Position numbers and translations under genes: made by a program. Positions 1 through 64,000 of a stretch of 64,000 bases of DNA are shown here, in pieces (position 1 is the stretch's first letter; every line of letters starts with the position of its first letter). The notes beneath the pieces are model-generated. The model saw only the letters and a program-made list of their open reading frames with translations, was not told where the DNA came from and did no database searches. Origin of the DNA: Geodermatophilaceae bacterium NBWT11 (lineage in GTDB: Bacteria; Actinomycetota; Actinomycetes; Mycobacteriales; Geodermatophilaceae); NCBI GenBank assembly GCA_014218215.1, contig CP043652.1:3658001-3722000 (forward strand). Reading direction: 5' to 3'.

Positions 1-395
1 CCGAGCTGGTGGTCACCCTGCACGGCGGGGACACCTGGACCGGACCCGACGTCACGCCGGCCGCCTGGAACTCCGCGGACCACCGGGCGCTGTCCCGCTC
101 GGTGCTGGACGCCGTCGCCGACGCCGGGAACGAGTGGATCTTCCCGGAGCTGACCGGGGAGCCGTGGTCGGGTGCGGAGTACGTCGCGGTGCAGACCATC
201 GGCGACCCGCCGCACGTCGTGGACGTCGCCGACGGCGTGGAGCTCGCCGTCGCCTCCCTCACCGAGCACCGCCGGTACCTGGAGGTGCTGGCGCCGGACG
301 TGCCGGTCGAGGAGCAGGCGCGGCAGGTGGTCGACCAGGCCACGCTCACCGAGGACGGCGACCGGCGGGTCGGGTTCCGGCTCTTCTGGGGCTGA
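1..395 (+). CDS. PIG-L family deacetylase, C-terminal part
   Basis: The reading frame is already open at the left edge, so only about the last 130 residues are present. They resemble the C-terminal half of actinobacterial PIG-L/LmbE-type N-acetyl-sugar deacetylases, zinc enzymes that remove acetyl from GlcNAc-type substrates. What supports this is the NSADHRALSRSVLDA segment around residue 22, with its conserved Asp-His, followed by an IFPEL/EPW stretch. The N-terminal zinc motif (HPDD type) lies outside the window, so the substrate cannot be judged. The stop falls 22 nt before the RNase P RNA. The family call is by recognition of the C-terminal pattern only. Confidence 0.7.
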   Translation, partial: ELVVTLHGGDTWTGPDVTPAAWNSADHRALSRSVLDAVADAGNEWIFPELTGEPWSGAEYVAVQTIGDPPHVVDVADGVELAVASLTEHRRYLEVLAPDVPVEEQARQVVDQATLTEDGDRRVGFRLFWG

Positions 396-417
396 GTCAC
401 CGGTAGGCTGCCCAGCA

Positions 418-830
418 CGACGGACGAGTCGGCTGGGCGGCCGCGTGGCGCGGGGGAGACCCCGGGTCCCGAGGAACGTCCGGGCTCCACAGGGCAGGGT
501 GGTCGTCAACAGCGACCCGGGGCGACCCGCGGGACAGTGCCACAGAGAACAGACCGCCAGTGCTCGCACTGGTAAGGGTGAAACGGCGGTGTAAGAGACC
601 ACCGCACACCGGGTGACCGGTGTGGCTCGGTAAACCCCACCCGGAGCAAGGTCAGGAAGGTGCGGCGGCTCGCCGCCGCACTGCGGAGGCGTTCGAGGGC
701 TGCCCGCCCGAGCCTCCGGGTAGACCGCTCGAGCCTGCGGGCAACCGCAGGCCTAGATGGATGGCCGCCCATCGGGAGGCCGTGAGGCACCCGGGGACAG
801 AACCCGGCGTACAGGCCGACTCGTCCGTCG
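418..830 (+). ncRNA. rnpB: RNase P RNA (bacterial type A)
   Basis: This is the catalytic RNA of ribonuclease P, which trims tRNA 5' ends. The ends form a perfect 15-bp helix (418-432 with 816-830), the expected P1. The conserved 5' core reads gaggaacgtccgggctcc at 471-488, and the partner core acagaacccggcgta lies near 798-812. The universally conserved ggtaagggtgaaa (571-583) and taagagacc (592-600) segments are also present. The length of about 413 nt matches high-GC actinobacterial RNase P RNAs. Boundaries are set by the P1 helix and may be off by a few bases. It is well supported by core motifs and by the lack of a convincing coding frame. Confidence 0.95.
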
Positions 831-833
831 CCC

Positions 834-1679
834 TCAGCCCGCCAGCTGGTCGCGCACCGTGCGCGGCTCCCGGCCGAGCAGCTGACCCAGCAGCGGGTCC
901 GTGCCGGCGAAGAAGCCCTGCTCGGCCGCCTCGTACATGCCCAGCGTGAAGCGGGCCACGCCCTCCGGGCGACCCGCGGCCAGCTGCCCGGCGAGCCACG
1001 CGTCCCGGCCCACGACGGCGAGCTCCACCGGACTCCCCGACACCTCGGCGGCCTTGCGGGCGACGTCGGCGAACGTGGGGGCGGCGCCGGCGGTCATCGT
1101 GACCGGGCCGTCGTACCCGCCGCCGGCGGCCAGCACGACGGCGGCGGCCTCGGCGGCGTCGTCCCGGGCGGTCCAGGAGACGGGGCCCTCCACCGGGACC
1201 GTGACGACCCCGGTCTCCCGCCACGGTCCGGCCAGCCAGTCCAGGCTGTGCGCGTAGAAGCCGTTGCGCAGCGACGTCCAGGCCAGCCCGGAGTGCTCCA
1301 GCAGATCCTCGGTGGCCGCGTGCACGCGGGCGGGGGCGAAGGGCGATCCGGCGGCGGCGCCCTGGTGGCTGGTGTACAGCACCCGCCCGACGCCGGCGGC
1401 CACCGCGGCGTCCACGGCCGCCCGGTGCAGCGCCACGGCATCGGCGCCCGGGTCGTTCGAGGACACCAGCAGCACCTGGTCGGCCCCGGCGAAGGCCGCG
1501 CGCATGGCAGCCGGGTCGTCGTAGCCCGCCTGCCGGACGGCGACACCCCGCTCGGCGAAGCGCTGGGCCCGGGCGGGGTCGCGGACGGCGACGGCGACCT
1601 GCTCGGCCGGCACCTGCTCCAGCAGGTGGTCGACGGTGGCGCCGTTGAGCGCGCCGGTGGCCCCGGTGACGACGATCAT
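834..1679 (-). CDS. NAD(P)-binding NmrA/QorB-like oxidoreductase
   Basis: This 281-residue protein opens with VVTGATGALNG, the dinucleotide-binding GxxGxxG loop of atypical short-chain dehydrogenases of the NmrA/QorB type. Later segments such as VLLVSSND are typical of the family. Family members reduce quinones or act as redox-sensing NAD(P)-binding proteins, so the substrate is not predictable. An AGGAG ribosome site lies 5 nt before the ATG. The gene is transcribed away from a tetR gene, and the 15-bp palindrome between them is the likely control point. This is the classic arrangement of a TetR repressor with the enzyme it regulates, often induced by electrophiles or quinones (inference). 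Confidence 0.85.
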   Translation of the reverse strand: MIVVTGATGALNGATVDHLLEQVPAEQVAVAVRDPARAQRFAERGVAVRQAGYDDPAAMRAAFAGADQVLLVSSNDPGADAVALHRAAVDAAVAAGVGRVLYTSHQGAAAGSPFAPARVHAATEDLLEHSGLAWTSLRNGFYAHSLDWLAGPWRETGVVTVPVEGPVSWTARDDAAEAAAVVLAAGGGYDGPVTMTAGAAPTFADVARKAAEVSGSPVELAVVGRDAWLAGQLAAGRPEGVARFTLGMYEAAEQGFFAGTDPLLGQLLGREPRTVRDQLAG

Positions 1680-1713
1680 GGAGTGCTCCTCGTATCGCTG
1701 GTACCTCGTTGGT

Positions 1714-1728
1714 GTTATCGACGATAAC
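1714..1728. promoter_or_regulatory. Palindromic operator between TetR gene and reductase gene
   Basis: GTTATCG-A-CGATAAC is a perfect 7+1+7 palindrome, conspicuous for its A/T content. It sits 35 nt upstream of the reductase ATG and 20 nt before the tetR -10 box. Its place between divergent genes makes it the probable binding site of the adjacent TetR protein, repressing both genes. Confidence 0.7.
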
Positions 1729-1747
1729 CACGATGCCGGACCGGCGC

Positions 1748-1753
1748 TATCGT
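1748..1753 (+). promoter_or_regulatory. -10 box of tetR (leaderless type)
   Basis: TATCGT is followed by 7 nt and then the ATG at 1761, with no Shine-Dalgarno sequence. Transcription should begin at the start codon. Confidence 0.6.
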
Positions 1754-1760
1754 CGGCGGC

Positions 1761-2462
1761 ATGACAGCGGCGACCACGACCCGGGCGGCGATCGTCGAGG
1801 CGGCAGCGCGCCTGCTGCACGAGGCCGGGCCGGACGCGGTGACCACCCGGGGGGTCGCCGAGTCGGCCGGGGTGCAGGCCCCCGCGATCTACCGGCTCTT
1901 CGGGGACAAGGACGGGCTGCTGGAGGCGGTGGCCGAGCACGTGCTCGCCGGACACGTAGCGAGCAAGGCGGCGGTCGTCCGGGCGGCCACCGACGAGGGC
2001 GTCGACCCGGTCGAGGACCTGCGGGCCGGCTGGCGGGCGCAGGTCGAGTTCGGCCTGGCCCACCCCGGGGTCTTCGCGTTGCTCAGCGACCCGGGCCGGG
2101 CACCCCGCTCGGCGGCGGCCCGCGCGGGGCGGGAGGTCCTCGCCGCCCGGGTGCACCGGGTGGCCCTCGCCGGCCGGTTGCGCGTCGGCGAGCACCGGGC
2201 CGCCGAGCTCGTGCACGCCGCCGGCACGGGGCTGGTGCTGGCCCTGCTCGCCACCCCGCCGGCCGACCGGGACCCCGCGCTCGTCGACACGATGATCGAG
2301 GCGGTGCTGGCCCGGGTCGTCGTGGCCGGCCCCGCCGCGGACGGCGACGGAGCGGCCGCCGCGGTGGCGCTGCGGGCCCGGGCCGCCGACCTCGGGGTGC
2401 TCACCCCGGCCGAGCAGCGGCTGCTGGTCGAGTGGCTGGACCGGGTGGTCGCGGCGGGCTGA
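1761..2462 (+). CDS. TetR-family transcriptional regulator
   Basis: This 233-residue regulator has an N-terminal helix-turn-helix over roughly residues 8-54. The segment [20 protein letters not shown] matches the TetR recognition fold, and FGDKDGL just after it is the usual end of the domain. The C-terminal ligand domain is alanine-rich and not assignable to an inducer. The gene is divergent from the NAD(P)-binding reductase, with the palindrome at 1714-1728 between them. The ATG at 1761 was chosen because it directly precedes the HTH domain and fits a leaderless -10 box. The regulator probably represses itself and the reductase. Confidence 0.9.
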
Positions 2463-2467
2463 CCGGT

Positions 2468-2498
2468 CTGGTCTACTGGTCATGACCGGTCAGACCAG
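2468..2498 (+). promoter_or_regulatory. DasR/NagR-like operator upstream of nagA
   Basis: An inner near-palindrome ACTGGTCATGACCGGT (2475-2490) agrees with the Streptomyces DasR element ACTGGTCTAGACCACT at 12 of 16 positions. Outer arms CTGGTCT (2468-2474) and AGACCAG (2492-2498) add a second inverted repeat. It ends 8 nt before the nagA start, so a bound GntR protein would block transcription or initiation. The gntR gene in the same operon is the natural partner. Confidence 0.7.
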
Positions 2499-2506
2499 GA
2501 GGTGCC

Positions 2507-3655
2507 GTGCCGACCACCCTGCGCGGACGTCTCGTCTCCGGCGGCACGAGCACCGACGACGCGGTGCTGGTCCTGGACGGCGACCGGGTCACCGCCGTCC
2601 TCGACGCGGTCGACCACCCCGACCCGCCCCCGCCGACCGGCCACCTCCTGCTGCCGGGCCTGGTCGACGTGCACTGCCACGGCGGCGCCGGCGGCTCGTT
2701 CCCCGACAGCGACGAGGCCGGCGTCCGGCGCGCCGCGGCCCACCACCGGTCCCGGGGGACGACGACGCTCGTCGCCTCCCTGGTCTCCGCGACACCCACC
2801 GTGCTGCGGGACCGGCTGGCGCTGCTGGCCCCCCTGGTCGGCGACGTGCTGGCCGGCGTGCACCTGGAGGGGCCGTACCTCTCCGCCGCCCGGTGCGGTG
2901 CGCAGGACCCCGCGGCCCTGCGCCCGGGGGACCCGGCAGAGCTCGAGACGCTGCTGTCGACCGGGGCCGTCGTGTCGGTGACGTTCGCCCCGGAGACCGA
3001 CCACGCCGCCGAGCTGCTGGCCGTCTGCCGGGCGCACGGGGTGCTCCCCAGCCTCGGGCACACCGACGCCGACGCGGCCACCACCGCCGCGGTCGTCCGG
3101 GCCGCCGGGCCTCCGGTGAGCGCCACGCACCTGTTCAACGGCATGCCCCCGCTGCTGTCCCGGGCCCCCGGTCCGGTGGCCGCCTGCCTGGCCGCGGCCG
3201 CCCGGGGCGACCTCGTGGTCGAGCTCGTCGCCGACGGCGTGCACCTGGCCCCCCAGACGGTCGCGACGGTGTTCGACCTGGTGGGCCCGGACGCGGTCGC
3301 GCTGGTCTCCGACGCCATGGCGGCCGCCGGGGAGCCCGACGGCGCCTACCGCCTCGGCGCCCTGGACGTGACCGTCCGGGAGGGGGTCGCCCGGCTCGCG
3401 CACGACCCGACCGCGATCGCCGGGGGCACCGCGACGCTGTCGGACGTGCTGCGCCGCACGGTCCGCGACGCCGGCGTCGACCTCGCCGCCGCGGTCACCG
3501 CGGCCACCCGCACCCCCGCCCGGCTCTTCGGCCTGGATACCGAGGTCGGCGAGCTGACCCCGGGCCGGCGCGCCGACGTGCTGGTCACCACCCCCGACCT
3601 GGTCCCCGTCGCGGTCTACGCCGCCGGGGTCCGGGTGCACCGAGAGGAGAACTGA
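2507..3655 (+). CDS. nagA: N-acetylglucosamine-6-phosphate deacetylase
   Basis: This enzyme converts GlcNAc-6-phosphate to glucosamine-6-phosphate plus acetate, the first committed step of cytoplasmic GlcNAc catabolism. The 382-residue length is normal. The amidohydrolase metal motif HCH is near residues 56-58 (VDVHCHGG). Further along are the HLEGPYLS glutamate, the SLGHTDAD histidine, THLFNGM and the catalytic aspartate in LVSDAMAAAG. The GTG start follows an AGGAGG ribosome site and lies immediately behind the DasR-like operator. nagB follows after 2 nt and gntR overlaps nagB, so all three form one operon. Confidence 0.95.
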   Translation: MPTTLRGRLVSGGTSTDDAVLVLDGDRVTAVLDAVDHPDPPPPTGHLLLPGLVDVHCHGGAGGSFPDSDEAGVRRAAAHHRSRGTTTLVASLVSATPTVLRDRLALLAPLVGDVLAGVHLEGPYLSAARCGAQDPAALRPGDPAELETLLSTGAVVSVTFAPETDHAAELLAVCRAHGVLPSLGHTDADAATTAAVVRAAGPPVSATHLFNGMPPLLSRAPGPVAACLAAAARGDLVVELVADGVHLAPQTVATVFDLVGPDAVALVSDAMAAAGEPDGAYRLGALDVTVREGVARLAHDPTAIAGGTATLSDVLRRTVRDAGVDLAAAVTAATRTPARLFGLDTEVGELTPGRRADVLVTTPDLVPVAVYAAGVRVHREEN

Positions 3656-3657
3656 CC

Positions 3658-4443
3658 GTGGAGGTCGTCGTCCTGCCCACCCCCGAGGACTGCGGACGGG
3701 TGGTCGCCGACGTGGTGACCGTCGCCGTCGAGGGCGCCGCCGGCGAGGTGACCATCGGCCTGGCCACCGGCTCCTCACCACTGCTGGCCTACCGCGAGAT
3801 CGTCGCCCGGCACGCGGCCGGGCTCCGCTTCGACGCCGTCACCGCCGTCCTGCTCGACGAGTACGTCGGCCTGCCCGCCGGGCACCCGGAGTCCTACCGC
3901 GAGGTCATCCGGCGCGAGCTCACCGACGCCCTGGGCATCGACCCGGCGCGGGTGCACGGGCCCGACGGGTCGGCCGCGGACCCGCTGCAGGCCGCCCGCG
4001 ACTACGAGGCGCTGGTCACCGGGTTGCGGCCGGTCGCCGTCCAGGTGCTGGGCATCGGGGCCAACGGGCACGTCGGGTTCAACGAGCCGGGCTCCTCGCT
4101 GGCCAGCCGCACCCGGGTCAAGACGCTCACCGAGCAGACCCGCCGGGACAACGCCCGGTTCTTCGGCGGGGACGTCGACGCCGTCCCGCGGCACGTGCTC
4201 ACCCAGGGGCTGGGCACGATCTCCGCGGCCGAGCACCTCGTGCTCGTGGCCACCGGCGAGGCCAAGGCCGCCGCCGTCGCCGGCGCGGCCGAGGGACCGG
4301 TGACGACGTCCTGCCCGGGGTCGGTGCTGCAGCTGCACCCGCACGTCACCCTGGTCGTCGACGAGGCCGCCGCCGGGCGCCTGCAGCGCGCGGACTACGC
4401 CCGGTACGTCCTGACGCACAAGCTGGTCGGGCAGGGCTGGTGA
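3658..4443 (+). CDS. nagB: Glucosamine-6-phosphate deaminase
   Basis: This 261-residue enzyme isomerises and deaminates glucosamine-6-phosphate to fructose-6-phosphate and ammonia, feeding GlcNAc carbon into glycolysis. Visible motifs are the phosphate loop LATGSSPLLAYREI, the LLDEYVGLP segment with the catalytic acid, and GIGANGHVGFNEPGSSL. The last carries Asn where the hexameric E. coli enzyme has Asp, a substitution also known from the Bacillus-type NagB. The GTG start is 2 nt after the nagA stop, which points to translational coupling. Its last four bases are shared with the gntR start. Confidence 0.95.
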   Translation: MEVVVLPTPEDCGRVVADVVTVAVEGAAGEVTIGLATGSSPLLAYREIVARHAAGLRFDAVTAVLLDEYVGLPAGHPESYREVIRRELTDALGIDPARVHGPDGSAADPLQAARDYEALVTGLRPVAVQVLGIGANGHVGFNEPGSSLASRTRVKTLTEQTRRDNARFFGGDVDAVPRHVLTQGLGTISAAEHLVLVATGEAKAAAVAGAAEGPVTTSCPGSVLQLHPHVTLVVDEAAAGRLQRADYARYVLTHKLVGQGW

Positions 4444-5165
4444 CCGACCCCCTCACCCGGGGTCCGCAGGCACTGCACGAGCAGCTGCGGGACCGGTTGT
4501 TGGCATCGGCCCGGGGCCTGCCTCCCGGCGCCGCGCTGCCCAGCGAACGGCAGCTGTGCGAGGTGCACGGGGTCAGCCGGATCACCGTCCGCGAGGCCGT
4601 GGGTCAGCTCGTCGCCGACGGGGTGCTGGTGCGCGTGCCCGGGTCGGGCACCTTCGTGGCCGAGCGGCCCGCCCGTTCCCGGCTCCACCTGGCCTCCTTC
4701 GCCGAGGACATGCGACGGATGGGCCTGCAGCCCTCCACGGTGGTGCTCGAGGTGGCCTCGGCCGTGCCGCCCCCGCCGACCCGGGCGGCGCTGGCCCTCC
4801 GGGCGGACGAACGGGCCTGGCACGTCCGCCGGCTCCGGCTGGCCGACGGCGAGCCCATGTCGGTCGACGACGGCTGGTGGTCGGCGACCGTGGCCCCCGA
4901 CCTGGACGCCCACGACCTCACCGGCTCGCTGTACACCCTGCTGACCGACGCGTACGGGGCCACCGTCGACCGGGCCGAGCAGTCCGTGCGTGCCGCCGAG
5001 GCCGACCCCGGGACGGCGACCCTGCTCGGCCTGGCGCCCGGACGGGCGGTGCTGTCCTTCGACCGCGTCGGCCGCGCGGGCGGGCGGCCGGTGGAACACA
5101 CCCGGTCGGTCTACCGCGGCGACCGCTACGAGGTGGCGACGACCCTGGAGCTGGGGCGCGACTGA
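4440..5165 (+). CDS. GntR/HutC-family regulator, probable DasR/NagR-type
   Basis: This 241-residue protein has a winged helix-turn-helix over residues 5-75, with SERQLCEVHGVSRITVREAV as recognition region and GSGTFVAERP at its end. A UTRA ligand domain follows to about residue 235. UTRA regulators of the DasR/NagR type sense glucosamine-6-phosphate or GlcNAc-6-phosphate, the products of the two genes upstream. The GTG start overlaps the nagB stop by four bases. The dre-like operator before nagA suggests an autoregulated repressor of the operon. The ligand and the exact orthology with DasR are inferred from context. Confidence 0.85.
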   Translation: MTDPLTRGPQALHEQLRDRLLASARGLPPGAALPSERQLCEVHGVSRITVREAVGQLVADGVLVRVPGSGTFVAERPARSRLHLASFAEDMRRMGLQPSTVVLEVASAVPPPPTRAALALRADERAWHVRRLRLADGEPMSVDDGWWSATVAPDLDAHDLTGSLYTLLTDAYGATVDRAEQSVRAAEADPGTATLLGLAPGRAVLSFDRVGRAGGRPVEHTRSVYRGDRYEVATTLELGRD

Positions 5166-5166
5166 C

Positions 5167-6114
5167 TCACCGGGCCGGGACGGCCCGCCAGCCCACCAGG
5201 TCGGCGGAACGGCCGACGTGGGTCATCGCCATCGCGGCGGCGCCCAGCGACCCGGCCAGCGACCCGAGCCGGGTCAGGTGCACCGGAGGCGCCGGGCGCC
5301 AGGTCAGCCCGGCCGCCAACCCGGCCCGGACCGGGTCGAGCAGGTCGGCGGCGGCCGCGGTCAGCCCACCACCGAGGACGACGACGGAGGGGTCCAGGAG
5401 CAGGGTGGCGGTCACCAGGGCATCGGCCAGCGCGGACGTCGCGTCGGCCCACACCTCCCGGGCCACCGGGTCCTCGTCCAGCCGGCCGACCACACCGGCG
5501 GCGGACCGGGCCTGCCCGGCGCGGGCCTCGTAGCGGCGGGCCACCCCGGCGCCGGAGGCGTAGACCTCCAGGCAGCCGCGCTGCCCGCAGGGGCAGGGCT
5601 CCCCGCCGGGCCGGACCGGGGCGTGCCCGATCTCGCCGGCCGCCCCGGTGCCCCCGGCCAGGGGGCGTCCACCGCTGACCAGCGCCGCGGCGATCCCGGT
5701 GCCGATGGTCACCAGGAGCACGTCGTCCACCCCGTGCGCGGCGCCCAGCAGCTGCTCGGCCAGACCCGCGGCCCGCACGTCGTGGCCGGTGGTGACCGGG
5801 ACGCCGGCCCGGGCCTGCAGGGCCGCGCGCAGCGGCAGGTCCCGCCAGCCCAGGTTGGAGGCGTACCGGACGGTGCCGGTGGCCTCCTCGATGAGCCCGG
5901 GGGTCACCACCCCGGCACCGACCACGGTGAGCCCGTGGCCGGCGGCGAGGACGGTGAGCCGGTCGAGCTCGGCGACCAGCCCGTCGACCGGGTCGGCCGC
6001 GGGGACGGTGGCCCGGCGCTCCTCGTGCACCACCCGGCCGTCGGTGGCGACGAGCAGGGCCTTGGTGGTGGTCCCCCCGACGTCCAGGCCGAGCACGGCG
6101 GACCCGTCGCTCAC
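5167..6114 (-). CDS. ROK-family sugar kinase (probable GlcNAc/amino-sugar kinase)
   Basis: This 315-residue ROK protein lacks a DNA-binding domain. It has the N-terminal phosphate motif LGLDVGGTTTKALLV, an Asp in TGHDVRAAGLAE, the ExGH motif in GAAGEIGHAPV and the zinc motif CPCGQRGCLEVYASG. These features mark a functional sugar kinase. Its stop lies 1 nt past the gntR stop on the other strand, so it faces the nag operon. GlcNAc kinase would supply GlcNAc-6-phosphate to NagA, which makes an amino sugar the best substrate guess. The GTG start overlaps the cutC stop, and it is the last gene of a seven-gene minus-strand operon. Confidence 0.85.
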   Translation of the reverse strand: MSDGSAVLGLDVGGTTTKALLVATDGRVVHEERRATVPAADPVDGLVAELDRLTVLAAGHGLTVVGAGVVTPGLIEEATGTVRYASNLGWRDLPLRAALQARAGVPVTTGHDVRAAGLAEQLLGAAHGVDDVLLVTIGTGIAAALVSGGRPLAGGTGAAGEIGHAPVRPGGEPCPCGQRGCLEVYASGAGVARRYEARAGQARSAAGVVGRLDEDPVAREVWADATSALADALVTATLLLDPSVVVLGGGLTAAAADLLDPVRAGLAAGLTWRPAPPVHLTRLGSLAGSLGAAAMAMTHVGRSADLVGWRAVPAR

Positions 6115-6851
6115 CCCGCCCGCCGTCCGCGCAGGGCCGCGACGACCGCGGCCACCTCGTCGGTGGAGGTGATCGTGCGGGTGCCGGTGTCGTAGACGAC
6201 CGGGGTGGCGCTGCGGTGGCCGGGGGAGCGGACGGTCCGGGCGGCGCGCAGGTGCACCGCGGGGACGCCGGTGTCCGCCACCAGCCGGGCGACGTGGTCG
6301 GCCCGCACGCCCCCGCCGGCCATGACCTCGATCCGCCCGGCGGCCTGCTCCACGAGCGCCCGGAGGGTGGCTGTGCCCTCCCGCGCCGTGGTGGCACCGC
6401 CGGAGGTGAGCACCCGGGCGACCCCGGCGGCGACCAGGTCCTCCAGGGCCGCCGGCTGGTCGGCCAGGGTGTCGAAGGCGCGGTGGAAGGTGACCGGTGC
6501 GCTGCCGGCGGCGGCGACCACCGCGTCCAGTGCCGCCCGGTCGACCCACCCGCCGGGGCTCAACGGGCCGACGGTGACCCCCACGACCGGCAGGGTGCGA
6601 CGGGCGGCGGCCACGTCGGCGCAGACGACCTCCAGCTCGACGGGGGAGTGCACGAAGTCCCCGCCCCGCGGGCGCACCAGCACGGTCACCGACAGCGCCG
6701 GTGCCCGGCTCGCCAGCGCGGCCAGCGTGCCGGCGCTCGGGGTCACGCCCCCCTCGCCGAGGGCTGCGCAGAGCTCGACCCGGTCGGCCCCGACCGAGGC
6801 CGCGGCCAGCGCGCCCTCGACGTCGTCGACGCAGATCTCGACGGTGGTCAC
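6111..6851 (-). CDS. CutC family TIM-barrel protein
   Basis: This 246-residue protein matches the CutC family in the opening VEICVDDVEGALAA, GADRVELCA, the VRPRGGDF segment, TFHRAFDT and VLTSGGATTA. CutC was named for copper tolerance in E. coli, but its biochemical role is unsettled and a metal role should not be assumed. Here it is translationally coupled on both sides, overlapping the asparaginase stop at its 5' end and the ROK kinase start at its 3' end. That couples it to amino-sugar and amino-acid salvage, so a sugar-related enzymatic role is plausible (inference). Confidence 0.85.
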   Translation of the reverse strand: MTTVEICVDDVEGALAAASVGADRVELCAALGEGGVTPSAGTLAALASRAPALSVTVLVRPRGGDFVHSPVELEVVCADVAAARRTLPVVGVTVGPLSPGGWVDRAALDAVVAAAGSAPVTFHRAFDTLADQPAALEDLVAAGVARVLTSGGATTAREGTATLRALVEQAAGRIEVMAGGGVRADHVARLVADTGVPAVHLRAARTVRSPGHRSATPVVYDTGTRTITSTDEVAAVVAALRGRRAG

Positions 6852-7810
6852 CGGCCGACCACCGTGGCCCCGGGTCGGACCTCACCCACGGGCACGCCGC
6901 CGCCGAGCACGGGCACGGTCTCCAGGTCGGCCACCGGGGAGGTGTCGACCCCGAGCCCCCGGAGCACGGCCAGCGCGACGACGGTGGTGGCCCGCGGGCT
7001 CCCGTCGACCACCTTCATCGCCACGGCCCGACCGTCGGGACCGGCGACCCCGATGACGCCCTCGGCGCCGCCCTTGGCGACCACCCCGGGCAGCTCGGCC
7101 ATCAGCCGGCTGTTGACGTGCCCGCGGCCGCCGACGAACTCCGGGTGGGTCCGCATCGCCGTGGCGACCCGGGCGGCCGGGCCGTCGGCGGCCAGCGCCA
7201 GGGACCGGAAGGCGGTGGCCAGGCCGCGCACCGTCGTCCCGAAGAGGGCGGCGCCGCAGCCGTCGACGGCGGTGTGCCCGACCGGCCGACCGGTCTCCCG
7301 GGCGACGACGTCGTGCACCAGCCGCTGCAGCGGGTGGTCGGGCTGCAGGTGGCCCTCGGTGGGCCACCCGTTGACCGCGCAGGCCAGCAGCATCGCCGCG
7401 TGCTTGCCCGAGCAGTTCATCCGCACCCGGGAGGGGCCCTCGCCGGCCCGGAGCAGCCGCAGGCGGGTCTCCTCGTCCTCGGGCAGGTCCGGCGGGCAGC
7501 GCAGCGCGGACTCGTCCAGCCCGGCCTCCGCCAGCACGGCCCGGACGACGTCGACGTGCCGGTCCTCGCCGGTGTGCGACCCGGCCGCGATGGCCAGGGC
7601 CGGGCCGGCCAGCGGGGCGCCGGCCTCCAGGCAGGCCAGCGCCTGCAGCGGCTTCGTCGTCGACCGCGGCAGGACGACGGCATCGGGGTCGCCCAGCTCC
7701 AGGGCGACGGACCCGTCGGCGGCCAGGGCCACCAGCGAGCCCAGGTGCCGGCTCTCGACGAGACCGGAGCGGACGACGACGGCGAGCTCGGCGAGCACGG
7801 GGTCAGACAC
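6848..7810 (-). CDS. L-asparaginase II-type (thermolabile family) protein
   Basis: This 320-residue protein belongs to the bacterial asparaginase II family, distinct from the E. coli AnsA/AnsB fold. It shows the opening VRSGLVESRHLGS, the LPRSTTKPLQALACL segment with the nucleophile region, SGSHTGEDRHV-like AAGSHTGE, and MNCSGKHAAMLLAC. It would hydrolyse asparagine or a related amide to aspartate and ammonia. The GTG start overlaps gluD by 8 nt and its end overlaps cutC by 4 nt. The pairing with an acidic-amino-acid-type ABC transporter suggests uptake followed by hydrolysis. It could also act on Asn-containing peptides or glyco-asparagine, which the sequence cannot decide. Confidence 0.85.
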   Translation of the reverse strand: MSDPVLAELAVVVRSGLVESRHLGSLVALAADGSVALELGDPDAVVLPRSTTKPLQALACLEAGAPLAGPALAIAAGSHTGEDRHVDVVRAVLAEAGLDESALRCPPDLPEDEETRLRLLRAGEGPSRVRMNCSGKHAAMLLACAVNGWPTEGHLQPDHPLQRLVHDVVARETGRPVGHTAVDGCGAALFGTTVRGLATAFRSLALAADGPAARVATAMRTHPEFVGGRGHVNSRLMAELPGVVAKGGAEGVIGVAGPDGRAVAMKVVDGSPRATTVVALAVLRGLGVDTSPVADLETVPVLGGGVPVGEVRPGATVVGR

Positions 7811-8675
7811 GGGGGGCCTCCACGGCGGGTGCGCCCGGCTGGGCGGGGGTGGCGGGGGCGATCGGGGCGGCCGTCCTCGTCGTCCGGCGCCTCAGGCGGG
7901 AGGCCAGCGCGGAGAGCAGGCCGTTCACCACGAGGTAGACGAGCGTGACGACGAGGAACGTCTGGATGAGCAGCCGGTTGTAGGCGCTGAGCACCTGCGC
8001 CCGGTACAGCAGCTCGGTGAAGGCGACGACGTAGCCCAGCGAGGTGTCCTTGAGCAGGCTGACCAGCTGGACGACCAGCGACGGGGTGACCGCGCGCAGC
8101 GCCTGCGGCAGCACCACCGCGCGCATCACCTGCAGCCGCCGCATGCCCAGGGAGTACCCGGCCTCGGTCTGTCCGCGGGGCAGGCTGAGCACCCCGGCCC
8201 GGACGATCTCGGCGAAGGCGGCCGCGTTGGCGATCGTCAGCGGGACGACGAGCTTCCACAGCACCGGCAGGTTGATCCCGTAGGCGGGCAGGCCGAAGAG
8301 CATGAGGTAGATCAGCAGCAGCACCGGCAGGGTGCGGAACACCTCGATGAACCCGGTGCACAGCCAGCGCAGCGGCCGGATCGGGCTGAGCCGGCCCAGG
8401 GCCAGCAGCACGCCCAGCGCACCGCCCAGGACGGCGACGACCGCCGCCGCGAGCAGGGTGCCGCGCAGCCCGACGAGCAGGTACTCCCAGATGGGCCAGG
8501 ACAGGAACGGCGTCCAGCGGTCGGCGTCCAGCTGCCCGCGGGAGGCGAACTGACGGAGCATCAGCGCCACGACCCCGGCGAACACCAGCACGCTGACCAC
8601 GGAGGCGATGCGGATCCGGCGGCGGCCGCGCGGACCGGGCTCGTCGTAGAGGTGGGCGGTCTCGGGCTGCCTCAT
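7803..8675 (-). CDS. gluD: Amino-acid ABC transporter permease, GluD-like
   Basis: This inner-membrane permease has 290 residues. A first membrane segment spans roughly residues 25-40. The HisM-type transport domain follows, with the EVFRTLPVLLLIYLM core and the EAA loop GYSLGMRRLQVMRAVVLPQA that contacts the ATPase. A charged, proline/alanine-rich tail ends the protein. Together with GluA, GluB and GluC it forms a polar amino-acid importer like the Corynebacterium glutamate system. It overlaps gluC by 4 nt and the asparaginase gene by 8 nt. Substrate specificity (glutamate, aspartate or asparagine) is not certain. Confidence 0.88.
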   Translation of the reverse strand: MRQPETAHLYDEPGPRGRRRIRIASVVSVLVFAGVVALMLRQFASRGQLDADRWTPFLSWPIWEYLLVGLRGTLLAAAVVAVLGGALGVLLALGRLSPIRPLRWLCTGFIEVFRTLPVLLLIYLMLFGLPAYGINLPVLWKLVVPLTIANAAAFAEIVRAGVLSLPRGQTEAGYSLGMRRLQVMRAVVLPQALRAVTPSLVVQLVSLLKDTSLGYVVAFTELLYRAQVLSAYNRLLIQTFLVVTLVYLVVNGLLSALASRLRRRTTRTAAPIAPATPAQPGAPAVEAPRV

Positions 8676-9316
8676 CGGCGGATCGCCACCCTCTTCTCGA
8701 TGCGGCCGGCGCCCAGCCCGATCACCAGCGCCAGGGCCATGTAGACCAGCCCGGCCGCGCCGAAGATCGGGATCGGCTGGGCCTGGACCAGGTTGACCTT
8801 GTTGGTCGCGCTGGTCAGCTCCACGACCCCGACGGTCGCGGTCAGCGCGGTGTTCATCAGCAGCGCGATGAGCACGTTGCCCAGGGGCTGGACGACGGTC
8901 CGCGCGGCCTGGGGGACGACGACGAGCCGCAGGGTCTGGGAGAGCGTGAAGCCCAGTGCGCGGGCGGCCTCGACCTGCCCGCGCGACACGGTGTGGATGC
9001 CGCTGCGCAGCGCCTCGGCTACGTAGGCGGCCTCGTAGACGGTGAGCACGACGATCGCCGTGGTCACCAGCGGGGCGATCAGCCCGGCATCGGGCAGGGC
9101 GAAGACGGCGAGCAGCAGCAGCGCCAGCAGGGGGACGTTGACCAGCACCTGGACGTACCCGAACGCCGCGGCGCGCAGGACGGGGACCGGGCTGACCCGG
9201 GCCACCGTCACCAGGGTGCCGAGCACGAGGGCACCCACGGCGGAGGTGACCAGGACGAACACGGTGGTGCCCAGGCCCGAGAGGAGCTGGGGCCAGGCGT
9301 CGACGAGGGCGCTCAA
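8672..9316 (-). CDS. gluC: Amino-acid ABC transporter permease, GluC-like
   Basis: This 214-residue HisM-family permease has about five membrane segments. Its ATPase-contact loop lies in ARALGFTLSQTLRLVVVPQA, and a VNVPLLALLLLAVFALP core segment is typical of GluC. The start is a TTG at 9314-9316, chosen because AGGAGG lies 5 nt upstream and the permease fold begins right after it. It is the only TTG start I assign in the window. It pairs with GluD as the membrane heterodimer of the importer and ends in a four-base overlap with gluD. Confidence 0.88.
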   Translation of the reverse strand: MSALVDAWPQLLSGLGTTVFVLVTSAVGALVLGTLVTVARVSPVPVLRAAAFGYVQVLVNVPLLALLLLAVFALPDAGLIAPLVTTAIVVLTVYEAAYVAEALRSGIHTVSRGQVEAARALGFTLSQTLRLVVVPQAARTVVQPLGNVLIALLMNTALTATVGVVELTSATNKVNLVQAQPIPIFGAAGLVYMALALVIGLGAGRIEKRVAIRR

Positions 9317-9349
9317 CGGATCCTCCTGCCGGCGCTGCTGCTGATCAGG

Positions 9350-10303
9350 TCAGGAACCCGGGACGGAGCCGATGGCCGGCGGCTCGGGCGTGCTGCCGTC
9401 ACCGACCGTGCCGAGGGTGGCGTCGAAGACCGCGGCCCAGGAGCCGTCGGCGTAGATCTGCTCGAGCCAGTCGTTGACGAAGTCCTTGAAGTCCGGGTCG
9501 TTCGGCGGCAGGCCGATGCCGTAGGCCTCCTCGGTGAACGGCTGGCCGACCACCTTGATCCCGTCGTTGGACTCCGCGTCGGCGGCCAGCAGGGTGTAGT
9601 CCTGCACGTAGGCGTCGCCGCGGCCCTGGGTGAGGGCCTGCACGCACTGCGGGTCGGTGGCGAAGCTGACCACCTCGGCCGTGGGCTGCTGCTCGGGCAC
9701 CGCGGTGACGGCGGGGGTGTTCGCCCCGACGATGACGGTGCGGCCACCCAGGTCGTCGATCCCGGCGATGTCCTCGTTGTCCGCCGCGACGGCGACGGCC
9801 AGGCCGGAGACGAAGTACGGGCCGGCGAAGGAGATCTGCTCGGCCCGCTCCTCGGTGATCGTGTAGGTGTTGAAGACGACGTCGACGGTGCCGTTGGTCA
9901 GCAGCGCCTCGCGGGTCTCCGACGCCGGGGGCACGACCTCGATGTTCGGCTCGCCGATGATGTAGATCGCCAGCATCTTGGCCAGGTCGATGTCGAAGCC
10001 CTGGATGTCGTCGGGGTTGCTCGGGTCCTGCTGGCTCAGCAGCGGGGCGTCCAGGGCAGCGGCCACGCGCAGCACGCCGCGCTCGCGGATCGCGGCCATC
10101 GTGGAGTCCGACAGCAGGGCCGCGGCCTCGGCGACGGGCGCGTTGTCGTAGACCTCCTGCAGGGCGTCGTCCCCGCCGCCGCCGGCGGAGGGCGGCACCG
10201 CGGAGGAGCCCGAGTCGGAGCCCCCGCAGGCGCTCAGCGCGAGGGACGCGACCAGCGCGAGGGAGGCGGCGATCGTGGAGCGTCGCCGGAGGGTGCGGCT
10301 CAT
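9350..10303 (-). CDS. gluB: Glutamate-type ABC transporter substrate-binding lipoprotein
   Basis: This 317-residue secreted lipoprotein has an N-terminal charged region, a hydrophobic stretch and the lipobox LSAC at about residues 23-26, so it would be anchored to the outer face of the membrane. A linker rich in Gly/Ser follows. The mature part is a family-3 solute-binding protein (GFDIDLAKMLA, VFNTYTITEERAEQISFAGP, FVNDWLEQIYADG near the end). It delivers the substrate to GluC/GluD. gluA lies 73 nt upstream and gluC 33 nt downstream in the same operon. Confidence 0.9.
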   Translation of the reverse strand: MSRTLRRRSTIAASLALVASLALSACGGSDSGSSAVPPSAGGGGDDALQEVYDNAPVAEAAALLSDSTMAAIRERGVLRVAAALDAPLLSQQDPSNPDDIQGFDIDLAKMLAIYIIGEPNIEVVPPASETREALLTNGTVDVVFNTYTITEERAEQISFAGPYFVSGLAVAVAADNEDIAGIDDLGGRTVIVGANTPAVTAVPEQQPTAEVVSFATDPQCVQALTQGRGDAYVQDYTLLAADAESNDGIKVVGQPFTEEAYGIGLPPNDPDFKDFVNDWLEQIYADGSWAAVFDATLGTVGDGSTPEPPAIGSVPGS

Positions 10304-10376
10304 TCCTTGCCTTTCGACGGACCCGCCGGGGCGGGGGAGGACCGGCGCCGCGGACTCGCGCGCCGGAGCTGAGGGG

Positions 10377-11135
<759 letters not shown>

Positions 11136-11176
11136 GGCTGACTCCTCCGGGGCAGGGGCGGGGTGTGACGCCGCGA

Positions 11177-11204
11177 ACAGTAAGCACCCGGGGGTTGCAC
11201 GCAA
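11177..11204 (-). promoter_or_regulatory. Promoter of the gluABCD operon
   Basis: On the minus strand TTGCGT (11204-11199) is followed after 16 nt by TACTGT (11182-11177), a good vegetative sigma-factor match. It would start transcription about 35 nt before the gluA GTG. It lies beside the AT-rich inverted repeat at 11216-11237. Confidence 0.6.
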
Positions 11205-11215
11205 AAGACCCAGGA

Positions 11216-11237
11216 GTTAATCCAGAAAGGTTTTAAC
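11216..11237. promoter_or_regulatory. AT-rich inverted repeat between gluA and the ROK regulator gene
   Basis: GTTAA (11216-11220) and TTAAC (11233-11237) flank a 12-nt centre containing CC and GG at matched distances. A/T-rich palindromes like this are typical ROK-regulator operators. Its position between the two divergent promoters suggests control of both directions. This is inferred from symmetry and position only. Confidence 0.45.
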
Positions 11238-11241
11238 GGGC

Positions 11242-11271
11242 GGGACATTCGAGCCGATCGCGTGCTCTACT
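11242..11271 (+). promoter_or_regulatory. Possible promoter of the ROK regulator gene
   Basis: GGGACA (11242-11247) and TCTACT (11266-11271) are 18 nt apart, and the GTG start follows after 6 nt. The -10 match is weaker than at the other leaderless starts in this window. Confidence 0.4.
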
Positions 11272-11277
11272 GCCGTC

Positions 11278-12450
11278 GTGCCTCCCGCCTCCCTCGCCCG
11301 CCCGGGGTCGCCGACGTCGCTGGTCTCCCTGGTCCGCCGTGGCCGGGCGTCCTCGCGCGCCGAGCTGTCCCGGCTGACGGGGGCGTCCCCGACCACGGTG
11401 GCGGGCCGGGTCGACGAGCTGCTGGGTGCGGGGGTCCTCGCCGAGGTCGCCGGGCCGGTGACCGGCAGCGGCCGCCCACCACGACGGCTGGCCCTGCGGC
11501 CCGGGCTGGGGGTGGTCGGGGCGGTCGGCCTCGGGGAGCAGCACGCCGACTGCGCGGTGCTCGACGTGACCGGCGGGCTGCTGGGGGAGCGCCGGGTGCC
11601 GGTCCGGGTCGGCGACGGGCCCGACGTCGTCCTGGCCACCGTGTCGGGGGTGCTGGGCGAGCTGCTCGCCGACCAGGGCCCCGCGGCGGGTCCGCTGCTG
11701 GGCCTGGGCCTGGGGGTCCCCGGGCCGGTCGCCTTCCCCGGTGGCGTGGTCACCTCCCCGGCTCGGATGCCCGGGTGGAACGGTGCCGACGTCGCCGCGG
11801 TCGCCCGGCCGCACCTGCCCCCGGGCACGGTGGTGGTGGTGGACAACGACGCCAACCTGATGGCCCTGGGCGAGCACGCGACCGACCCGACGGCCGAGCA
11901 CCTGGTGCTGGTCAAGGCCGGGTCGGGGATTGGCTGCGGGATCGTGGTGGACGGCGCCCTGCAGCGCGGGGCCCGCGGGTTCGCCGGGGACATCAGCCAC
12001 GTGACCGTGCCCGACGCGGAGCCGGTGGCCTGCTCCTGCGGGCGGGTGGGCTGCCTGGACGCGGTGGCCAGCGGGGCCGCGCTGGCCCAGCGGCTGCGCG
12101 ACGAGGGGGTCACCGTCGCCGGGGTCGACGACCTGCTCGACCTGGCCCGGGACGCCCACCCGCAGACCACCCGGCTGCTGCGCGAGGCCGGCGGCCGCAC
12201 CGGCACCGTGCTGGCCACCATCGTCAACCTGGTCAACCCCGACCGCCTGGTGCTCGCCGGCTGGCTGAGCCAGGCCGAGGCCTTCGTCGCCGGCGTCCGC
12301 TCGGCGGTGTACGCGCAGAGCCCCCCGCTGGTCACCGACGGCCTGGAGGTGCGGGTCAGCCAGGCCGGCCCGCGCGCCGGCCTGCTGGGCGCGGCCCACT
12401 CCGCCCTGGACGCCGTCTTCGCCGACCTGCCCCGGCTCACCTCCCGCTGA
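11278..12450 (+). CDS. ROK-family transcriptional regulator (NagC/XylR type)
   Basis: This 390-residue protein has an N-terminal winged HTH over roughly residues 10-60 (RAELSRLTGASPTTVAGRVD). A ROK sugar-binding domain follows, with the zinc motif CSCGRVGCLDAVASG and an Asp in VVDNDANLMALGE. The kinase ExGH motif reads GDISH here, so it is likely a sensor rather than a kinase. It is divergent from the gluABCD operon that ends in a ROK kinase gene. It may regulate that operon in response to a sugar or sugar phosphate (inference). A 7-bp hairpin follows its stop. Confidence 0.88.
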   Translation: MPPASLARPGSPTSLVSLVRRGRASSRAELSRLTGASPTTVAGRVDELLGAGVLAEVAGPVTGSGRPPRRLALRPGLGVVGAVGLGEQHADCAVLDVTGGLLGERRVPVRVGDGPDVVLATVSGVLGELLADQGPAAGPLLGLGLGVPGPVAFPGGVVTSPARMPGWNGADVAAVARPHLPPGTVVVVDNDANLMALGEHATDPTAEHLVLVKAGSGIGCGIVVDGALQRGARGFAGDISHVTVPDAEPVACSCGRVGCLDAVASGAALAQRLRDEGVTVAGVDDLLDLARDAHPQTTRLLREAGGRTGTVLATIVNLVNPDRLVLAGWLSQAEAFVAGVRSAVYAQSPPLVTDGLEVRVSQAGPRAGLLGAAHSALDAVFADLPRLTSR

Positions 12451-12451
12451 C

Positions 12452-12476
12452 CCCGGGGTGGCGCGCTGTCCCCGGG
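12452..12476 (+). terminator. Hairpin after the ROK regulator gene
   Basis: CCCGGGG (12452-12458) pairs with CCCCGGG (12470-12476) around an 11-nt loop, 1 nt after the stop codon. There is no T run, as usual at this GC content. Confidence 0.5.
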
Positions 12477-12522
12477 CCGACCCCAGGCAGCGGGACGGAC
12501 GCCGAACGCGCAGGGTCGGGGG

Positions 12523-12756
12523 ATGAGCGACTACTGGACCGGCCGCGAGACGACGCCGGTGACCCTGCCCGACGCCGACGACGGCCGGACCGCCGAGCAG
12601 CTCGCCGGGCCCTGGCACGCCGTCGAGGCCGGCGGTGCCGACCTGTCCACGACCACCTCGTTGTGCAACGTCACCGTCCGGGTGTGGGGCGAGCAGGCCT
12701 TCGACCCCGGCGCCGAACAGGCCTGCCCGACCTGTGCGGAGCGCGCCTCGAGCTGA
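12523..12756 (+). CDS. Small cysteine-containing protein of unknown function
   Basis: This 77-residue protein belongs to no family I recognise. Its first half is acidic. The second half has a compact conserved-looking block with one Cys (SLCNVTVRVWGE) and a CPTC pair ten residues from the C-terminus, which could bind zinc or form a disulfide. There is no signal peptide or membrane segment. The ATG at 12523 lies 72 nt past the ROK regulator stop. The coding call rests on codon-position GC pattern and the compact Cys arrangement. Confidence 0.6.
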   Translation: MSDYWTGRETTPVTLPDADDGRTAEQLAGPWHAVEAGGADLSTTTSLCNVTVRVWGEQAFDPGAEQACPTCAERASS

Positions 12757-12768
12757 CGCCGGGGTGCG

Positions 12769-13434
12769 GTGACGGCCAGCGTGGCGCAGCGGTCCGCCGA
12801 CCTGCACCGTGTCACCCTCCTGGCCGTGGACCCGATGCTCGTCGCCGTCGCCGGCGCGGTGGGCGTGCTCGGGCTCGCGTGGGGACGGGCGGCGACCGAG
12901 CTGGCCCCACGGCTCGTGCGTGACCCGAAAGGGTCCGGTGGGACGACGACGCGGACCCTGACCCTCGCCCCGGTGGTGGCGCAGGTCGGCACCGGGTTGC
13001 TGGTGGCCGCCGTCGTCCTCCGGGTGGGGTTGGTCCCGGCACTCCCGGCCTGGCTGTGGTTCGCCGCCGGGGCCGCGCTCCTGACCGTCGTCGACCTGCG
13101 GTTCGCGGTGCTGCCCAACCGGCTGCTGGGCCCCTCGTCCTCGGGGCCCTGGGCCTGCTGACCGCCGCCAGCGTGGCCACCGGCACGTGGTCGGGTCTGG
13201 TCCGGGCCCTGCCGGGCGGTCAACCAGGCCGACGAGTTCGGCATCTCGATGGCCGACGTGCTGCGCGTGCAGGCCGACGAGATGCGGGTCAAGCGGCGGC
13301 AGCGGGCCGAGGAGAAGGCGATGAAGATCCCGGTCAAGGTGCTGTTCCCGCTGATGCTGTGCATCCTGCCGGCGCTGATGATCGTGCTCGTCGGGCCGGC
13401 TGCCCTGGGTCTGGCCGCCAGCTTCGGGGGGTGA
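12769..13434 (+). pseudogene. Relic of a Tad/type IV pilus locus: prepilin peptidase fragment joined to TadC C-terminus
   Basis: Codons from GTG 12769 encode hydrophobic segments ending in LTVVDLRFAVLPNRLL, the aspartate-containing motif of A24 prepilin peptidases. The frame then stops at 13159-13161. The same protein continues in another frame ([13 protein letters not shown] at 13130-13170), so one base appears lost near 13127-13136. At about 13216 the sequence switches to AVNQADEFG, then [20 protein letters not shown] and [11 protein letters not shown]. That is the C-terminal end of TadC-type (T2SS F) platform proteins, ending at 13434. The missing pilus genes between the two pieces appear deleted. 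A 61-residue frame from ATG 13249 is still open but lacks most of TadC. Confidence 0.75.
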
Positions 13435-13464
13435 GGCCGCAGAGCCCAGGACGCCGGTGGCACC

Positions 13465-13470
13465 TAGGTT
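13465..13470 (+). promoter_or_regulatory. -10 box of the 13477 gene (leaderless type)
   Basis: TAGGTT followed by 6 nt and the ATG at 13477, with no ribosome-binding site. Transcription likely begins at the ATG. Confidence 0.6.
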
Positions 13471-13476
13471 GCTGGC

Positions 13477-13689
13477 ATGACCTCTTCCCAGGACCCCACC
13501 CCCGAGGCGCGCGCCAACGTCACCGAGCACAACGTCGAGACCCGGGCCGACCTGCTCCCCGAGGAGCGGGCCGCCGGCAGCGCGGACCCCGAGGCGCAGG
13601 CCGCGGCGATCCTGGCCGAGTCCGAGGAGCGCACGCTGCACCCGGACGCCGACGAGGGCGGGCACCGGACGTCGGAGGAGACGGTCTGA
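13477..13689 (+). CDS. Small acidic protein of unknown function
   Basis: This 70-residue, hydrophilic, strongly acidic protein (Glu/Asp-rich, no Cys, no hydrophobic segment) is probably disordered. I do not recognise a family. It has its own leaderless promoter and is followed after 2 nt by the thioesterase gene, whose ribosome site (GGAGGAGA, 13674-13681) lies inside its last codons. That coupling supports it as a real gene. Confidence 0.6.
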   Translation: MTSSQDPTPEARANVTEHNVETRADLLPEERAAGSADPEAQAAAILAESEERTLHPDADEGGHRTSEETV

Positions 13690-13691
13690 CC

Positions 13692-14099
13692 GTGCGGCAC
13701 CAGCACGCCGTCCAGCTGCGGTGGTCCGACCCCGACGTCTACGGCCACGTCAACCACGCCCGGGCACTGAGCCTGGTCGAGGACGCCCGGTTGACCATGG
13801 CCTCGGAGACCGCCGCGGGCGGCGACGGGTCGGCGCACCCGCCGGTCATCCTCGCCCGGCTCGAGGTCGACTACCTGCGCCAGCTGTACTACCGCCCCCA
13901 CGAGCAGGTGACCATCGAGAGCTGGGTGACCCGGCTGGGCACAAGTTCGGTCACCACCCGCCAGGAGCTGCGCCAGGACGGGCACGTCGCGCTGTCCGTC
14001 GTCGCCGTCCTGGTGATGACCAACGGGGCGTCGTCCCGGCCGCTCACCGACAGCGAACGGGCCTTCTGGACGACGTTCCTCGAGGAGCCTGCCGGGTAG
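13692..14099 (+). CDS. Acyl-CoA thioesterase, 4HBT hotdog fold
   Basis: This 135-residue single-domain hotdog protein has the opening VQLRWSDPDVYGHVNHARAL. It contains the D-x-Y-G-H-V-N-H motif of 4-hydroxybenzoyl-CoA-type thioesterases, where the Asp is catalytic. EVDYLRQLYYR and SVTTRQEL strands follow. It would cleave an acyl-CoA or acyl-carrier thioester, with substrate unknown. The GTG start lies 2 nt after the upstream acidic small protein, with which it is probably co-transcribed. Confidence 0.88.
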   Translation: MRHQHAVQLRWSDPDVYGHVNHARALSLVEDARLTMASETAAGGDGSAHPPVILARLEVDYLRQLYYRPHEQVTIESWVTRLGTSSVTTRQELRQDGHVALSVVAVLVMTNGASSRPLTDSERAFWTTFLEEPAG

Positions 14100-14109
14100 G
14101 AGCGCCCGC

Positions 14110-14541
14110 ATGGCGAAGACCGACGACCAGGGCAGGCCCATCGAGGACGAGCTGCCCAGCACCCTGCAGCGCTCCGACGACAAGGCCAAGGACACCTACG
14201 CCCAGGCGCACGACAGCGCCGAGGAGACCTACGACGGCGACCCCGCGGCCGCCAACCGGGTGGCGTGGGCGGCGGTGAAGCACACCCACGAGAAGGTCGG
14301 CGACCACTGGGAGCCCAAGGACGAGGCCGGCCCGTCGGACGAGCAGTCGGCCCGCGGGAACCGGGACACCGACCTGGGCACCGCCGGCGGTGTGGACGCG
14401 AACGCCACCAAGGAGCACCTCTACGAGGTCGCCCAGCGCCTGGACGTCGAGGGCCGCTCGTCGATGACCAAGGACGAGCTGGTGGAGGCGATCGAGAAGG
14501 CCAACGACGCGGCGACGGCTGAAGCGCGCGAGCAGGGGTGA
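14110..14541 (+). CDS. ChaB-like protein with C-terminal Rho_N-type domain
   Basis: This 143-residue soluble protein has two parts. Residues 12-65 (LPSTLQRSDDKAKDTYAQAH, then AANRVAWAAVKHTHEKVGD) resemble ChaB, a small protein linked to cation transport in E. coli but without a proven activity. Residues 99-135 (TKEHLYEVAQRLDVEGRSSM, then KDELVEAIEKAN) resemble the helix-extended-loop-helix Rho N-terminal/SAP-like nucleic-acid binding motif. The combination suggests a nucleic-acid-associated stress protein (inference). AGGAG lies 7 nt before the ATG. A large inverted repeat follows the stop. Confidence 0.8.
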   Translation: MAKTDDQGRPIEDELPSTLQRSDDKAKDTYAQAHDSAEETYDGDPAAANRVAWAAVKHTHEKVGDHWEPKDEAGPSDEQSARGNRDTDLGTAGGVDANATKEHLYEVAQRLDVEGRSSMTKDELVEAIEKANDAATAEAREQG

Positions 14542-14561
14542 CCGCCCGCCCCGGCCCTGCT

Positions 14562-14629
14562 CGAGAGTGCAGTTCCGGCTGCCGACACGCAGCGGCGCGA
14601 CGGTCGGGGCGACCGCAACTGCACTCTCG
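14562..14629. repeat. Inverted repeat between convergent genes
   Basis: CGAGAGTGCAGTT (14562-14574) is repeated exactly in inverse at 14617-14629, with a 42-nt G/C-rich loop that can extend the pairing imperfectly. It fills the gap between the ChaB-like gene and the converging M24 peptidase gene, so it may work as a bidirectional terminator. The A/T-bearing arms are unlike the window's other terminators and look like a dispersed intergenic repeat unit. Confidence 0.7.
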
Positions 14630-14656
14630 GCGACGGTCGGCGCCGGTCGATGCGCC

Positions 14657-15979
14657 CTAGATCGTGATCAGGGACGTCTGCCGGGCGTCCAGGTAGGAGA
14701 CGCCCTCGGCGGTCAGGGCGATGCCCTGTTCCAGGGCCATCCGCACCAGCTGGCCGTCCCACTCGGGCACCGCGACCCGCACGCACAGCTCCAGCGCCCA
14801 GGTCGTGGACTCCCGGACGGGGGCCTGCCCGGTCCCGGGCACCCCGCCCTGGGCGTCCCACATGCCGATGGCCGGGCCGGCGCCGTGGCCGTAGAAGCCG
14901 ACCGGGTGGGAGTAGACGTCGCCGTCCACGCCCTCGGCGGCAGCCGCGGCGCGCGCGGCGGCGAGCACCTCGTCGCCGGTCCGGCCGGGGGTCATCGCCG
15001 TCGTCACCAGGTCCTGCATGCGGTTGCCCACGGCCAGGGCGTGCACGAGCCCGGCCGGGGGAGCGGTCTCCCCGGGGCGCAGCACGTAGCCGTTGCGCTG
15101 GGTGTCGGTGGTCAGCCCGAGGGTCTTGAGCCCGACGTCGCAGTGCACCAGGTCGCCGGGCTCGACCACCGCGTCGTGCGGCACCCCGCCGACGATCGTG
15201 CCGCGCTCGTCGAGCAGCGGGACGCCCGCGCGCTGCAGGCCGACCGTCGGCTGGAACCACGGCTCGACGCCCAGGTCGTGGAACCGCTGCCGGATCCACC
15301 ACGCCACGTCCAGCGCGGTGGAGTCCCCGACCCGCAGCACCGCGGGGGAGTACGCCTCGGCGATGGTCTCGTGCACCAGCGCGTTCATCGCGTGCAGCGC
15401 CGAGATCTCCTCCGGCAGCCGGGTCTCCAACCAGCGGACGGCGAGCTGCTCGGCCGGCACCAGCCGCTGCGCCCACGGGCCCAGCGCCTCGACGAGCAGG
15501 CCGTGCTCGGTGTGCGAGAGACCGTCGGCGTGCGCGAACGTGTCCGACACGTCGATCCCGATCGCCCGCGGCCGGGCCTGCTCCACGACCCGGCGGACGG
15601 CGGCCCACTGCGACTGCTCGGCCGAGGCGCCCGGCTCGTCGTCGTCGGGGTCCCAGGCGGAGACGAACTGGCCCACCGGGTACCGCGCGACCGCCATCGG
15701 GGTCACGCCGTCGTCGCTGCGGTGCAGCAGCAGGATCGTCCGGCGGCGGGCCGACAACCAGGACGCCGGGAGCATCGTGGGCAGCACCGGGTCCTCGTTG
15801 TACTCCCGGCCCACGACCACCCACAGGTCGATGCCCGCGTCGTCCATCAGGTCGGGCAGCAGGTCGCGCACCCGCTCGGTCAGCCACCGGTCCCGGACCT
15901 CGGCCTGGTCCCGCAGGGGCAGCGGGACGGTGCGGGTGGGATCGATCCCGTGCGGGCGGTGGCGCAGCGCGGTGGTCAT
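14657..15979 (-). CDS. M24-family metallopeptidase (Xaa-Pro aminopeptidase-like)
   Basis: This 440-residue protein has an N-terminal creatinase-like domain and a C-terminal pita-bread domain. The metal ligands can be followed: Asp in HCDVGLKTLGL, Asp in TTDTQRNGY, His in GHGAGPAIGMWD, Glu in WALELCVRV and a final Glu near EQGIALTAEG. It probably removes N-terminal residues before proline or cleaves a related amide. No signal peptide is seen, so it is cytoplasmic. It stands alone, converging with the ChaB-like gene. Confidence 0.85.
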   Translation of the reverse strand: MTTALRHRPHGIDPTRTVPLPLRDQAEVRDRWLTERVRDLLPDLMDDAGIDLWVVVGREYNEDPVLPTMLPASWLSARRRTILLLHRSDDGVTPMAVARYPVGQFVSAWDPDDDEPGASAEQSQWAAVRRVVEQARPRAIGIDVSDTFAHADGLSHTEHGLLVEALGPWAQRLVPAEQLAVRWLETRLPEEISALHAMNALVHETIAEAYSPAVLRVGDSTALDVAWWIRQRFHDLGVEPWFQPTVGLQRAGVPLLDERGTIVGGVPHDAVVEPGDLVHCDVGLKTLGLTTDTQRNGYVLRPGETAPPAGLVHALAVGNRMQDLVTTAMTPGRTGDEVLAAARAAAAAEGVDGDVYSHPVGFYGHGAGPAIGMWDAQGGVPGTGQAPVRESTTWALELCVRVAVPEWDGQLVRMALEQGIALTAEGVSYLDARQTSLITI

Positions 15980-16003
15980 GCCCCCATCAGAGCAGAGCCG
16001 CGC

Positions 16004-17125
16004 TCAGGCGGGGCGGTCGAGCCGGACGACCGGGTGCGCCGCCCGCGGCAGCGGCACGAGGGGCGGGGCGAGCTCCACCCGGTCCCGGCCGGCCTGCTTG
16101 GCCTCGTACATCGCCGCGTCCGCACGGTCGACCAGGCGCCACACGCCGGCGGCGGGATCGGTGTCGGAGGACGGTCGGTCCAGCGCGATGCCGATCGAGG
16201 CCGTCACCCCCGGGTGGTCCACCCAGGCCTGCCGGACGGCGCTGCGCAGCCGCTCGCCCAGCCGGTGCGCCTCGGTGCGGTCCGCGGCCAGGCCGACCAC
16301 CACGAGCTCCTCGCCGCCGATCCGGGCGAGCACGTCGGTGGGTCGGACGACGGCCCGCAGCGCCTGCGCGACGGCACGGAGCACGGCGTCCCCGGTGGCG
16401 TGCCCGTGGGTGTCGTTGAGCTGCTTGAAGTGGTCGAGGTCCAGCACCAGCGCGACGACGTGGTCGCCCCCGCGGTGGGCCTGCCGCCACAGCCGCTCGG
16501 ACTGCGTGACCAGCGAGCGCCGGTTGGCCAGGCCGGTCAGCGGGTCGGTGGAGGACAGGGCCTCGGTGGCGGCGAGCAGGCCCTGCACCCGGCGGCGCAG
16601 CACGAAGACGCCGAACGCGGCCACGTCCAGCATCCCGGCGTTGACCAGCACCTGGACGCCGAGGCCCGGCGCGTCGGTGAAGCTCGGGGCCAGGGCCGAC
16701 CAGCACGCGAACGGGACGACGGCCATGTGCACCCCGAGCATCCAGGCGTCCAGGAACCAGGCCGCCACGAAGGCGGCGAACAGCATCATCAGCGGGGTGG
16801 CGTGCCGCAGCGGGTCCGCCACCGAGGCGGCGACGACGACGTAGACCAGGTCGCCGAGCAGGACCAGGGCGAAGGTCGACCGCACCCCGGCGCGGGGGCG
16901 GGCGATGAACCAGAGCCCGAGCACGGCCAGCAGTGCCATCGTCGCGGCGTAGACCCCGCGGGGGGCGCCGTCCCGGAGGACGCCGGCCACGACGAGGTTG
17001 ACCGAACCCGCCGCAGCACCCAGGAGCATGAACGCGGCCATCCACCGGGCGGCGGTGCGCGGTTCCCGGGCACGGGGCGGCACCGACACCACGGCATCGG
17101 TGTAGTGACTCCAGCCCAGGGACAC
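16004..17125 (-). CDS. Membrane-bound diguanylate cyclase
   Basis: This 373-residue protein has about six membrane segments in its first half and a complete GGDEF domain after residue 190 or so (SSTDPLTGLANRRSL opens it). The active site reads GGEEL near residue 270 and is compatible with activity. An RPTD inhibitory I-site lies exactly five residues before it, so product inhibition by c-di-GMP is expected. The GTG at 17125 (AGGAC about 10 nt upstream) was preferred over an in-frame ATG at 17173, which would add a non-conserved tail. The signal sensed by the membrane part is unknown. Confidence 0.88.
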   Translation of the reverse strand: MSLGWSHYTDAVVSVPPRAREPRTAARWMAAFMLLGAAAGSVNLVVAGVLRDGAPRGVYAATMALLAVLGLWFIARPRAGVRSTFALVLLGDLVYVVVAASVADPLRHATPLMMLFAAFVAAWFLDAWMLGVHMAVVPFACWSALAPSFTDAPGLGVQVLVNAGMLDVAAFGVFVLRRRVQGLLAATEALSSTDPLTGLANRRSLVTQSERLWRQAHRGGDHVVALVLDLDHFKQLNDTHGHATGDAVLRAVAQALRAVVRPTDVLARIGGEELVVVGLAADRTEAHRLGERLRSAVRQAWVDHPGVTASIGIALDRPSSDTDPAAGVWRLVDRADAAMYEAKQAGRDRVELAPPLVPLPRAAHPVVRLDRPA

Positions 17126-17327
17126 GGGGGCAGTGTCCTGCTTCCAGGCCCGCGCTGCGAGCCCTGTGCACACCTCAGGTGACGCGGTGCTGACCTTCCC
17201 CGGCGTGTCGTGCGGCGTGTCGTCGACGACCGCGGCGACCGACGCCGAGGAGGCGGACGGTCACCGGTGGTGTCAGGGTGGGTCCGCGGGCGCCGACGCC
17301 CGCCCATCACCGACGAGGAGGCCCACC

Positions 17328-17519
17328 GTGGCCGAGGGTCCCTGGTACTTCTGCCTCAAGCACCGCACCGTCGAGGACCGGGACGGGTGCGCCGAGCGCC
17401 ACCGGCTGGGCCCCTTCGACACCCGCGAGGAGGCTCAGGCCGCGCTGCAGACGGTGGCCGAGCGCAACGAGCAGGCCGACGCCGCCGACCGCGCCTGGGA
17501 GCGGGACGGCGAGCGCTGA
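17328..17519 (+). CDS. Small SPOR-like hypothetical protein
   Basis: This 63-residue protein begins VAEGPWYFCLKHRTVE and continues with a Cys and the FDTREEAQAAL stretch. It resembles a small conserved actinobacterial protein I know only as hypothetical. The Y-F-C-x-x-H-x-T-V and D-T-x-E-E-A pattern recalls half a SPOR-type fold. GAGGAG at 17315-17320 sets the GTG start 7 nt later. It is soluble and probably monocistronic. The function is unknown. Confidence 0.65.
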   Translation: MAEGPWYFCLKHRTVEDRDGCAERHRLGPFDTREEAQAALQTVAERNEQADAADRAWERDGER

Positions 17520-17605
17520 CCCGCCCTGCTGGGCAGCCTCCCCGGGGGCATGATCGAACCGAGGTGGCCGCGTCCGGGCGCCCGTGACACGAGGAGACGA
17601 CCCAG

Positions 17606-18316
17606 GTGACGGACACAGGACAGACCACCGAGCGAGCCGTCGAGGACCTCGTCATCGGGGTGCTCGGCGGGACCGGGCCGCAGGGCCGGGGCCTGGCGGT
17701 CCGCTGGGCGGCCGCGGGTCAGCGGGTGCTGCTCGGGTCCCGGGACGCCGACCGCGCTGCCGAGACCGCCCGCGCCGTCGCCGCACGCGCCGAGGCGGCC
17801 GCCGGCGGCGTGGAGGTGTCGGTGCAGGGCGGGTCCAACACCGACGTCGCGGGTGCCGCCGACGTGCTCGTCGTCGCCGTCCCCTTCGCCGGGCACGCCG
17901 ACACGCTGGCCGAGCTGGCCGCACCACTGGCCGGCAAGGTCGTCGTCGACTGCGTCGTGCCGATGGGCTGGGACGAGCTGGGCGCCTACGTGCTCGACGT
18001 GCCCGAGGGCAGCGTCACCCAGCAGGCGGCGGCGCTGCTGCCCGACAGCTCGGTGGTCGGGGCGTTCCACCACCTGTCCGCGGTGAGCCTGGAGGACCTC
18101 TCCCACCCGACGCTGGAGGGCGACGTCATGGTGGTGGGTGACGACCGCGCCGCCACCGACCTGGTGCAGGCCCTGGCCGGCCGGCTGCCCGGCATGCGCG
18201 GGGTCTACGCCGGCCGGCTGCGCAACGCCCGCCAGGTGGAGGCCCTGACGATCAACCTGGTCTCGGTCAACCGCCGGTACAAGGTCCACGCCGGCATCCG
18301 CGTCACCGACGTCTAG
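17606..18316 (+). CDS. npdG: F420-dependent NADP+ reductase (NPDG/Fno family)
   Basis: This 236-residue protein transfers hydride between NADPH and coenzyme F420. The nucleotide loop is IGVLGGTGPQGRGLA near residues 17-31. GSRDADRA confers NADP preference, and VVVAVPFAGHADTL, DCVVPMGWD and VVGAFHHLSA are typical of the family. GAGGAG lies 9 nt before the GTG start. Together with the PPOX-type gene at 38584-39009 it indicates that the host makes F420. It stands between the small SPOR-like gene and the converging panB gene. Confidence 0.9.
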   Translation: MTDTGQTTERAVEDLVIGVLGGTGPQGRGLAVRWAAAGQRVLLGSRDADRAAETARAVAARAEAAAGGVEVSVQGGSNTDVAGAADVLVVAVPFAGHADTLAELAAPLAGKVVVDCVVPMGWDELGAYVLDVPEGSVTQQAAALLPDSSVVGAFHHLSAVSLEDLSHPTLEGDVMVVGDDRAATDLVQALAGRLPGMRGVYAGRLRNARQVEALTINLVSVNRRYKVHAGIRVTDV

Positions 18317-18329
18317 GGGGACGTCCGGC

Positions 18330-19178
18330 CTAGAACGAGTGCTCGGGGCCGGGGAACTCCCCGGACCGCACCTCGGCCGCGTACTCCTGCGCCGCCCGCA
18401 GCAGCTCACCGCGCAGGTCGGCGTACTTCTTGACGAACCGCGGGACCCGGCCGCCGTTGAGCCCGGCCATGTCCGGCCAGACCAGCACCTGGGCGTCGCA
18501 GTCCGGGCCGGCGCCGATGCCGACGGTGGGGACGGCGAGCTCGGCGGTGACCCGGGCGGCGACGTCGGCGGGCACCATCTCCAGGACGACGGCGAAGGCC
18601 CCGGCGTCGGCGACGGCGCGGGCGTCGGCGAGCACCTGCTCGGCGCCGTCCCCGCGACCCTGCACCCGGAAGCCGCCGAGGGCGTGCTCGGACTGCGGGG
18701 TGAACCCGACGTGGCCCATGACCGGGATGCCGTTCTCGGCGAGCAGCCGCACCTGCGGGGCGACCCGGGCGCCGCCCTCGAGCTTGACCGCCTGCGCCCC
18801 GCCCTCCTTCATCATCCGCACGGCGGTCTGGAACGCCTGGGTGGGCGAGGCCTCGTAGCTGCCGAAGGGCAGGTCGGCCACGATCAGCGCCCGGGAGGTC
18901 GAGCGGGTGACGGCCTTGGTGAACAGCAGCAGGTCGTCCACGGTGACCGGGACGGTCGAGCTGTGCCCCAGCACGACGTTCCCGGCGGAGTCCCCGACGA
19001 GCAGCACCGGGATGCCGGCCTCCTCGAACACCCGGGCGGCGTAGGTGTCGTAGGCGGTGAGCATCGCCCACTTCTCGCCGGCGGCCTTGGCGGCCTGCAG
19101 GTGGTGGATCCGCACGCGGGCGGTGGAGGTGCCGCCGTAGAGGACGGACTCGGGCTCGGGGGAGGACGTCGTCGTCAC
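18330..19178 (-). CDS. panB: 3-methyl-2-oxobutanoate hydroxymethyltransferase
   Basis: This enzyme adds a hydroxymethyl group from methylene-tetrahydrofolate to ketoisovalerate, the first step of pantothenate synthesis. The 282-residue length fits. Motifs seen are [32 protein letters not shown] (metal Asp), [17 protein letters not shown] and [11 protein letters not shown]. The GTG at 19178 was preferred because AGGA lies 7 nt upstream. The in-frame GTG at 19193 has none. In M. tuberculosis panB also lies near glnA2, so its place here is part of a conserved neighbourhood. Confidence 0.94.
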
Positions 19179-19344
19179 GCCGTCATCCTGCACCCGGAGG
19201 TGACGGGACAGACCTGCCAGTGGATCGGCGGATCTCTCGTCGGTTCTCGACTCCAGTCGTCCGGGACCCTTGCGTTTCGCATGTCAGACTCTGGGTGAAC
19301 CGGGGTGTCGCCCGGCCCGACCGACAGACGCACGAGGTCACGCC

Positions 19345-20562
19345 ATGCCCGGTGTTCGCCCGCTCCGCACCCCGCTCCTCGTCCTCACGGTGCTCTCGGC
19401 CGTGCTGCTGTCCGGCTGCCAGTCCGGCACGGAGACCGACGCCGCGGCACCGACCACGACCACGGCGGCCGCACCCAGCACCGCCGAGGTGCCCACGGCC
19501 GTGGTGAGCGTCGACCCCCCGCTGGGCTCGACCGAGGTCGACCCGGTCACCCCGCTGCGGGTCAACGCCGGCCACGGGACGCTCACCTCGGTGACGGTCA
19601 CCGCAGCCGACGGCACCCCGCTGGCCGGGGCCCTCGATCCGACCGGGGTGACCTGGACCGCCGCGGCCGACCTCGCCTACGCCACCGAGTACTCCGTCTC
19701 GGCCACCACCACCGACGCGGCGGGCCGCACCGGCACCACCAGCGGCACGGTCGGCACCGTCAGCCCGCGCACCCTGACCATGCCGACGGTGTTCCCGAAC
19801 GCCGACACCGGCGTCGTCGGCGTGGGCCAGCCGATCGCGATCACCTTCGACGAGGACGTCACCGACCGGGCCGCGGTCGAGCGCCGGCTCTCGGTGGTCA
19901 CCACCCCGGCGGTCGCCGGCTCGTGGTCGTGGCTGTCCGACCGCAGCGTGCACTACCGGCCGGCCGAGTTCTGGCCCGCGTACACACACGTCGCCGTGGA
20001 CGTCGACACCTACGGCCTGGACGTCGGTGACGGCGTGCACGGCGAGGCCAGCAAGCACGTCGAGTTCGACATCGGGCCCAAGCGGGTCGGGGTCGTCGAC
20101 GCCGACGAGCTGGTGCTGCGGCTGTACGTCGACGACGCGCTGGTGCGCGAGATGCCCACCTCGCTGGGCAAGGACTCCAGCCCCACGCCGAGCGGCACCT
20201 ACGTCGTCATGCAGCAGTCCCGCGAGTACACGATGGACTCCTCCACCTACGGCGTCCCGATCGACCAGCCCGGCGGGTACCGCACCCCGGTCCAGTACGC
20301 CTCGCGGCTGAGCAACTCGGGCATCTTCGTGCACGGTGCGCCGTGGTCGGTGGGCGACCAGGGCCGCCGCAACGTCAGCCACGGCTGCCTGAACGTCTCG
20401 GTGGCCAACGCCGGCTGGTTCTACGAGAACTTCGGCCGTGGGGACGTCGTCCAGGTGAGCAACGCCGGCGGGCAGCTCGACGCGACCGACGGGTTCGGCG
20501 ACTGGAACGTCTCCTGGGAGGAGTGGGTGGCCGGCTCCGCCTTGCCCCCGCCCGCCGCCTGA
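19345..20562 (+). CDS. L,D-transpeptidase lipoprotein (YkuD, LdtMt2-like)
   Basis: This 405-residue exported enzyme makes 3-3 cross-links in peptidoglycan. A signal peptide ends in the lipobox LSGC at about residues 22-25. A Thr/Ala-rich linker follows, then two Ig-like domains (about residues 50-250) and the YkuD catalytic domain with HGAPWSVGDQG and the catalytic Cys in SHGCLNVS. A C-terminal tail rich in Trp/Gly follows, as in the LdtMt2 group. The ATG at 19345 was chosen because it gives a proper signal peptide. The longer frame upstream does not. Confidence 0.93.
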   Translation: MPGVRPLRTPLLVLTVLSAVLLSGCQSGTETDAAAPTTTTAAAPSTAEVPTAVVSVDPPLGSTEVDPVTPLRVNAGHGTLTSVTVTAADGTPLAGALDPTGVTWTAAADLAYATEYSVSATTTDAAGRTGTTSGTVGTVSPRTLTMPTVFPNADTGVVGVGQPIAITFDEDVTDRAAVERRLSVVTTPAVAGSWSWLSDRSVHYRPAEFWPAYTHVAVDVDTYGLDVGDGVHGEASKHVEFDIGPKRVGVVDADELVLRLYVDDALVREMPTSLGKDSSPTPSGTYVVMQQSREYTMDSSTYGVPIDQPGGYRTPVQYASRLSNSGIFVHGAPWSVGDQGRRNVSHGCLNVSVANAGWFYENFGRGDVVQVSNAGGQLDATDGFGDWNVSWEEWVAGSALPPPAA

Positions 20563-20603
20563 CCCACCCCCGCGTAACGACCCGGACACGCTCGGAGGCG
20601 AGG

Positions 20604-21953
20604 ATGACCGGCATGGACCGACAGCAGGAGTTCGTCCTGCGCACCCTGGAGGAACGCGACATCCGCTTCGTGCGGCTGTGGTTCACCGACGTCTCGGGCT
20701 ACCTCAAGGCCGTGGCGGTCGCGCCGGCCGAGATCGAGGCCGCGTTCGCGGAGGGCATCGGGTTCGACGGCTCGGCGATCGAGGGCTTCGCCCGGGTCTA
20801 CGAGTCCGACATGCTCGCCAAGCCCGACCCGGGCACCTTCCAGGTGATGCCCAGCGCCAAGGGCGGGGTCAGCGAGACCGCCCGGATGTTCTGCGACATC
20901 ACGCTGCCCGACGGCTCGCCCGCCTGGGCCGACCCGCGGCACGTGCTGCGCCGCGCCCTGGGCAAGGCCGCGGACATGGGGTTCACCTTCTACACCCACC
21001 CCGAGATCGAGTTCTTCCTGCTCAAGGACCTCCCGGACGACGGCACGCCGCCCACCCCGGCCGACACCGGCGGCTACTTCGACCTGTCGACGCACAACGT
21101 GGCCCACGACTTCCGCCGCGAGGCGGTCTTCGCGCTGGAGGCGATGGGCATCTCGGTGGAGTTCAGCCACCACGAGGTCGCCCCCGGCCAGCAGGAGATC
21201 GACCTGCGCTACGCCGACGCCCTGTCGATGGCCGACAACATCATGACGCTGCGGCACGTGGTCCGGGAGGTCGCGCTGGCCCAGGGCGTGCACGCGACCT
21301 TCATGCCCAAGCCGTTCACCGACCTGGCCGGCTCGGCGATGCACACCCACCTCTCGCTGTTCGAGGGCGACCGCAACGCCTTCCACGACGCCAACGACCC
21401 GATGCGGCTGTCGACCACCGGCAAGCAGTTCATCGCCGGGCTGCTCCGGCACGCCCGCGAGGTCACCGCGGTCACCAACCAGACGGTGAACTCCTACCGG
21501 CGGTTGCTGGCCGGCACCGAGGCCCCGACGGCGGCGACCTGGGGCAAGGCCAACCGCTCGGCCCTGGTCCGGCTGCCCTCCTACAAGCCGTCCAAGGCCA
21601 ACTCGGCCCGGGTCGAGGTGCGCTCCCCGGACAGTGCCTGCAACCCGTACCTGACCTTCGCGGTGCTCCTGGCCGCCGGGCTCAAGGGCATCGAGGAGGG
21701 CTACGAGCTGCCGCCCGAGGCCGAGGACGACGTCTGGTCGCTCACCGACACCGAGCGGCGCGCCGCCGGGTACGAGGACCTGCCGGTCAGCCTGGGCGAG
21801 GCGCTCACCGCGATGGAGAGCAGCGAGCTGGTCGCCGAGACCCTCGGCGAGCACGTCTTCGAGTTCTTCCTGCGCAACAAGTGGGAGGAGTTCAACTCCT
21901 ACCGGCAGAACGTCACCCCCTTCGAGCTCAGGCGCTACCTCCCCGGGCTCTAA
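20604..21953 (+). CDS. glnA2: Glutamine synthetase, GlnA2 type
   Basis: This 449-residue GS-I subunit condenses glutamate or a related substrate with ammonia. It has the N-terminal beta-grasp (RFVRLWFTDVSGYLKAVAV) and catalytic-domain motifs (FYTHPEIEFFLL, EFSHHEVAPGQQEIDLRY, NQTVNSYRRLLAGTEAP). The tyrosine region adenylylated in GlnA1 is missing here (YELPPEAEDDVW), so GlnE control is unlikely. It is orthologous in position and character to mycobacterial GlnA2. GGAGG lies 5 nt before the ATG at 20604. The TAA stop doubles as part of the -10 box of the next gene. Confidence 0.92.
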   Translation: MTGMDRQQEFVLRTLEERDIRFVRLWFTDVSGYLKAVAVAPAEIEAAFAEGIGFDGSAIEGFARVYESDMLAKPDPGTFQVMPSAKGGVSETARMFCDITLPDGSPAWADPRHVLRRALGKAADMGFTFYTHPEIEFFLLKDLPDDGTPPTPADTGGYFDLSTHNVAHDFRREAVFALEAMGISVEFSHHEVAPGQQEIDLRYADALSMADNIMTLRHVVREVALAQGVHATFMPKPFTDLAGSAMHTHLSLFEGDRNAFHDANDPMRLSTTGKQFIAGLLRHAREVTAVTNQTVNSYRRLLAGTEAPTAATWGKANRSALVRLPSYKPSKANSARVEVRSPDSACNPYLTFAVLLAAGLKGIEEGYELPPEAEDDVWSLTDTERRAAGYEDLPVSLGEALTAMESSELVAETLGEHVFEFFLRNKWEEFNSYRQNVTPFELRRYLPGL

Positions 21954-21956
21954 CCT
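21951..21956 (+). promoter_or_regulatory. -10 box of the amidotransferase gene, overlapping the glnA2 stop
   Basis: TAACCT (its first three bases are the glnA2 TAA) is followed by 6 nt and GTG 21963, so the downstream gene can be transcribed on its own as a leaderless mRNA. Confidence 0.55.
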
Positions 21957-21962
21957 GTCGGG

Positions 21963-22697
21963 GTGACCCGCCTGCTCGTCGTCGTCCCGTCCGACACCGA
22001 CCCGCCGGGGCGGTTGGGGCAGTGGCTCACCGATGCCGGGCTGGAGCTCGACGCCCGGCACCTGGACCGCGGCGACGAGCTCCCGGTCGACCTGTCCGGG
22101 CACGACGGGCTGCTGGTGCTGGGCGGCCCGCAGTCCTCGCTGGACGATGCGGCCACCAGCCCCGAGCTGGTCGGCGTCCGCACGCTTCTCGCCCAGGCGC
22201 TGGCCGACGACGTCCCCACGCTCGCGGTGTGCCTGGGCGCGCAACTGCTCGCCCAGGTCGGCGGCGGCAGCACCCGGGTCGGGGCCGAGGGGCCCGAGGT
22301 GGGCGCCACGCTGGTGGCCAAGCGGGATGCCGCCGACGTCGACCCGGTGTTCACCGGCCTGCCGCTGAGCCCCGACGTGCTCGAGTGGCACCACGACGAG
22401 ATCGACCGGCTGCCGGCCGGGGCCACCCTGCTGGCCAGCAACCCGGCCTACGAGAACCAGGCCTTCCGGGTCGGCCGGCACGTCTACGGCCTGCAGTTCC
22501 ACATCGAGACGACGCCGGAGATGGTGCGCACCTGGGCCACCGGCGACCCGGTGGGCGTCGCCTCCACCGGCCGGGACGTCGAGACGGTGTGCCTGGCCGC
22601 GACCGACGTGCACCCCGACCTCGAGGAGGTCTGGGCCCCGTTCGCCGGCCGGTTCGCCGCCCTCGTCGAGTCCCGCGCCAGCACCTCCGCGGGCTGA
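21963..22697 (+). CDS. Class I glutamine amidotransferase domain protein
   Basis: This 244-residue stand-alone GATase-1 protein has the nucleophile elbow TLAVCLGAQLLAQ (Cys near residue 80) and the His/Glu pair in LQFHIETTPEM. It should release ammonia from glutamine, but no synthetase domain is attached and the acceptor is unknown. Some relatives hydrolyse gamma-glutamyl compounds. Its place between glnA2 and glnE, with a stop 5 nt before the glnE GTG, points to glutamine or gamma-glutamyl-amine metabolism. The GTG start fits the leaderless promoter. Confidence 0.85.
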   Translation: MTRLLVVVPSDTDPPGRLGQWLTDAGLELDARHLDRGDELPVDLSGHDGLLVLGGPQSSLDDAATSPELVGVRTLLAQALADDVPTLAVCLGAQLLAQVGGGSTRVGAEGPEVGATLVAKRDAADVDPVFTGLPLSPDVLEWHHDEIDRLPAGATLLASNPAYENQAFRVGRHVYGLQFHIETTPEMVRTWATGDPVGVASTGRDVETVCLAATDVHPDLEEVWAPFAGRFAALVESRASTSAG

Positions 22698-22702
22698 GCG
22701 CG

Positions 22703-25700
22703 GTGACCGAGCCGACCGAGATCCCGCGTCGGGCCGTCGTCCGGTTGGTCCGGTTCGGCTTCGAGGACGGCGCGCGCGCCGCCCGACTGCTGTCCCACCC
22801 CGACCTCGGCCTCTGGGACCTCGAGCGCAACGAGCCCGCCGACCCCGAGGCCGCGCCGGTGGTGTCCGCGCTGGCCCGGGCCGGCGACCCCGACCTGGCC
22901 CTGCTCTCGCTCTCCCGGTTGGTGGAGGCCCTCGACCGGGAGGACCCCTCCGGCGAGCTGGCCGCCCAGCTGCTCGCCCGGCTGCGCGGATCGGCGCTGC
23001 TGCGCGGCCGGCTGCTCGCCGTCCTCGGCGCCAGCGCGGGGCTCGACGACCACCTGGCCGGGTTCCCCGAGGACTGGGTCGTGCTGGACACCGAGCCGGG
23101 GCTGGCCCGCCCGACCCCCTACGCCCTGGAACAGCAGATGCTGCTGGCCGTCGGGGCCGATCCCGACGACCCGCCGTGGGGCGTCGGGCTGGGCACCCCG
23201 GCGCCCGACGCCGACGTCTCGCGGGTCCGCGACCTGCGCCGCGCCTACCACCGGGCGGTGCTCTCGATCGCCGGCCGCGACCTCGGTGACGGCGTCAGCG
23301 CCGAGGAGGTGGCCGGCGAGCTGGCCGACCTCGCCGCGGCCGTGCTCACCGCAGGCCTCGCCCTGGCGCTGGCCGACCAGACCGCCGCGGCCACCCCCTG
23401 CCGGATCTCGGTGATCGCGCTGGGCAAGGCCGGGGGCCGGGAGCTCAACTACGTCAGCGACGTCGACGTCGTCTTCGTGGCCGAGCCGTACCCGGCAACG
23501 GGGGAGGAGCCCGACGAGGCCGGCGCGATCGCCACCGCCACCCGGGTCTGCAGCACGCTCATGCGGGTCTGCCACGAGGCGGCCTGGGAGGTCGACGCGG
23601 CGCTGCGCCCGGAGGGCAAGGCCGGGCAGCTGGTGCGCACCCTGGCCCACCACGTCGCCTACTACGAGCAGTGGGCCAGCACCTGGGAGTTCCAGGCGCT
23701 GCTGAAGATGCGTCCGGTCGCCGGGGACCCCTCCCTGGGCCGGGAGTACGTCGACGCGCTGTGGCCGCTGGTCTGGACCGCGGGCGACCGGCCCGGCTTC
23801 GTCGCCGACGTGCAGGCCATGCGCCGCCGGGTCGAGTCGCTCATCCCGCCCGCCCAGGCCGGCCGGGAGCTGAAGCTGGGCCGCGGCGGGTTACGCGACG
23901 TGGAGTTCAGCGTCCAGCTGCTGCAGATGGTGCACGGCCGGGTGGACGTCGCACTGCGCACCGGCGGCACCATCCCGGGGCTGCTCGCGCTGTCGGCCGG
24001 GGGCTACGTCGGCCGCGACGACACCGCCACGCTGGTGGCCTCCTACCGGTTCCTGCGCACCGTGGAGCACCGGCTGCAGCTGCTGAAGCTCCGGCGCACC
24101 CACCTGCTGCCCACCGACCAGGTCCAGCTGCGCTGGCTGGCCCGCTCGATGGGCTACAAGCCCGACCACCGCGGGGACGCCGTCGCGGTGCTGCGCGCCG
24201 AGCTCGCCCTGCACACCCGCGAGGTGCGCCGGATCCACGAGAAGCTCTTCTACCGCCCGCTGCTGTCGGCGGTGGCCCGGGTGCCCGGGGAGCAGCTGGC
24301 GCTGGGTCCGCAGGCCGCCGGCGCCTGGCTCCGCGCGCTGGGGTTCGCCGACCCCGAGGGCGCACTGCGGCACCTGGCCGCGCTCACCGGCGGGGTGTCC
24401 CGCTCGGCGTCGATGCAGCGCTACCTGCTGCCGGTGCTGCTGCAGACCCTGGCCTCCTGCGCCGACCCCGACGCGGGGCTGCTGGCCTACCGGCAGGTGT
24501 CGGAGTCCCTGGGCGGGAACCAGTGGTACCTGCGGCTGCTGCGCGACGAGGGGCAGGTCGCCGAGCGGCTGGCCCAGCTGCTGGGCTCCAGCCGCTACGT
24601 CTCCGGGCTGCTCACCCGCACCCCCGAGGCGCTGCGGCTGCTGGCCCGGGACGAGGAGCTGGTCCCGCGCAGCGCCGATGCGCTGGCCTCGGCCTGGCGC
24701 CAGTCGGTGGCCCGCGCCGGCACCGCCGCCGAGGGCGTGCGGGTGCTGCGCGCGCTGCGGCGCACCGAGCTGCTGCGGATCGCCTGCGCCGACCTGCTGG
24801 GCATGCTCGACGTCGTCGCCGTGGGGGTGGCGCTGCGCGACGTCGCCGTGGCCACGCTGCGCGCCGGGCTCGACGCCGCCGTCCGCAGCTGGGCGGCCGA
24901 CGCCAAGGTGGCCGTCGCCGACGTGCCGGTCGACATGGCCGTCATCGCCATGGGCCGGCTCGGGGGAGCCGAGATGAGCTACGGCTCGGACGCCGACGTG
25001 CTCTACGTGCACCGGGTGCGCCCGGGCGCCGAGGACGCCAAGGCCGCCGCGGCCGCCAACGCCATCGCGCACGCCCTGCGCCGGCTGCTCGGCGAGCCGG
25101 CCCCCGACCCCGCCTTCGACGTGGACGCGAACCTGCGACCGGAGGGCCGGCAGGGCCCGATGTCGCGCAGCCTGACCTCCTTCGGCGAGTACTACGACCG
25201 GTGGGTGTCGGTGTGGGAGGTGCAGGCCCTGCTGCGCGCGGAACCGGTCGCCGGTGACGAGGAGCTGGGCCGGCAGTTCTGCGACCTGGTCGACCCGCTC
25301 CGCTGGCCGGTCGACGGGCTCACCGACGCCCAGGTCGCCGAGATCCGCCGGATCAAGGCCCGGGTCGAGAGCGAGCGGCTGCCCCGCGGCGCCGACCCGG
25401 CCACGCACACCAAGCTCGGTCGGGGCGGGCTGGCCGACGTCGAGTGGACCGTGCAGCTGCTCCAGCTCCAGCACGCCGGCACCCACCCCGCGTTGCGCAC
25501 CACCCCGACCACCGACGCGCTGACGGCGCTCGGGGCGGAGGGGCTGCTGGCCGCGGAGGACGTCGACGCCCTGCGGGAGGCCTGGGAGCGGGCCAGCCGG
25601 GCCCGCAACGCGGTGTTCCTGGTCCGCGGCCGGCCGGGCGACCAGCTGCCCCGGCCCGGCCTGGAGCTCTCCGGGGTGGCCCGGGCCAGCGGGTACGGCG

Positions 25701-25807
25701 CCGACGTCGACCCCGGGGAGTTCGTCGACGACTACCGGCGGGCCACCCGGCACGCCCGGTCGGTGGTCGAGCGGGTCTTCTACGGCATGGAGCCCGACGC
25801 GTCCTGA
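22703..25807 (+). CDS. glnE: Bifunctional glutamine synthetase adenylyl/deadenylyltransferase
   Basis: This 1034-residue enzyme switches GlnA1 activity by adding or removing AMP. It has two nucleotidyltransferase domains. The first motif is GKAGGRELNYVSDVDVVFV near residue 243 (deadenylylase). The second is GRLGGAEMSYGSDADVLYV near residue 752 (adenylylase). Each is followed by a GlnD-type helical domain (LGRGGLRDVEFSVQLLQ and LGRGGLADVEWTVQLLQ). The frame is open far upstream, but the GTG at 22703 follows the amidotransferase stop by 5 nt and gives the usual length. Its target GlnA1 is encoded at 30063-31499. Confidence 0.95.
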   Translation: MTEPTEIPRRAVVRLVRFGFEDGARAARLLSHPDLGLWDLERNEPADPEAAPVVSALARAGDPDLALLSLSRLVEALDREDPSGELAAQLLARLRGSALLRGRLLAVLGASAGLDDHLAGFPEDWVVLDTEPGLARPTPYALEQQMLLAVGADPDDPPWGVGLGTPAPDADVSRVRDLRRAYHRAVLSIAGRDLGDGVSAEEVAGELADLAAAVLTAGLALALADQTAAATPCRISVIALGKAGGRELNYVSDVDVVFVAEPYPATGEEPDEAGAIATATRVCSTLMRVCHEAAWEVDAALRPEGKAGQLVRTLAHHVAYYEQWASTWEFQALLKMRPVAGDPSLGREYVDALWPLVWTAGDRPGFVADVQAMRRRVESLIPPAQAGRELKLGRGGLRDVEFSVQLLQMVHGRVDVALRTGGTIPGLLALSAGGYVGRDDTATLVASYRFLRTVEHRLQLLKLRRTHLLPTDQVQLRWLARSMGYKPDHRGDAVAVLRAELALHTREVRRIHEKLFYRPLLSAVARVPGEQLALGPQAAGAWLRALGFADPEGALRHLAALTGGVSRSASMQRYLLPVLLQTLASCADPDAGLLAYRQVSESLGGNQWYLRLLRDEGQVAERLAQLLGSSRYVSGLLTRTPEALRLLARDEELVPRSADALASAWRQSVARAGTAAEGVRVLRALRRTELLRIACADLLGMLDVVAVGVALRDVAVATLRAGLDAAVRSWAADAKVAVADVPVDMAVIAMGRLGGAEMSYGSDADVLYVHRVRPGAEDAKAAAAANAIAHALRRLLGEPAPDPAFDVDANLRPEGRQGPMSRSLTSFGEYYDRWVSVWEVQALLRAEPVAGDEELGRQFCDLVDPLRWPVDGLTDAQVAEIRRIKARVESERLPRGADPATHTKLGRGGLADVEWTVQLLQLQHAGTHPALRTTPTTDALTALGAEGLLAAEDVDALREAWERASRARNAVFLVRGRPGDQLPRPGLELSGVARASGYGADVDPGEFVDDYRRATRHARSVVERVFYGMEPDAS

Positions 25808-25875
25808 CCCGGGAACAGGACACCCGGGCCGTGCGCTGGCCGAGGGGACGACGTCGCCAGCCACCGGGAGTCACC

Positions 25876-26982
25876 ATGCCGATCGAGTTCCTCGGGATCG
25901 CCGCCACCAACGACGCGTCGGAGACCACCCCGCGCTCGGGGGCGTCCTTCGACCGGGAGTACACGATCCGGCTCGGCCGGGCACACGAGGACTTCGGCTG
26001 GGACCGGGTGCTGTTCGCCTACGGCTCGGGCGCCCCGGAGCCCTCGGCGGCGGCGGCCTGGCTGCTGGCGCACACCGAGACGCTGCAGGTGCTCCTGGCC
26101 CACCGGCCCAACGTCAGCTACCCGACCTTCGCCGCGAAGACCTTCGCCACGCTGGACCAGATCGGGCAGGGCCGGTTGACCGTGCACGTCATCACCGGCG
26201 GCACCGACCACGAGCAGCAGCGCGAGGGCGACTTCCTCACCAAGGACCAGCGGTACTCCCGCACCCGGGAGTTCATGCAGATCGTGAAGAAGGCGTGGAC
26301 GTCGCACGAGCCCTTCGACTGGGACGGCGAGCACTACCGCTTCGCCGACTTCGTCTCCGACACCTTCCCGGTGCAGCAGCCCCGACCGGACCTGTCCTTC
26401 GGCGGCTCCTCGGAGGCCGCCTACGCCGTCGGTGGTGCCGAGGCCGACGTCTTCGCGCTCTGGGGCGAGCCCCTGGAGGAGACCGCGAAGCAGATCGAGC
26501 GGGTGCACGCCGCCGCCCGTGCCGCCGGGCGCACCGAGATGCCCCGCATCCAGGTCGCCTTCCGCCCGATCATCGCCCCCACCGAGGAGCTGGCCTGGGA
26601 GAAGGCACACCGCACGGTCGCGCGGATCGAGTCGATGCGCTCGGGCACCGGGCGGGCGCCGCTGTCGATCAGCCGGCCCCCGGCCGACGGCCCGGAGAAC
26701 ACCGGCTCGCAGCGCCTGCTGGAGATCGCCGCCCGCGGAGAGCGCTTCGACCGGGCACTGTGGACGCCCACCGCCGCCGCCAGCGGGGGAGCGGGCAACT
26801 CCAACGCCCTCGTCGGCACCCCGGAGACCGTGGCCGCCGCGCTGCTGGACTACGTCGACCTGGGCGTCGACATCATCTCGATGCGCGGTTACGACCTGCT
26901 CGGCGATGCGATCGACGTGGGCCGGTACGTGATCCCGCTGGTGCGGGAGGAAGTCGGCAAGCGGGACGCCGCCGCTGCCTGA
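25876..26982 (+). CDS. LLM-class flavin-dependent monooxygenase (SsuD-like)
   Basis: This 368-residue TIM-barrel flavoenzyme resembles alkanesulfonate monooxygenase SsuD in HVITGGTDHEQQREGDFL, RYSRTREFMQIVKKAWT, PFDWDGEHYRFAD and GGSSEAAYAVGG. Such enzymes use reduced FMN and oxygen to cleave sulfonates or related compounds. No flavin reductase or sulfonate transporter is nearby, so the substrate is open. An F420-dependent role is possible but less likely given the SsuD-type insert. The ATG is 68 nt after glnE. Confidence 0.87.
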   Translation: MPIEFLGIAATNDASETTPRSGASFDREYTIRLGRAHEDFGWDRVLFAYGSGAPEPSAAAAWLLAHTETLQVLLAHRPNVSYPTFAAKTFATLDQIGQGRLTVHVITGGTDHEQQREGDFLTKDQRYSRTREFMQIVKKAWTSHEPFDWDGEHYRFADFVSDTFPVQQPRPDLSFGGSSEAAYAVGGAEADVFALWGEPLEETAKQIERVHAAARAAGRTEMPRIQVAFRPIIAPTEELAWEKAHRTVARIESMRSGTGRAPLSISRPPADGPENTGSQRLLEIAARGERFDRALWTPTAAASGGAGNSNALVGTPETVAAALLDYVDLGVDIISMRGYDLLGDAIDVGRYVIPLVREEVGKRDAAAA

Positions 26983-27017
26983 GGTTCGGCCTGGGTGCGG
27001 CCGGGCACCGTCCTGTC

Positions 27018-27275
27018 GTGCCCGAGGACCGCGAACGCGCCACCATCACCCCCTACCGGGACGGCCCGCTGATCGTGCGGGGCGACTTCCGGCTGGTCGA
27101 CACCGACGGCAACGAGATCGACCCGGGCCGGGACACCGTCGCGCTGTGCCGCTGCGGCAAGTCCGGCCTCAAGCCGTTCTGCGACGGCAGCCACAAGAAG
27201 GCCGGCTTCCACGCGCCGTCCGCCCCGCGCAGCGAGCGCCCCACCACCCGGCTCGAGGCGCTCGACACCGAGTGA
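27018..27275 (+). CDS. CDGSH iron-sulfur domain protein
   Basis: This 85-residue protein carries the CDGSH signature. CRCGKSGLKPFCDGSHK holds three Cys and one His that bind a redox-active [2Fe-2S] cluster (mitoNEET type). It has no membrane segment. The role is usually electron or cluster transfer. It converges on the haem-oxygenase-like diiron protein across a shared terminator. The GTG at 27018 is the only reasonable start. Its upstream CACCGT-N6-GTG spacing weakly resembles the leaderless pattern. Confidence 0.92.
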   Translation: MPEDRERATITPYRDGPLIVRGDFRLVDTDGNEIDPGRDTVALCRCGKSGLKPFCDGSHKKAGFHAPSAPRSERPTTRLEALDTE

Positions 27276-27277
27276 GA

Positions 27278-27323
27278 CACGACGGAGCCCCTCCCCGCCG
27301 CAGCGGGGAGGGGCTCTGTCGTG
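27278..27323. terminator. Bidirectional terminator between CDGSH and diiron protein genes
   Basis: A 21-bp stem (with one G-T pair) around the tetraloop CGCA. The core arms are GAGCCCCTCCCCGC (27285-27298) and GCGGGGAGGGGCTC (27303-27316). It serves both converging genes. Confidence 0.85.
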
Positions 27324-27329
27324 CGTGCG

Positions 27330-28355
27330 TCAGACGTGGACGGCGACCCGGGCGCGCAGCGCGCTGCGCCCGGCTGTCCACTCCTGCAGCGCCAGCGCGC
27401 CCGCGCGGGCCTCGAGCTCCAGGGCCACGGCGGCACCGAAGAGCAGGTCGGCCCGCAGCGACTCGTCGTCGGCGACCAGCGAGCCGCACATGTCCACCGA
27501 GGCGACCTGCTCGTGCACCGCGTCGGCCTCCACGTGCTCGTCGTAGAAGAGCGTCGCGTCCTCGCCCTTGCCCAGCCGGCGCAGCCCAGAGGCGTAGCGG
27601 CGGCTGGGCACCGTGGAGGTCATCTCCAGCGCCGCCAGGTGACCGACGGTGGCTGCGCGGTGCCGGCGGTGCAGCCCGAAGAAGCTCATCGCGTTCAGCG
27701 TGGCCAGCTGCTCGGCCGGGGCGACGTCGACGTGCGCGCCGTGCGTGGCGTCCAGCCCGAAGGCGCCCATGACCCGGGCGAAGAGCGCCGAGTGCATCCG
27801 GACGGCGGAACCGCCGCCGTACTCGTCGGCCTGGATCTCCACCACCGCGGCCTTGGCCCGGCCGTCCAGGCGGGGGATCACCCAGGTGTGCGGGTCGGCC
27901 TCCTTGAGGTGGTAGACCGAGCGCAGGGTGAGGAACTCGGCCCACTGCGTCTCGTCGGCCCGCTTGGCCATGTGCTCGGACATCGACGGGCCGTCGTCGG
28001 CGGCGACCATCGCGGCCAGCTGACGGTCCACGGAGTCCGCGGGGTCGACGAAGGAGCGCACCCACGGGTCGGCCGCAGTGTGCAGGCCGGCCTCGAAGGC
28101 GTCCTCGAGCACCGCGCGCAGGCCCAGCAGCGTCGGGTCCCACTCGAACCGGTCGTCGACCTCGGGGAAGCCCCGGTAGTGCAGCTCGTAGCAGACGTAG
28201 AGCGCGATCTGCAGGTCGTCGTCGGACAGCGGCACGGGGGTGGCGGCGGCCTGGTCGGCCAGGGCGAGGGTGGCCGGGGAGATCGTGGCCCCGGTCGTCA
28301 GGTCGGAGAAGAGAGCGTCGGACAGCGGCCCGCGGGGCGTCGGCAACGGCATCAT
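27330..28355 (-). CDS. Haem-oxygenase-like diiron protein (iron-containing redox enzyme family)
   Basis: This roughly 341-residue all-helical protein has an E-x-x-H pair in CYELHYRGF (residues 75-83) and a second ligand cluster in VEIQADEYGGG. That is the pattern of haem-oxygenase-like diiron oxygenases/oxidases (HDO). Members such as UndA and SznF carry out oxidative decarboxylation or N-oxygenation, but most are uncharacterised, and the substrate here is unknown. The start (ATG 28355 or 28352) has only a weak ribosome site. The converging CDGSH gene may supply electrons (inference). Confidence 0.8.
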   Translation of the reverse strand: MMPLPTPRGPLSDALFSDLTTGATISPATLALADQAAATPVPLSDDDLQIALYVCYELHYRGFPEVDDRFEWDPTLLGLRAVLEDAFEAGLHTAADPWVRSFVDPADSVDRQLAAMVAADDGPSMSEHMAKRADETQWAEFLTLRSVYHLKEADPHTWVIPRLDGRAKAAVVEIQADEYGGGSAVRMHSALFARVMGAFGLDATHGAHVDVAPAEQLATLNAMSFFGLHRRHRAATVGHLAALEMTSTVPSRRYASGLRRLGKGEDATLFYDEHVEADAVHEQVASVDMCGSLVADDESLRADLLFGAAVALELEARAGALALQEWTAGRSALRARVAVHV

Positions 28356-28414
28356 CGGTCCATGCCCACCCCCCGGGGGGTCCGGAACATCCGGTTCCGC
28401 TGGTCGGAGGGGTT

Positions 28415-29920
28415 TCAACCCTCGAACGCGGTGGCCATCCGGGCCTGTTCGGCCAGCACGTCGTCCATCCGGGCCTGGACGGCGTCCAGCCTGCCGATCT
28501 GCCGGCTGGTCTCGGCGATGCCGGCCGACACGGCTCGGGTGGTCTCCTGCATCCCGGTGACCTGGGCGGCCACCCGCTTGGTGGCGCCGGCGGTCTCCCG
28601 GGCCAGCTCCTTGACCTCGTTGGCGACGACGGCGAACCCGCGGCCCAGCTCACCGGCCCGGGCGGCCTCGATGGTGGCGTTGAGGGCGAGCAGGTTGGTC
28701 TGGTCGGCGATGCCGGAGATGATCCGGATCACCTCCCCGACCGCGGCGGAGGCGGCGTCCAGCGCCTGGACCTCGGTGGTCATCGACCCGGCCTGCTCGA
28801 CCGCGCCGACGGCCACCCGGCCCGCGTCGTCGGCGGCCTGCCGCAACCGGGTGACGGTGTCCAGCAGTGCCCGCGCGTTGGCGGCGTCGCTGTCGCTGCG
28901 GCGCAGCACCTCCATCCGCTGGGAGACCAGCTGGGCCACGTTGCGCAGCGCCGAGGCCCGGGAGTCCGACAGCTCGATGGTCTCGGTGGTGAAGAAGTCC
29001 ATCGTCCCGATGACCTGGCCGCCGACCGTGACCGGGAAGCAGACCCCGGAGCGCACCCCGGCCCGCTGCGCGGCCGGTGCCCGCACGCAGTCGGTGAGCT
29101 CGGCGAGGTCGGAGACGAAGACCAGGTCCCGGGCCCGCCAGGCGCGCCCGGACAGGCCCACGCCCTCGGCGAAGCTGGCGGCCAGGGTCACCTCGCGGAA
29201 CTCCGGCCCGGCCGACCCGGACTCGGTGTCGAAGCGCAGGACGCCGGTGCCGGTGTCCAGGGCCCAGTAGGACCCGTACGCCCAGCCGAAGGCGGTGCGG
29301 ACGGTCTCCAGCGCGGTGCGCAGCGCATCGGACTGGCTGTCGGCCGCGCCGATCTCGGTCACCACCGTGGTGACGGCGGCCCGGTCGTGGATGGTCTCGG
29401 TCAGCTGCGCCTCCACCAGGGCGCGGCGGTGGGCCTGCGCCGTGATCCGGGCGACGGCCTGCCAGGTCCCGACGCTCGGCAGGTCGGCCCGACCGAGGTA
29501 CTCGTGCACCGCGACCACCTCGTCGTCCACCAGCACGGGGAGGACGCAGCCCTGCCGGGCACCGGCGGCGACGGCGGCGGCCCAGCGGGCGCACCCGGCG
29601 GGGTCCGTCGACGGACCGGCGAGCACCGGCTCCCGGCGCAGCAGGGCCTGCCCGCCCAGCCCGCCGGCCGCGGCCAGCGCGGTGCCGGCCATCGCGGGTG
29701 CCAGGGGTCCGGTCTCGTGGGCGAGGGCGAACCCGCCGCGCACGGGCAACCATACCGCGCCGTGGTCCAGGGCCAGGGCGTCCACCAGGGCCGCGACGAC
29801 GACGCGGTGGGCGTGCGCCTCGTCCGGCACGCCGGCCTCGAGGGCGGCGAGCACCTGCTCCAGGGCCTCGAGCCCGCGGGGCGGGGCGGTGACCGGGGTG
29901 TCCTTGGTGCGGCGCAGCAC
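28415..29920 (-). CDS. Soluble methyl-accepting chemotaxis-type receptor with GAF domains
   Basis: This 501-residue protein lacks transmembrane segments. Two GAF domains occupy roughly residues 15-165 and 180-335 ([19 protein letters not shown] in the second). A short MCP signalling domain follows, with the hairpin tip [20 protein letters not shown] and [13 protein letters not shown]. It should report a cytoplasmic signal to CheA, so the organism probably has flagella or another Che-controlled output. GAGGAG sets the GTG start at 29920. It stands alone, downstream of the glnA1 terminator. Confidence 0.9.
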
Positions 29921-30013
29921 GGTGTCTCCTCGACGGGTCCGGGTTGGCCGGGGAAACCAACAGATCTCGTATCGGAACCGGACCGGGGGAGTTGAGCCGA
30001 GCCCCCGACGCAC

Positions 30014-30049
30014 TGCGGCCCCCGACCTCGGGTGAGGTCGGGGGCCGCA
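30014..30049 (-). terminator. Terminator of glnA1
   Basis: A perfect 15-bp stem (30014-30028 with 30035-30049) with a 6-nt loop, 14 nt past the glnA1 stop. Confidence 0.85.
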
Positions 30050-30062
30050 GGGGAGCGGTGGA

Positions 30063-31499
<1,437 letters not shown>

Positions 31500-31533
31500 C
31501 GATCCTCCGAGGATGGGCGGACGGCTGGCAGGG

Positions 31534-31539
31534 AAGCTA
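31534..31539 (-). promoter_or_regulatory. Probable -10 box of glnA1
   Basis: TAGCTT on the minus strand, 34 nt before the ATG. No good -35 is visible, consistent with activator (GlnR) dependence. Confidence 0.45.
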
Positions 31540-31571
31540 CGAGCGGGGAGTTGCCCGCCGGTGTCTCGCGT

Positions 31572-31587
31572 GTTTCCGAGCGGTAAC
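31572..31587 (-). promoter_or_regulatory. GlnR box upstream of glnA1
   Basis: Read on the minus strand this is GTTAC-CGCTCG-GAAAC, an exact match to the GTnAC-N6-GAAAC half-pair bound by actinobacterial GlnR. It is centred about 52 nt before the probable start point set by TAGCTT at 31534-31539, a usual place for an activator. Confidence 0.75.
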
Positions 31588-31653
31588 ACCGGCCCCGGCG
31601 TGTCGCGGGTCTCGATCGGCCCGCCGGCGGGCGGCACGCGCGGTCGACCCTCT

Positions 31654-31659
31654 TACGCT
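31654..31659 (+). promoter_or_regulatory. -10 box of the RDD gene (leaderless type)
   Basis: TACGCT, 6 nt, then ATG 31666. No ribosome-binding site. Confidence 0.6.
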
Positions 31660-31665
31660 GGGTGC

Positions 31666-32085
31666 ATGGTCAGGGACGAGACACCACCCTCTCAGGGCCG
31701 GGTGCGCGGCGCCTCCCTGGGGCTGCCCGCCGAGGGACCCGGTTCCGTCGCGACCTTCGGCGTGCGGGCGGTGGCGTTCCTGGTGGACGCCGCGGTCTCC
31801 GCCGCGGTCGCCGCAGTCGTCGTCCAGGGCATCCCGGCCAACTGGAGCCTGCTGTCCTTCGGCCTGATCACCGTGGTCTCGCTGGTGCTCGTCGGCCGGA
31901 CGCCGGGGCAGGCCCTGCTCAAGCTGCAGCTGGCCCACCCGCGCCCCGAGGCGCGGGTGGCGCTGTGGCGGGCGGTCGTCCGCACCGGTCTGCTGATGCT
32001 CCTGGTGCCGGCCCTGGTGGTCGACGGCGACGGCCGCGGCCTGCACGACCGGCTGACCGCGACGGCCGTCATCCGGACGACCTGA
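31666..32085 (+). CDS. RDD-family membrane protein
   Basis: This 139-residue protein has three hydrophobic segments. The opening ATFGVRAVAFLVDAAVSAAV contains the Arg and Asp that name the family, and the C-terminal GLHDRLTATAV matches the conserved RDD end (HDRLTGT type). RDD proteins are poorly understood, and some act in ion transport. The place next to glnA1 and a DUF4191 gene matches the Rv2219A position in M. tuberculosis. It converges with the DUF4191 gene, the stops being 3 nt apart. Confidence 0.85.
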   Translation: MVRDETPPSQGRVRGASLGLPAEGPGSVATFGVRAVAFLVDAAVSAAVAAVVVQGIPANWSLLSFGLITVVSLVLVGRTPGQALLKLQLAHPRPEARVALWRAVVRTGLLMLLVPALVVDGDGRGLHDRLTATAVIRTT

Positions 32086-32088
32086 GGG

Positions 32089-32913
32089 CTACCGCCGGCG
32101 GAGCTGCCGCTGGCTGACCGACATCTGCTTGCCACCGGGCATCGGGCCGCCGGGAATCGGCATCCGCGCGCCACCGAGGGCGTTCATCCGCTTGCCCAGG
32201 CTGTTGACCTCGGCGCCGTCGAGGTTGCGGGGCAGCTTCATCACGTGCGAGCTGAGCTTCTTCAGCGGGACCTGGCCCTCGTCGTCGCCGACGGTGATGT
32301 CGTAGATCGGGGTGTCGCCGACGACCTTGGCGATCCGGCGCTTCTCCCCGGCGATGAGCGGGCGGACCCGCTGCGGGGAGCCCTCGGCGACCAGGATGAT
32401 CCCGGGCCGGCCCAGCACCCGGTGCACGGCGTCCATCTGCGGGGTGCCCGCGACACCGGAGCTGACCCGCCAGTCACCGCGCATGCCCTCGAGCACCCAG
32501 GCAGCAGCACCGGGCTGTCCCTCGACCTGGCGGTAGGCCGAGCCCTGCGCCCGGCGGCCGAAGACGACCAAGGCGGCGAGCAGGCCCAGCAGGACCGCGA
32601 TCGGGATGAACAGCAGGGGAGCCCCGAACAGGACCGCCACTAGCTCGACCACGGCCGCGACCACCACGAAGGCGATCAGCATGACCCACGGGAGCTTGGG
32701 GTCGTTCTTGTACGTGAGGGTGTAGGCCTGCTTGATCTGGCCGCCCTGGGTCTTCATCCGCGTCCAGCGGCCGACCTTGGGCTTGCCGTCCTTGCCGAGC
32801 TTCGGGGCCTTCCCGGCCTTGGCGCTCGTCGCGCCCGCCTTGGTGGACCCGGTGGCGCCCTTCCCGGCCTTCGTCGGCGGGGTGGGGGGGTCTGTGGGCT
32901 TGCTGCGTGCCAT
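32089..32913 (-). CDS. DUF4191 membrane protein (Rv2219-like)
   Basis: This 274-residue protein has a Lys/Ala/Thr-rich N-terminal tail of about 50 residues. Two closely spaced membrane helices follow (about residues 73-115, LPWVMLIAFVVVAAVVELVA onward), then a cytoplasmic C-terminal domain with SAYRQVEGQPGAAAWVLE and RVRPLIAGEKRR. The family is actinobacterial, of unknown function, and habitually linked to lipA and glnA1. A leaderless-type -10 box precedes the ATG at 32913. lipA lies directly upstream on the same strand, separated by a hairpin. Confidence 0.85.
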   Translation of the reverse strand: MARSKPTDPPTPPTKAGKGATGSTKAGATSAKAGKAPKLGKDGKPKVGRWTRMKTQGGQIKQAYTLTYKNDPKLPWVMLIAFVVVAAVVELVAVLFGAPLLFIPIAVLLGLLAALVVFGRRAQGSAYRQVEGQPGAAAWVLEGMRGDWRVSSGVAGTPQMDAVHRVLGRPGIILVAEGSPQRVRPLIAGEKRRIAKVVGDTPIYDITVGDDEGQVPLKKLSSHVMKLPRNLDGAEVNSLGKRMNALGGARMPIPGGPMPGGKQMSVSQRQLRRR

Positions 32914-32919
32914 GACAGG

Positions 32920-32925
32920 AGGGTA
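32920..32925 (-). promoter_or_regulatory. -10 box of the DUF4191 gene (leaderless type)
   Basis: On the minus strand TACCCT, 6 nt, then ATG 32913. An AGG in the spacer is too close to the start to serve as a normal ribosome site. Confidence 0.5.
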
Positions 32926-32926
32926 A

Positions 32927-32951
32927 GCCCCCGGGGTGGGACCCCGGGGGC
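32927..32951 (-). terminator. Terminator of lipA
   Basis: 11-bp stem GCCCCCGGGGT/ACCCCGGGGGC with a GGG loop, 7 nt past the lipA stop. It abuts the -10 box of the next gene. Confidence 0.8.
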
Positions 32952-32958
32952 ACCCGCC

Positions 32959-33936
32959 TCAGACGGCCGGGGTGAGCCCGCGGGCCTCGACGGCCTGCTG
33001 GTAGAGCCGGCCGGCCCGGTAGGAGCTGCGCACCAGCGGCCCGGCGAGCACACCGGGGAAGCCGATCTCCTCGGCCTGGGCGGCGAAGTCGACGAACTCC
33101 TGGGGCTTGACCCAGCGGACCACGGGGTGGTGCCGCGGGCTGGGGCGCAGGTACTGGGTGATGGTCAGCAGGTCGCAGCCGGCGTCGTGCAGGGCCTGCA
33201 TGGTCTCGGTGACCTCGTGCGGCTCCTCGCCCATGCCCAGGATCAGGTTGGACTTGGTGACCAGACCGGCCTCGCGCGCGGCGGTGATGACGGCGAGGGA
33301 CCGGTCGAAGCGGAACCCGGGCCGGATGCGCTTGAAGATGCGCGGCACCGTCTCCACGTTGTGCGCGAGCACCTCGGGGCGGGAGGAGAAGACCTCGGCG
33401 AGCTGGTCGGGGTCGGCGTTGAAGTCCGGGATGAGCAGCTCGACGCCGCAGCCGGGGACCTGGGCCTTGATCTGGCGCACGGTCTCGGCGTAGAGCCAGG
33501 CGCCGCCGTCCTCGAGGTCGTCGCGGGCGACGCCGGTGATCGTGGCGTACTTCAGCGCCATCGTCGCGACGCTCTCGCCGACCCGGCGGGGCTCGTCGCG
33601 GTCGAAGTCCGCGGGCTTGCCGGTGTCGATCTGGCAGAAGTCGCAGCGGCGGGTGCACTGGTCACCGCCGATGAGGAAGGTGGCCTCGCGGTCCTCCCAG
33701 CACTCGTAGATGTTGGGGCACCCCGCGGACTCGCAGACCGTGTGCAGCCCCTCGCTGCGGACCAGCGACTTCAGCGCGGTGTACTCCGGGCCGGTCTTCA
33801 GCTTGGTCTTGATCCACTCGGGCTTGCGCTCGATGGGGGTCTGGGCGTTGCGGACCTCCAGGCGCAGCAGCTTGCGACCCGCGGGGTCGATGCTCGCCGT
33901 GCTCGCCGGGGTGGCTGTCGTCGGCGCGTCGCTCAT
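32959..33936 (-). CDS. lipA: Lipoyl synthase
   Basis: This 325-residue radical-SAM enzyme inserts two sulfurs into octanoyl groups on lipoyl domains. The auxiliary-cluster motif is [12 protein letters not shown] and the radical-SAM motif is [19 protein letters not shown] and [14 protein letters not shown] further support the call. Its clients are encoded nearby (SucB) or implied (GcvH, PDH), and lipB is at 39006-39650. The ATG at 33936 fits a leaderless -10 box (TACCGT, 7 nt). Confidence 0.96.
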
Positions 33937-33943
33937 GGTCTCG

Positions 33944-33949
33944 ACGGTA
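33944..33949 (-). promoter_or_regulatory. -10 box of lipA (leaderless type)
   Basis: TACCGT on the minus strand, 7 nt before ATG 33936, with no Shine-Dalgarno sequence. Confidence 0.6.
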
Positions 33950-33978
33950 CTCCCGGGGCGCTCGGCCCCGGACGCGAC

Positions 33979-34013
33979 GGAGGGGCGCCCCGCGTGCTGC
34001 GGGACGCCCCTCC
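33979..34013 (-). terminator. Terminator of the helical-repeat protein gene
   Basis: A 15-position stem, GGAGGGGCGCCCCGC with GCGGGACGCCCCTCC (one C/A mismatch), and a 5-nt loop. It starts 16 nt past the stop at 34029. Confidence 0.75.
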
Positions 34014-34028
34014 TGGGTGCTGTGGCTG

Positions 34029-35468
34029 CTAGGCCTGGTGCTTGCCGCCTTCGGTGTCGTCGGCCTCGCGGCCCAGGGCCGGCTTGGCCAGCGTCTCGGC
34101 GGAGGGGACGGTGTTGACCTGCGGCGGGGTGTCGTCGCGCGAGTCGGACTCGGCGGTGTCCTCGTGGCCACCGTCGCGCCAGCCCAGGTCGGTGTTGGCC
34201 GGGGTGGCGTCCCCGGCGGCGTCCTCGGCCGTCGAGACGGCGGTGCCGCCGTCGGTCTCGGTCACCCCGGTGTCGGCCGGGTTCTCGTCGGAGGTGCTGG
34301 GGGCGTTGCTGCTCGGGCTGCTGGGCACGGGGTCCTCCCGGTAGGCGGGGACGGGGCCGTCGCCGGTGGGCGCGGGCGTCCAGGGGTCGTTCGAGGAGGT
34401 CGAGCGACGGACGACGGCGAAGACGGCGCCACCGACGGCCAGGGCGAGGAGCACCCAGGGCCAGCGACGCGGCTGCTTCTCCAGGCCGACGGACCGCTTG
34501 ACCGAGGTCGAGGTCTTCTCCAGGTCCTTGCCGGCCTTGTGCGCGGCCTTGGCGAGCTCCTTGCGGCGCTTGTCCGCCTTCTTCGAGAGCTTGTCGGCCT
34601 TCTTGCTCACGGCCTTGCGGTTGCTGTCGGCGGCGTCGCGCAGGGCCGCCACCCGGGCGGCGGCCTGGTCACGGGCGGCCTCGGCGGTGGCGACGGCGTC
34701 GGCCCGGGAGGACTTGGCCCGCTCGGCGACCTTCTCGGCCTTCTTGCCGGCGTCCTTCTGCAGGGCGGCGGCCTTCTTGCCGGCGTCCTTCTGCAGGGCC
34801 GCGGCCTTCTTGCCGGCGTCCTCCTGCAGGTGACCGGCCTTCTTGCTGGCCTCCTGCGTGGCGGCGGCGATCGTGCCACCGGCGGCAGCCAGCTGGCCGC
34901 GGGCGTTCTCCAGCACCGGCGTGGCGGCGTCGCGGGCAGCGGCGACCCGCGGGGCCGCGTAGCCCACGGCGGACTCACGGGCCGCCTCCAGACGGGGGGT
35001 GACGTCCTTCTCCAGGGTCTTCTGCGCGCTCTTGACCGCCGACTCCAGCTTCGGACCGGCGGTCTCGCGGACCTCGGCGAGCTTGGGACCCGCGGTGGCG
35101 ACGGCCGTGGCGAGCCCGGCCGCGGCGGTGCCGCGAGCGGCCTCCAGGCGCGGCACGAGGTCCTTCTCGTAGACCTTCTGGGCGTTCTTCAGCTGCGGGG
35201 CCAGCGTCTTCTGCGCGGCCTCGATGCGGGGCTCCAGCGCGTCCCGAGCGGCCTCCAGCTTGGGGCTGACGGCGGCGACGGCGGCCTCCAGCCGCGGCGT
35301 CACGTCCTTCTCGAGGGTCTTCTGCGCGGCCTTGCTGGCGGCCTCGTAGCGCGGGCCGAGCTGCTCCGCGGTGGCCCGACCGGCCTCGGTGACCGCCGAA
35401 CCGATGTGGGCGAGGCCCTCTTGCAGTTCTGCGCCGATGACCTGGGCATGGCTCTTCTTGCGGAACAC
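34029..35468 (-). CDS. Long amphipathic-helix repeat protein with one membrane segment
   Basis: This 479-residue protein is of a type I cannot name. Residues 1-310 are almost entirely Ala/Lys/Glu-rich helix with recurring units ([16 protein letters not shown] twice, [16 protein letters not shown] once, [11 protein letters not shown] in tandem). The repeats have an 11-residue period, as in apolipoprotein- or phasin-like lipid-surface proteins. One membrane helix ([18 protein letters not shown], about residues 345-362) follows a basic stretch. The rest is a long acidic, Pro/Ser/Thr-rich disordered tail. GGAGG precedes the GTG start at 35468. Streptomyces DUF5324-like proteins have a similar build. 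Confidence 0.8.
34741..34839. repeat. Three tandem 33-bp repeats inside the helical-repeat gene
   Basis: Units begin at 34741, 34774 and 34807. The first two differ at one base and the third at a few. They encode the 11-residue unit [11 protein letters not shown] on the minus strand, and a decayed fourth unit follows. Confidence 0.9.
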
Positions 35469-35605
35469 TGACGCACCTCCGGGTTGATCGTCTCGGCGGC
35501 CATCCTGCCCGGATCGGGCTCCGGGCACACCCCGAAGCGCCAGGTGTGACCCGTGGCGCTGCCGGGGCGGGCGCCCAGGCGTTCGGCGGGCCGTCCGTGC
35601 CGGGG

Positions 35606-35611
35606 TAATCT
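35606..35611 (+). promoter_or_regulatory. -10 box of the leuS leader
   Basis: TAATCT, the most AT-rich hexamer in its region, followed by 6 nt and the GTG of a leucine-rich leader peptide. Transcription should begin at that GTG. Confidence 0.65.
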
Positions 35612-35617
35612 CGCGGC

Positions 35618-35653
35618 GTGTCCGGTGGACTGCTCCTCCCGAGGCCGTGCTGA
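35618..35653 (+). CDS. Leucine leader peptide upstream of leuS
   Basis: GTG at 35618 opens an 11-codon frame, [11 protein letters not shown], ending in TGA at 35651-35653. Three successive leucine codons (CTG CTC CTC) sit at codons 5-7. The hairpin CCGTGCTGACC/GGTCACCACGG (35645-35655 with 35667-35677, one mismatch) overlaps its end, and an intrinsic terminator follows at 35680-35705. This is the layout of ribosome-mediated attenuation: stalling at the Leu codons when charged tRNA-Leu is scarce would prevent termination before leuS. It is too short to detect by coding statistics, so the support is architectural. Confidence 0.7.
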
Positions 35654-35677
35654 CCGCTCCCGCCCAGGTCACCACGG
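35645..35677 (+). promoter_or_regulatory. First hairpin of the leuS attenuator
   Basis: 35645-35655 pairs with 35667-35677 at 10 of 11 positions, around an 11-nt loop. The left arm covers the last codons and stop of the leader peptide, so ribosome position decides whether it forms. I could not settle which segment acts as antiterminator. Confidence 0.55.
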
Positions 35678-35679
35678 TC

Positions 35680-35705
35680 ACCCCTCCTGCGTGAGGGGTT
35701 TTTTT
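35680..35705 (+). terminator. Intrinsic terminator (attenuator) in front of leuS
   Basis: A 7-bp stem ACCCCTC/GAGGGGT with a 6-nt loop runs straight into seven T residues. It is the only terminator in the window with a real T run, and it sits 39 nt before leuS. Confidence 0.85.
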
Positions 35706-35744
35706 CTGCCCACCCACCGGCACGCAGCCCCCAGGAGTCCCGCG

Positions 35745-38603
35745 ATGAGCCAGCCCAGCCCCGACGCCGTCCCCGCGCACCGCTACACCCCGGCGCTCGC
35801 CCAGCAGATCGAGCTGGCCTGGCAGGACCGCTGGGAGGCCGAGGGCACGTTCCACACCCCGAACCCGACCGGCCACCTGGCCGCGGGCTTCGAGCGCGTC
35901 GCCGACCGGCCCAAGGCGTTCGTGATGGACATGTTCCCGTACCCCTCGGGGGCCGGGCTGCACGTCGGGCACCCGCTGGGCTACCTGGGCACCGACGTGA
36001 CCAGCCGCTTCCTGCGGATGGACGGGCACAACGTGCTGCACCCGATGGGCTACGACGCCTTCGGTCTGCCGGCCGAGCAGTTCGCCGTCCAGACGGGGCA
36101 GCACCCGCGGGTCACCACCGAGGCCAACATCGCCGCGATCTCGGCGCAGCTGCGCCGGCTGGGCGTCGACCACGACACCCGCCGCACCTTCGCCACGATC
36201 GACCCGGGCTACTACCGGTGGACCCAGTGGATCTTCACCCAGGTCTTCGGTGCCTGGTTCGACACCGCTGCGGACAAGGCCCGGCCCATCGAGGAGCTCG
36301 TCGCCGAGCTGGACGCCGGCACCCGCGAGCCCGACACCAACCCCTTCGACCGCCCCTGGGCGCAGCTGACCGAGGTCGAGCGCCGGCAGGTCGTCGACCT
36401 GCACCGGCTGGCCTACCTGAACCAGGCCCCGGTCAACTGGTGCCCCGGGCTGGGCACGGTGCTCTCCAACGAGGAGGTCACCGCCGACGGGCGGTCCGAG
36501 CGCGGCAACTTCCCGGTCTTCCGGCGTCCGCTGACCCAGTGGATGATGCGGATCACCGCCTACTCCGAGCGGCTGCTGGCCGACCTGGACCGGCTGGAGT
36601 GGTCGGACTCGCTGAAGCAGATGCAGCGCAACTGGATCGGCCGCTCCACCGGCGCCCGGGTCCGGTTCGGTGACATCGAGGTCTTCACCACCCGCCCGGA
36701 CACCCTGTTCGGCGCCACCTACCTGGTGCTGGCCCCCGAGCACCCGCTGGTCGACGCACTGACCGCCGGGTCCTGGCCCGCGGACGCCGACCCGCGCTGG
36801 ACGGCCGGCGCGGCCACCCCGGCCGAGGCGGTCGCGGCCTACCAGCTGCAGGCCTCCCGCCGCTCGGAGATGGACCGTCAGGCCGAGGGCCGGGACAAGA
36901 CCGGAGTCTGGCTGGGGACGACGGCGGTCAACCCGCTGACCGGCCGCGACCTGCCGGTCTTCATCGCCGACTACGTCCTGACCGGCTACGGCACCGGCGC
37001 GATCATGGCCGTGCCGGGGGAGGACACCCGCGACTTCGAGTTCGCGGAGGCGTTCGGGCTGCCCGTGGTCCGCACCGTGCAGCCCCCGGAGGACTTCGCC
37101 GGCGGTGCCTACACCGGGTCCGGCCCCATGATCAACAGCTCCAACGACCAGCTGTCGCTGGACGGGCTGGACAAGGCCACCGCGATCGCCACCGTCACCG
37201 AGTGGCTGGTCGCGGGTGGGCACGGTGAGTCGACGACGACCTACAAGCTGCGCGACTGGCTGTTCAGCCGGCAGCGCTACTGGGGCGAGCCGTTCCCGAT
37301 CGTCTACGCCGTCGACGGTCCCGACGCCGGCCTGCCGGTCGCCGTCCCGGCCGACCAGCTGCCGGTGCTGCTGCCCGACGTCGACGACTACTCCCCGAAG
37401 ACCTTCGCCGACGACGACGCCACCTCCGCCCCCGAGCCGCCGCTGTCCCGGGCGACCGAGTGGACGACGGCCACCCTGGACCTGGGCGGCGGGCCGCGGG
37501 AGTACCGGCGCGAGACCAACACGATGCCCAACTGGGCCGGCTCCTGCTGGTACTACCTGCGCTACCTGGACCCGGCCGACGACGAGCAGTTCGTCGACCC
37601 GTCGCTGGAGGCCTACTGGATGGGCCCCCGCTCCGAGGGCGACGTCGGTGGCGTGGACCTGTACGTCGGCGGTGTCGAGCACGCCGTCCTGCACCTGCTG
37701 TACGCCCGGTTCTGGCACAAGGTGCTCTTCGACCTGGGCCACGTGTCCTCCGAGGAGCCCTTCCGCCGGCTGGTGAACCAGGGCTACATCTCGGCCTACG
37801 CCTACACCGACTCCCGGGGCTTCTACGTGCCCGCGGCCGACGTCGTGGAGCGGGACGGTGCCTTCTTCTACGAGGACCAGCCGGTCGACCGTGAGTACGG
37901 GAAGATCGGCAAGAGCCTGAAGAACATGGTCACCCCCGACGAGATGATCGGGGCCTACGGCGCCGACACCTTCCGGGTCTACGAGATGTCCACCGGTCCG
38001 CTGGAGCAGTCCCGCCCGTGGGACACCAAGGCCGTCGTCGGGTCGCAGCGGCTGCTGCAGCGGGTCTGGCGGGTGGTGGTCGACGAGACCACCGGTGAGG
38101 TCCGCGCGGGCGAGGACGCCCTGCCCGTGGACACCGCCAAGGCCCTGCACCGCGCGGTGGACGGGGTCCGGGACGGGCTGGCCACGCTGCGCTTCAACGT
38201 GGCCATCGCCCGGATCGCCGAGCTGACCAACCACCTGACCCAGGCCTACGGGCAGGCCGGGCCGGTGCCGCGGCAGGTCTGCGAGTGGCTGACCCTGCTG
38301 GTCTCCCCGCTGGCCCCCCACGTGGCCGACGAGCTGTGGTCGAGGCTGAGTCACGACGGGTCCGCTGCCTGGACGCCGTTCCCGGTCGCCGACCCGGCGC
38401 TGCTGGTGGACGACACCGTGACCGTGGTCGTCCAGGTCAACGGCAAGGTGCGGGCCCAGGTCGCGGTGCCGGCCGACGCCGATGCCGCGGCACTGGAGGC
38501 AGCAGCCCGGGCCGACGAGCGGATCGTCGGTCAGCTGGAGGGGAAGACCGTCCGCCGGGTCATCGCGGTGCCCGGGCGGCTGGTCAACTTCGTGGTGGGC
38601 TGA
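35745..38603 (+). CDS. leuS: Leucyl-tRNA synthetase
   Basis: This 952-residue class I synthetase has the HIGH motif as HVGH in [16 protein letters not shown] (about residue 72) and the KMSKS motif as KIGKS followed by [27 protein letters not shown] is characteristic, and a CP1 editing domain lies between the motifs ([20 protein letters not shown] contains the editing Asp). AGGAG precedes the ATG at 35745. Expression is probably controlled by the leader-peptide attenuator just upstream. Its last 20 bases overlap the converging F420-type oxidoreductase gene. In mycobacteria leuS lies elsewhere, so it looks inserted into the lipA-lipB interval. Confidence 0.97.
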
Positions 38604-39009
38604 CCTCGGCCCCCTCGGGGGCCGGGTCGGCCGGGCGGACCTCGATGCCGACGCCGAGCGGCCCCCGGCGCCCCGCGCGCCGGGCCGCCAGGCTCGAGCC
38701 GAGCCGGGAGAGCCGGTACTGCCACCCGTAGCGGTCGGCCATCGCCGCGTCCAAGCGGGGCCAGGCGTCGGCGGGCAGCAGCGTCGCCGTGCCGCGCACG
38801 TGCGGCCCGCGGACCCGGCCGCGGGCGTCGCAGTCGGCGAGCAGCACGTCGACCGTGTGCCGGATCCGCTTGACCTTGCCGGCCCCGGGGTTGGTCCAGA
38901 CCAGGCGCGCCTCGCCGTCGAGGGCACACCAGACGGGGGTGGTGACGGGCGTCCCGGTGCGGCGGTAGGTGGTCAGCGCGACGTAGCGGCCGGCCGGGAG
39001 CCCGCTCAT
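38584..39009 (-). CDS. PPOX-class F420-dependent oxidoreductase-like protein
   Basis: This 141-residue split-barrel flavin/deazaflavin-binding protein begins [20 protein letters not shown]. It continues with [26 protein letters not shown] and [17 protein letters not shown], matching the short F420-binding PPOX proteins. It probably reduces an unknown substrate with F420H2. The ATG overlaps the lipB stop by four bases, so the two are co-translated. The 3' end overlaps leuS tail to tail by 20 bp. The cofactor is inferred from the family. Confidence 0.85.
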
Positions 39010-39650
39010 CCGACGAGAGTCGGGGTGAGCACGGCGCGCATCGCGGCCTCGACCGGGTCCAGCAGCTCGGCCACCGGGACGTCGCGACCCAGCTCGGCGG
39101 TCAGCGAGGTGACCCCGGCGTCGACGATCCCGCACGGGATGATGCTGCCGAAGCCGGCGGACAGGTCGGGGTCGCAGTTCAGCGCGAAACCGTGCATGGT
39201 CACGCCCTTGGCCACCCGGACGCCGATCGCGGCGATCTTGCGGTCGGGCCCGCGCTCGTCGGCCCGCACCCACACCCCGCTGCGGCCCTCGACCTGCTCG
39301 ACGGTGACGCCGAGGTCGGCGCACACGCCCATGAGGGCCACCTCGAGGCGGCGGACGTGGGCCACGACGTCGACCGGGTCGGGCAGCGCCACGATGGGGT
39401 AGCCGACGAGCTGACCGGGGCCGTGCCAGGTGATCTTGCCGCCCCGGTCGACGTCGACGACCGGGGTGCCGTCCTGGGGCTTCTCGTGGTCCAGCGTGCG
39501 GCGGCCGGCGGTGTAGACCGACGGGTGCTCCAGCAGCAGCATCGTGTCCGGGCCGGTGCCGGCCACCCGCGCGGCGTGCAGCTCGCGCTGGCGGGCCCAG
39601 GCCTGCTCGTAGTCGACGGTCCCTGCCCGCACCACCTGCAACTCGGTCAC
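39006..39650 (-). CDS. lipB: Octanoyl-ACP:protein transferase
   Basis: This enzyme moves octanoyl from acyl carrier protein onto lipoyl domains, the step before LipA. It has 214 residues. Motifs are [15 protein letters not shown], the [18 protein letters not shown] core, the catalytic Lys in [22 protein letters not shown] and the catalytic Cys in [14 protein letters not shown]. The GTG at 39650 lies 7 nt behind a TAGGCT -10 box, indicating a leaderless message. The end overlaps the PPOX gene start. Confidence 0.95.
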
Positions 39651-39657
39651 GGGGTCC

Positions 39658-39663
39658 AGCCTA
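39658..39663 (-). promoter_or_regulatory. -10 box of lipB (leaderless type)
   Basis: TAGGCT on the minus strand, 7 nt before GTG 39650. Confidence 0.6.
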
Positions 39664-39690
39664 GGCCCGGCCCGAGGCCGGTGGGCCGGG

Positions 39691-40440
39691 TCACCGCAGC
39701 CGCCGGGGGACGATCCGGGTCTCGGTCACCTCGGTGCCGTCCTCGGGTTGGCCCGGGGTGCGCTCGACGTGCCAGCCCGAGACGCCCGGCCGGTCGGCGA
39801 CCGCCTCGACGAGCTCGGTGCCCATGTAGACCAGACCCACGCCGTCCTCGCTGGCGTACCCGGCGGGCAGCGTCCGGTCCCCGACCCACTGCCGGTAGCG
39901 CGGCCTGCGGTGGGGCTCGGAGTCGTGGTGCACCGAGGTGGAGAACGGCAGCAGCCCCAGGGCGTCGGTCACCGGTGCGAGGTCGGGGCCGAAGGAGTCG
40001 GTGCTGCCCCCGGTGTGCCAGCAGATCGCCCCGGCGGACACCCCGCCGAGCACCACCCCCGCCCGCCACGCCTCGGCGAACACCTCGTCCAGCCCGTGGG
40101 CGCGCCACACCGCCAGCAGGTTCACCACGCTGCCGCCACCCACCCACACCACGTCCTGGGCGAGCAGGTGCGCCCCCACGTCGGCCACCGTCGGCATCGG
40201 GAACAGGCTCAGGTGGGAGACCTCGACGTCCCGGCCGGCGAAGGCCGCGTAGAAGGCCCCCACCCGGGCCGGGTCGTCGCCGGTGGCGGTGGCCAGGTGG
40301 CAGATCCGTGGCCGGGAGGGGGCTCCGGCCAGGGAGAAGGCCAGGTCGAACACCGGCCCGGGGGACCAGTCGTACGGGCCGCGGCCGCGGGAGTCGAAGC
40401 CGATGCTGGTGGCCAGCACGGTCGGGGCGGACGCCGTCAC
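39691..40440 (-). CDS. Peptidase E-like (S51) / class-I amidotransferase-like protein
   Basis: This 249-residue protein has the S51 hallmarks [21 protein letters not shown] and a nucleophilic Ser in [11 protein letters not shown]. Peptidase E cleaves Asp-X dipeptides, and related proteins handle cyanophycin. Residues after the nucleophile are compatible with activity, but the specificity is unknown. The GTG start overlaps the FAD-oxidoreductase stop by four bases, so the two form a two-gene operon. Confidence 0.82.
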
Positions 40441-41681
40441 CGGCCGTCCCCCACCGGTCGCAGCCGCCGCAGCACGGCCCGCGCCGTCCGCGCACCACTG
40501 GCCATCGCGCCCTGGATCGACGGGGTGTCCCGGTGGTCGCCGCAGACGTAGAGCCCACCGCCCAGGTCGATCGGCTGCCGGGAGCGCAGCGGGACGGTGA
40601 CCGCCGGCTGGGCGCCGGTGACGGTGACGCTGGTGAGGTGCTCGAGGTCGGCCACGGACACGCCCTGGGCCTGCGCCACCTCGGCCCGCACCTCGGCCTC
40701 GCTGGTGGGGGCCAGCGTGGAACTCGCGACCAGGGCGCGCCCGTCGGGGCTGTAGGCCGGCTGGGCGTCGCTGACCACGACGGAGTTCACCAACCGCCCG
40801 CCCGGCTGCCCCAGCACGATCAGCGGCTCGTCCCACGGTGAGGCGGGCAGGACGTGCAGGTGCGTGGTGACCTGGCGGGGTGCCGAGGCGGGCAGGGGGG
40901 CGAGCAGGCGGGCCGCGGTGTCGGGGTCGGTGGCGACCACGACGGCACCGGCGGTGATCGTGCCGGCGCTGGTGCGGACCCGGTCGCCGGACACCTCGAG
41001 CACCTCGGTGGACAGGTGCCGGACCTCGGGGGGCAACCGGTCGGCCAGCTGCTCGCCGATCGCCCGCATGCCCCGGGCGGGCAGCCCGATGCGGCCGCGG
41101 ACGAAGCTGCGCCACAGCAGGTCGAGGTAGCGGCTGGAGGTGGTCAGCTCCGACTCCAGCAGCACGCCGGACAGGAACGGCCGGAAGAACCGTTCCAGGG
41201 CGTCCTCGCCGACCCGGGCCCGGCGCAGCGCCTCCTCGGCGGTGCGCTCGCGGGCGTGCAGCAGCCGGTCGACGGGCAGGTACCCGGCCCGGGCGGAGAA
41301 CGCCCCGATGGCCGCCTCCTGCAGCAGGTTGCCCAGGGGGGCGCGCACGGTGTCCAGCGTCGCCTGCGGGTGCTTGCGGGGGTCGACGACCCGGTGCGGG
41401 GTGCCGTCCACCCGGACGATCGCCCCGGTCCAGAACCAGCCCAGGTCCAACGCGGTCAGGTCGAGGTCCGCGGCCACGCGGGGGTAGCCGGTGTTGAGCA
41501 CCTGGAAGCCGCGGTCGACCAGGAAGCCGTCGACCTCCTCGGTGGTCACCCGCCCGCCCACGTGGGCGGCGGCGTCGACCAGGTGGACGTCGCGGCCGGC
41601 CGCGCTCAGCCGGGTGGCCACCGACAGCCCGGCGAGCCCGGCACCGACGACGACGACCTCGGCACGACCAGGCAACGACAT
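40437..41681 (-). CDS. FAD-dependent amine-oxidase-like oxidoreductase
   Basis: This 414-residue flavoprotein opens with VVVVGAGLAGLSVATRLSAAG (Rossmann FAD loop) and VHLVDAAAHVGGRVTT. It ends with the C-terminal FAD segment GLYVCGDHRDTPSIQGAMAS. This is the NAD(P)-binding/protoporphyrinogen-oxidase or phytoene-desaturase-like group, whose members oxidise amines, porphyrinogens or carotenoid precursors. No carotenoid genes are adjacent. The ATG follows a TAGGTT -10 box by 6 nt (leaderless). It forms an operon with the peptidase-E-like gene. Confidence 0.85.
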   Translation of the reverse strand: MSLPGRAEVVVVGAGLAGLSVATRLSAAGRDVHLVDAAAHVGGRVTTEEVDGFLVDRGFQVLNTGYPRVAADLDLTALDLGWFWTGAIVRVDGTPHRVVDPRKHPQATLDTVRAPLGNLLQEAAIGAFSARAGYLPVDRLLHARERTAEEALRRARVGEDALERFFRPFLSGVLLESELTTSSRYLDLLWRSFVRGRIGLPARGMRAIGEQLADRLPPEVRHLSTEVLEVSGDRVRTSAGTITAGAVVVATDPDTAARLLAPLPASAPRQVTTHLHVLPASPWDEPLIVLGQPGGRLVNSVVVSDAQPAYSPDGRALVASSTLAPTSEAEVRAEVAQAQGVSVADLEHLTSVTVTGAQPAVTVPLRSRQPIDLGGGLYVCGDHRDTPSIQGAMASGARTARAVLRRLRPVGDGR

Positions 41682-41687
41682 GCCCCG

Positions 41688-41693
41688 AACCTA
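41688..41693 (-). promoter_or_regulatory. -10 box of the FAD-oxidoreductase gene (leaderless type)
   Basis: TAGGTT on the minus strand, 6 nt before ATG 41681. Confidence 0.6.
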
Positions 41694-41787
41694 GGCGTCC
41701 GGACGCCGGACGACCTCCCGGCGCAACCGGTCTGTGGACGGCGCCGGGACCTGTGGACGACGGACGACGGGTGTCTGCCCGGGGCCC

Positions 41788-41793
41788 TAGCGT
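41788..41793 (+). promoter_or_regulatory. -10 box of the kinase gene (leaderless type)
   Basis: TAGCGT, 7 nt, then GTG 41801. Divergent from the leaderless promoter at 41688-41693. Confidence 0.6.
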
Positions 41794-41800
41794 CCGGCCG

Positions 41801-43444
41801 GTGTCCACCCCTGAGGCTCCCGACCCGGTCCGGCGCCGGACCCCCGTCGTGCCCGGCTACGTGCTGGAGGAACGGCTGGGCCGCGGCGGCACCGGGGAGG
41901 TCTGGCGGGCCCGCCCCCGTGGCGGTGGACCCCCGGTGGCGGTCAAGGTGCTGGTACGAGGCGACCCCGACCGGCAGACCCGTGAGGCCGAGCTCCTCGG
42001 GCAGCTGGACCACCCGCACCTGGTGGCGCTGCACGAGGTGGTCCGGCGCGAGGTGCGTGGCGGCCCGGCCGAGGTCTCCCTGGTGCTGGACCTCCTGGAG
42101 GGCGGCAGCCTGGCCCAGCTGCTGGCGCGGCGGGGCCGGCTGCGCCCGGGGGAGGTGGTCACCGCCGTGGCACCGGTCGCCGCGGCGCTCGCCCACGCCC
42201 ACGAGCGGGGCATCGTGCACGGGGACCTCGCGCCGGGCAACGTCGTCTTCACCGCCGAGGGGCGTCCGGTGCTCACCGACCTCGGCGTCGGACGGGTGCT
42301 GGGGGAGGACGGTGACACCGGGGGCGTCACCCCGCCCTACGTCGACCCGGTGGTCGCCCGGGGCGGGGCACCGGGTCCGGCCTCGGACGTCTTCGGGGTG
42401 GCCGCGGCCGCCTTCCACGCGCTCACCGGGGTGCCGCCGTGGAACGCCGCGGGGCCGGCGGACACCCTCACGGTGGCGGCGGTAGGGGAGGTGCCCGACC
42501 TGGCCCTGCTGGCCCCCGAGGCGCCTCCCGAGCTGATCGCGGTGGTCGTCCGCGGTCTGTCACCGCACCCGCACCTGCGGGGAACGGCAGCCGCGTTCGC
42601 GTTGGACCTGCGGCACGCCTGCAGACCCGAACGGATCGCCATGCCCCGCACCGGGGTGCCCGACGCCGACCTGGCGCGCACCGGGCAGGTCTCCCGGACG
42701 GAGCTGACCCACCAGGTCCGGCGGCCCCAGCGGGCGCACGCAGCCCCGGCGGGGGAGGGGCGGGTGGCCCGGTGGCGGCGGACCGGTGCCGACCGGGTGG
42801 ACGGACCCCGGGTGGTCGCGGTCACCCGCCGCGTGGGCGGCGCCCTGGGGGCGGTGGCACTGGTGGTGGGTGCCGTCTGGCTGGGGGTGCAGTGGGGAGG
42901 CACCGGCCGGGCCGACCCGGTGCCGGCGGCGCAGCAGGCCGCGGTGGCCCCGACACCGACAGCGAACCAGGCCACCACGAGCGCACCCGCTCCCACCCCG
43001 GGGCCCGTGCCGACAGCCACCCCTGCGCCGGCCGACGACACGGCGACACCGACGGACGAGGCGGGGTGGCGGGCCGTCCTCGAGCAGCTGTACCAGCGCC
43101 GGGCCACCGCCCTGGTGGACGGGACCGCGGACCGCTTGGACGGCGTCTACACGGCTGACAGCCCGCTGGGGGCCCAGGACACCGCCTGGCTGGAGGAGCT
43201 GACGGTGTCGGGGGCGGACCTGCAGTCGTTCTCACCCCGGGTGCTGGCGGTGACCGGCGTCCAGGTGCTGCCGGACGGGTCGGGGGCCACGGTGCAGCTG
43301 GTGGACGAGGTGCCCGGCTACGCGCTCCGGGGTGCCGACGGCGCGCACCAGGACGTCGCTGCCCGGGGAGGGGCCGCGGTGGCCCTCACCCTGGCCCGCA
43401 CCCCGGACGGCTGGCGCATCGACACCGCGGTGGCCACCGGGTGA
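41801..43444 (+). CDS. Eukaryotic-type Ser/Thr protein kinase, atypical, membrane-anchored
   Basis: This 547-residue protein has a kinase domain at residues 20-280: the Gly loop GRGGTGEVW, the ATP lysine in VAVKVL and an alphaC Glu in REAELLGQL. The catalytic loop reads HGDLAPGN (about residue 140) instead of HRDLKPxN, and the DFG motif reads DLG. Asp, Asn and the ATP lysine are kept, so weak or unusual activity is possible. One membrane helix (about residues 346-364) leads to a Pro/Thr-rich linker. The extracytoplasmic domain of about 130 residues (WRAVLEQLYQRRATALVDG) resembles an NTF2-like fold. No phosphatase or FHA gene is adjacent. Confidence 0.85.
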   Translation: MSTPEAPDPVRRRTPVVPGYVLEERLGRGGTGEVWRARPRGGGPPVAVKVLVRGDPDRQTREAELLGQLDHPHLVALHEVVRREVRGGPAEVSLVLDLLEGGSLAQLLARRGRLRPGEVVTAVAPVAAALAHAHERGIVHGDLAPGNVVFTAEGRPVLTDLGVGRVLGEDGDTGGVTPPYVDPVVARGGAPGPASDVFGVAAAAFHALTGVPPWNAAGPADTLTVAAVGEVPDLALLAPEAPPELIAVVVRGLSPHPHLRGTAAAFALDLRHACRPERIAMPRTGVPDADLARTGQVSRTELTHQVRRPQRAHAAPAGEGRVARWRRTGADRVDGPRVVAVTRRVGGALGAVALVVGAVWLGVQWGGTGRADPVPAAQQAAVAPTPTANQATTSAPAPTPGPVPTATPAPADDTATPTDEAGWRAVLEQLYQRRATALVDGTADRLDGVYTADSPLGAQDTAWLEELTVSGADLQSFSPRVLAVTGVQVLPDGSGATVQLVDEVPGYALRGADGAHQDVAARGGAAVALTLARTPDGWRIDTAVATG

Positions 43445-43455
43445 CGCCGCCGGGG

Positions 43456-44361
43456 TCAGGACTGGGCGACGGCCCAGCGCAGCGCGGACTCCACGTCCCC
43501 GTGGGTGAACGTGTAGCCGGCGTCCATGAGGACGCGGGGGAGTGCCCGCTGGCCGCCGAGGACGCCGGCCTGGGCGAACTCACCGAGCACCAGGGACAGT
43601 GCGAAGCCCGGGACCGGGATGAGCGTGGGCCGCGAGAGCACCCTGCCCAGGGCCGCGGTGAAGGCCGCGTTGGTGACCGGCTCGGGACCGGACAGATTGA
43701 CCGGGCCTGCGGCCTCCGCGGTGAGCAGGAAGCGGATCGCGTCGACCTCGTCCCGCAGGCTGATCCAGGGCCACCACTGGTCGCCCGAGCCGAGCTTGCC
43801 GCCCACGCCGAGTGCGAACAGCGGCTTCAGCTTGGCCATCATCCCGCCCTTGCCCAGCACGAGACCGGTGCGCAGGTGGGCCACCCGGATGCCGGCCTGC
43901 TCGGCGGGCTCGGTGGCGGCCTCCCACTGCACGCAGACGTCGGCGAGGAAGTCGCCCCCGGCCGGGGAGGTCTCGTCGAGCACCTTGTCGCCGCCGTCCC
44001 CGTAGTACCCGACGGCCGAGGCCGAGAGCAGCACACGGGGGCGCGAGGGGTCGGCTGCCGCGGCCTGGGCGAACGCCGAGCTCACGGTGCGGGTGCTGTC
44101 GACCCGGCTGGTGACGACCTCGCGCTTGTAGTCGTCGGTCCAGCGCTTGTCCCCGATGCCCACTCCGGCGAGGTTGACCACCGCGTCGACGTCAGCGAGG
44201 ACACCGTCGTCGAGCTGGCCGTGGGAGGGGTCCCACCGGTGCTCGTCGGCCGTGCGGGGGGTGCGACGGACGAGCCGTCGGACGTCGTGCCCGTCGGCGC
44301 GCAGGGTGCGGACGAGCTCGGTACCGACCAGACCGGACGAACCGGTGACCGCGATCTGCAT
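43456..44361 (-). CDS. TIGR01777-family NAD(P)-binding epimerase
   Basis: This 301-residue extended SDR protein begins IAVTGSSGLVGTELVRTLR and contains VNLAGVGIGDKRWTDDYKRE, VLLSASAVGYYGD (Tyr of the active site) and GDQWWPWISLRDEVDA. A C-terminal ALPRVLMDAGYTFTH domain (DUF1731) completes it. This is the TIGR01777/YfcH/SulA-like family, whose substrate is unknown. In M. tuberculosis the homologue (Rv2216) also lies beside the E2 gene dlaT/sucB. It converges with the kinase gene, the stops being 11 nt apart. Confidence 0.9.
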   Translation of the reverse strand: MQIAVTGSSGLVGTELVRTLRADGHDVRRLVRRTPRTADEHRWDPSHGQLDDGVLADVDAVVNLAGVGIGDKRWTDDYKREVVTSRVDSTRTVSSAFAQAAAADPSRPRVLLSASAVGYYGDGGDKVLDETSPAGGDFLADVCVQWEAATEPAEQAGIRVAHLRTGLVLGKGGMMAKLKPLFALGVGGKLGSGDQWWPWISLRDEVDAIRFLLTAEAAGPVNLSGPEPVTNAAFTAALGRVLSRPTLIPVPGFALSLVLGEFAQAGVLGGQRALPRVLMDAGYTFTHGDVESALRWAVAQS

Positions 44362-44463
44362 GGTGGGGAGGACCTCCGGGGCGGGGACGGGGCTGGGGTC
44401 GTGCGGCGCGGCACCGGGCCGGACGGTGGTGAGACCCGTTCGTGCCCGCGGCCGCCCGACCTG

Positions 44464-44505
44464 ACACCTCGGGCCCCGGCAGTCGACTGCCGGGGCCCGA
44501 GGTGT
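44464..44505 (-). terminator. Terminator of the lpdA-sucB operon
   Basis: A perfect 42-bp palindrome centred between 44484 and 44485, giving a hairpin of up to 19 bp with a TCGA loop, 16 nt past the sucB stop. Confidence 0.85.
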
Positions 44506-44520
44506 GCGGTGCGGGGTGGC

Positions 44521-46329
44521 TCAGCTCAGGCCGAGCTCCCCCTGGAACTGACCGGCCTCCAGCCGCTCCTTCACCGTGGTGAGGAAGCGGGCGGCGTCGG
44601 CGCCGTCGACGATGCGGTGGTCGTAGGACAGGGCCAGGTAGACCATCGACCGCACGGCCACGACCTCGCCGAGGTCGGCGTCCTGCACGACGACCGCGCG
44701 CTTGACCACCGAACCGGTGCCCAGGATGGCGACCTGGGGCTGGTTGATGATCGGGGTGTCGAACAGGGCGCCCCGGCTGCCGGTGTTGGTCAGCGTGAAG
44801 GTGCCGCCACCCAGCTCGTCCGGGGTGATCTTGTTCGTCCGGGTCCGCTCGGCCAGGTCGGCGATCTTGCGGGCGATCCCGGCCAGGCTGAGGTCACCCG
44901 CGTCGGCGATCACCGGCACGAGGAGACCCCGCTCGGTGTCCACCGCGACGCCCAGGTTCTCCGCGTCGTGGTAGGTGACCGTGCCGGCCTCCATGTCCAG
45001 CGAGGAGTTCACCGTCGGGTGCGCCTTGAGGGCCTCGATGGCCGCCTTGGCGAAGAACGGCAGGAAGGACAGCTTGACGCCCTCGCGGGCGGCGAAGTCG
45101 TCCTTGGCCTGGGCGCGGAGCTTGGCCACCCGGGTGACGTCGACCTCGACCACGGTGGTCAGCTGGGCGCTGACCTGCAGCGACTCGACCATCCGCTTGG
45201 CGATGACGGTCCGCAGACGCGACAGCTTCTCCGTGCGACCGCGCAGGGCGGACGCAGCGGGAGCCGGGCTCCCACCGGCGGCGGGCTTGGCGGCCGCCGC
45301 CGGGGCCGCCGCGGCCGGGGCAGCGGGGGTCTCGACGGGCGCGGGCTTCTCGGCCGCGGCGAGCACGTCCTGCTTGCGGATCCGCCCACCGACGCCGGTG
45401 CCGGTCAGGGTGGACAGGTCCACGCCGTTCTCGGCAGCCAGTCGCCGGACCAGCGGCGTGACGTACGCACCGCCGCCGTCACCGGAGGGGGCCGGAGCCT
45501 GCTTCGGCGCCGCGGCCGGGGCGGAGACGGCAGCGGGGGCGCTGGCCGCCGGTGCCGGCTCGGGCTCCGGCTCGGCCTGGGTGGTCTCGGCCGAGGCCGG
45601 GGGACCGCTGTAGTCGTTGGTGCCCGAGGCGTCGGTCGCCGAGGGCTGCTCGGGAGCGGCGGGCTTCTCGGGCTCGGCCGCCGGGGCGGACTCCGACGAC
45701 CCACCCGACCCACCCGACCCGCCGATGATCGCCAGGTCGGCGCCGACGTCGACGGTCTCGTCCTCGGCGACCAGGATCTTCGTCAGCACGCCGGCGGCGG
45801 GCGAGGGGATCTCGGTGTCGACCTTGTCGGTGGAGACCTCGAGGAGGGGCTCGTCGAGCTCGACGGTGTCGCCCTCGGCCTTCAGCCAGCGGGTGACGGT
45901 GCCCTCGGTGACGCTCTCGCCCAGGGCCGGCATGGTCACCGGGGTGCCCTCACCGGACCCTCCGGAGTCGCCACCGGAGGCAGCAGCCGGTGCGGCCGGT
46001 GCCGGCTCGGGCTCGGCGGCGGGCTCCTCGGCCGGGGCCTCGGCAGCCGGCTCCTCGGTCGCCGGCTCGTCCGCAGCGGGCGAGCCGCCGTCCTCGCCAC
46101 CGATCACCGCGAGCTCGGCGCCGACCTCGACGGTCTCGTCCTCGGCGACGACGATCTTGGTCAGCACACCGGCGGCGGGCGACGGGATCTCGGTGTCGAC
46201 CTTGTCGGTGGAGACCTCGAGGAGGGGCTCGTCGACCTCGACGGTGTCACCCTCCTGCTTGAGCCAGCGGGTGACGGTGCCCTCGGTGACGCTCTCGCCC
46301 AGGGCGGGCATGGTGACGGACGTCGGCAT
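44521..46329 (-). CDS. sucB: Dihydrolipoamide acyltransferase (E2) of 2-oxo-acid dehydrogenase
   Basis: This 602-residue E2 core has two lipoyl domains (residues 1-80 and 127-205, each with the lipoyl Lys in [15 protein letters not shown]) joined by Ala/Pro/Glu-rich linkers. An E3-binding domain follows ([17 protein letters not shown]). The catalytic domain ends with the HxxxD motif in [16 protein letters not shown]. In actinobacteria this protein (DlaT/SucB) serves pyruvate and/or 2-oxoglutarate dehydrogenase, which cannot be separated here. lpdA (E3) lies directly upstream. The lipoyl-domain coding repeats are almost identical in DNA. Confidence 0.95.
45808..45857. repeat. Lipoyl-domain DNA repeat, copy A
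   Basis: This 50-bp stretch inside sucB is identical to 46186-46235, exactly 378 bp (126 codons) away, and similarity extends on both sides. It reflects the duplicated lipoyl domain. Confidence 0.9.
46186..46235. repeat. Lipoyl-domain DNA repeat, copy B
   Basis: Identical partner of 45808-45857, encoding the lipoyl-lysine region of the first lipoyl domain. Confidence 0.9.
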
Positions 46330-46371
46330 CGAGTGCAGTTCTCCTCAGGTCAGGGGTGGGGTGGGGCAGGG

Positions 46372-47751
46372 TCAGCTGTGCGAGTGCAGCGGCTTGCCGG
46401 CGAGGGCCATGTGCGCCTCGCCCATGGCCTCGCTCTGCGTGGGGTGCGGGTGGATGAGGGAGGCGACCTCGTCGGGCAGGGCCTCCCAGTTGTAGATGAG
46501 CTGGGCCTCGGCCACGAGCTCACCGACCCGGGCGCCGACCATGTGCACGCCGACGACGGGGCCGTCCTTGGCGCGGACGAGCTTGACCGCGCCGGCGGTC
46601 TTGAGGATCTGGCTCTTGCCGTTGCCGCCCAGGTCGTAGGTGAGCGCCTCGACCTCGCCGTACTTCTCCTTGGCCTGGGCCTCGGTGAGACCGACCGAGG
46701 CGACCTCGGGCTCGGAGTAGGTCACGCGGGGCACACCGGCGTAGTCGATCGGGACGACGGGGAGCCCGGCCAGACGCTCGGCGACGAGGATGCCCTCGCC
46801 GAAGCCGACGTGGGCCAGCTGCAGGGTGGGGATGAGGTCACCGACCGCGGAGATCGTCGGCACGTTGGTCTGGCAGTACTCGTCGGCGAGGACGTAGCCG
46901 CGGTCCATGGCGACCCCGGCCTCCTCGTAGCCCAGGCCCTGGCTGACCGGGCCGCGGCCGACGGCGACCAGGACGATCTCGGCCTCGTAGGACTTGCCGT
47001 TCTCCAGCTCGACGCTGACGCCGTTCTCGGTGGTGGCGACCTTGGAGACCCGGCTGCCCAGCGAGAAGTCGATCTTGCGGCGGCGGTAGGCGCGCTCCAG
47101 CAGCTTCGAGGAGGACTCGTCCTCCAGCGGCACCAGGTGCGGCAGGCCCTCGATGATGGTCACGTCGGCGCCGAAGGACTTCCAGACGCTGGCGAACTCG
47201 CAGCCGATGACGCCGCCCCCCAGGATGATCACCGAGGCGGGGACCCGCTCGAGCTCGAGGGCCTGGTCGCTGGTGATGACCTTCGTGCCGTCGATCTCGA
47301 TGCCGGGCAGGCTGCGGGCGTAGGAGCCGGTGGCCAGCAGCACGTGCTTGCCCTCGTAGGTGGTGTCCCCGACGGCCACGGCGGTGGGGGAGACGAGCTT
47401 GCCCTCGCCCTCCACGTAGGTGATCTTGCGGCTCTTGATGAGGCCCTGCAGGCCCTTGTAGAGCTTGGCGGTGACGCCGGCCTTGTAGGCGTTGACGCCG
47501 TCCATGTCGATGCCGGCGAGGGAGGTCTTGACGCCGAACTGCTCGCCCTCGCGGGCGCTGTCGGCGACCTCGGCGGAGTGCAGCAGGGCCTTGGTGGGGA
47601 TGCAGCCGCGGTGCAGGCAGGTGCCGCCCACCTTGTCCTTCTCGACGAGGACGACGGAGAGGCCGAGCTCGGCGCCCCGCAGGGCGGCGGCGTACCCACC
47701 CGATCCACCACCGAGGATGACGAGGTCGGCGGTCTGGTCGGGTGCGCTCAC
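46372..47751 (-). CDS. lpdA: Dihydrolipoyl dehydrogenase (E3)
   Basis: This 459-residue flavoprotein reoxidises dihydrolipoyl groups using NAD+. FAD loop: LVILGGGSGGYAAALRG. The redox disulfide is in GGTCLHRGCIPTKALLHSAE, and ILGGGVIGCEFASVW binds NAD. The C-terminal catalytic His-Glu dyad is in HPHPTQSEAMGE. The frame is open upstream, but the GTG at 47751 has GAGGAG 7 nt before it and fits the family length. sucB follows after 42 nt. Confidence 0.96.
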   Translation of the reverse strand: MSAPDQTADLVILGGGSGGYAAALRGAELGLSVVLVEKDKVGGTCLHRGCIPTKALLHSAEVADSAREGEQFGVKTSLAGIDMDGVNAYKAGVTAKLYKGLQGLIKSRKITYVEGEGKLVSPTAVAVGDTTYEGKHVLLATGSYARSLPGIEIDGTKVITSDQALELERVPASVIILGGGVIGCEFASVWKSFGADVTIIEGLPHLVPLEDESSSKLLERAYRRRKIDFSLGSRVSKVATTENGVSVELENGKSYEAEIVLVAVGRGPVSQGLGYEEAGVAMDRGYVLADEYCQTNVPTISAVGDLIPTLQLAHVGFGEGILVAERLAGLPVVPIDYAGVPRVTYSEPEVASVGLTEAQAKEKYGEVEALTYDLGGNGKSQILKTAGAVKLVRAKDGPVVGVHMVGARVGELVAEAQLIYNWEALPDEVASLIHPHPTQSEAMGEAHMALAGKPLHSHS

Positions 47752-47953
47752 GGGGTCTCCTCGGTGCTGGGCGGCTCGGTCGGCGACGCGCAGGTCGTGC
47801 TCGTCGGACCGGTTTCGGGCCTGTGCTCGCCCCATCCTGCCACCTGCGGGGAACGGGCGATCGGCCTGCTCCGTTGACCGGCCGGGTGCCGTGTCGGCAC
47901 CCGCGACGACGACGGTGCGAGCCGGGTCGGCGCCGGGTGGGAGGAGCACGTCG

Positions 47954-48301
47954 GTGGGTCTCATGGACAGGCTGCGGGGCAGGCGACCGCAGAGCGGGCA
48001 GGGCCCGACGGGCGACCGCAACCGGACGCTGGACCGGGCCTCGGGGAAGGCCGACCTCGCCCACCTGGAGCAGTTCGTGGCCACCCGGCGCGGCGTGGAG
48101 GGCTTCGTCGAGCCGCGCACCGCGGTCACCGAGACCACGATCGTGCTGGTCGCGGCCGACGGCGAGTGGACCCGGCGGCGGATCGACGGCCCGGGCGTGG
48201 CCCGCAGCCTGAGCAAGGACCTCGCCGTCCCGGTGTACGACGCCCAGGTGACCGGTTACCCGCAGCGGATGCGCGACTGGAACCGCGACCACAAGCGGTG
48301 A
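47954..48301 (+). CDS. Conserved small protein of unknown function
   Basis: This 115-residue basic protein has the central segment LAHLEQFVATRRGVEGFVEP, then TETTIVLVAADGEWTRRRID and YPQRMRDWNRDHKR at the end. I recognise it only as a conserved actinobacterial protein often annotated loosely as oxidoreductase. It has no cofactor motif, and I would not trust that name. GGAGGAG lies 8 nt before GTG 47954, favouring it over ATG 47963. It is divergent from lpdA and converges on pepA. Confidence 0.75.
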   Translation: MGLMDRLRGRRPQSGQGPTGDRNRTLDRASGKADLAHLEQFVATRRGVEGFVEPRTAVTETTIVLVAADGEWTRRRIDGPGVARSLSKDLAVPVYDAQVTGYPQRMRDWNRDHKR

Positions 48302-48332
48302 CCCCGCCCGGGGGCAGGGTCACCGCCGGGGG

Positions 48333-49838
48333 TCAGGCGATCAGCGCCTCGATGGTCGCCAGCAACGTGCGCACCGGGACGCCGGTGCCGCCCTTGGTGG
48401 TGTAGCCCCAGGGCGAGCCGGTGTTGTAGGCCGGTCCGGCGACGTCGATGTGCGCCCAGGGCAGGCCGGCCGGGACGAACTCGGACAGGAAGTGCCCGGC
48501 CACGAGCATGCCGCCGAGGCGGTCGGCGTTGGCGTTCACGAAGTCCGCGGTCGGGGAGTCCAGCCCGCGGCGCAGCTCGGGCGGCAGGGGCATGGCCCAC
48601 ATGGGCTCACCGGAGCGGACGCTCGCCGCGACGACGGCATCGCGGAGGTCGTCGCTGCCCATCACGCCGGACGTGCGGGCACCCAGCGCCACGGTCTGGG
48701 CGCCGGTGAGGGTGGAGGTCTCCAGCAGGAAGTCGGGGGAGTCCTCCGCCGCACGGGCGATGGCGTCGGCCAGGACGACGCGACCCTCGGCGTCGGTGTT
48801 GGTGATCTCGGCCTTCTTGCCGTTGCGGAAGGTGACCACGTCGGCAGGCCGGTAGGCCGAGCCCGAGGGCAGGTTCTCCGCGATCGGCACGGTGGCGGTG
48901 ACGTCGACGGCCAGGCCCAGCTCGGCGACGAGGCAGACGGTGGCGATCACGGCGGCCGCACCCGCCATGTCGCTCTTCATGTCCTCCATCTTGGCGGCGG
49001 GCTTGATCGAGATGCCGCCGCTGTCGAAGGTGATGCCCTTGCCGACCAGCGCGACCGACGTGCTGGCCCGGCGGCCCTTGTAGGTCAGCCGCAGCAGGCG
49101 GGGACCGCGGGTCGACCCGCCGCCTACGGCGAGGATCCCGCCGTAGCCACCGGCGGTCAGTGCGGCCTCGTCCAGGATCTCGACCGACAGGCCGGCCTTC
49201 TTGCCGGCGGCGGCACCGCGGGCGGCGAGCTCGGCGGGGTACAGGTCGTTGGGCGGGGTGTTGACCAGGTCACGGGTCAGCGCGACGGCGTCGGCGACGG
49301 CGCGCACCCGGGCCAAGGCGGCCTTGGCGGCGCCGGCGTCCGGGACGACGAGCTCCACCGAGGAGGGCGGGGTGGGGCGGTCGGCGGGCAGGTTCTTGTA
49401 GGTCGTGAACTCGTAGGCGCCCAGCAGCGCGCCCTCACCGACGGCGTGCAGCCGCTCGGCGTCCGGGGGGCCGCCGACGGCGGCGAGCAGGCTGACGACC
49501 GAGGCCCGGCCGACCAGCGCCCGGCTGGCAGCACCGGAGGCACGGCGGACGGCTTCGGCCGGGTACCCGCCGTCGGCCTGCGGGGCACCGAGACCGGCGA
49601 CGGCGACCACCGGGAAGGGTCCCTGACCGAAGGTGGGCAGCCGGGTGACCTCGTCCTCACCGCCCCGGGCGCCGAGGTCGGCGAGGGCGGCGAGCAGCTT
49701 GCCGCCCAGGAGCCGGTCGACGGCGTCGGCACCGGGGGTGGTCAGCAGCCCGTCGGGGCCCTTGCCGACCCCCACGACGACGGCGTCGGCGGAGAGCTTC
49801 TCAAGGGGGCGGTCGGTGGCAGAGATCGTCGGCGGCAC
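48333..49838 (-). CDS. pepA: Leucyl aminopeptidase (M17)
   Basis: This 501-residue two-metal exopeptidase removes N-terminal Leu and other residues. The catalytic domain shows [17 protein letters not shown] (Lys and Asp ligands), [10 protein letters not shown] and the signature [12 protein letters not shown], followed by TSTLTGAQ. The N-terminal domain (about residues 1-180) is typical of PepA. The GTG at 49838 lies 6 nt behind a TAAGCT -10 box. It is divergent from gcvT across only 55 bp, with both promoters packed into that gap. Confidence 0.95.
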
Positions 49839-49844
49839 CAGGGC

Positions 49845-49850
49845 AGCTTA
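49845..49850 (-). promoter_or_regulatory. -10 box of pepA (leaderless type)
   Basis: TAAGCT on the minus strand, 6 nt before GTG 49838. Confidence 0.6.
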
Positions 49851-49881
49851 CGAGGACACCGGTGGTCGGCGACCTCGGCGA

Positions 49882-49887
49882 TACGGT
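49882..49887 (+). promoter_or_regulatory. -10 box of gcvT (leaderless type)
   Basis: TACGGT, 6 nt, then ATG 49894. It is 31 bp from the pepA -10 box on the other strand. Confidence 0.6.
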
Positions 49888-49893
49888 CGGGGC

Positions 49894-51012
49894 ATGAGCC
49901 CCCTCACCTCCCCGCTGCACGACCGGCACCTCGCGGCCGGCGCGAAGCTCGCCGACTTCGGGGGCTGGTCGATGCCGATCGAGTACGCCGGCGGCGGGGT
50001 GATCAGCGAGCACACCGCGGTGCGCGAGGGCGTGGGCCTGTTCGACGTCTCGCACCTGGGCACCGGCACCGTCCGGGGACCCGGTGCCGCGGCGTTCGTC
50101 GACTCCTGCCTCACCAACGACCTGTCCCGCATCGGCCCCGGTCAGGCGCAGTACACGCTGTGCTGCCGCCCGGACGGCGAGGAGCACGCCGGTGGCGTCG
50201 TCGACGACCTGATCGTCTACCTGCACGGTCCCGACGACGTCCTGCTGGTGCCCAACGCCGCCAACGCCGCGGAGGTGCTCGCGCGGCTGGCCGCCGCGGC
50301 CCCCGCCGGGGTGACCGTCACCGACCGGCACACCGAGGTCGCGGTCCTCGCGCTGCAGGGCCCACGCTCGGCCGAGGTGCTCGCGGCCGTCGGGCTCCCG
50401 GGCGAGCTGGACTACATGGCCTTCGCCGACACCCCGGGCCGCGACGGCGACGAGGTCACCGTCTGCAGGACCGGCTACACCGGCGAGCACGGCTACGAGC
50501 TGCTGGTCGCCGCCGAGCGGGCCGGCGCGCTCTGGGACGCGCTGCTGGCCGCCGGGGAGCCCGAGCAGATCCGGCCCTGCGGGCTGGGCTCCCGGGACAC
50601 GCTGCGCACCGAGATGGGCTACTCGCTGCACGGCCACGAGCTCTCGGTGGACATCTCGCCGGTGCAGGCCCGGGCCGGTTGGGCGGTCGGCTGGAAGAAG
50701 GACGCGTTCTGGGGCCGCGAGGCGCTCACGGCAGAGCGCACCGCTGGGCCGGTCCGCCAGCTCTGGGGACTGCGGGCCCCCGGCCGGGGGATCCCCCGCC
50801 CGGGCATGGCCGTCCTGGACGCTGACGGCGCTCGGGTCGGGGAGGTCACCAGCGGCACGTTCTCCCCGACCCTGCGGGCCGGCATCGCCCTCGCGCTCCT
50901 GGACACGGCAGCCGAGCCGACGCCCGGCCTGGAGCTGGCCGTCGACGTCCGCGGGCGGACCTCACCGGTCGAGGTGGTCAAGCCCCCGTTCGTGCCGTCC
51001 CACGTGCGCTGA
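49894..51012 (+). CDS. gcvT: Aminomethyltransferase, glycine cleavage T protein
   Basis: This 372-residue enzyme takes the aminomethyl group from lipoylated GcvH and forms methylene-tetrahydrofolate and ammonia. Motifs: [27 protein letters not shown] (Asp of the active site), [33 protein letters not shown] and [17 protein letters not shown]. It depends on lipoate, fitting with lipA/lipB and lpdA in the window. There is no riboswitch and no room for one, since the message seems leaderless. It converges with the BrkB-like gene, the stop codons being adjacent. Confidence 0.95.
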
Positions 51013-52155
51013 TCAGGCGCTCCGCGCCGACTCCTTCGTGGGGACGGCGGGGTCGGGCAGCTCGTCGGCCACGGTGGCGCGGCGGTCGCCCATCGGCAGC
51101 TCGTCGCCCTTGGTCGTGTCCTGCGCCGTCTGGTGCTCGGCCTCGGCGTTGATCTCTGCGCCCAGCAGCACCAGGAAGCAGGTCAGCTGCAGCCACAGCA
51201 TCAGCACGACGACCCCGGCGATCGCCCCGTACGTGGCCGAGTACGAGCCGAAGTTGCTCACGTAGAAGCTGAACGCGATCGAGACGACCACCCAGGCCAC
51301 GGTGACGACCCCGGAGCCGAGGCTCACCCACCGGAACTTCGGGGCGTCGCGGTCGGGGGCCACGCGGTACAGGATCGACAGCGCGCCGGCCATCAGCCCG
51401 AGCAGCAGCACCCACCGCAGGACCTGCGCCAGGACCGTGCCCACGATGCCCAGCGGCAGCGCGTCCAGCACGATCGGGGTGACGGCGACCAGGGTCAGCG
51501 TCAGCAGCACGAAGACGATGGCGCCGAAGGTGAGCAGCAGGGCCAGGGCGCGCAGCTTGATCGCGTTGCGCGTCTCCACCTCGTCGTAGGCCAGGTTCAC
51601 CGCGGTGATCAGGTTGTTCACCCCACCCGACGCCGAGAACAGCGCGGCCAGGATCGAGATCACCAGGCTCACCGACAGCGCCCCGGTGCCGGCTTCGGCC
51701 ACCGAGCTCAGCTGGTCGTTGATGATCGTGAGGACCTCTTGCGGCACCGTGCCCCGGAGACCGTCCACCTGCTCCTGCACCGTGGCAGGCGAGGCCACCA
51801 GGCCGTAGAGCGAGATGGCGGCGATCAGCGTCGGGAAGATCGCCAGGAAGCCGAAGAAGGCCACGCCGCCGCCGATGATCGGCATGTTGTCGGCCTTGTT
51901 CTCCGCCCACGCCCGCTTCAGGATCTGTTTCCACCCCCGGGCCGGGATGTCGGTCGGCTTCTCGGCGCCCACACCGGGCAGACGGGCGTCCTCCGCCGCC
52001 GGCCCGGGCCGGGACGACGGCGAGTCGCCGCCGGGTCGGGCGGGGGAGTCCTCACCGGACTCCCGGGCGGCCGCGGCGGCCCGCCGGGCGGCCTTCTCCG
52101 CCACCCGCTCGCGGATGCGGTCCACGGCGCTGTCGGGCCGTCGGGTGTCGACCAT
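51013..52155 (-). CDS. YihY/BrkB-family membrane protein
   Basis: This 380-residue protein has a charged N-terminal tail of about 80 residues and then six membrane helices. It carries the family motif KADNMPIIGGGVAFFGFLAIFP at the first helix and YRVAPDRDAPKFRWVSLGSG in the loop. A polar C-terminal tail ends it. YihY proteins were once mislabelled RNase BN, and their transport or envelope role is unknown. AGGAG lies 9 nt before the ATG. It is last in a run with the DUF3618 and holin-like genes, after a G-rich 55-bp spacer. Confidence 0.88.
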   Translation of the reverse strand: MVDTRRPDSAVDRIRERVAEKAARRAAAAARESGEDSPARPGGDSPSSRPGPAAEDARLPGVGAEKPTDIPARGWKQILKRAWAENKADNMPIIGGGVAFFGFLAIFPTLIAAISLYGLVASPATVQEQVDGLRGTVPQEVLTIINDQLSSVAEAGTGALSVSLVISILAALFSASGGVNNLITAVNLAYDEVETRNAIKLRALALLLTFGAIVFVLLTLTLVAVTPIVLDALPLGIVGTVLAQVLRWVLLLGLMAGALSILYRVAPDRDAPKFRWVSLGSGVVTVAWVVVSIAFSFYVSNFGSYSATYGAIAGVVVLMLWLQLTCFLVLLGAEINAEAEHQTAQDTTKGDELPMGDRRATVADELPDPAVPTKESARSA

Positions 52156-52170
52156 GGCGTCGTGTCTCCT

Positions 52171-52206
52171 GGGGTGTGGGGTGTGGGGCGTGCGGGGTGG
52201 GCGGGG
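52171..52206 (+). other. G-quadruplex-like G-run cluster
   Basis: Six runs of three or four G (52171-74, 52178-81, 52185-88, 52194-97, 52199-201, 52203-206) are separated by 1-5 nt loops on the plus strand, directly upstream of the BrkB-like ORF. The mRNA leader of that gene is correspondingly C-rich. Confidence 0.6.
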
Positions 52207-52210
52207 TGGC

Positions 52211-52492
52211 TCAGCGCCGGGAACGCCAGACGACGATCCCGACGATCGAGGCCACCAGGGCGACCGCCACGCCGATGACGACCGGCGGGTTCTCGCGGTA
52301 GGTCTCCACGGCGGTGTCCCGGGCCTGGAAGGCGGACTCCTTGGCGCGTGAGGGGACGTCGAGCCGGTGGCTGAGCTCGTCCACGGTCGCCGCGAGCTGC
52401 TCCCGGGTCGCCTCGATGTCAGCCCTGATCTCGTCCGGGTCCGACGGGTCGAGTGCGGAGCCGTCGTGCGGGGTGGCGGTGGGTCCGGTCAT
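52211..52492 (-). CDS. DUF3618 membrane protein
   Basis: This 93-residue protein carries the DUF3618 opening DPDEIRADIEATREQLAATVDELSHRLD, a helical stretch that often precedes a membrane anchor. A single helix (VVIGVAVALVASIVGIVVW) and the basic end RSRR follow. The function is unknown. Actinobacterial members are usually paired with a holin-like DUF1469 gene, as here, with a four-base overlap (ATGA). The pair may act at the envelope together with the BrkB-like protein (inference). Confidence 0.85.
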   Translation of the reverse strand: MTGPTATPHDGSALDPSDPDEIRADIEATREQLAATVDELSHRLDVPSRAKESAFQARDTAVETYRENPPVVIGVAVALVASIVGIVVWRSRR

Positions 52493-52929
52493 CGGGCTGC
52501 GCTCTCCTTCACGGTGGCCACGTCGGCCTTGAGGCTCTCGATCGTCTCGGTGGGCAGCGGGGGCGCGGCCTGCGAGACGTCCTTCTTGCCGATCAGGCCG
52601 AGGACGGCGGCGATCAGGAACAGCACGACGGCCACGAGGATCCCGGCCAGCCACCCGGGGATGACGTTCGCCAGGCCGAGGATGCCGGCGGTGATCAGGG
52701 CGTTGAGGCCGAGCAGGGCGAGCACTCCGGCACCGCCGAAGAGTCCGACGCCGAGGCCGAGCTTCTTGGCCTTGCCCTTGACCTCGGCCTGGGCCAGCCG
52801 GACCTCGTCGCGGACGAGACGGGTCACCAGCTCGGGGAGCTCACCCACCAGTTGGCCGGTCGAGGCCTTTGCGGGGTCGAGCGGCACGTCGGCGCGGTGT
52901 GCGCCGTCGGCCACGGGGGACGTGCTCAT
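52489..52929 (-). CDS. Phage-holin-superfamily (DUF1469) membrane protein
   Basis: This 146-residue protein has an amphipathic N-terminal region (LVGELPELVTRLVRDEVRLA) followed by two membrane helices (LGVGLFGGAGVLALLGLNAL and GWLAGILVAVVLFLIAAVLG). This is the layout of actinobacterial DUF1469/holin III-like proteins. Despite the name no phage genes are nearby, and it is a housekeeping membrane protein of unknown role. GGGAG lies 9 nt before the ATG. It is first in the run with DUF3618 and BrkB. Confidence 0.85.
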   Translation of the reverse strand: MSTSPVADGAHRADVPLDPAKASTGQLVGELPELVTRLVRDEVRLAQAEVKGKAKKLGLGVGLFGGAGVLALLGLNALITAGILGLANVIPGWLAGILVAVVLFLIAAVLGLIGKKDVSQAAPPLPTETIESLKADVATVKESAAR

Positions 52930-53029
52930 GGGTGCTCCCGGGTACGCGTGGACAACAGATCGAAGGCGTCCCATGCCCCGGGGGGCGGAGGCTGAACCCC
53001 AGGACGCGCGCGGCGTGCTGCACCCCACC

Positions 53030-53035
53030 TAGGGT
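53030..53035 (+). promoter_or_regulatory. -10 box of the 53042 gene (leaderless type)
   Basis: TAGGGT, 6 nt, then ATG 53042. Confidence 0.55.
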
Positions 53036-53041
53036 GCGGCC

Positions 53042-53266
53042 ATGACCTCACCGTCGATCTGGACCTGGCGCCTGTTCGACCCGGCAGGAGAGACCCTCGA
53101 CCCCGCCGAGGTGGGCGTGGTGGTGCCCGCCGAGGACGCGCAGTCCGAGGCGGAGTCCTGGCTGGGGGAGCACTGGCGGGAGCTGCTGGAGCGCGGTGTC
53201 GCCACCGCGAGCCTGCTGGAGGACGACGAGGTCGTCTACGGCCCGATGGGCCTGGCCGCGAGCTGA
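53042..53266 (+). CDS. Small acidic protein of unknown function
   Basis: This 74-residue acidic protein begins SIWTWRLFDPAGETLDP and continues through EAESWLGEHWRELLERGV to GPMGLAAS. It has two Trp-rich turns, no Cys and no membrane segment. I recognise the general pattern as a conserved actinobacterial small protein without function. A leaderless-type promoter and a strong terminator right after the stop make it a stand-alone transcription unit. Confidence 0.7.
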   Translation: MTSPSIWTWRLFDPAGETLDPAEVGVVVPAEDAQSEAESWLGEHWRELLERGVATASLLEDDEVVYGPMGLAAS

Positions 53267-53296
53267 GGTCGGGGGCGCCCGCGGGCGCCCCCGACC
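53267..53296. terminator. Bidirectional terminator between the small acidic protein and aldo/keto reductase genes
   Basis: A perfect 30-bp palindrome beginning 1 nt after one stop codon and ending 4 nt before the other. Confidence 0.85.
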
Positions 53297-53299
53297 CGG

Positions 53300-54283
53300 T
53301 CAGCCCCGGCTCGTCTTGCCCGGGTCGCGCTCGACGACGTCGCCCAGCGCGTCGTCGATGCGGGTCATCAGCTCGGCGGGGATCTGCACCCCGGCGGCCT
53401 TGACGTTGTCGTGCACCTGCTCGGGTCGGGTGGCCCCGATGATGGCTGCGGCCACGTTGCCGTTCTGCAGCACCCAGGCCAGCGCGAGCTGGGCCATCGT
53501 GAGGTCGAGCTCCTCGGCGATCGGGCGCAGCTGCTGGACCCGGGTGAGCACGTCGTCGGTCAGGTACTGCTTCATCGACCCGCCCGCCGTGGGGTGGCCC
53601 CCGCGGCTGTCGGCCGGCGGGGCCTGGCCGGGCTGGTACTTGCCGGTGAGCACGCCCTGGGCCAGGGGCGACCAGACGATCTGGGACAGCCCCTCCTGCT
53701 CCGACGTCGGCACGACCTCGCTCTCGATGACCCGCCACAGCATCGAGTACTGCGGCTGGTTGCTGATCAGCTGGATGCCGAGGTCACGGGCGAGCGCAGC
53801 ACCGGCCGCGATCTCCTCGGCCCGCCACTCCGAGACCCCGACGTAGAGCACCTTGCCGGCCCGGACCAGGTCGGCGAAGGCGGTCATCGTCTCCTCCAGC
53901 GGCACCGTGGCGTCGTACCGGTGGGCCTGGTAGAGGTCGATGTGGTCGGTCTGCAGTCGCTCGAGCGAGGCGTGGCAGCTCTCGATGACGTGCTTGCGGG
54001 AGAGCCCGCGGTCGTTGGCCCCGGGGCCCGTGGGCCAGTAGACCTTGGTGAAGACCTCCAGGCCCTCCCGGCGCTGGCCCTTCAGCGCGCGACCGAGCAC
54101 GGACTCGGCCTTGGTGCCGGCGTAGACGTCGGCGGTGTCGAAGGTGGTGATCCCGGCGTCGAGGGCGGCGTGCACGCAGGCGTGCGCCGCGTCCTCCTCG
54201 ACCTGGCTGCCGTGGGTGAGCCAGTTGCCGTACGCGAGTTCGGTGATGTTCAGGCCGGAACGGCCCAGGCGACGTGTGTCCAC
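53300..54283 (-). CDS. Aldo/keto reductase (AKR, Kv-beta-like group)
   Basis: This 327-residue TIM-barrel NADPH reductase keeps the catalytic tetrad: Asp and Tyr in TFDTADVYAGTKAESVLGRAL, Lys in EVFTKVYWP and His in YQAHRYD. The C-terminal NADPH segment AAAIIGATRPEQVHDNVKA is also clear. Overall it resembles the YhdN/Kv-beta-subunit group, which reduces aldehydes of unknown identity. The GTG start lies 11 nt after the DUF3043 stop, so it is probably co-transcribed with that gene. Confidence 0.9.
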   Translation of the reverse strand: MDTRRLGRSGLNITELAYGNWLTHGSQVEEDAAHACVHAALDAGITTFDTADVYAGTKAESVLGRALKGQRREGLEVFTKVYWPTGPGANDRGLSRKHVIESCHASLERLQTDHIDLYQAHRYDATVPLEETMTAFADLVRAGKVLYVGVSEWRAEEIAAGAALARDLGIQLISNQPQYSMLWRVIESEVVPTSEQEGLSQIVWSPLAQGVLTGKYQPGQAPPADSRGGHPTAGGSMKQYLTDDVLTRVQQLRPIAEELDLTMAQLALAWVLQNGNVAAAIIGATRPEQVHDNVKAAGVQIPAELMTRIDDALGDVVERDPGKTSRG

Positions 54284-54294
54284 GACGCCCGACG

Positions 54295-54900
54295 TTAGAC
54301 CTCGGCGCCGAGCTGCACCTGGGGCTTGGGGAAGCGCCAGCGGCGGACCATCGTGGCGCGGCTGATGCCGTACCAGATGAGGCCCTTGGTCTTGGTGACG
54401 GCCGGGAACCGCTCGGCCAGCTTCTTCTTGATCTTGCGTCCCAGGACGACGGAGTCCGCGATGATCAGCAGGAAGAACGCGAACCAGATGTAGACGGTGT
54501 AGCTCTGCACGGCGGTGTTGGGGATGAAGTAGCCCACCAGCACCAGCGCCGCGACGATGAGGAAGAGGCTGCCGGCGTTGCGGCGGGCGTCCACCAGATC
54601 CCGGACCAGGCGCTTCTCCGGGCCGCGGTCACGGACCGGCAGCGCGCTCTCGTCGCCACGAGCGGCGGCCTCGCGGGCGGACCCGCGGTTGGCCGCGTTC
54701 TGCTCGCGTTGGCGCTTGTAGGCCTCCTTCCGCGTGGTCGGCGGCGGGGGCGGCGGGCCGGGACGGCGCCCCTGGGCCGCACTGCGGCGCGGCGTGGGCC
54801 GGCCCTTGCCGACCGCGGTCAGCTGCTGGGCGGTCAGGTCGGTGGTGGCGTCCGGCGTCGACTCGTCGTCGCGGCGGCGGCCGGGCAGGCGGAGCTTCAC
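54295..54900 (-). CDS. DUF3043 membrane protein
   Basis: This 201-residue protein has a basic, Pro-rich cytoplasmic N-terminal half (RPTPRRSAAQGR, PPPPPTTRKEAYKRQRE). Two membrane helices follow (AGSLFLIVAALVLVGYFIP and YTVYIWFAFFLLIIADSVVL) and then a short conserved tail with RATMVRRWRFPKPQV. DUF3043 is actinobacterial and uncharacterised. It commonly lies beside the ErpA-type gene, as it does here (divergent). The GTG follows a TAGACT -10 box by 7 nt. Confidence 0.88.
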   Translation of the reverse strand: MKLRLPGRRRDDESTPDATTDLTAQQLTAVGKGRPTPRRSAAQGRRPGPPPPPPTTRKEAYKRQREQNAANRGSAREAAARGDESALPVRDRGPEKRLVRDLVDARRNAGSLFLIVAALVLVGYFIPNTAVQSYTVYIWFAFFLLIIADSVVLGRKIKKKLAERFPAVTKTKGLIWYGISRATMVRRWRFPKPQVQLGAEV

Positions 54901-54907
54901 GGGTGGG

Positions 54908-54913
54908 AGTCTA
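54908..54913 (-). promoter_or_regulatory. -10 box of the DUF3043 gene (leaderless type)
   Basis: TAGACT on the minus strand, 7 nt before GTG 54900. Confidence 0.6.
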
Positions 54914-54981
54914 CGGGGCCGGATCGGCCCTCCGGGCCAGCTCGTCGACCCGACCGACACCGGAACCGACCTCTGGACGCC

Positions 54982-54987
54982 TACAGT
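54982..54987 (+). promoter_or_regulatory. Possible -10 box of the ErpA-type gene
   Basis: TACAGT on the plus strand, about 92 nt before the ATG at 55079. It would give a leader of about 85 nt. No clear -35 is seen. Confidence 0.4.
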
Positions 54988-55078
54988 GGGAAGCAGCTCC
55001 GCCACGGCGGTGTTGGTCGTACCGGGAGCGTCTGGTGCGACACCGGTGCACCAGCACCTCGATGTGGGAGGACAGAAC

Positions 55079-55450
55079 ATGACCGTGCAGGACACCACGA
55101 CCCTGGACGCTGGTACCCCCGGCGCCACGGGCGTCAGCCTCAGCGACACCGCAGCCGGCAAGGTCAAGGCCCTGCTGGACCAGGAGGGCCGGGACGACCT
55201 GCGCCTGCGCATCGCCGTGCAGCCGGGTGGTTGCTCCGGTCTGCGGTACCAGCTCTTCTTCGACGAGCGCTACCTGGACGGCGACCAGACCCACGAGTTC
55301 GGTGGCGTCGAGGTCATCGTCGACCGCATGAGCGGCCCCTACCTCGGCGGCGCGACGATCGACTTCGTCGACACCATCGAGAAGCAGGGCTTCACGATCG
55401 ACAACCCCAACGCCGGCAGCTCCTGCGCCTGCGGGGACTCGTTCTCCTGA
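55079..55450 (+). CDS. erpA: A-type iron-sulfur carrier (ErpA/HesB family)
   Basis: This 123-residue A-type carrier moves Fe-S clusters to apoproteins. It has the three conserved cysteines: one in QPGGCSGLRYQLFF and two in SSCACGDSFS at the very end. GGAGGACAGAAC precedes the ATG. The likely clients in this window include LipA, the Rieske protein and the CDGSH protein. The homologous gene in M. tuberculosis (Rv2204c) has the same neighbours. It has its own promoter region and terminator. Confidence 0.92.
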   Translation: MTVQDTTTLDAGTPGATGVSLSDTAAGKVKALLDQEGRDDLRLRIAVQPGGCSGLRYQLFFDERYLDGDQTHEFGGVEVIVDRMSGPYLGGATIDFVDTIEKQGFTIDNPNAGSSCACGDSFS

Positions 55451-55457
55451 GGAAGGA

Positions 55458-55509
55458 CCCCTCCGCCCCCCACGACGTGCTCCGCACGCCGCGGGACCCT
55501 GCGGAGGGG
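55458..55509 (+). terminator. Terminator of the ErpA-type gene
   Basis: CCCCTCCGC (55458-55466) pairs with GCGGAGGGG (55501-55509) around a 34-nt loop that itself contains a small CGTGC/GCACG hairpin. Confidence 0.65.
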
Positions 55510-55529
55510 CCGTCCCAGCACTGACGTCA

Positions 55530-55563
55530 CGAGGCCCGGTCCCCCCCGGGGGGCCGGGCCTCG
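55530..55563 (-). terminator. Terminator of asnB
   Basis: A 14-bp stem (55530-55543 with 55550-55563, one G-T pair), 8 nt past the asnB stop. Confidence 0.75.
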
Positions 55564-55570
55564 TCGCGTG

Positions 55571-57505
55571 TCAGAGCCGGACGGGGTACACGGTCTCCGG
55601 GACGTCGACGACGATCCGCTCCTCCACGAAGATCCCGTGCCAGACCATGAAGACCAGCACCTCCCACAGCTGACGCGCCGTCCGCTTGCTGGGCACCTCG
55701 GCGGTGCGCAGCGAGGTGAGCAGCTCGGCGACGCGGGCCCGGTCCAGCCACTGGTCGGTCTGGCTCTCGGCCACGATCTGGTGCGCCCACTCGTGCAGCG
55801 GGCCGGCGAGGAACTCCGCCGTCGGCACCGGGAACCCGAGCTTGCGGCGGTGCAGGATCGCCGGCGGCACGATCTGCTCCATCGCCCGGCGCAGTGCGTA
55901 CTTGGTGGCGTCGGACCCCCGGGGCACCCGCTGGTCCAGCGGGATGGTCCGGGCCAGGTCGAACACCTCGGTGTCCAGGAACGGGACCCTCAGCTCGAGG
56001 CTGTTGGCCATGGTGATCTTGTCGGCCTTGACCAGGATGTCCCCGCGCAGCCAGGTGAAGAGGTCCACGTACTGCATGGCGGTCACGTCGTCGTACCCGG
56101 CCTCCCGCGCCTGGCGGTAGAGGTCCTCGGTCACCTGGACGTGCGAGACGTCGGCGTCGTGACCGCGCAGCACGCGGGCCAGCTCGGCGCCGGAGAAGTT
56201 GCGGGCGTTGCCGTAGTACCGCTCCTCGAGCGGGATCGACGCGCGACGGAGCAGGTCCTTGCCCCGCATGCCCTCGGGCAGTCGGCCCGACAGTGCGGCC
56301 ATCGCCCGCTTGCCCACCCGGGGCACCCGCTCGGCCCAGGCCAGGCTCAGCGGCTCGCGGTAGATCGTGTACCCGCCGAACAGCTCGTCGGCCCCCTCGC
56401 CGGACAGGACCACCTTGACGTGCTTGCGGGCCTCCCGGGCCACGAAGTACAGCGGCACGAGCGCGGGGTCGGCGACCGGGTCGTCGAGGTACCAGACCAC
56501 CTCGGGGATCGCTGCGGCGAACTGCTCGGCGGTGATGACGACCGGCACGTGCGCGACGCCCAGGTGGGCTGCGGACTCCGCGGCGATGTCGACCTCGGAG
56601 GTGGCCTCCCGCTCGAAGCCGACGGTGAACGTCATCAGGTCCGGGTTGTACCGGTGTGCCAGCGCGGCGATGGCCGTCGAGTCGATGCCACTGGACAGGA
56701 ACGACCCGACGGTGACGTCGGCCCGCATGTGCTTTGCGACGGACTCGTCGAGGGTGGCGGCGATCCGGTCGTAGAGGTCCTGCTCGCCACCCGCCGGCAC
56801 CGGCCGGGGGGTGAAGGCGGGGTGGAAGTACCGCTCGGTGGCCAGCTCGCCGCCGACGACGGTGAACCGCGTCCCGCTCTCGATCCGTCGGATGCCGCGG
56901 TGCAGCGTCGCGGGCTCGGGGACGTACTGCAGGGTCAGGTAGTGCTGCAGGGACGCCGGGTCCACGCCGCCGGCGCCCTCGGAGCCGCCGAGCAGCTCGA
57001 GCACGGCCTTCTTCTCGCTGCTGAAGACCAGGCCGCCGTCGGCCAGCCGGGCGGTGAACAGCGGCTTGATGCCGAAGGGGTCCCGGGCGCCGAAGGCCGT
57101 GCGCGTCTCGGTGTCCCAGATGACGAAGGCGAACATGCCCCGCAGCCGGGAGACGACGTCGGGGCCCCAGTGGTGGAACCCGGCGACGATGGCCTCGGTG
57201 TCGCCCTGCGTGGCGAACTCCGCACCCAGCGCGGCCAGCTCCTCGCGCAGCTCCAGGTAGTTGTAGATCTCCCCGTTGAACAGGATCCGGTAGCGACCGC
57301 CGGCGTAGGGGAGGGGCTGGGGGCTGCCGTCCACGTCGATGATCGACAGCCGGTTGAAGCCGAGGACGGCGTTCCCGTCGTCCCAGACGGCGGTGTCGTC
57401 GGGTCCGCGGTGGTGCAGGCAGTGCAGCGCGTGCCGCACCCCGCCCACGGTGGACTCGGTGACCCGTTCGGCGTCGGTGGACAGGTAGGCGAGCAGGCCG
57501 CACAT
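55571..57505 (-). CDS. asnB: Asparagine synthase (glutamine-hydrolysing)
   Basis: This 644-residue enzyme has an N-terminal Ntn glutaminase domain starting at Cys-2 (MCGLLAYLS, with HRGPDDT and FNGEIYNYLELREEL). The C-terminal synthetase domain has the PP-loop SFLSSGIDSTAIAALAHRY and LSGEGADELFGGYTIY. It makes asparagine from aspartate and glutamine, or amidates cell-wall precursors in some relatives (AsnB/LtsA of Corynebacterium/Mycobacterium affects peptidoglycan). The ATG is fixed by the Cys-2 rule. The position next to ctaC matches the mycobacterial asnB (Rv2201). Confidence 0.94.
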   Translation of the reverse strand: MCGLLAYLSTDAERVTESTVGGVRHALHCLHHRGPDDTAVWDDGNAVLGFNRLSIIDVDGSPQPLPYAGGRYRILFNGEIYNYLELREELAALGAEFATQGDTEAIVAGFHHWGPDVVSRLRGMFAFVIWDTETRTAFGARDPFGIKPLFTARLADGGLVFSSEKKAVLELLGGSEGAGGVDPASLQHYLTLQYVPEPATLHRGIRRIESGTRFTVVGGELATERYFHPAFTPRPVPAGGEQDLYDRIAATLDESVAKHMRADVTVGSFLSSGIDSTAIAALAHRYNPDLMTFTVGFEREATSEVDIAAESAAHLGVAHVPVVITAEQFAAAIPEVVWYLDDPVADPALVPLYFVAREARKHVKVVLSGEGADELFGGYTIYREPLSLAWAERVPRVGKRAMAALSGRLPEGMRGKDLLRRASIPLEERYYGNARNFSGAELARVLRGHDADVSHVQVTEDLYRQAREAGYDDVTAMQYVDLFTWLRGDILVKADKITMANSLELRVPFLDTEVFDLARTIPLDQRVPRGSDATKYALRRAMEQIVPPAILHRRKLGFPVPTAEFLAGPLHEWAHQIVAESQTDQWLDRARVAELLTSLRTAEVPSKRTARQLWEVLVFMVWHGIFVEERIVVDVPETVYPVRL

Positions 57506-57557
57506 CAGGCGCAGGTCTCCGGGTGGTCGGCGGGGCGCCCCTCGCAGGGGGCGCGGG

Positions 57558-57914
57558 TCAGATGGGCTGTCCGGCGCGGACGCGGGCGGTGACCCGGCGC
57601 TCGGCCCAGAAGGACAGCAGGGGGACGACTCCGGCCAGCAGCACGAGCAGCGTGCCCTTGGCGGTGAACCGGGCCCGCAGCGCCAGGTCGAACGCGGCGA
57701 CCAGGTAGACGATGAAGAGGAAGCCGTGGATCGGGGACACGACCATCGACACCTCGGGGATGCCGAAGCCGTAGCGCAGCGGGATGGCGATCACCACGAG
57801 GACCAGCAGCATCACGCCGACGACGTAGGCCATGACCTGGTACCGCTTGAGGGCGCCGGGGATCTTTGCCTCGTCCCGCCGGGGGGACCGCGGAGACGAC
57901 GTCTCAGCTGCCAC
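57558..57914 (-). CDS. DUF3817 membrane protein
   Basis: This 118-residue protein has three membrane helices, with the family pattern YRYGFGIPEV-like RYGFGIPEVSMVVSPIHGFLF in the middle and LSFWAERRV near the end. DUF3817 proteins are small integral membrane proteins of unknown function. The GTG start overlaps the upstream membrane-protein gene by 11 nt, so the two are co-translated. asnB lies 52 nt downstream on the same strand. Confidence 0.88.
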   Translation of the reverse strand: MAAETSSPRSPRRDEAKIPGALKRYQVMAYVVGVMLLVLVVIAIPLRYGFGIPEVSMVVSPIHGFLFIVYLVAAFDLALRARFTAKGTLLVLLAGVVPLLSFWAERRVTARVRAGQPI

Positions 57915-58263
57915 TTCGACCTCGCAGGGCGCGCTCGTTCAGCTCGGCGAGGTAGGCGTTGTAGGCCGCCATCTCCGGGTCGCCGGTGGTGTCGATGCGG
58001 GGTCGCTGGTAGAGCACGACCTCGTTGCCCGGCTCGTCGGCGTCGGGGTCACGGGCCAGCTCGTCCCGGACCATCTTCGAGTAGAACCACAGGCCCATGA
58101 AGCCGTAGAGCGGCCACTGCAGGGCGTAGCTCCAGTTCACGGCGCCGCCGCCGTTCTCGGCCTTGCTGAGCTGCCAGTAGCCGAGGAAGAAGGTGGCCAC
58201 GAAGAGCGCGGCCACCAGCAGGTGCAGCAGCACCCACCTGGGGGTCAACAACCGGGGGAGCAC
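57904..58263 (-). CDS. Conserved two-helix membrane protein
   Basis: This 119-residue protein begins with a basic segment and a membrane helix (WVLLHLLVAALFVATFFLGY). A second amphipathic helix follows (LQWPLYGFMGLWFYSKMV), then a soluble tail with EVVLYQRPRID and MAAYNAYLAELNERA. I know it as a conserved actinobacterial gene near ctaC but not by function. Its WQLSKAENGG segment resembles the first helix of SURF1-type proteins only superficially. A TACAGT -10 box lies 7 nt before the GTG. It is divergent from ctaC. Confidence 0.8.
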   Translation of the reverse strand: MLPRLLTPRWVLLHLLVAALFVATFFLGYWQLSKAENGGGAVNWSYALQWPLYGFMGLWFYSKMVRDELARDPDADEPGNEVVLYQRPRIDTTGDPEMAAYNAYLAELNERALRGRSGS

Positions 58264-58270
58264 GCCCCCG

Positions 58271-58276
58271 ACTGTA
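58271..58276 (-). promoter_or_regulatory. -10 box of the two-helix membrane protein gene (leaderless type)
   Basis: TACAGT on the minus strand, 7 nt before GTG 58263. Confidence 0.6.
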
Positions 58277-58394
58277 ACCGTCACCGTCCTGTGACCGGGC
58301 CGCCCCGACCGGTCGCGAGGTGGTCGGTCGGGTGGTTCTCGACACCCCGGCCACCCGCCCTCCGACCAGGGCTCGCCGCGCGAGGGCACTCGGC

Positions 58395-58400
58395 TACGCT
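58395..58400 (+). promoter_or_regulatory. Possible -10 box of ctaC-ctaF
   Basis: TACGCT on the plus strand, giving a leader of about 100 nt before the ctaC GTG. Supported only by the hexamer. Confidence 0.35.
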
Positions 58401-58509
58401 CGCCCCAGACTGTGATCGGAGTGGGACGGACCTGTCGGGACACCGAGGGGCCACCACGTGCCGGACCGCCGGGCGCACGCCCGGTGGAGGAACAAGGAGG
58501 CAGCGGGCA

Positions 58510-59393
58510 GTGGCTCGACAGAGCAAGCTCGCGCGGGGAGCCGCGCTCGGCGTCCTGGCGCTGCTCACCCTCACCGGGTGCGACCTGAACAACGAGTTCT
58601 GGCGGTTCGGCTGGCCCGAGGGCATCACCGACCAGGCCCAGGACATGCGTCAGCTGTGGACCGGTTCGGTCATCGCCGCGCTCGTCGTCGGCATCGCCGT
58701 GTGGGCGCTGATCTTCTGGTCGGTCGTCCGGCACCGCAAGCGCGGTGAGGAACTGCCCAAGCAGACCGCCTACAACCTGCCGCTGGAGATCGTCTACACG
58801 ATCATCCCGTTCGTCATCATCGCGGTGCTGTTCTTCTACACCGTGGTCGTGCAGAACCGGGTCCAGGAGCGCAGCGACAACCCCGACGTGACGATCGCGG
58901 TGAACGCGTTCAAGTGGAACTGGCAGTTCGTCTACCCGGAGACCACCGAGTCCAACGGGGGACGCCGGTCAGCACCGTCGGCTCCAGCACCGAGATCCCG
59001 ATCCTCGTGGTCCCCACCGACCAGACGATCCGCTTCGAGGTCGCCTCGGCCGACGTCATCCACTCCTTCTGGGTGCCGGAGTTCCTCTTCAAGCTCGACG
59101 TGATCCCGGGCAACGAGAACGGCCGCGACAACGTGTTCGAGGTGACCGTCCGCGAGGAGGGGGCCTTCGTGGGCCGCTGTGCCGAGCTCTGCGGGACCTA
59201 CCACGCGAACATGAACTTCGAGGTCCGCGCCGTCTCCGGTGAGGACTACGACGCCTACCTCGCTGCCCGCGAGGACGGCCTGTCCACCTACGACGCGCTG
59301 GAGAGCATCGGCCAGCCCGGTGCCGCCACCACGACCGAGCCCTTCGACCAGCTGACGGAGTCCCAGCAGCTGGACGCGGCAGGCAGCAACTGA
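58510..59393 (+). pseudogene. ctaC: Cytochrome c oxidase subunit II, apparent frameshift
   Basis: Subunit II carries the CuA centre of the aa3 oxidase. The first frame gives a lipoprotein signal (lipobox LTGC), two membrane helices, the [17 protein letters not shown] segment and [12 protein letters not shown]. The homologous continuation ([35 protein letters not shown], then CuA ligands in [14 protein letters not shown]) is in another frame. The switch lies at a run of five G (58957-58961), as if one G were missing. Apart from this the gene is intact. It is normally essential with the bc1 complex, so a base-calling error is the simplest explanation. GGAGG precedes the GTG at 58510. Confidence 0.9.
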
Positions 59394-59426
59394 CGTGACG
59401 ACGACCCAGCAGCAGGAGGTCCGGCC

Positions 59427-59828
59427 GTGAAGGTCGAAGCGCTCATCTTCAACGTCATCGCGGCGTTCTGCATCGTGGCCGCCGTGGTCTACGGGATCTG
59501 GTCGCGGGAGCCGATCGGCACCACCGCACTGGCTCTCTCGGCCGGTCTGATGGGCCTCATCGGCGGGTTCTTCTGGTTCGTCGCCCGCCGCATCGACGCT
59601 CGCCCCGAGGACCGCAAGGACGCCGAGATCGCCGACGGCGCCGGCGAGCTGGGCTTCTTCTCCCCGGGCAGCTACTGGCCCTTCGGCCTGGCCCTCTCGG
59701 CCGCTCTCATGGGTCTGGCCCTGGCGTTCTTCTACGTCTGGCTGATCCTGCTGGCTGCTGCCGCGCTGCTGATCACCATCGGCGGGCTGCTCTTCGAGTA
59801 CTACACGGGTCAGAACGCCACGACCTAA
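59427..59828 (+). CDS. ctaF: Cytochrome c oxidase subunit IV, actinobacterial type
   Basis: This 133-residue protein has four membrane helices: EALIFNVIAAFCIVAAVVYG, ALALSAGLMGLIGGFFWFVA and two in the second half. A central polar segment contains ARRIDARPEDRKDAEI and GFFSPGSYWPF. It is the actinobacteria-specific small subunit of the aa3 oxidase in the bc1-aa3 supercomplex. It lies 33 nt after ctaC in the same operon. GGAGG lies 9 nt before the ATG. ctaD (subunit I) is not in the window. Confidence 0.93.
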   Translation: MKVEALIFNVIAAFCIVAAVVYGIWSREPIGTTALALSAGLMGLIGGFFWFVARRIDARPEDRKDAEIADGAGELGFFSPGSYWPFGLALSAALMGLALAFFYVWLILLAAAALLITIGGLLFEYYTGQNATT

Positions 59829-59846
59829 TCCCACCTGCTCGGTCCC

Positions 59847-59880
59847 CAGGGCCCCTCCCGCCAGCGCGGGAGGGGCCCTG
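59847..59880 (+). terminator. Terminator of ctaC-ctaF
   Basis: A perfect 15-bp stem (59847-59861 with 59866-59880) with the tetraloop CAGC, 18 nt past the ctaF stop. Confidence 0.88.
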
Positions 59881-60502
59881 TGGTGTTCCTGGGCCTCTCC
59901 CGGTCCTCTCCGGCCATGTCGGGTACGTCCACGTGACGAGGGCCCGCTGGGAGGGCATCCCATCGGGCCGGCCACGACGGGGATGCGTGGGTACCGGGCG
60001 TGCCCACGAGACCCACGCAGGCGCCACGTCCGGGTCTCCTGGGTCGACCCACGGGAGCCTCACACGGGTCGGGCCTGGACGACGACCGTGGCTGCCTCTG
60101 GGATCCGCGCCCCCGGTTGCCTCCACAGCGGCGCTGCCCGTGCGTCAGGCCCGGAGGCGCTCCGTTCGAGCCTTGCTGGGCATCCCCGAGGACGGGGAGC
60201 TCCAGCTGACCGCCGCCGGTCGGCGTCCTCAGGCGGTCGTGCCGACGCGTCTCCTGGCTCGCCGTGACCGGGGGAGGTGGCTCGAGCACCGGTTGCGCCG
60301 TCGCGCCCGCTCAGGCGCCCTGTTCGGGTCTCCTGGTCGTGACCGAGCCAGCTGGAGACCCAGAGCCCGGCCTCGGTCGAGCCCCGGTGGGTCATCGACT
60401 GGGTCGTGCAGCCGGCTCACGCCCGCGGGGACGGGGTCGGCCGACGGGCCCCCGGGGGGCGCGGCCGGGGGAGCGGCTCGCCGCACTGTCTGGGGCTGGA
60501 CG
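59881..60502. other. Gene-free block with repeated GGGTCTC/GAGACCC hairpins
   Basis: These 622 bp lie between two strong terminators. Open frames cross them on both strands, but none resembles a known protein, and their Arg/Pro/Gly-rich translations look like GC artefacts. Two separate hairpins share the same stem: GAGACCC 60008-60014 with GGGTCTC 60032-60038, and GGGTCTCC 60326-60333 with GGAGACCC 60354-60361. A third copy of GTCTCCTGG occurs at 60249-60257. A non-coding RNA, a decayed gene or spacer DNA are all possible. No promoter is obvious. Confidence 0.5.
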
Positions 60503-60544
60503 CACGAAGGGCCCCGACGGACGATGCCGTCGGGGCCCTTCGTG
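60503..60544 (-). terminator. Terminator of the qcrCAB operon
   Basis: A perfect 18-bp stem (60503-60520 with 60527-60544) with loop ACGATG, 13 nt past the qcrB stop. Confidence 0.9.
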
Positions 60545-60557
60545 TGGTGCGGGTGGA

Positions 60558-62219
60558 TCAGTCGCGCGGGTCCTGCGGTCGACCACCATCGGAGGGGCGA
60601 CCCGAGCCGACCCTGCGGTCGTCCTCGGCTGCCTCCAGGCCACGCTGCTCCTGCTGCGCCTCGAGCTGCACCTGGCTGGGCTGCTCGATCGGCTTGAAGA
60701 AGCCCTTGACGGCCCGCCGGGCGCCGCCGACCTGGTTCATCCGCTTGGGCACGGGGGCGCCGCCGTAGGTCAGCTGGCCGTGGCCGTGCTCGTCCACCGG
60801 GCCCAGGGGCTGGTGGACCTCGATGAACTCGCCGGAGGGCAGGCGACGGATGACGCCGGTCTCGATGCCGTGCTCGAGCACCTCGCGGTCGTGCCGCTGC
60901 AGGCCCAGGCAGATGCGGTAGCTGACCATGTAGGCGATGGGCGGCAGGATCACCACGCCGATGCGGCCGACCCAGGTCATGGCGTTGAGGCTGATGTCGA
61001 ACTTGTCGGCGATCAGGTCGTTGCCACCGGACATCCACAGCACGGCGTAGAAGGTCAGCGCCATGACGCCCACCGACGTGCGCACCGGGACGTCGCGAGG
61101 ACGCTGGAGCAGGTGGTGCGAGGCGGTGTCCTTGGTCAGCTTGCGCTCGAGCTGGGGGTACAGCGCGAGCACCGTGAACATCGCGCCGGCGACGACGACC
61201 GTGGGCCAGAAGAGCGCCGGGATCGTGTAGTCGCCGGGGAGGTTGATGTCCCAGGCCGGGAACAGGCGCGTCGACCCGTCGAGGAAGCCGATGTACCAGT
61301 CCGGCTGGGAGCCGGCGGACACCTGGGCGGGGTTGTAGGGGCCCCACAGCCAGAACGGGTTGATCTGCACGAGGCCGGCGAGGGCCGCGACCAGACCGAA
61401 GACGATGAAGAACAGCGCCGTGGCCTTGCCCGCGAAGGCGGGGAAGAGCCGGTTGCCGACCACGTTGTGCTCGGTGCGGCCCGGCCCGGGGAACTGGGTG
61501 TGCTTCTGCTTGATCAGCAGCAGCAGGTGGACCGCGATGAGGGCCAGCACGATCGCCGGGATGATCAGCACGTGCGCGATGTAGAAGCGCCCGATGATCA
61601 CGTCACCGACGAAGTCGCCGTCGAAGACCGCCCAGTGCGCCCAGGTCCCGATGACCGGGATGGACAGGATGATCGCCGAGATGATGCGCAGGCCCGTGCC
61701 CGAGAGCAGGTCGTCGGGGAGGGTGTAGCCGGTGACGCCCATGAGCAGGGCCAGCACCAGCAGCACCACGCCGATGCCCCAGTTGGTCTCGCGGGGCTTG
61801 CGGAACGCACCGGTGAAGAAGATGCGCATCAGGTGCACGACGATCGAGGCGACGAACAGCAGCGCTGCCCAGTGGTGGATCTGCCGGATGAACAGACCGC
61901 CGCGGACGTCGAAGCTGATGTGCAGCGAGGACTCGTAGGCCCGGGACATCTCCACGCCGCGGAGCGGGGCGTAGCTGCCGTCGTAGGCCACCTCGGACAG
62001 CGAGGGGTCGTAGAAGAACGTCAGGTAGGTGCCCGAGAGCAGCAGGATGACGAACGAGTAGAGGGCGATCTCCCCGAGCAGGAACGACCAGTGGTCCGGG
62101 AAGACCTTGTTCAGCGTGCGGCGCAGCGGACCGGCGACGATCAGGCGCTCGTCGATCTCGGTCGCTGCCTTGCCGATCTTCGTGGCCGGTTGCCCCGGCG
62201 AGACCGCAGTCGTAGCCAT
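60558..62219 (-). CDS. qcrB: Cytochrome bc1 complex cytochrome b subunit
   Basis: This 553-residue integral membrane subunit oxidises menaquinol. Its b-haem histidines are visible in [20 protein letters not shown] and in [20 protein letters not shown]. The quinol-site PEWY motif appears as PDWY in [13 protein letters not shown]. About eight helices are followed by a long charged cytoplasmic tail of about 150 residues, as usual in actinobacteria. The ATG overlaps the qcrA stop by one base. The supercomplex partners CtaC and CtaF are encoded just downstream on the other strand. Confidence 0.96.
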
Positions 62220-63325
62220 CAGATCCGCTCTCGGTTCCAGTAGGTGGGTCCCACGGCCTCAATGTAGTCGCTGCGCGCGACGAAGTACCCCTCGTCATCC
62301 AGCGTAATCGGCAGTTCCGGCAGCGAGCGGGACGCCGGACCGAAGACCGGCTTGGCACCCTGGATCACGTCGAACTGCGACTGGTGGCACGGGCAGAGGA
62401 TCCGGCTGGTCTCCTGCTCGTACAGCGACACCGGGCAGCCGGCGTGCGTGCAGATCTTGGAGTAGGCCACGTAGTCGCCGTAGCCGAAGTCGGCCTGACC
62501 CTCGCGGGGCTCCAGGACGGCCATCTGCTCGGGACGCAGGCGGATCAGCATGGTCGCGGCGTCCGCGGCCAGGTTGCCGCCCTCGACGGCCGGGAACACC
62601 GTCTCCAGCGAGCCGGGCTCCTGGTCGCCGGGGCGGATGGGGCTGCCGTCGTCGCGGACCAGGCGGATGCCCTCGGCCCACGGCGTGGTGCCCAGCGGGT
62701 TCCCCTTGTTGGGGTTCTTGATGAGGCCACCGAGCGGGGCGATGAGCATGAGGCCCAGCGCGCCGCCGGCGAAGCCGAGGCTGCGGCCGATCATCTTGCG
62801 ACGGGGGAAGCCGGTCTTGTCCAGCCCGCCCATCAGGGTCGCGGCGGTGGTGGTGCGGTCGAACTGCGAGCCGTCGTGCTTGTCCTGCACGGCGGTCTCG
62901 TGGGGGAGCAGCTTCTTGACGAAGAGCACCAGACCCACGCCGATGAAGGCGAGGGCGCCGCCCATCGTCAGGCCCAGCAGCGGGGTGTAGAAGACGCTCC
63001 AGCCGCTGGCGTCCGACGTCCACTGCCAGTCGGGCAGGAACCAGTCGGAGCCGAAGTAGACGACGGCGAAGGCGAGGGCGAAGAGACCGGCGAGGCCGAA
63101 GGCCAGGGAGACCTGACGCTCGGCCTGCTTCTCCAGGCCCGAGCCCGGCGCCGGCGGCGGGTCGACGTGCAGGACCTCGACACCGTCGTAGCGGGCGCCC
63201 AGGCGGTTGAGGGCTTCCTTGTCCATCCCCGCCAGCTGTTCGGGGGTGTAGTCGTCGTCCGGTCCGCCGTGCAGCGGTCCGGCGTCGGACTCCGGTGCAG
63301 AACCGGCCTTGTCTCGCGCGCTCAC
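62219..63325 (-). CDS. qcrA: Rieske iron-sulfur subunit of cytochrome bc1
   Basis: This 368-residue subunit has a long polar N-terminal region and three membrane helices (about residues 73-90, 110-135 and 180-200), the actinobacterial layout. The Rieske domain binds [2Fe-2S] through CTHAGC and [26 protein letters not shown] follows the second motif, as in other family members. It passes electrons from menaquinol to the dihaem cytochrome QcrC. The GTG start overlaps the qcrC stop, and the stop overlaps qcrB. Confidence 0.96.
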
Positions 63326-64000
63326 GCCTTGGTTCCCATCCAGAAGATGCCGAACAGCAGGGCGCCGATGCCGACGACCCAGATGACCAGGCCCTCGGAG
63401 ACCGGCCCGGCGCGGCCGATGCCGGCGCCACCGGGGTCGGCCTGCTCGTTCAGGGTCTGGACGTAGTTGATGATCGAACGCTTCTCCTCGGGGGTCAGCT
63501 GGTTGTCCCCGAACACCGGCATGTTCTCCGGGCCCGACAGCATCGCCGTGTAGATCTCGAGGTCGTTCGCGTCGCCCAGGCTGGGGGCGGCCTTGCCCGA
63601 GGACAACGCACCGCCCGCGCCGACGAAGTTGTGGCAGGAGGCGCAGTTGAGCCGGAAGAGCTCGCCGCCCTCGGCGACGTCGCCCTCACGGAGGTCGCCC
63701 GACGGGAGGGTCGGGCCGCCGCCGTTGGCCTGGACGTAGGCCATCAGCTGCTCGATCTCGGCGTCGTTGAACACCGGGGGCTTGCGGGCGGCGTCGGCCT
63801 CCTGGCGGACCAGCGGCATGCGGCCGGTGTGCACCTGGAAGTAGACCGAGGCCTCACCGACGCCGATGAGCGAGGGGCCGCGGTCGGAGACGCCCTGCAG
63901 GTTGCTGCCGTGGCAGCTGATGCAGCTGCGCTCGTACAGCGCCTGGCCGGCCTCGACCGCGCTGGACTCGCTCGCGGTGGTCTCGGGGGCGGCGTTGGCC
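63322..64000 (-). CDS. qcrC: Dihaem cytochrome c subunit of bc1 (QcrC), N-terminus outside window
   Basis: About 226 C-terminal residues are present. The frame runs off the right edge, so the signal/anchor helix is missing. Two c-type haem motifs are seen: CISCHG in the part near the window edge and CASCHN in the second domain, each followed by methionine-bearing segments (RMPLV and NMPVF). A C-terminal membrane helix ([19 protein letters not shown]) anchors it. This fused dihaem cytochrome replaces soluble cytochrome c in actinobacteria and hands electrons to CtaC. It is first in the qcrCAB order. Confidence 0.95.

Follow-up and report, generated by a model that had tools for sequence, protein, structure and literature searches.

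The leucyl-tRNA synthetase gene leuS in the DNA analysed here (64,000 nucleotides from the 4.59-Mb genome of Geodermatophilaceae bacterium NBWT11, hereafter the window) is very probably controlled by a leucine-responsive, ribosome-mediated transcription attenuator, as predicted from its sequence. The attenuator is real, conserved and of a known kind, found here in a family that is new to it. Since the nearest named leuS locus is that of Klenkia brasiliensis (87%, L032), the host probably belongs to Klenkia, within the Geodermatophilaceae.

All parts of the element lie on the forward strand. The putative leader promoter is represented by a -10 box TAATCT (35606-35611), which is followed after 6 nt by a leader ORF of 11 codons starting with GTG at 35618 (35618-35653; GTG TCC GGT GGA CTG CTC CTC CCG AGG CCG TGC TGA). 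Sequence and family conservation suggest that this leader is leaderless, and its three successive leucine codons CTG CTC CTC (35630-35638; sequence and alignment A1, see below) are taken as the sensing codons. Box, gap, frame and leucine codons had been described in an earlier note on this DNA and can be read directly in the sequence. Hairpin H1, the proposed antiterminator (35643-35679; folding and pair changes in A1), covers the leader stop and encloses the smaller hairpin (35645-35677) that the note had placed there. In the window H1 contains one C.C mismatch and has G-U as its first pair at the base (fold and A1). Directly behind it are the terminator hairpin T (35680-35699; terminator scan, folding and pair changes in A1) and its T-run (35700-35705, or seven T's including T35699). 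As claimed earlier, 39 nt lie between the end of the T-run and the leuS ATG at 35745, and a second T-run terminator is absent from the window, in the sense that no other site has an unbroken run of at least 5 T's (14 looser sites have broken T stretches). Leader stop and leuS start are 91 nt apart, and AGGAG (35733-35737, by eye) is the presumed ribosome-binding site. The downstream gene (35745-38603, 952 aa) is identified as leuS by TIGR00396 (850.5 bits against a cut-off of 548.4). Folding of 35619-35706 yields -38.4 kcal/mol (z -2.58), a value equally low in 2 of 200 shuffles. Scans of the whole window gave no sigma-70-type promoter pair, and the evidence for the -10 box is therefore its conservation; nor, as far as can be read from the letters, is there a promoter downstream of the terminator, the case that the note had named as speaking against its reading. 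The leuS frame stays open upstream across the whole attenuator (35553-35744) up to a GTG at 35553 (ORF of 1016 aa against 952), and gene callers may therefore place the leuS start too early. Elsewhere, at 425-827, the window contains a bacterial RNase P RNA of class A.

Leader and -10 box are present in all 90 leuS upstreams fetched from the Geodermatophilaceae and in none of the reverse strands (0/90), with three consecutive leucines in 81 of the 90 leaders. For this family sample 96 genomes were searched and upstream DNA was obtained from 90; in most of the six omitted (G010, G018, G033, G050, G071, G083) leuS is split or weakly matched. Among the own locus and seven congeners some leaders read MSGGPLLLRPC. 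Identity with these congeners amounts to 88-91% from leader to terminator and to 63-67% in the 100 nt 5' of the promoter, the latter figure being inflated by the global alignment used. Applied to 271 upstreams, the leader finder accepted 208 on the forward and 0 on the reverse strand, against 4 of 1355 Markov shuffles. A count over 257 distinct upstreams leaves out a duplicate (L001), two loci where the upstream was not reached (L172, L222), one without N-terminus (L056), one shorter than 300 nt (L241) and all identical upstreams; leaders were accepted in 194 of the 257, which include a single paralogue that is not leuS (L002). Acceptance demanded a -10 box at 5-8 nt and at least 2 nearby leucine codons; the distance from TANNNT to the leader start is 6 nt in 129, 7 nt in 64 and 8 nt in 1 of the accepted upstreams. 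Under a lenient rule a terminator lies behind 193 of the 194 leaders, the T-run being eroded in some loci (L191, L193, L196). The locus sample is biased, with 90 loci from one family and many from Streptomyces.

The pattern formed by a -10 box, 5-8 nt, an ORF of 7-20 codons with LLL and a terminator occurs once in the window (both strands scanned) and is absent from 20 simulated 64-kb strands. Given this absence, the lack of reverse-strand leaders and the few leaders in Markov shuffles, a chance origin is rejected. The alignment of relatives that the earlier note had suggested thus turns out in its favour, with leaders in 90/90 family loci, terminators behind 193/194 leaders and covarying hairpins. 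Its proposal of a leaderless leader agrees with a geometry that is conserved in all 90 family loci, and with the S. lividans leader, mapped as leaderless according to the relevant part of PMC8079986.

Alignment A1 comprises 53 diverse sequences, the window and 52 others thinned to less than 90% similarity. These 52 were drawn from the 183 of 192 sequences that have 8 bp or more in H1 and an H1-T junction of -1 to 2 nt (a rule that the window itself would fail), and because its members were chosen for H1 length and junction, the pair counts lean towards structure. In A1, 11 of the 19 pairs of H1 and T are changed on both sides (H1 6/11, T 5/8). The cells of both hairpins are paired for 93.7%, dropping to 38.5-54.6% when slid by 1-3 columns, and 0 of 500 shuffles matched H1 and T on any of five measures (a count, not a probability). 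The base of H1 consists of four pairs (GCCG/CGGC). Three of them never vary, and the window alone has G-U as the first pair instead of the G-C of the other 52 sequences. A covariation scan of 185 sequences recovers pairs of H1 and T but no alternative helix among the top 30 column pairs, the remainder mostly being non-complementary or sharing one column.

Spacing is conserved as well. The last leucine codon precedes H1 by 5 nt in 143, by 4 nt in 16 and by 2 nt in 22 of 192 leaders, and with stems extended greedily the gap between H1 and T is 0 nt in 157 of the 192 sequences, with a 1-nt overlap in 8. The stop follows one codon after the leucine run in 7 of the 192 leaders (e.g. L273 and L106) and H1 still keeps its distance to the leucine codons; the fixed quantity therefore seems to be that from leucine codon to H1. 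What the comparison of sequences shows is the leader with its sensing codons, the two hairpins H1 and T, and the spacing of these parts.

The sensing codons favour CTT, which is very rare within leuS. The last leucine codon of the 192 leaders is CTT in 144, CTC in 42 and CTG in 6 cases, and all their leucine codons together comprise 236 CTT, 182 CTC, 172 CTG, 5 TTG and 1 TTA, whereas the 5908 leucine codons in leuS frames of 80 named loci are divided into 5436 CTG, 411 CTC, 46 TTG, 10 CTT, 5 CTA and 0 TTA. In A1 (53 sequences, picked for at least 2 nearby leucine codons) both the C and the T are invariant in the last two leucine codons. The window leader, being CTG CTC CTC, is without CTT; its leuS uses CTG 76 and CTC 4 times. 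CTT and CTC are decoded by one isoacceptor. That attenuation leaders can show codon bias is already known (treated in part of PMC1183508).

How might these parts act together? We infer a response to leucine, and that the two hairpins exclude each other because they abut, not because they have bases in common. Transcription would start at or beside the leader GTG, and a ribosome would translate the leaderless leader behind the advancing RNA polymerase. With ample charged leucyl-tRNA the ribosome would pass the leucine codons and reach the UGA within the 5' arm of H1, keeping H1 open, upon which T would fold and transcription would stop before leuS. When leucyl-tRNA is scarce, the ribosome would stall on the leucine codons with its downstream edge at the foot of H1. 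H1 would then stay folded, and since its base abuts that of T without a spacer, T would be blocked in the exit channel and leuS would be transcribed.

On balance we slightly favour H1 as the antiterminator, a role supported by footprint geometry. Using a 12-nt footprint, a ribosome at the leader stop hides the entire 5' arm of H1 in 191 of 192 sequences, and an earlier stall leaves it almost free (with the codon before the last leucine in the A site only 1 nt of H1 is covered in 143/192). Counting against this role are a stall on the very last leucine codon, which covers 4 nt of H1 in 143/192, and the mismatch and G-U pair of the window H1. Folding of the ribosome states predicts T in every state for six examples cut at the T-run; in a seventh (L023), which ran past the terminator and where the T-run was not recognised, T is not folded in some states. 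Given that H1 and T mostly share no bases and that T is predicted in every state, base-pair competition alone fails to explain the switching; for the same reasons, and as no other helix is supported, exclusion by abutment is proposed. The overlapping antiterminator sought by the earlier note finds no support, and it is H1 itself that abuts the terminator. An extension of H1 into T by GAG:CTC was rejected: by eye, leaders whose CCG follows GAG or GGG would allow it, whereas many Geodermatophilaceae carry CGG, CAG or CCG at that place and would not. Pairing of the leucine codons with the 3' arm of T was also rejected, having the wrong polarity (by eye).

It might be argued instead that H1 is the protector (anti-antiterminator) of a three-segment attenuator, in which a stall frees its 3' arm for the 5' arm or loop of T. 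Conservation of the terminator loop is strong (158/192 have CTGYGY), 5'-GCRCGG of the H1 3' arm could pair with this loop in 87% of cells, and a stall on the last leucine codon that partly covers H1 would fit. This GCRCGG-loop helix, however, is without covariation: only 1 pair is double-changed and 436 of 500 shuffles score as high in cells paired, while the top 30 column pairs (185 sequences) hold no other helix run and T is the preferred fold in the examples cut at the T-run. We therefore regard the protector role as rather improbable, and the overlapping 2:3 antiterminator GCRCGG:CTGNGY was rejected for its lack of covariation. The 5' arm and loop of T (35683-35692 in the window, CCTCCTGYGY in most sequences) are strongly conserved, and the candidate pairing partners are without support.

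The scaffold of hairpins extends beyond leuS. In the own genome, covariance model R1 finds the leuS leader at E 4.7e-13 and a place before leuA at E 0.22. This leuA (L276, identified by eye) has a leaderless leader MRGSLLLTCRGEALS with three leucine codons and a -10-like box upstream. Searching the class with R1 under strict filters (by which weak cases may be missed) gave 84 matches, with 73 of 138 genomes matched. Matches before leuS account for 62 of the 84, namely 61 at a located leuS and one (G124) that runs into a contig end, where the frame matches the N-terminus of LeuS (E 7e-8). Counted per genome, the element is found at leuS in 61 of 124 genomes with a located leuS, or in 57 of 120 without G214, G223, G227 and G232, where leuS was located only through the match; about half of the sampled class is without a detectable element. 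Located leuS genes gave no R1 match in, among others, families f2 (0/9), f17 (0/7), f14 (0/5), f23 (0/8), f22 (0/3) and f33 (0/3).

The other 22 matches lie before cimA (14), ilvB (3), leuA (2), ilvA (2) and a gene for a 112-aa protein (1), based on scanning a single representative of each gene, or two in the case of leuA, and assigning the others by tblastn. All 14 leaders before cimA (citramalate synthase; L277-L286, L292, L296, L312 and L313) contain two successive isoleucine codons, 3-6 nt before H1. The three ilvB leaders contain mixtures of Ile, Leu and Val, and both leuA leaders LLL. Before ilvA (threonine ammonia-lyase; L294, read by eye, and L295) an isoleucine codon stands ahead of H1. 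At L290 the scaffold with an isoleucine leader, MFTPRIII, precedes the 112-aa protein, which appears ACT-domain-like by eye and has no NCBIfam match at 1e-20. The H1-T gap in these 22 matches is 0 nt in 19 and 1 nt in one; L291 has no T by scan, and L294 has a 4-nt gap and probably a wrong leader frame. As judged from these loci, it is one scaffold whose codons are matched to the downstream pathway (leuS, cimA, ilvB, leuA, ilvA). More tentatively, actinobacteria may share a modular attenuator for branched-chain genes (leuS, cimA, ilvB, ilvA and some leuA), in which sensing codons a few nt 5' of a GC-rich hairpin, abutting T without a spacer or a shared base, would act by steric exclusion in the polymerase exit channel. 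If true, the sensed amino acid could be changed simply by exchanging two codons. Among the matches listed in a literature search that covered papers outside subscription, there was no actinobacterial cimA leader-peptide attenuator.

The swapped codons also bear on the suggestion that a constitutive terminator and its leader merely lower leuS expression, without leucine control. Replacement of possible regulatory codons before ilvBNC in S. coelicolor was without effect, as told in the part of PMC1262725 concerned, and this would agree with such a role; the specificity of the sensing codons for an amino acid, their avoidance of the preferred codon and their switch from one downstream gene to another, however, make it quite unlikely. 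Slightly less credit still is given to an action of the leader on leuS translation, either by re-initiation or by freeing a ribosome-binding site paired with CCUCCUG. Although CCUCCU in T is complementary to AGGAG before leuS (by eye), and pairing of leucine codons with the Shine-Dalgarno box was proposed for the LEU element of leuA (in that same part of PMC1262725), a terminator lies behind nearly all leaders (193/194, lenient rule) and stop and start are 91 nt apart, compared with 10-11 bp in a re-initiation proposal (PMC4833913, as far as its relevant part goes); on this distance re-initiation as main role was rejected. The top pairs of the scan of 185 sequences, which reached 40 nt past T, contain no base stem between leucine codons and Shine-Dalgarno. 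A T-box was rejected, as its covariance model has no match in the window at the gathering cut-off, nor in 35480-35800 at E up to 5.

A leucine-responsive attenuator, the preferred reading, resembles several known systems. Enterobacterial leu, trp and his attenuators have control codons, a leader stop within a hairpin and an intrinsic terminator, all of which are present in the leuS element. In those systems one strand is common to antiterminator and terminator, whereas no strand-sharing antiterminator helix is supported for leuS. To judge by its title, a 2010 survey deals with attenuation in amino-acid and aminoacyl-tRNA operons, and a wider prediction may therefore already exist. Attenuators with leader, antiterminator and terminator were predicted before leuS of S. 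avermitilis and S. coelicolor in 2005, along with leaders before ilvB and leuA (PMC1262725, in the part concerned). As a correction to the earlier note, leuS attenuators in actinobacteria had thus already been published. In S. lividans, leuL2 (MRAVRLLLSEPR) was found to be leaderless by RNA-seq in 2021 and is followed by a hairpin and a U stretch (relevant part of PMC8079986); the same peptide is found in many Streptomyces loci of our sample. Like the window element, the Streptomyces attenuator has a three-leucine leader, leaderless in S. lividans, a hairpin and a T-run terminator before leuS (so far as these parts of the papers describe it), and Streptomyces loci can be aligned with the window over leader, H1 and T in A1. 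The window leader differs in having 11 codons, a GTG start and the ending RPC (against 12 codons, ATG and EPR), and the top of its H1 is shorter with one mismatch. Among the matches listed, the literature contains no other actinobacterial leuS leader; PMC3896937 and PMC9413887 contain 'leuS' only within an author name.

The LEU element of leuA is likewise an actinobacterial leader with a leucine run, but the window element stands before leuS instead of leuA; for the LEU element a pseudoknot and Shine-Dalgarno pairing were proposed, and S. lividans leuL1 (leuA) is described as having no typical terminator in the relevant part of PMC8079986. With regard to mechanism, we propose that the abutment model is close to that of C. 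glutamicum ilvBNC, where (according to the part of PMC11857589 concerned) mutational data favour an antiterminator with its base next to that of the terminator, though the authors weigh terminator stability above the antiterminator. There too CUU is among the control codons, and the leader start is said to be one nucleotide away from the start of the transcript or of translation; the C. glutamicum hairpins share a GCC trinucleotide, whereas H1 and T of leuS mostly share none (same part of PMC11857589).

What our sequence analysis adds to the cited papers would be the class-wide matches, the codon-swapped scaffold before other genes, the preference for CTT and the zero-gap H1-T junction. The parts worth following are the shared scaffold with its swapped codons and this junction: the conserved spacing offers a sharp test of an antiterminator acting without bases common to the terminator, and the cimA and ilvA versions form natural codon-swap controls. 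For the organism itself, the leaderless leader is predicted to link a tRNA synthetase to the amino acid that it charges.
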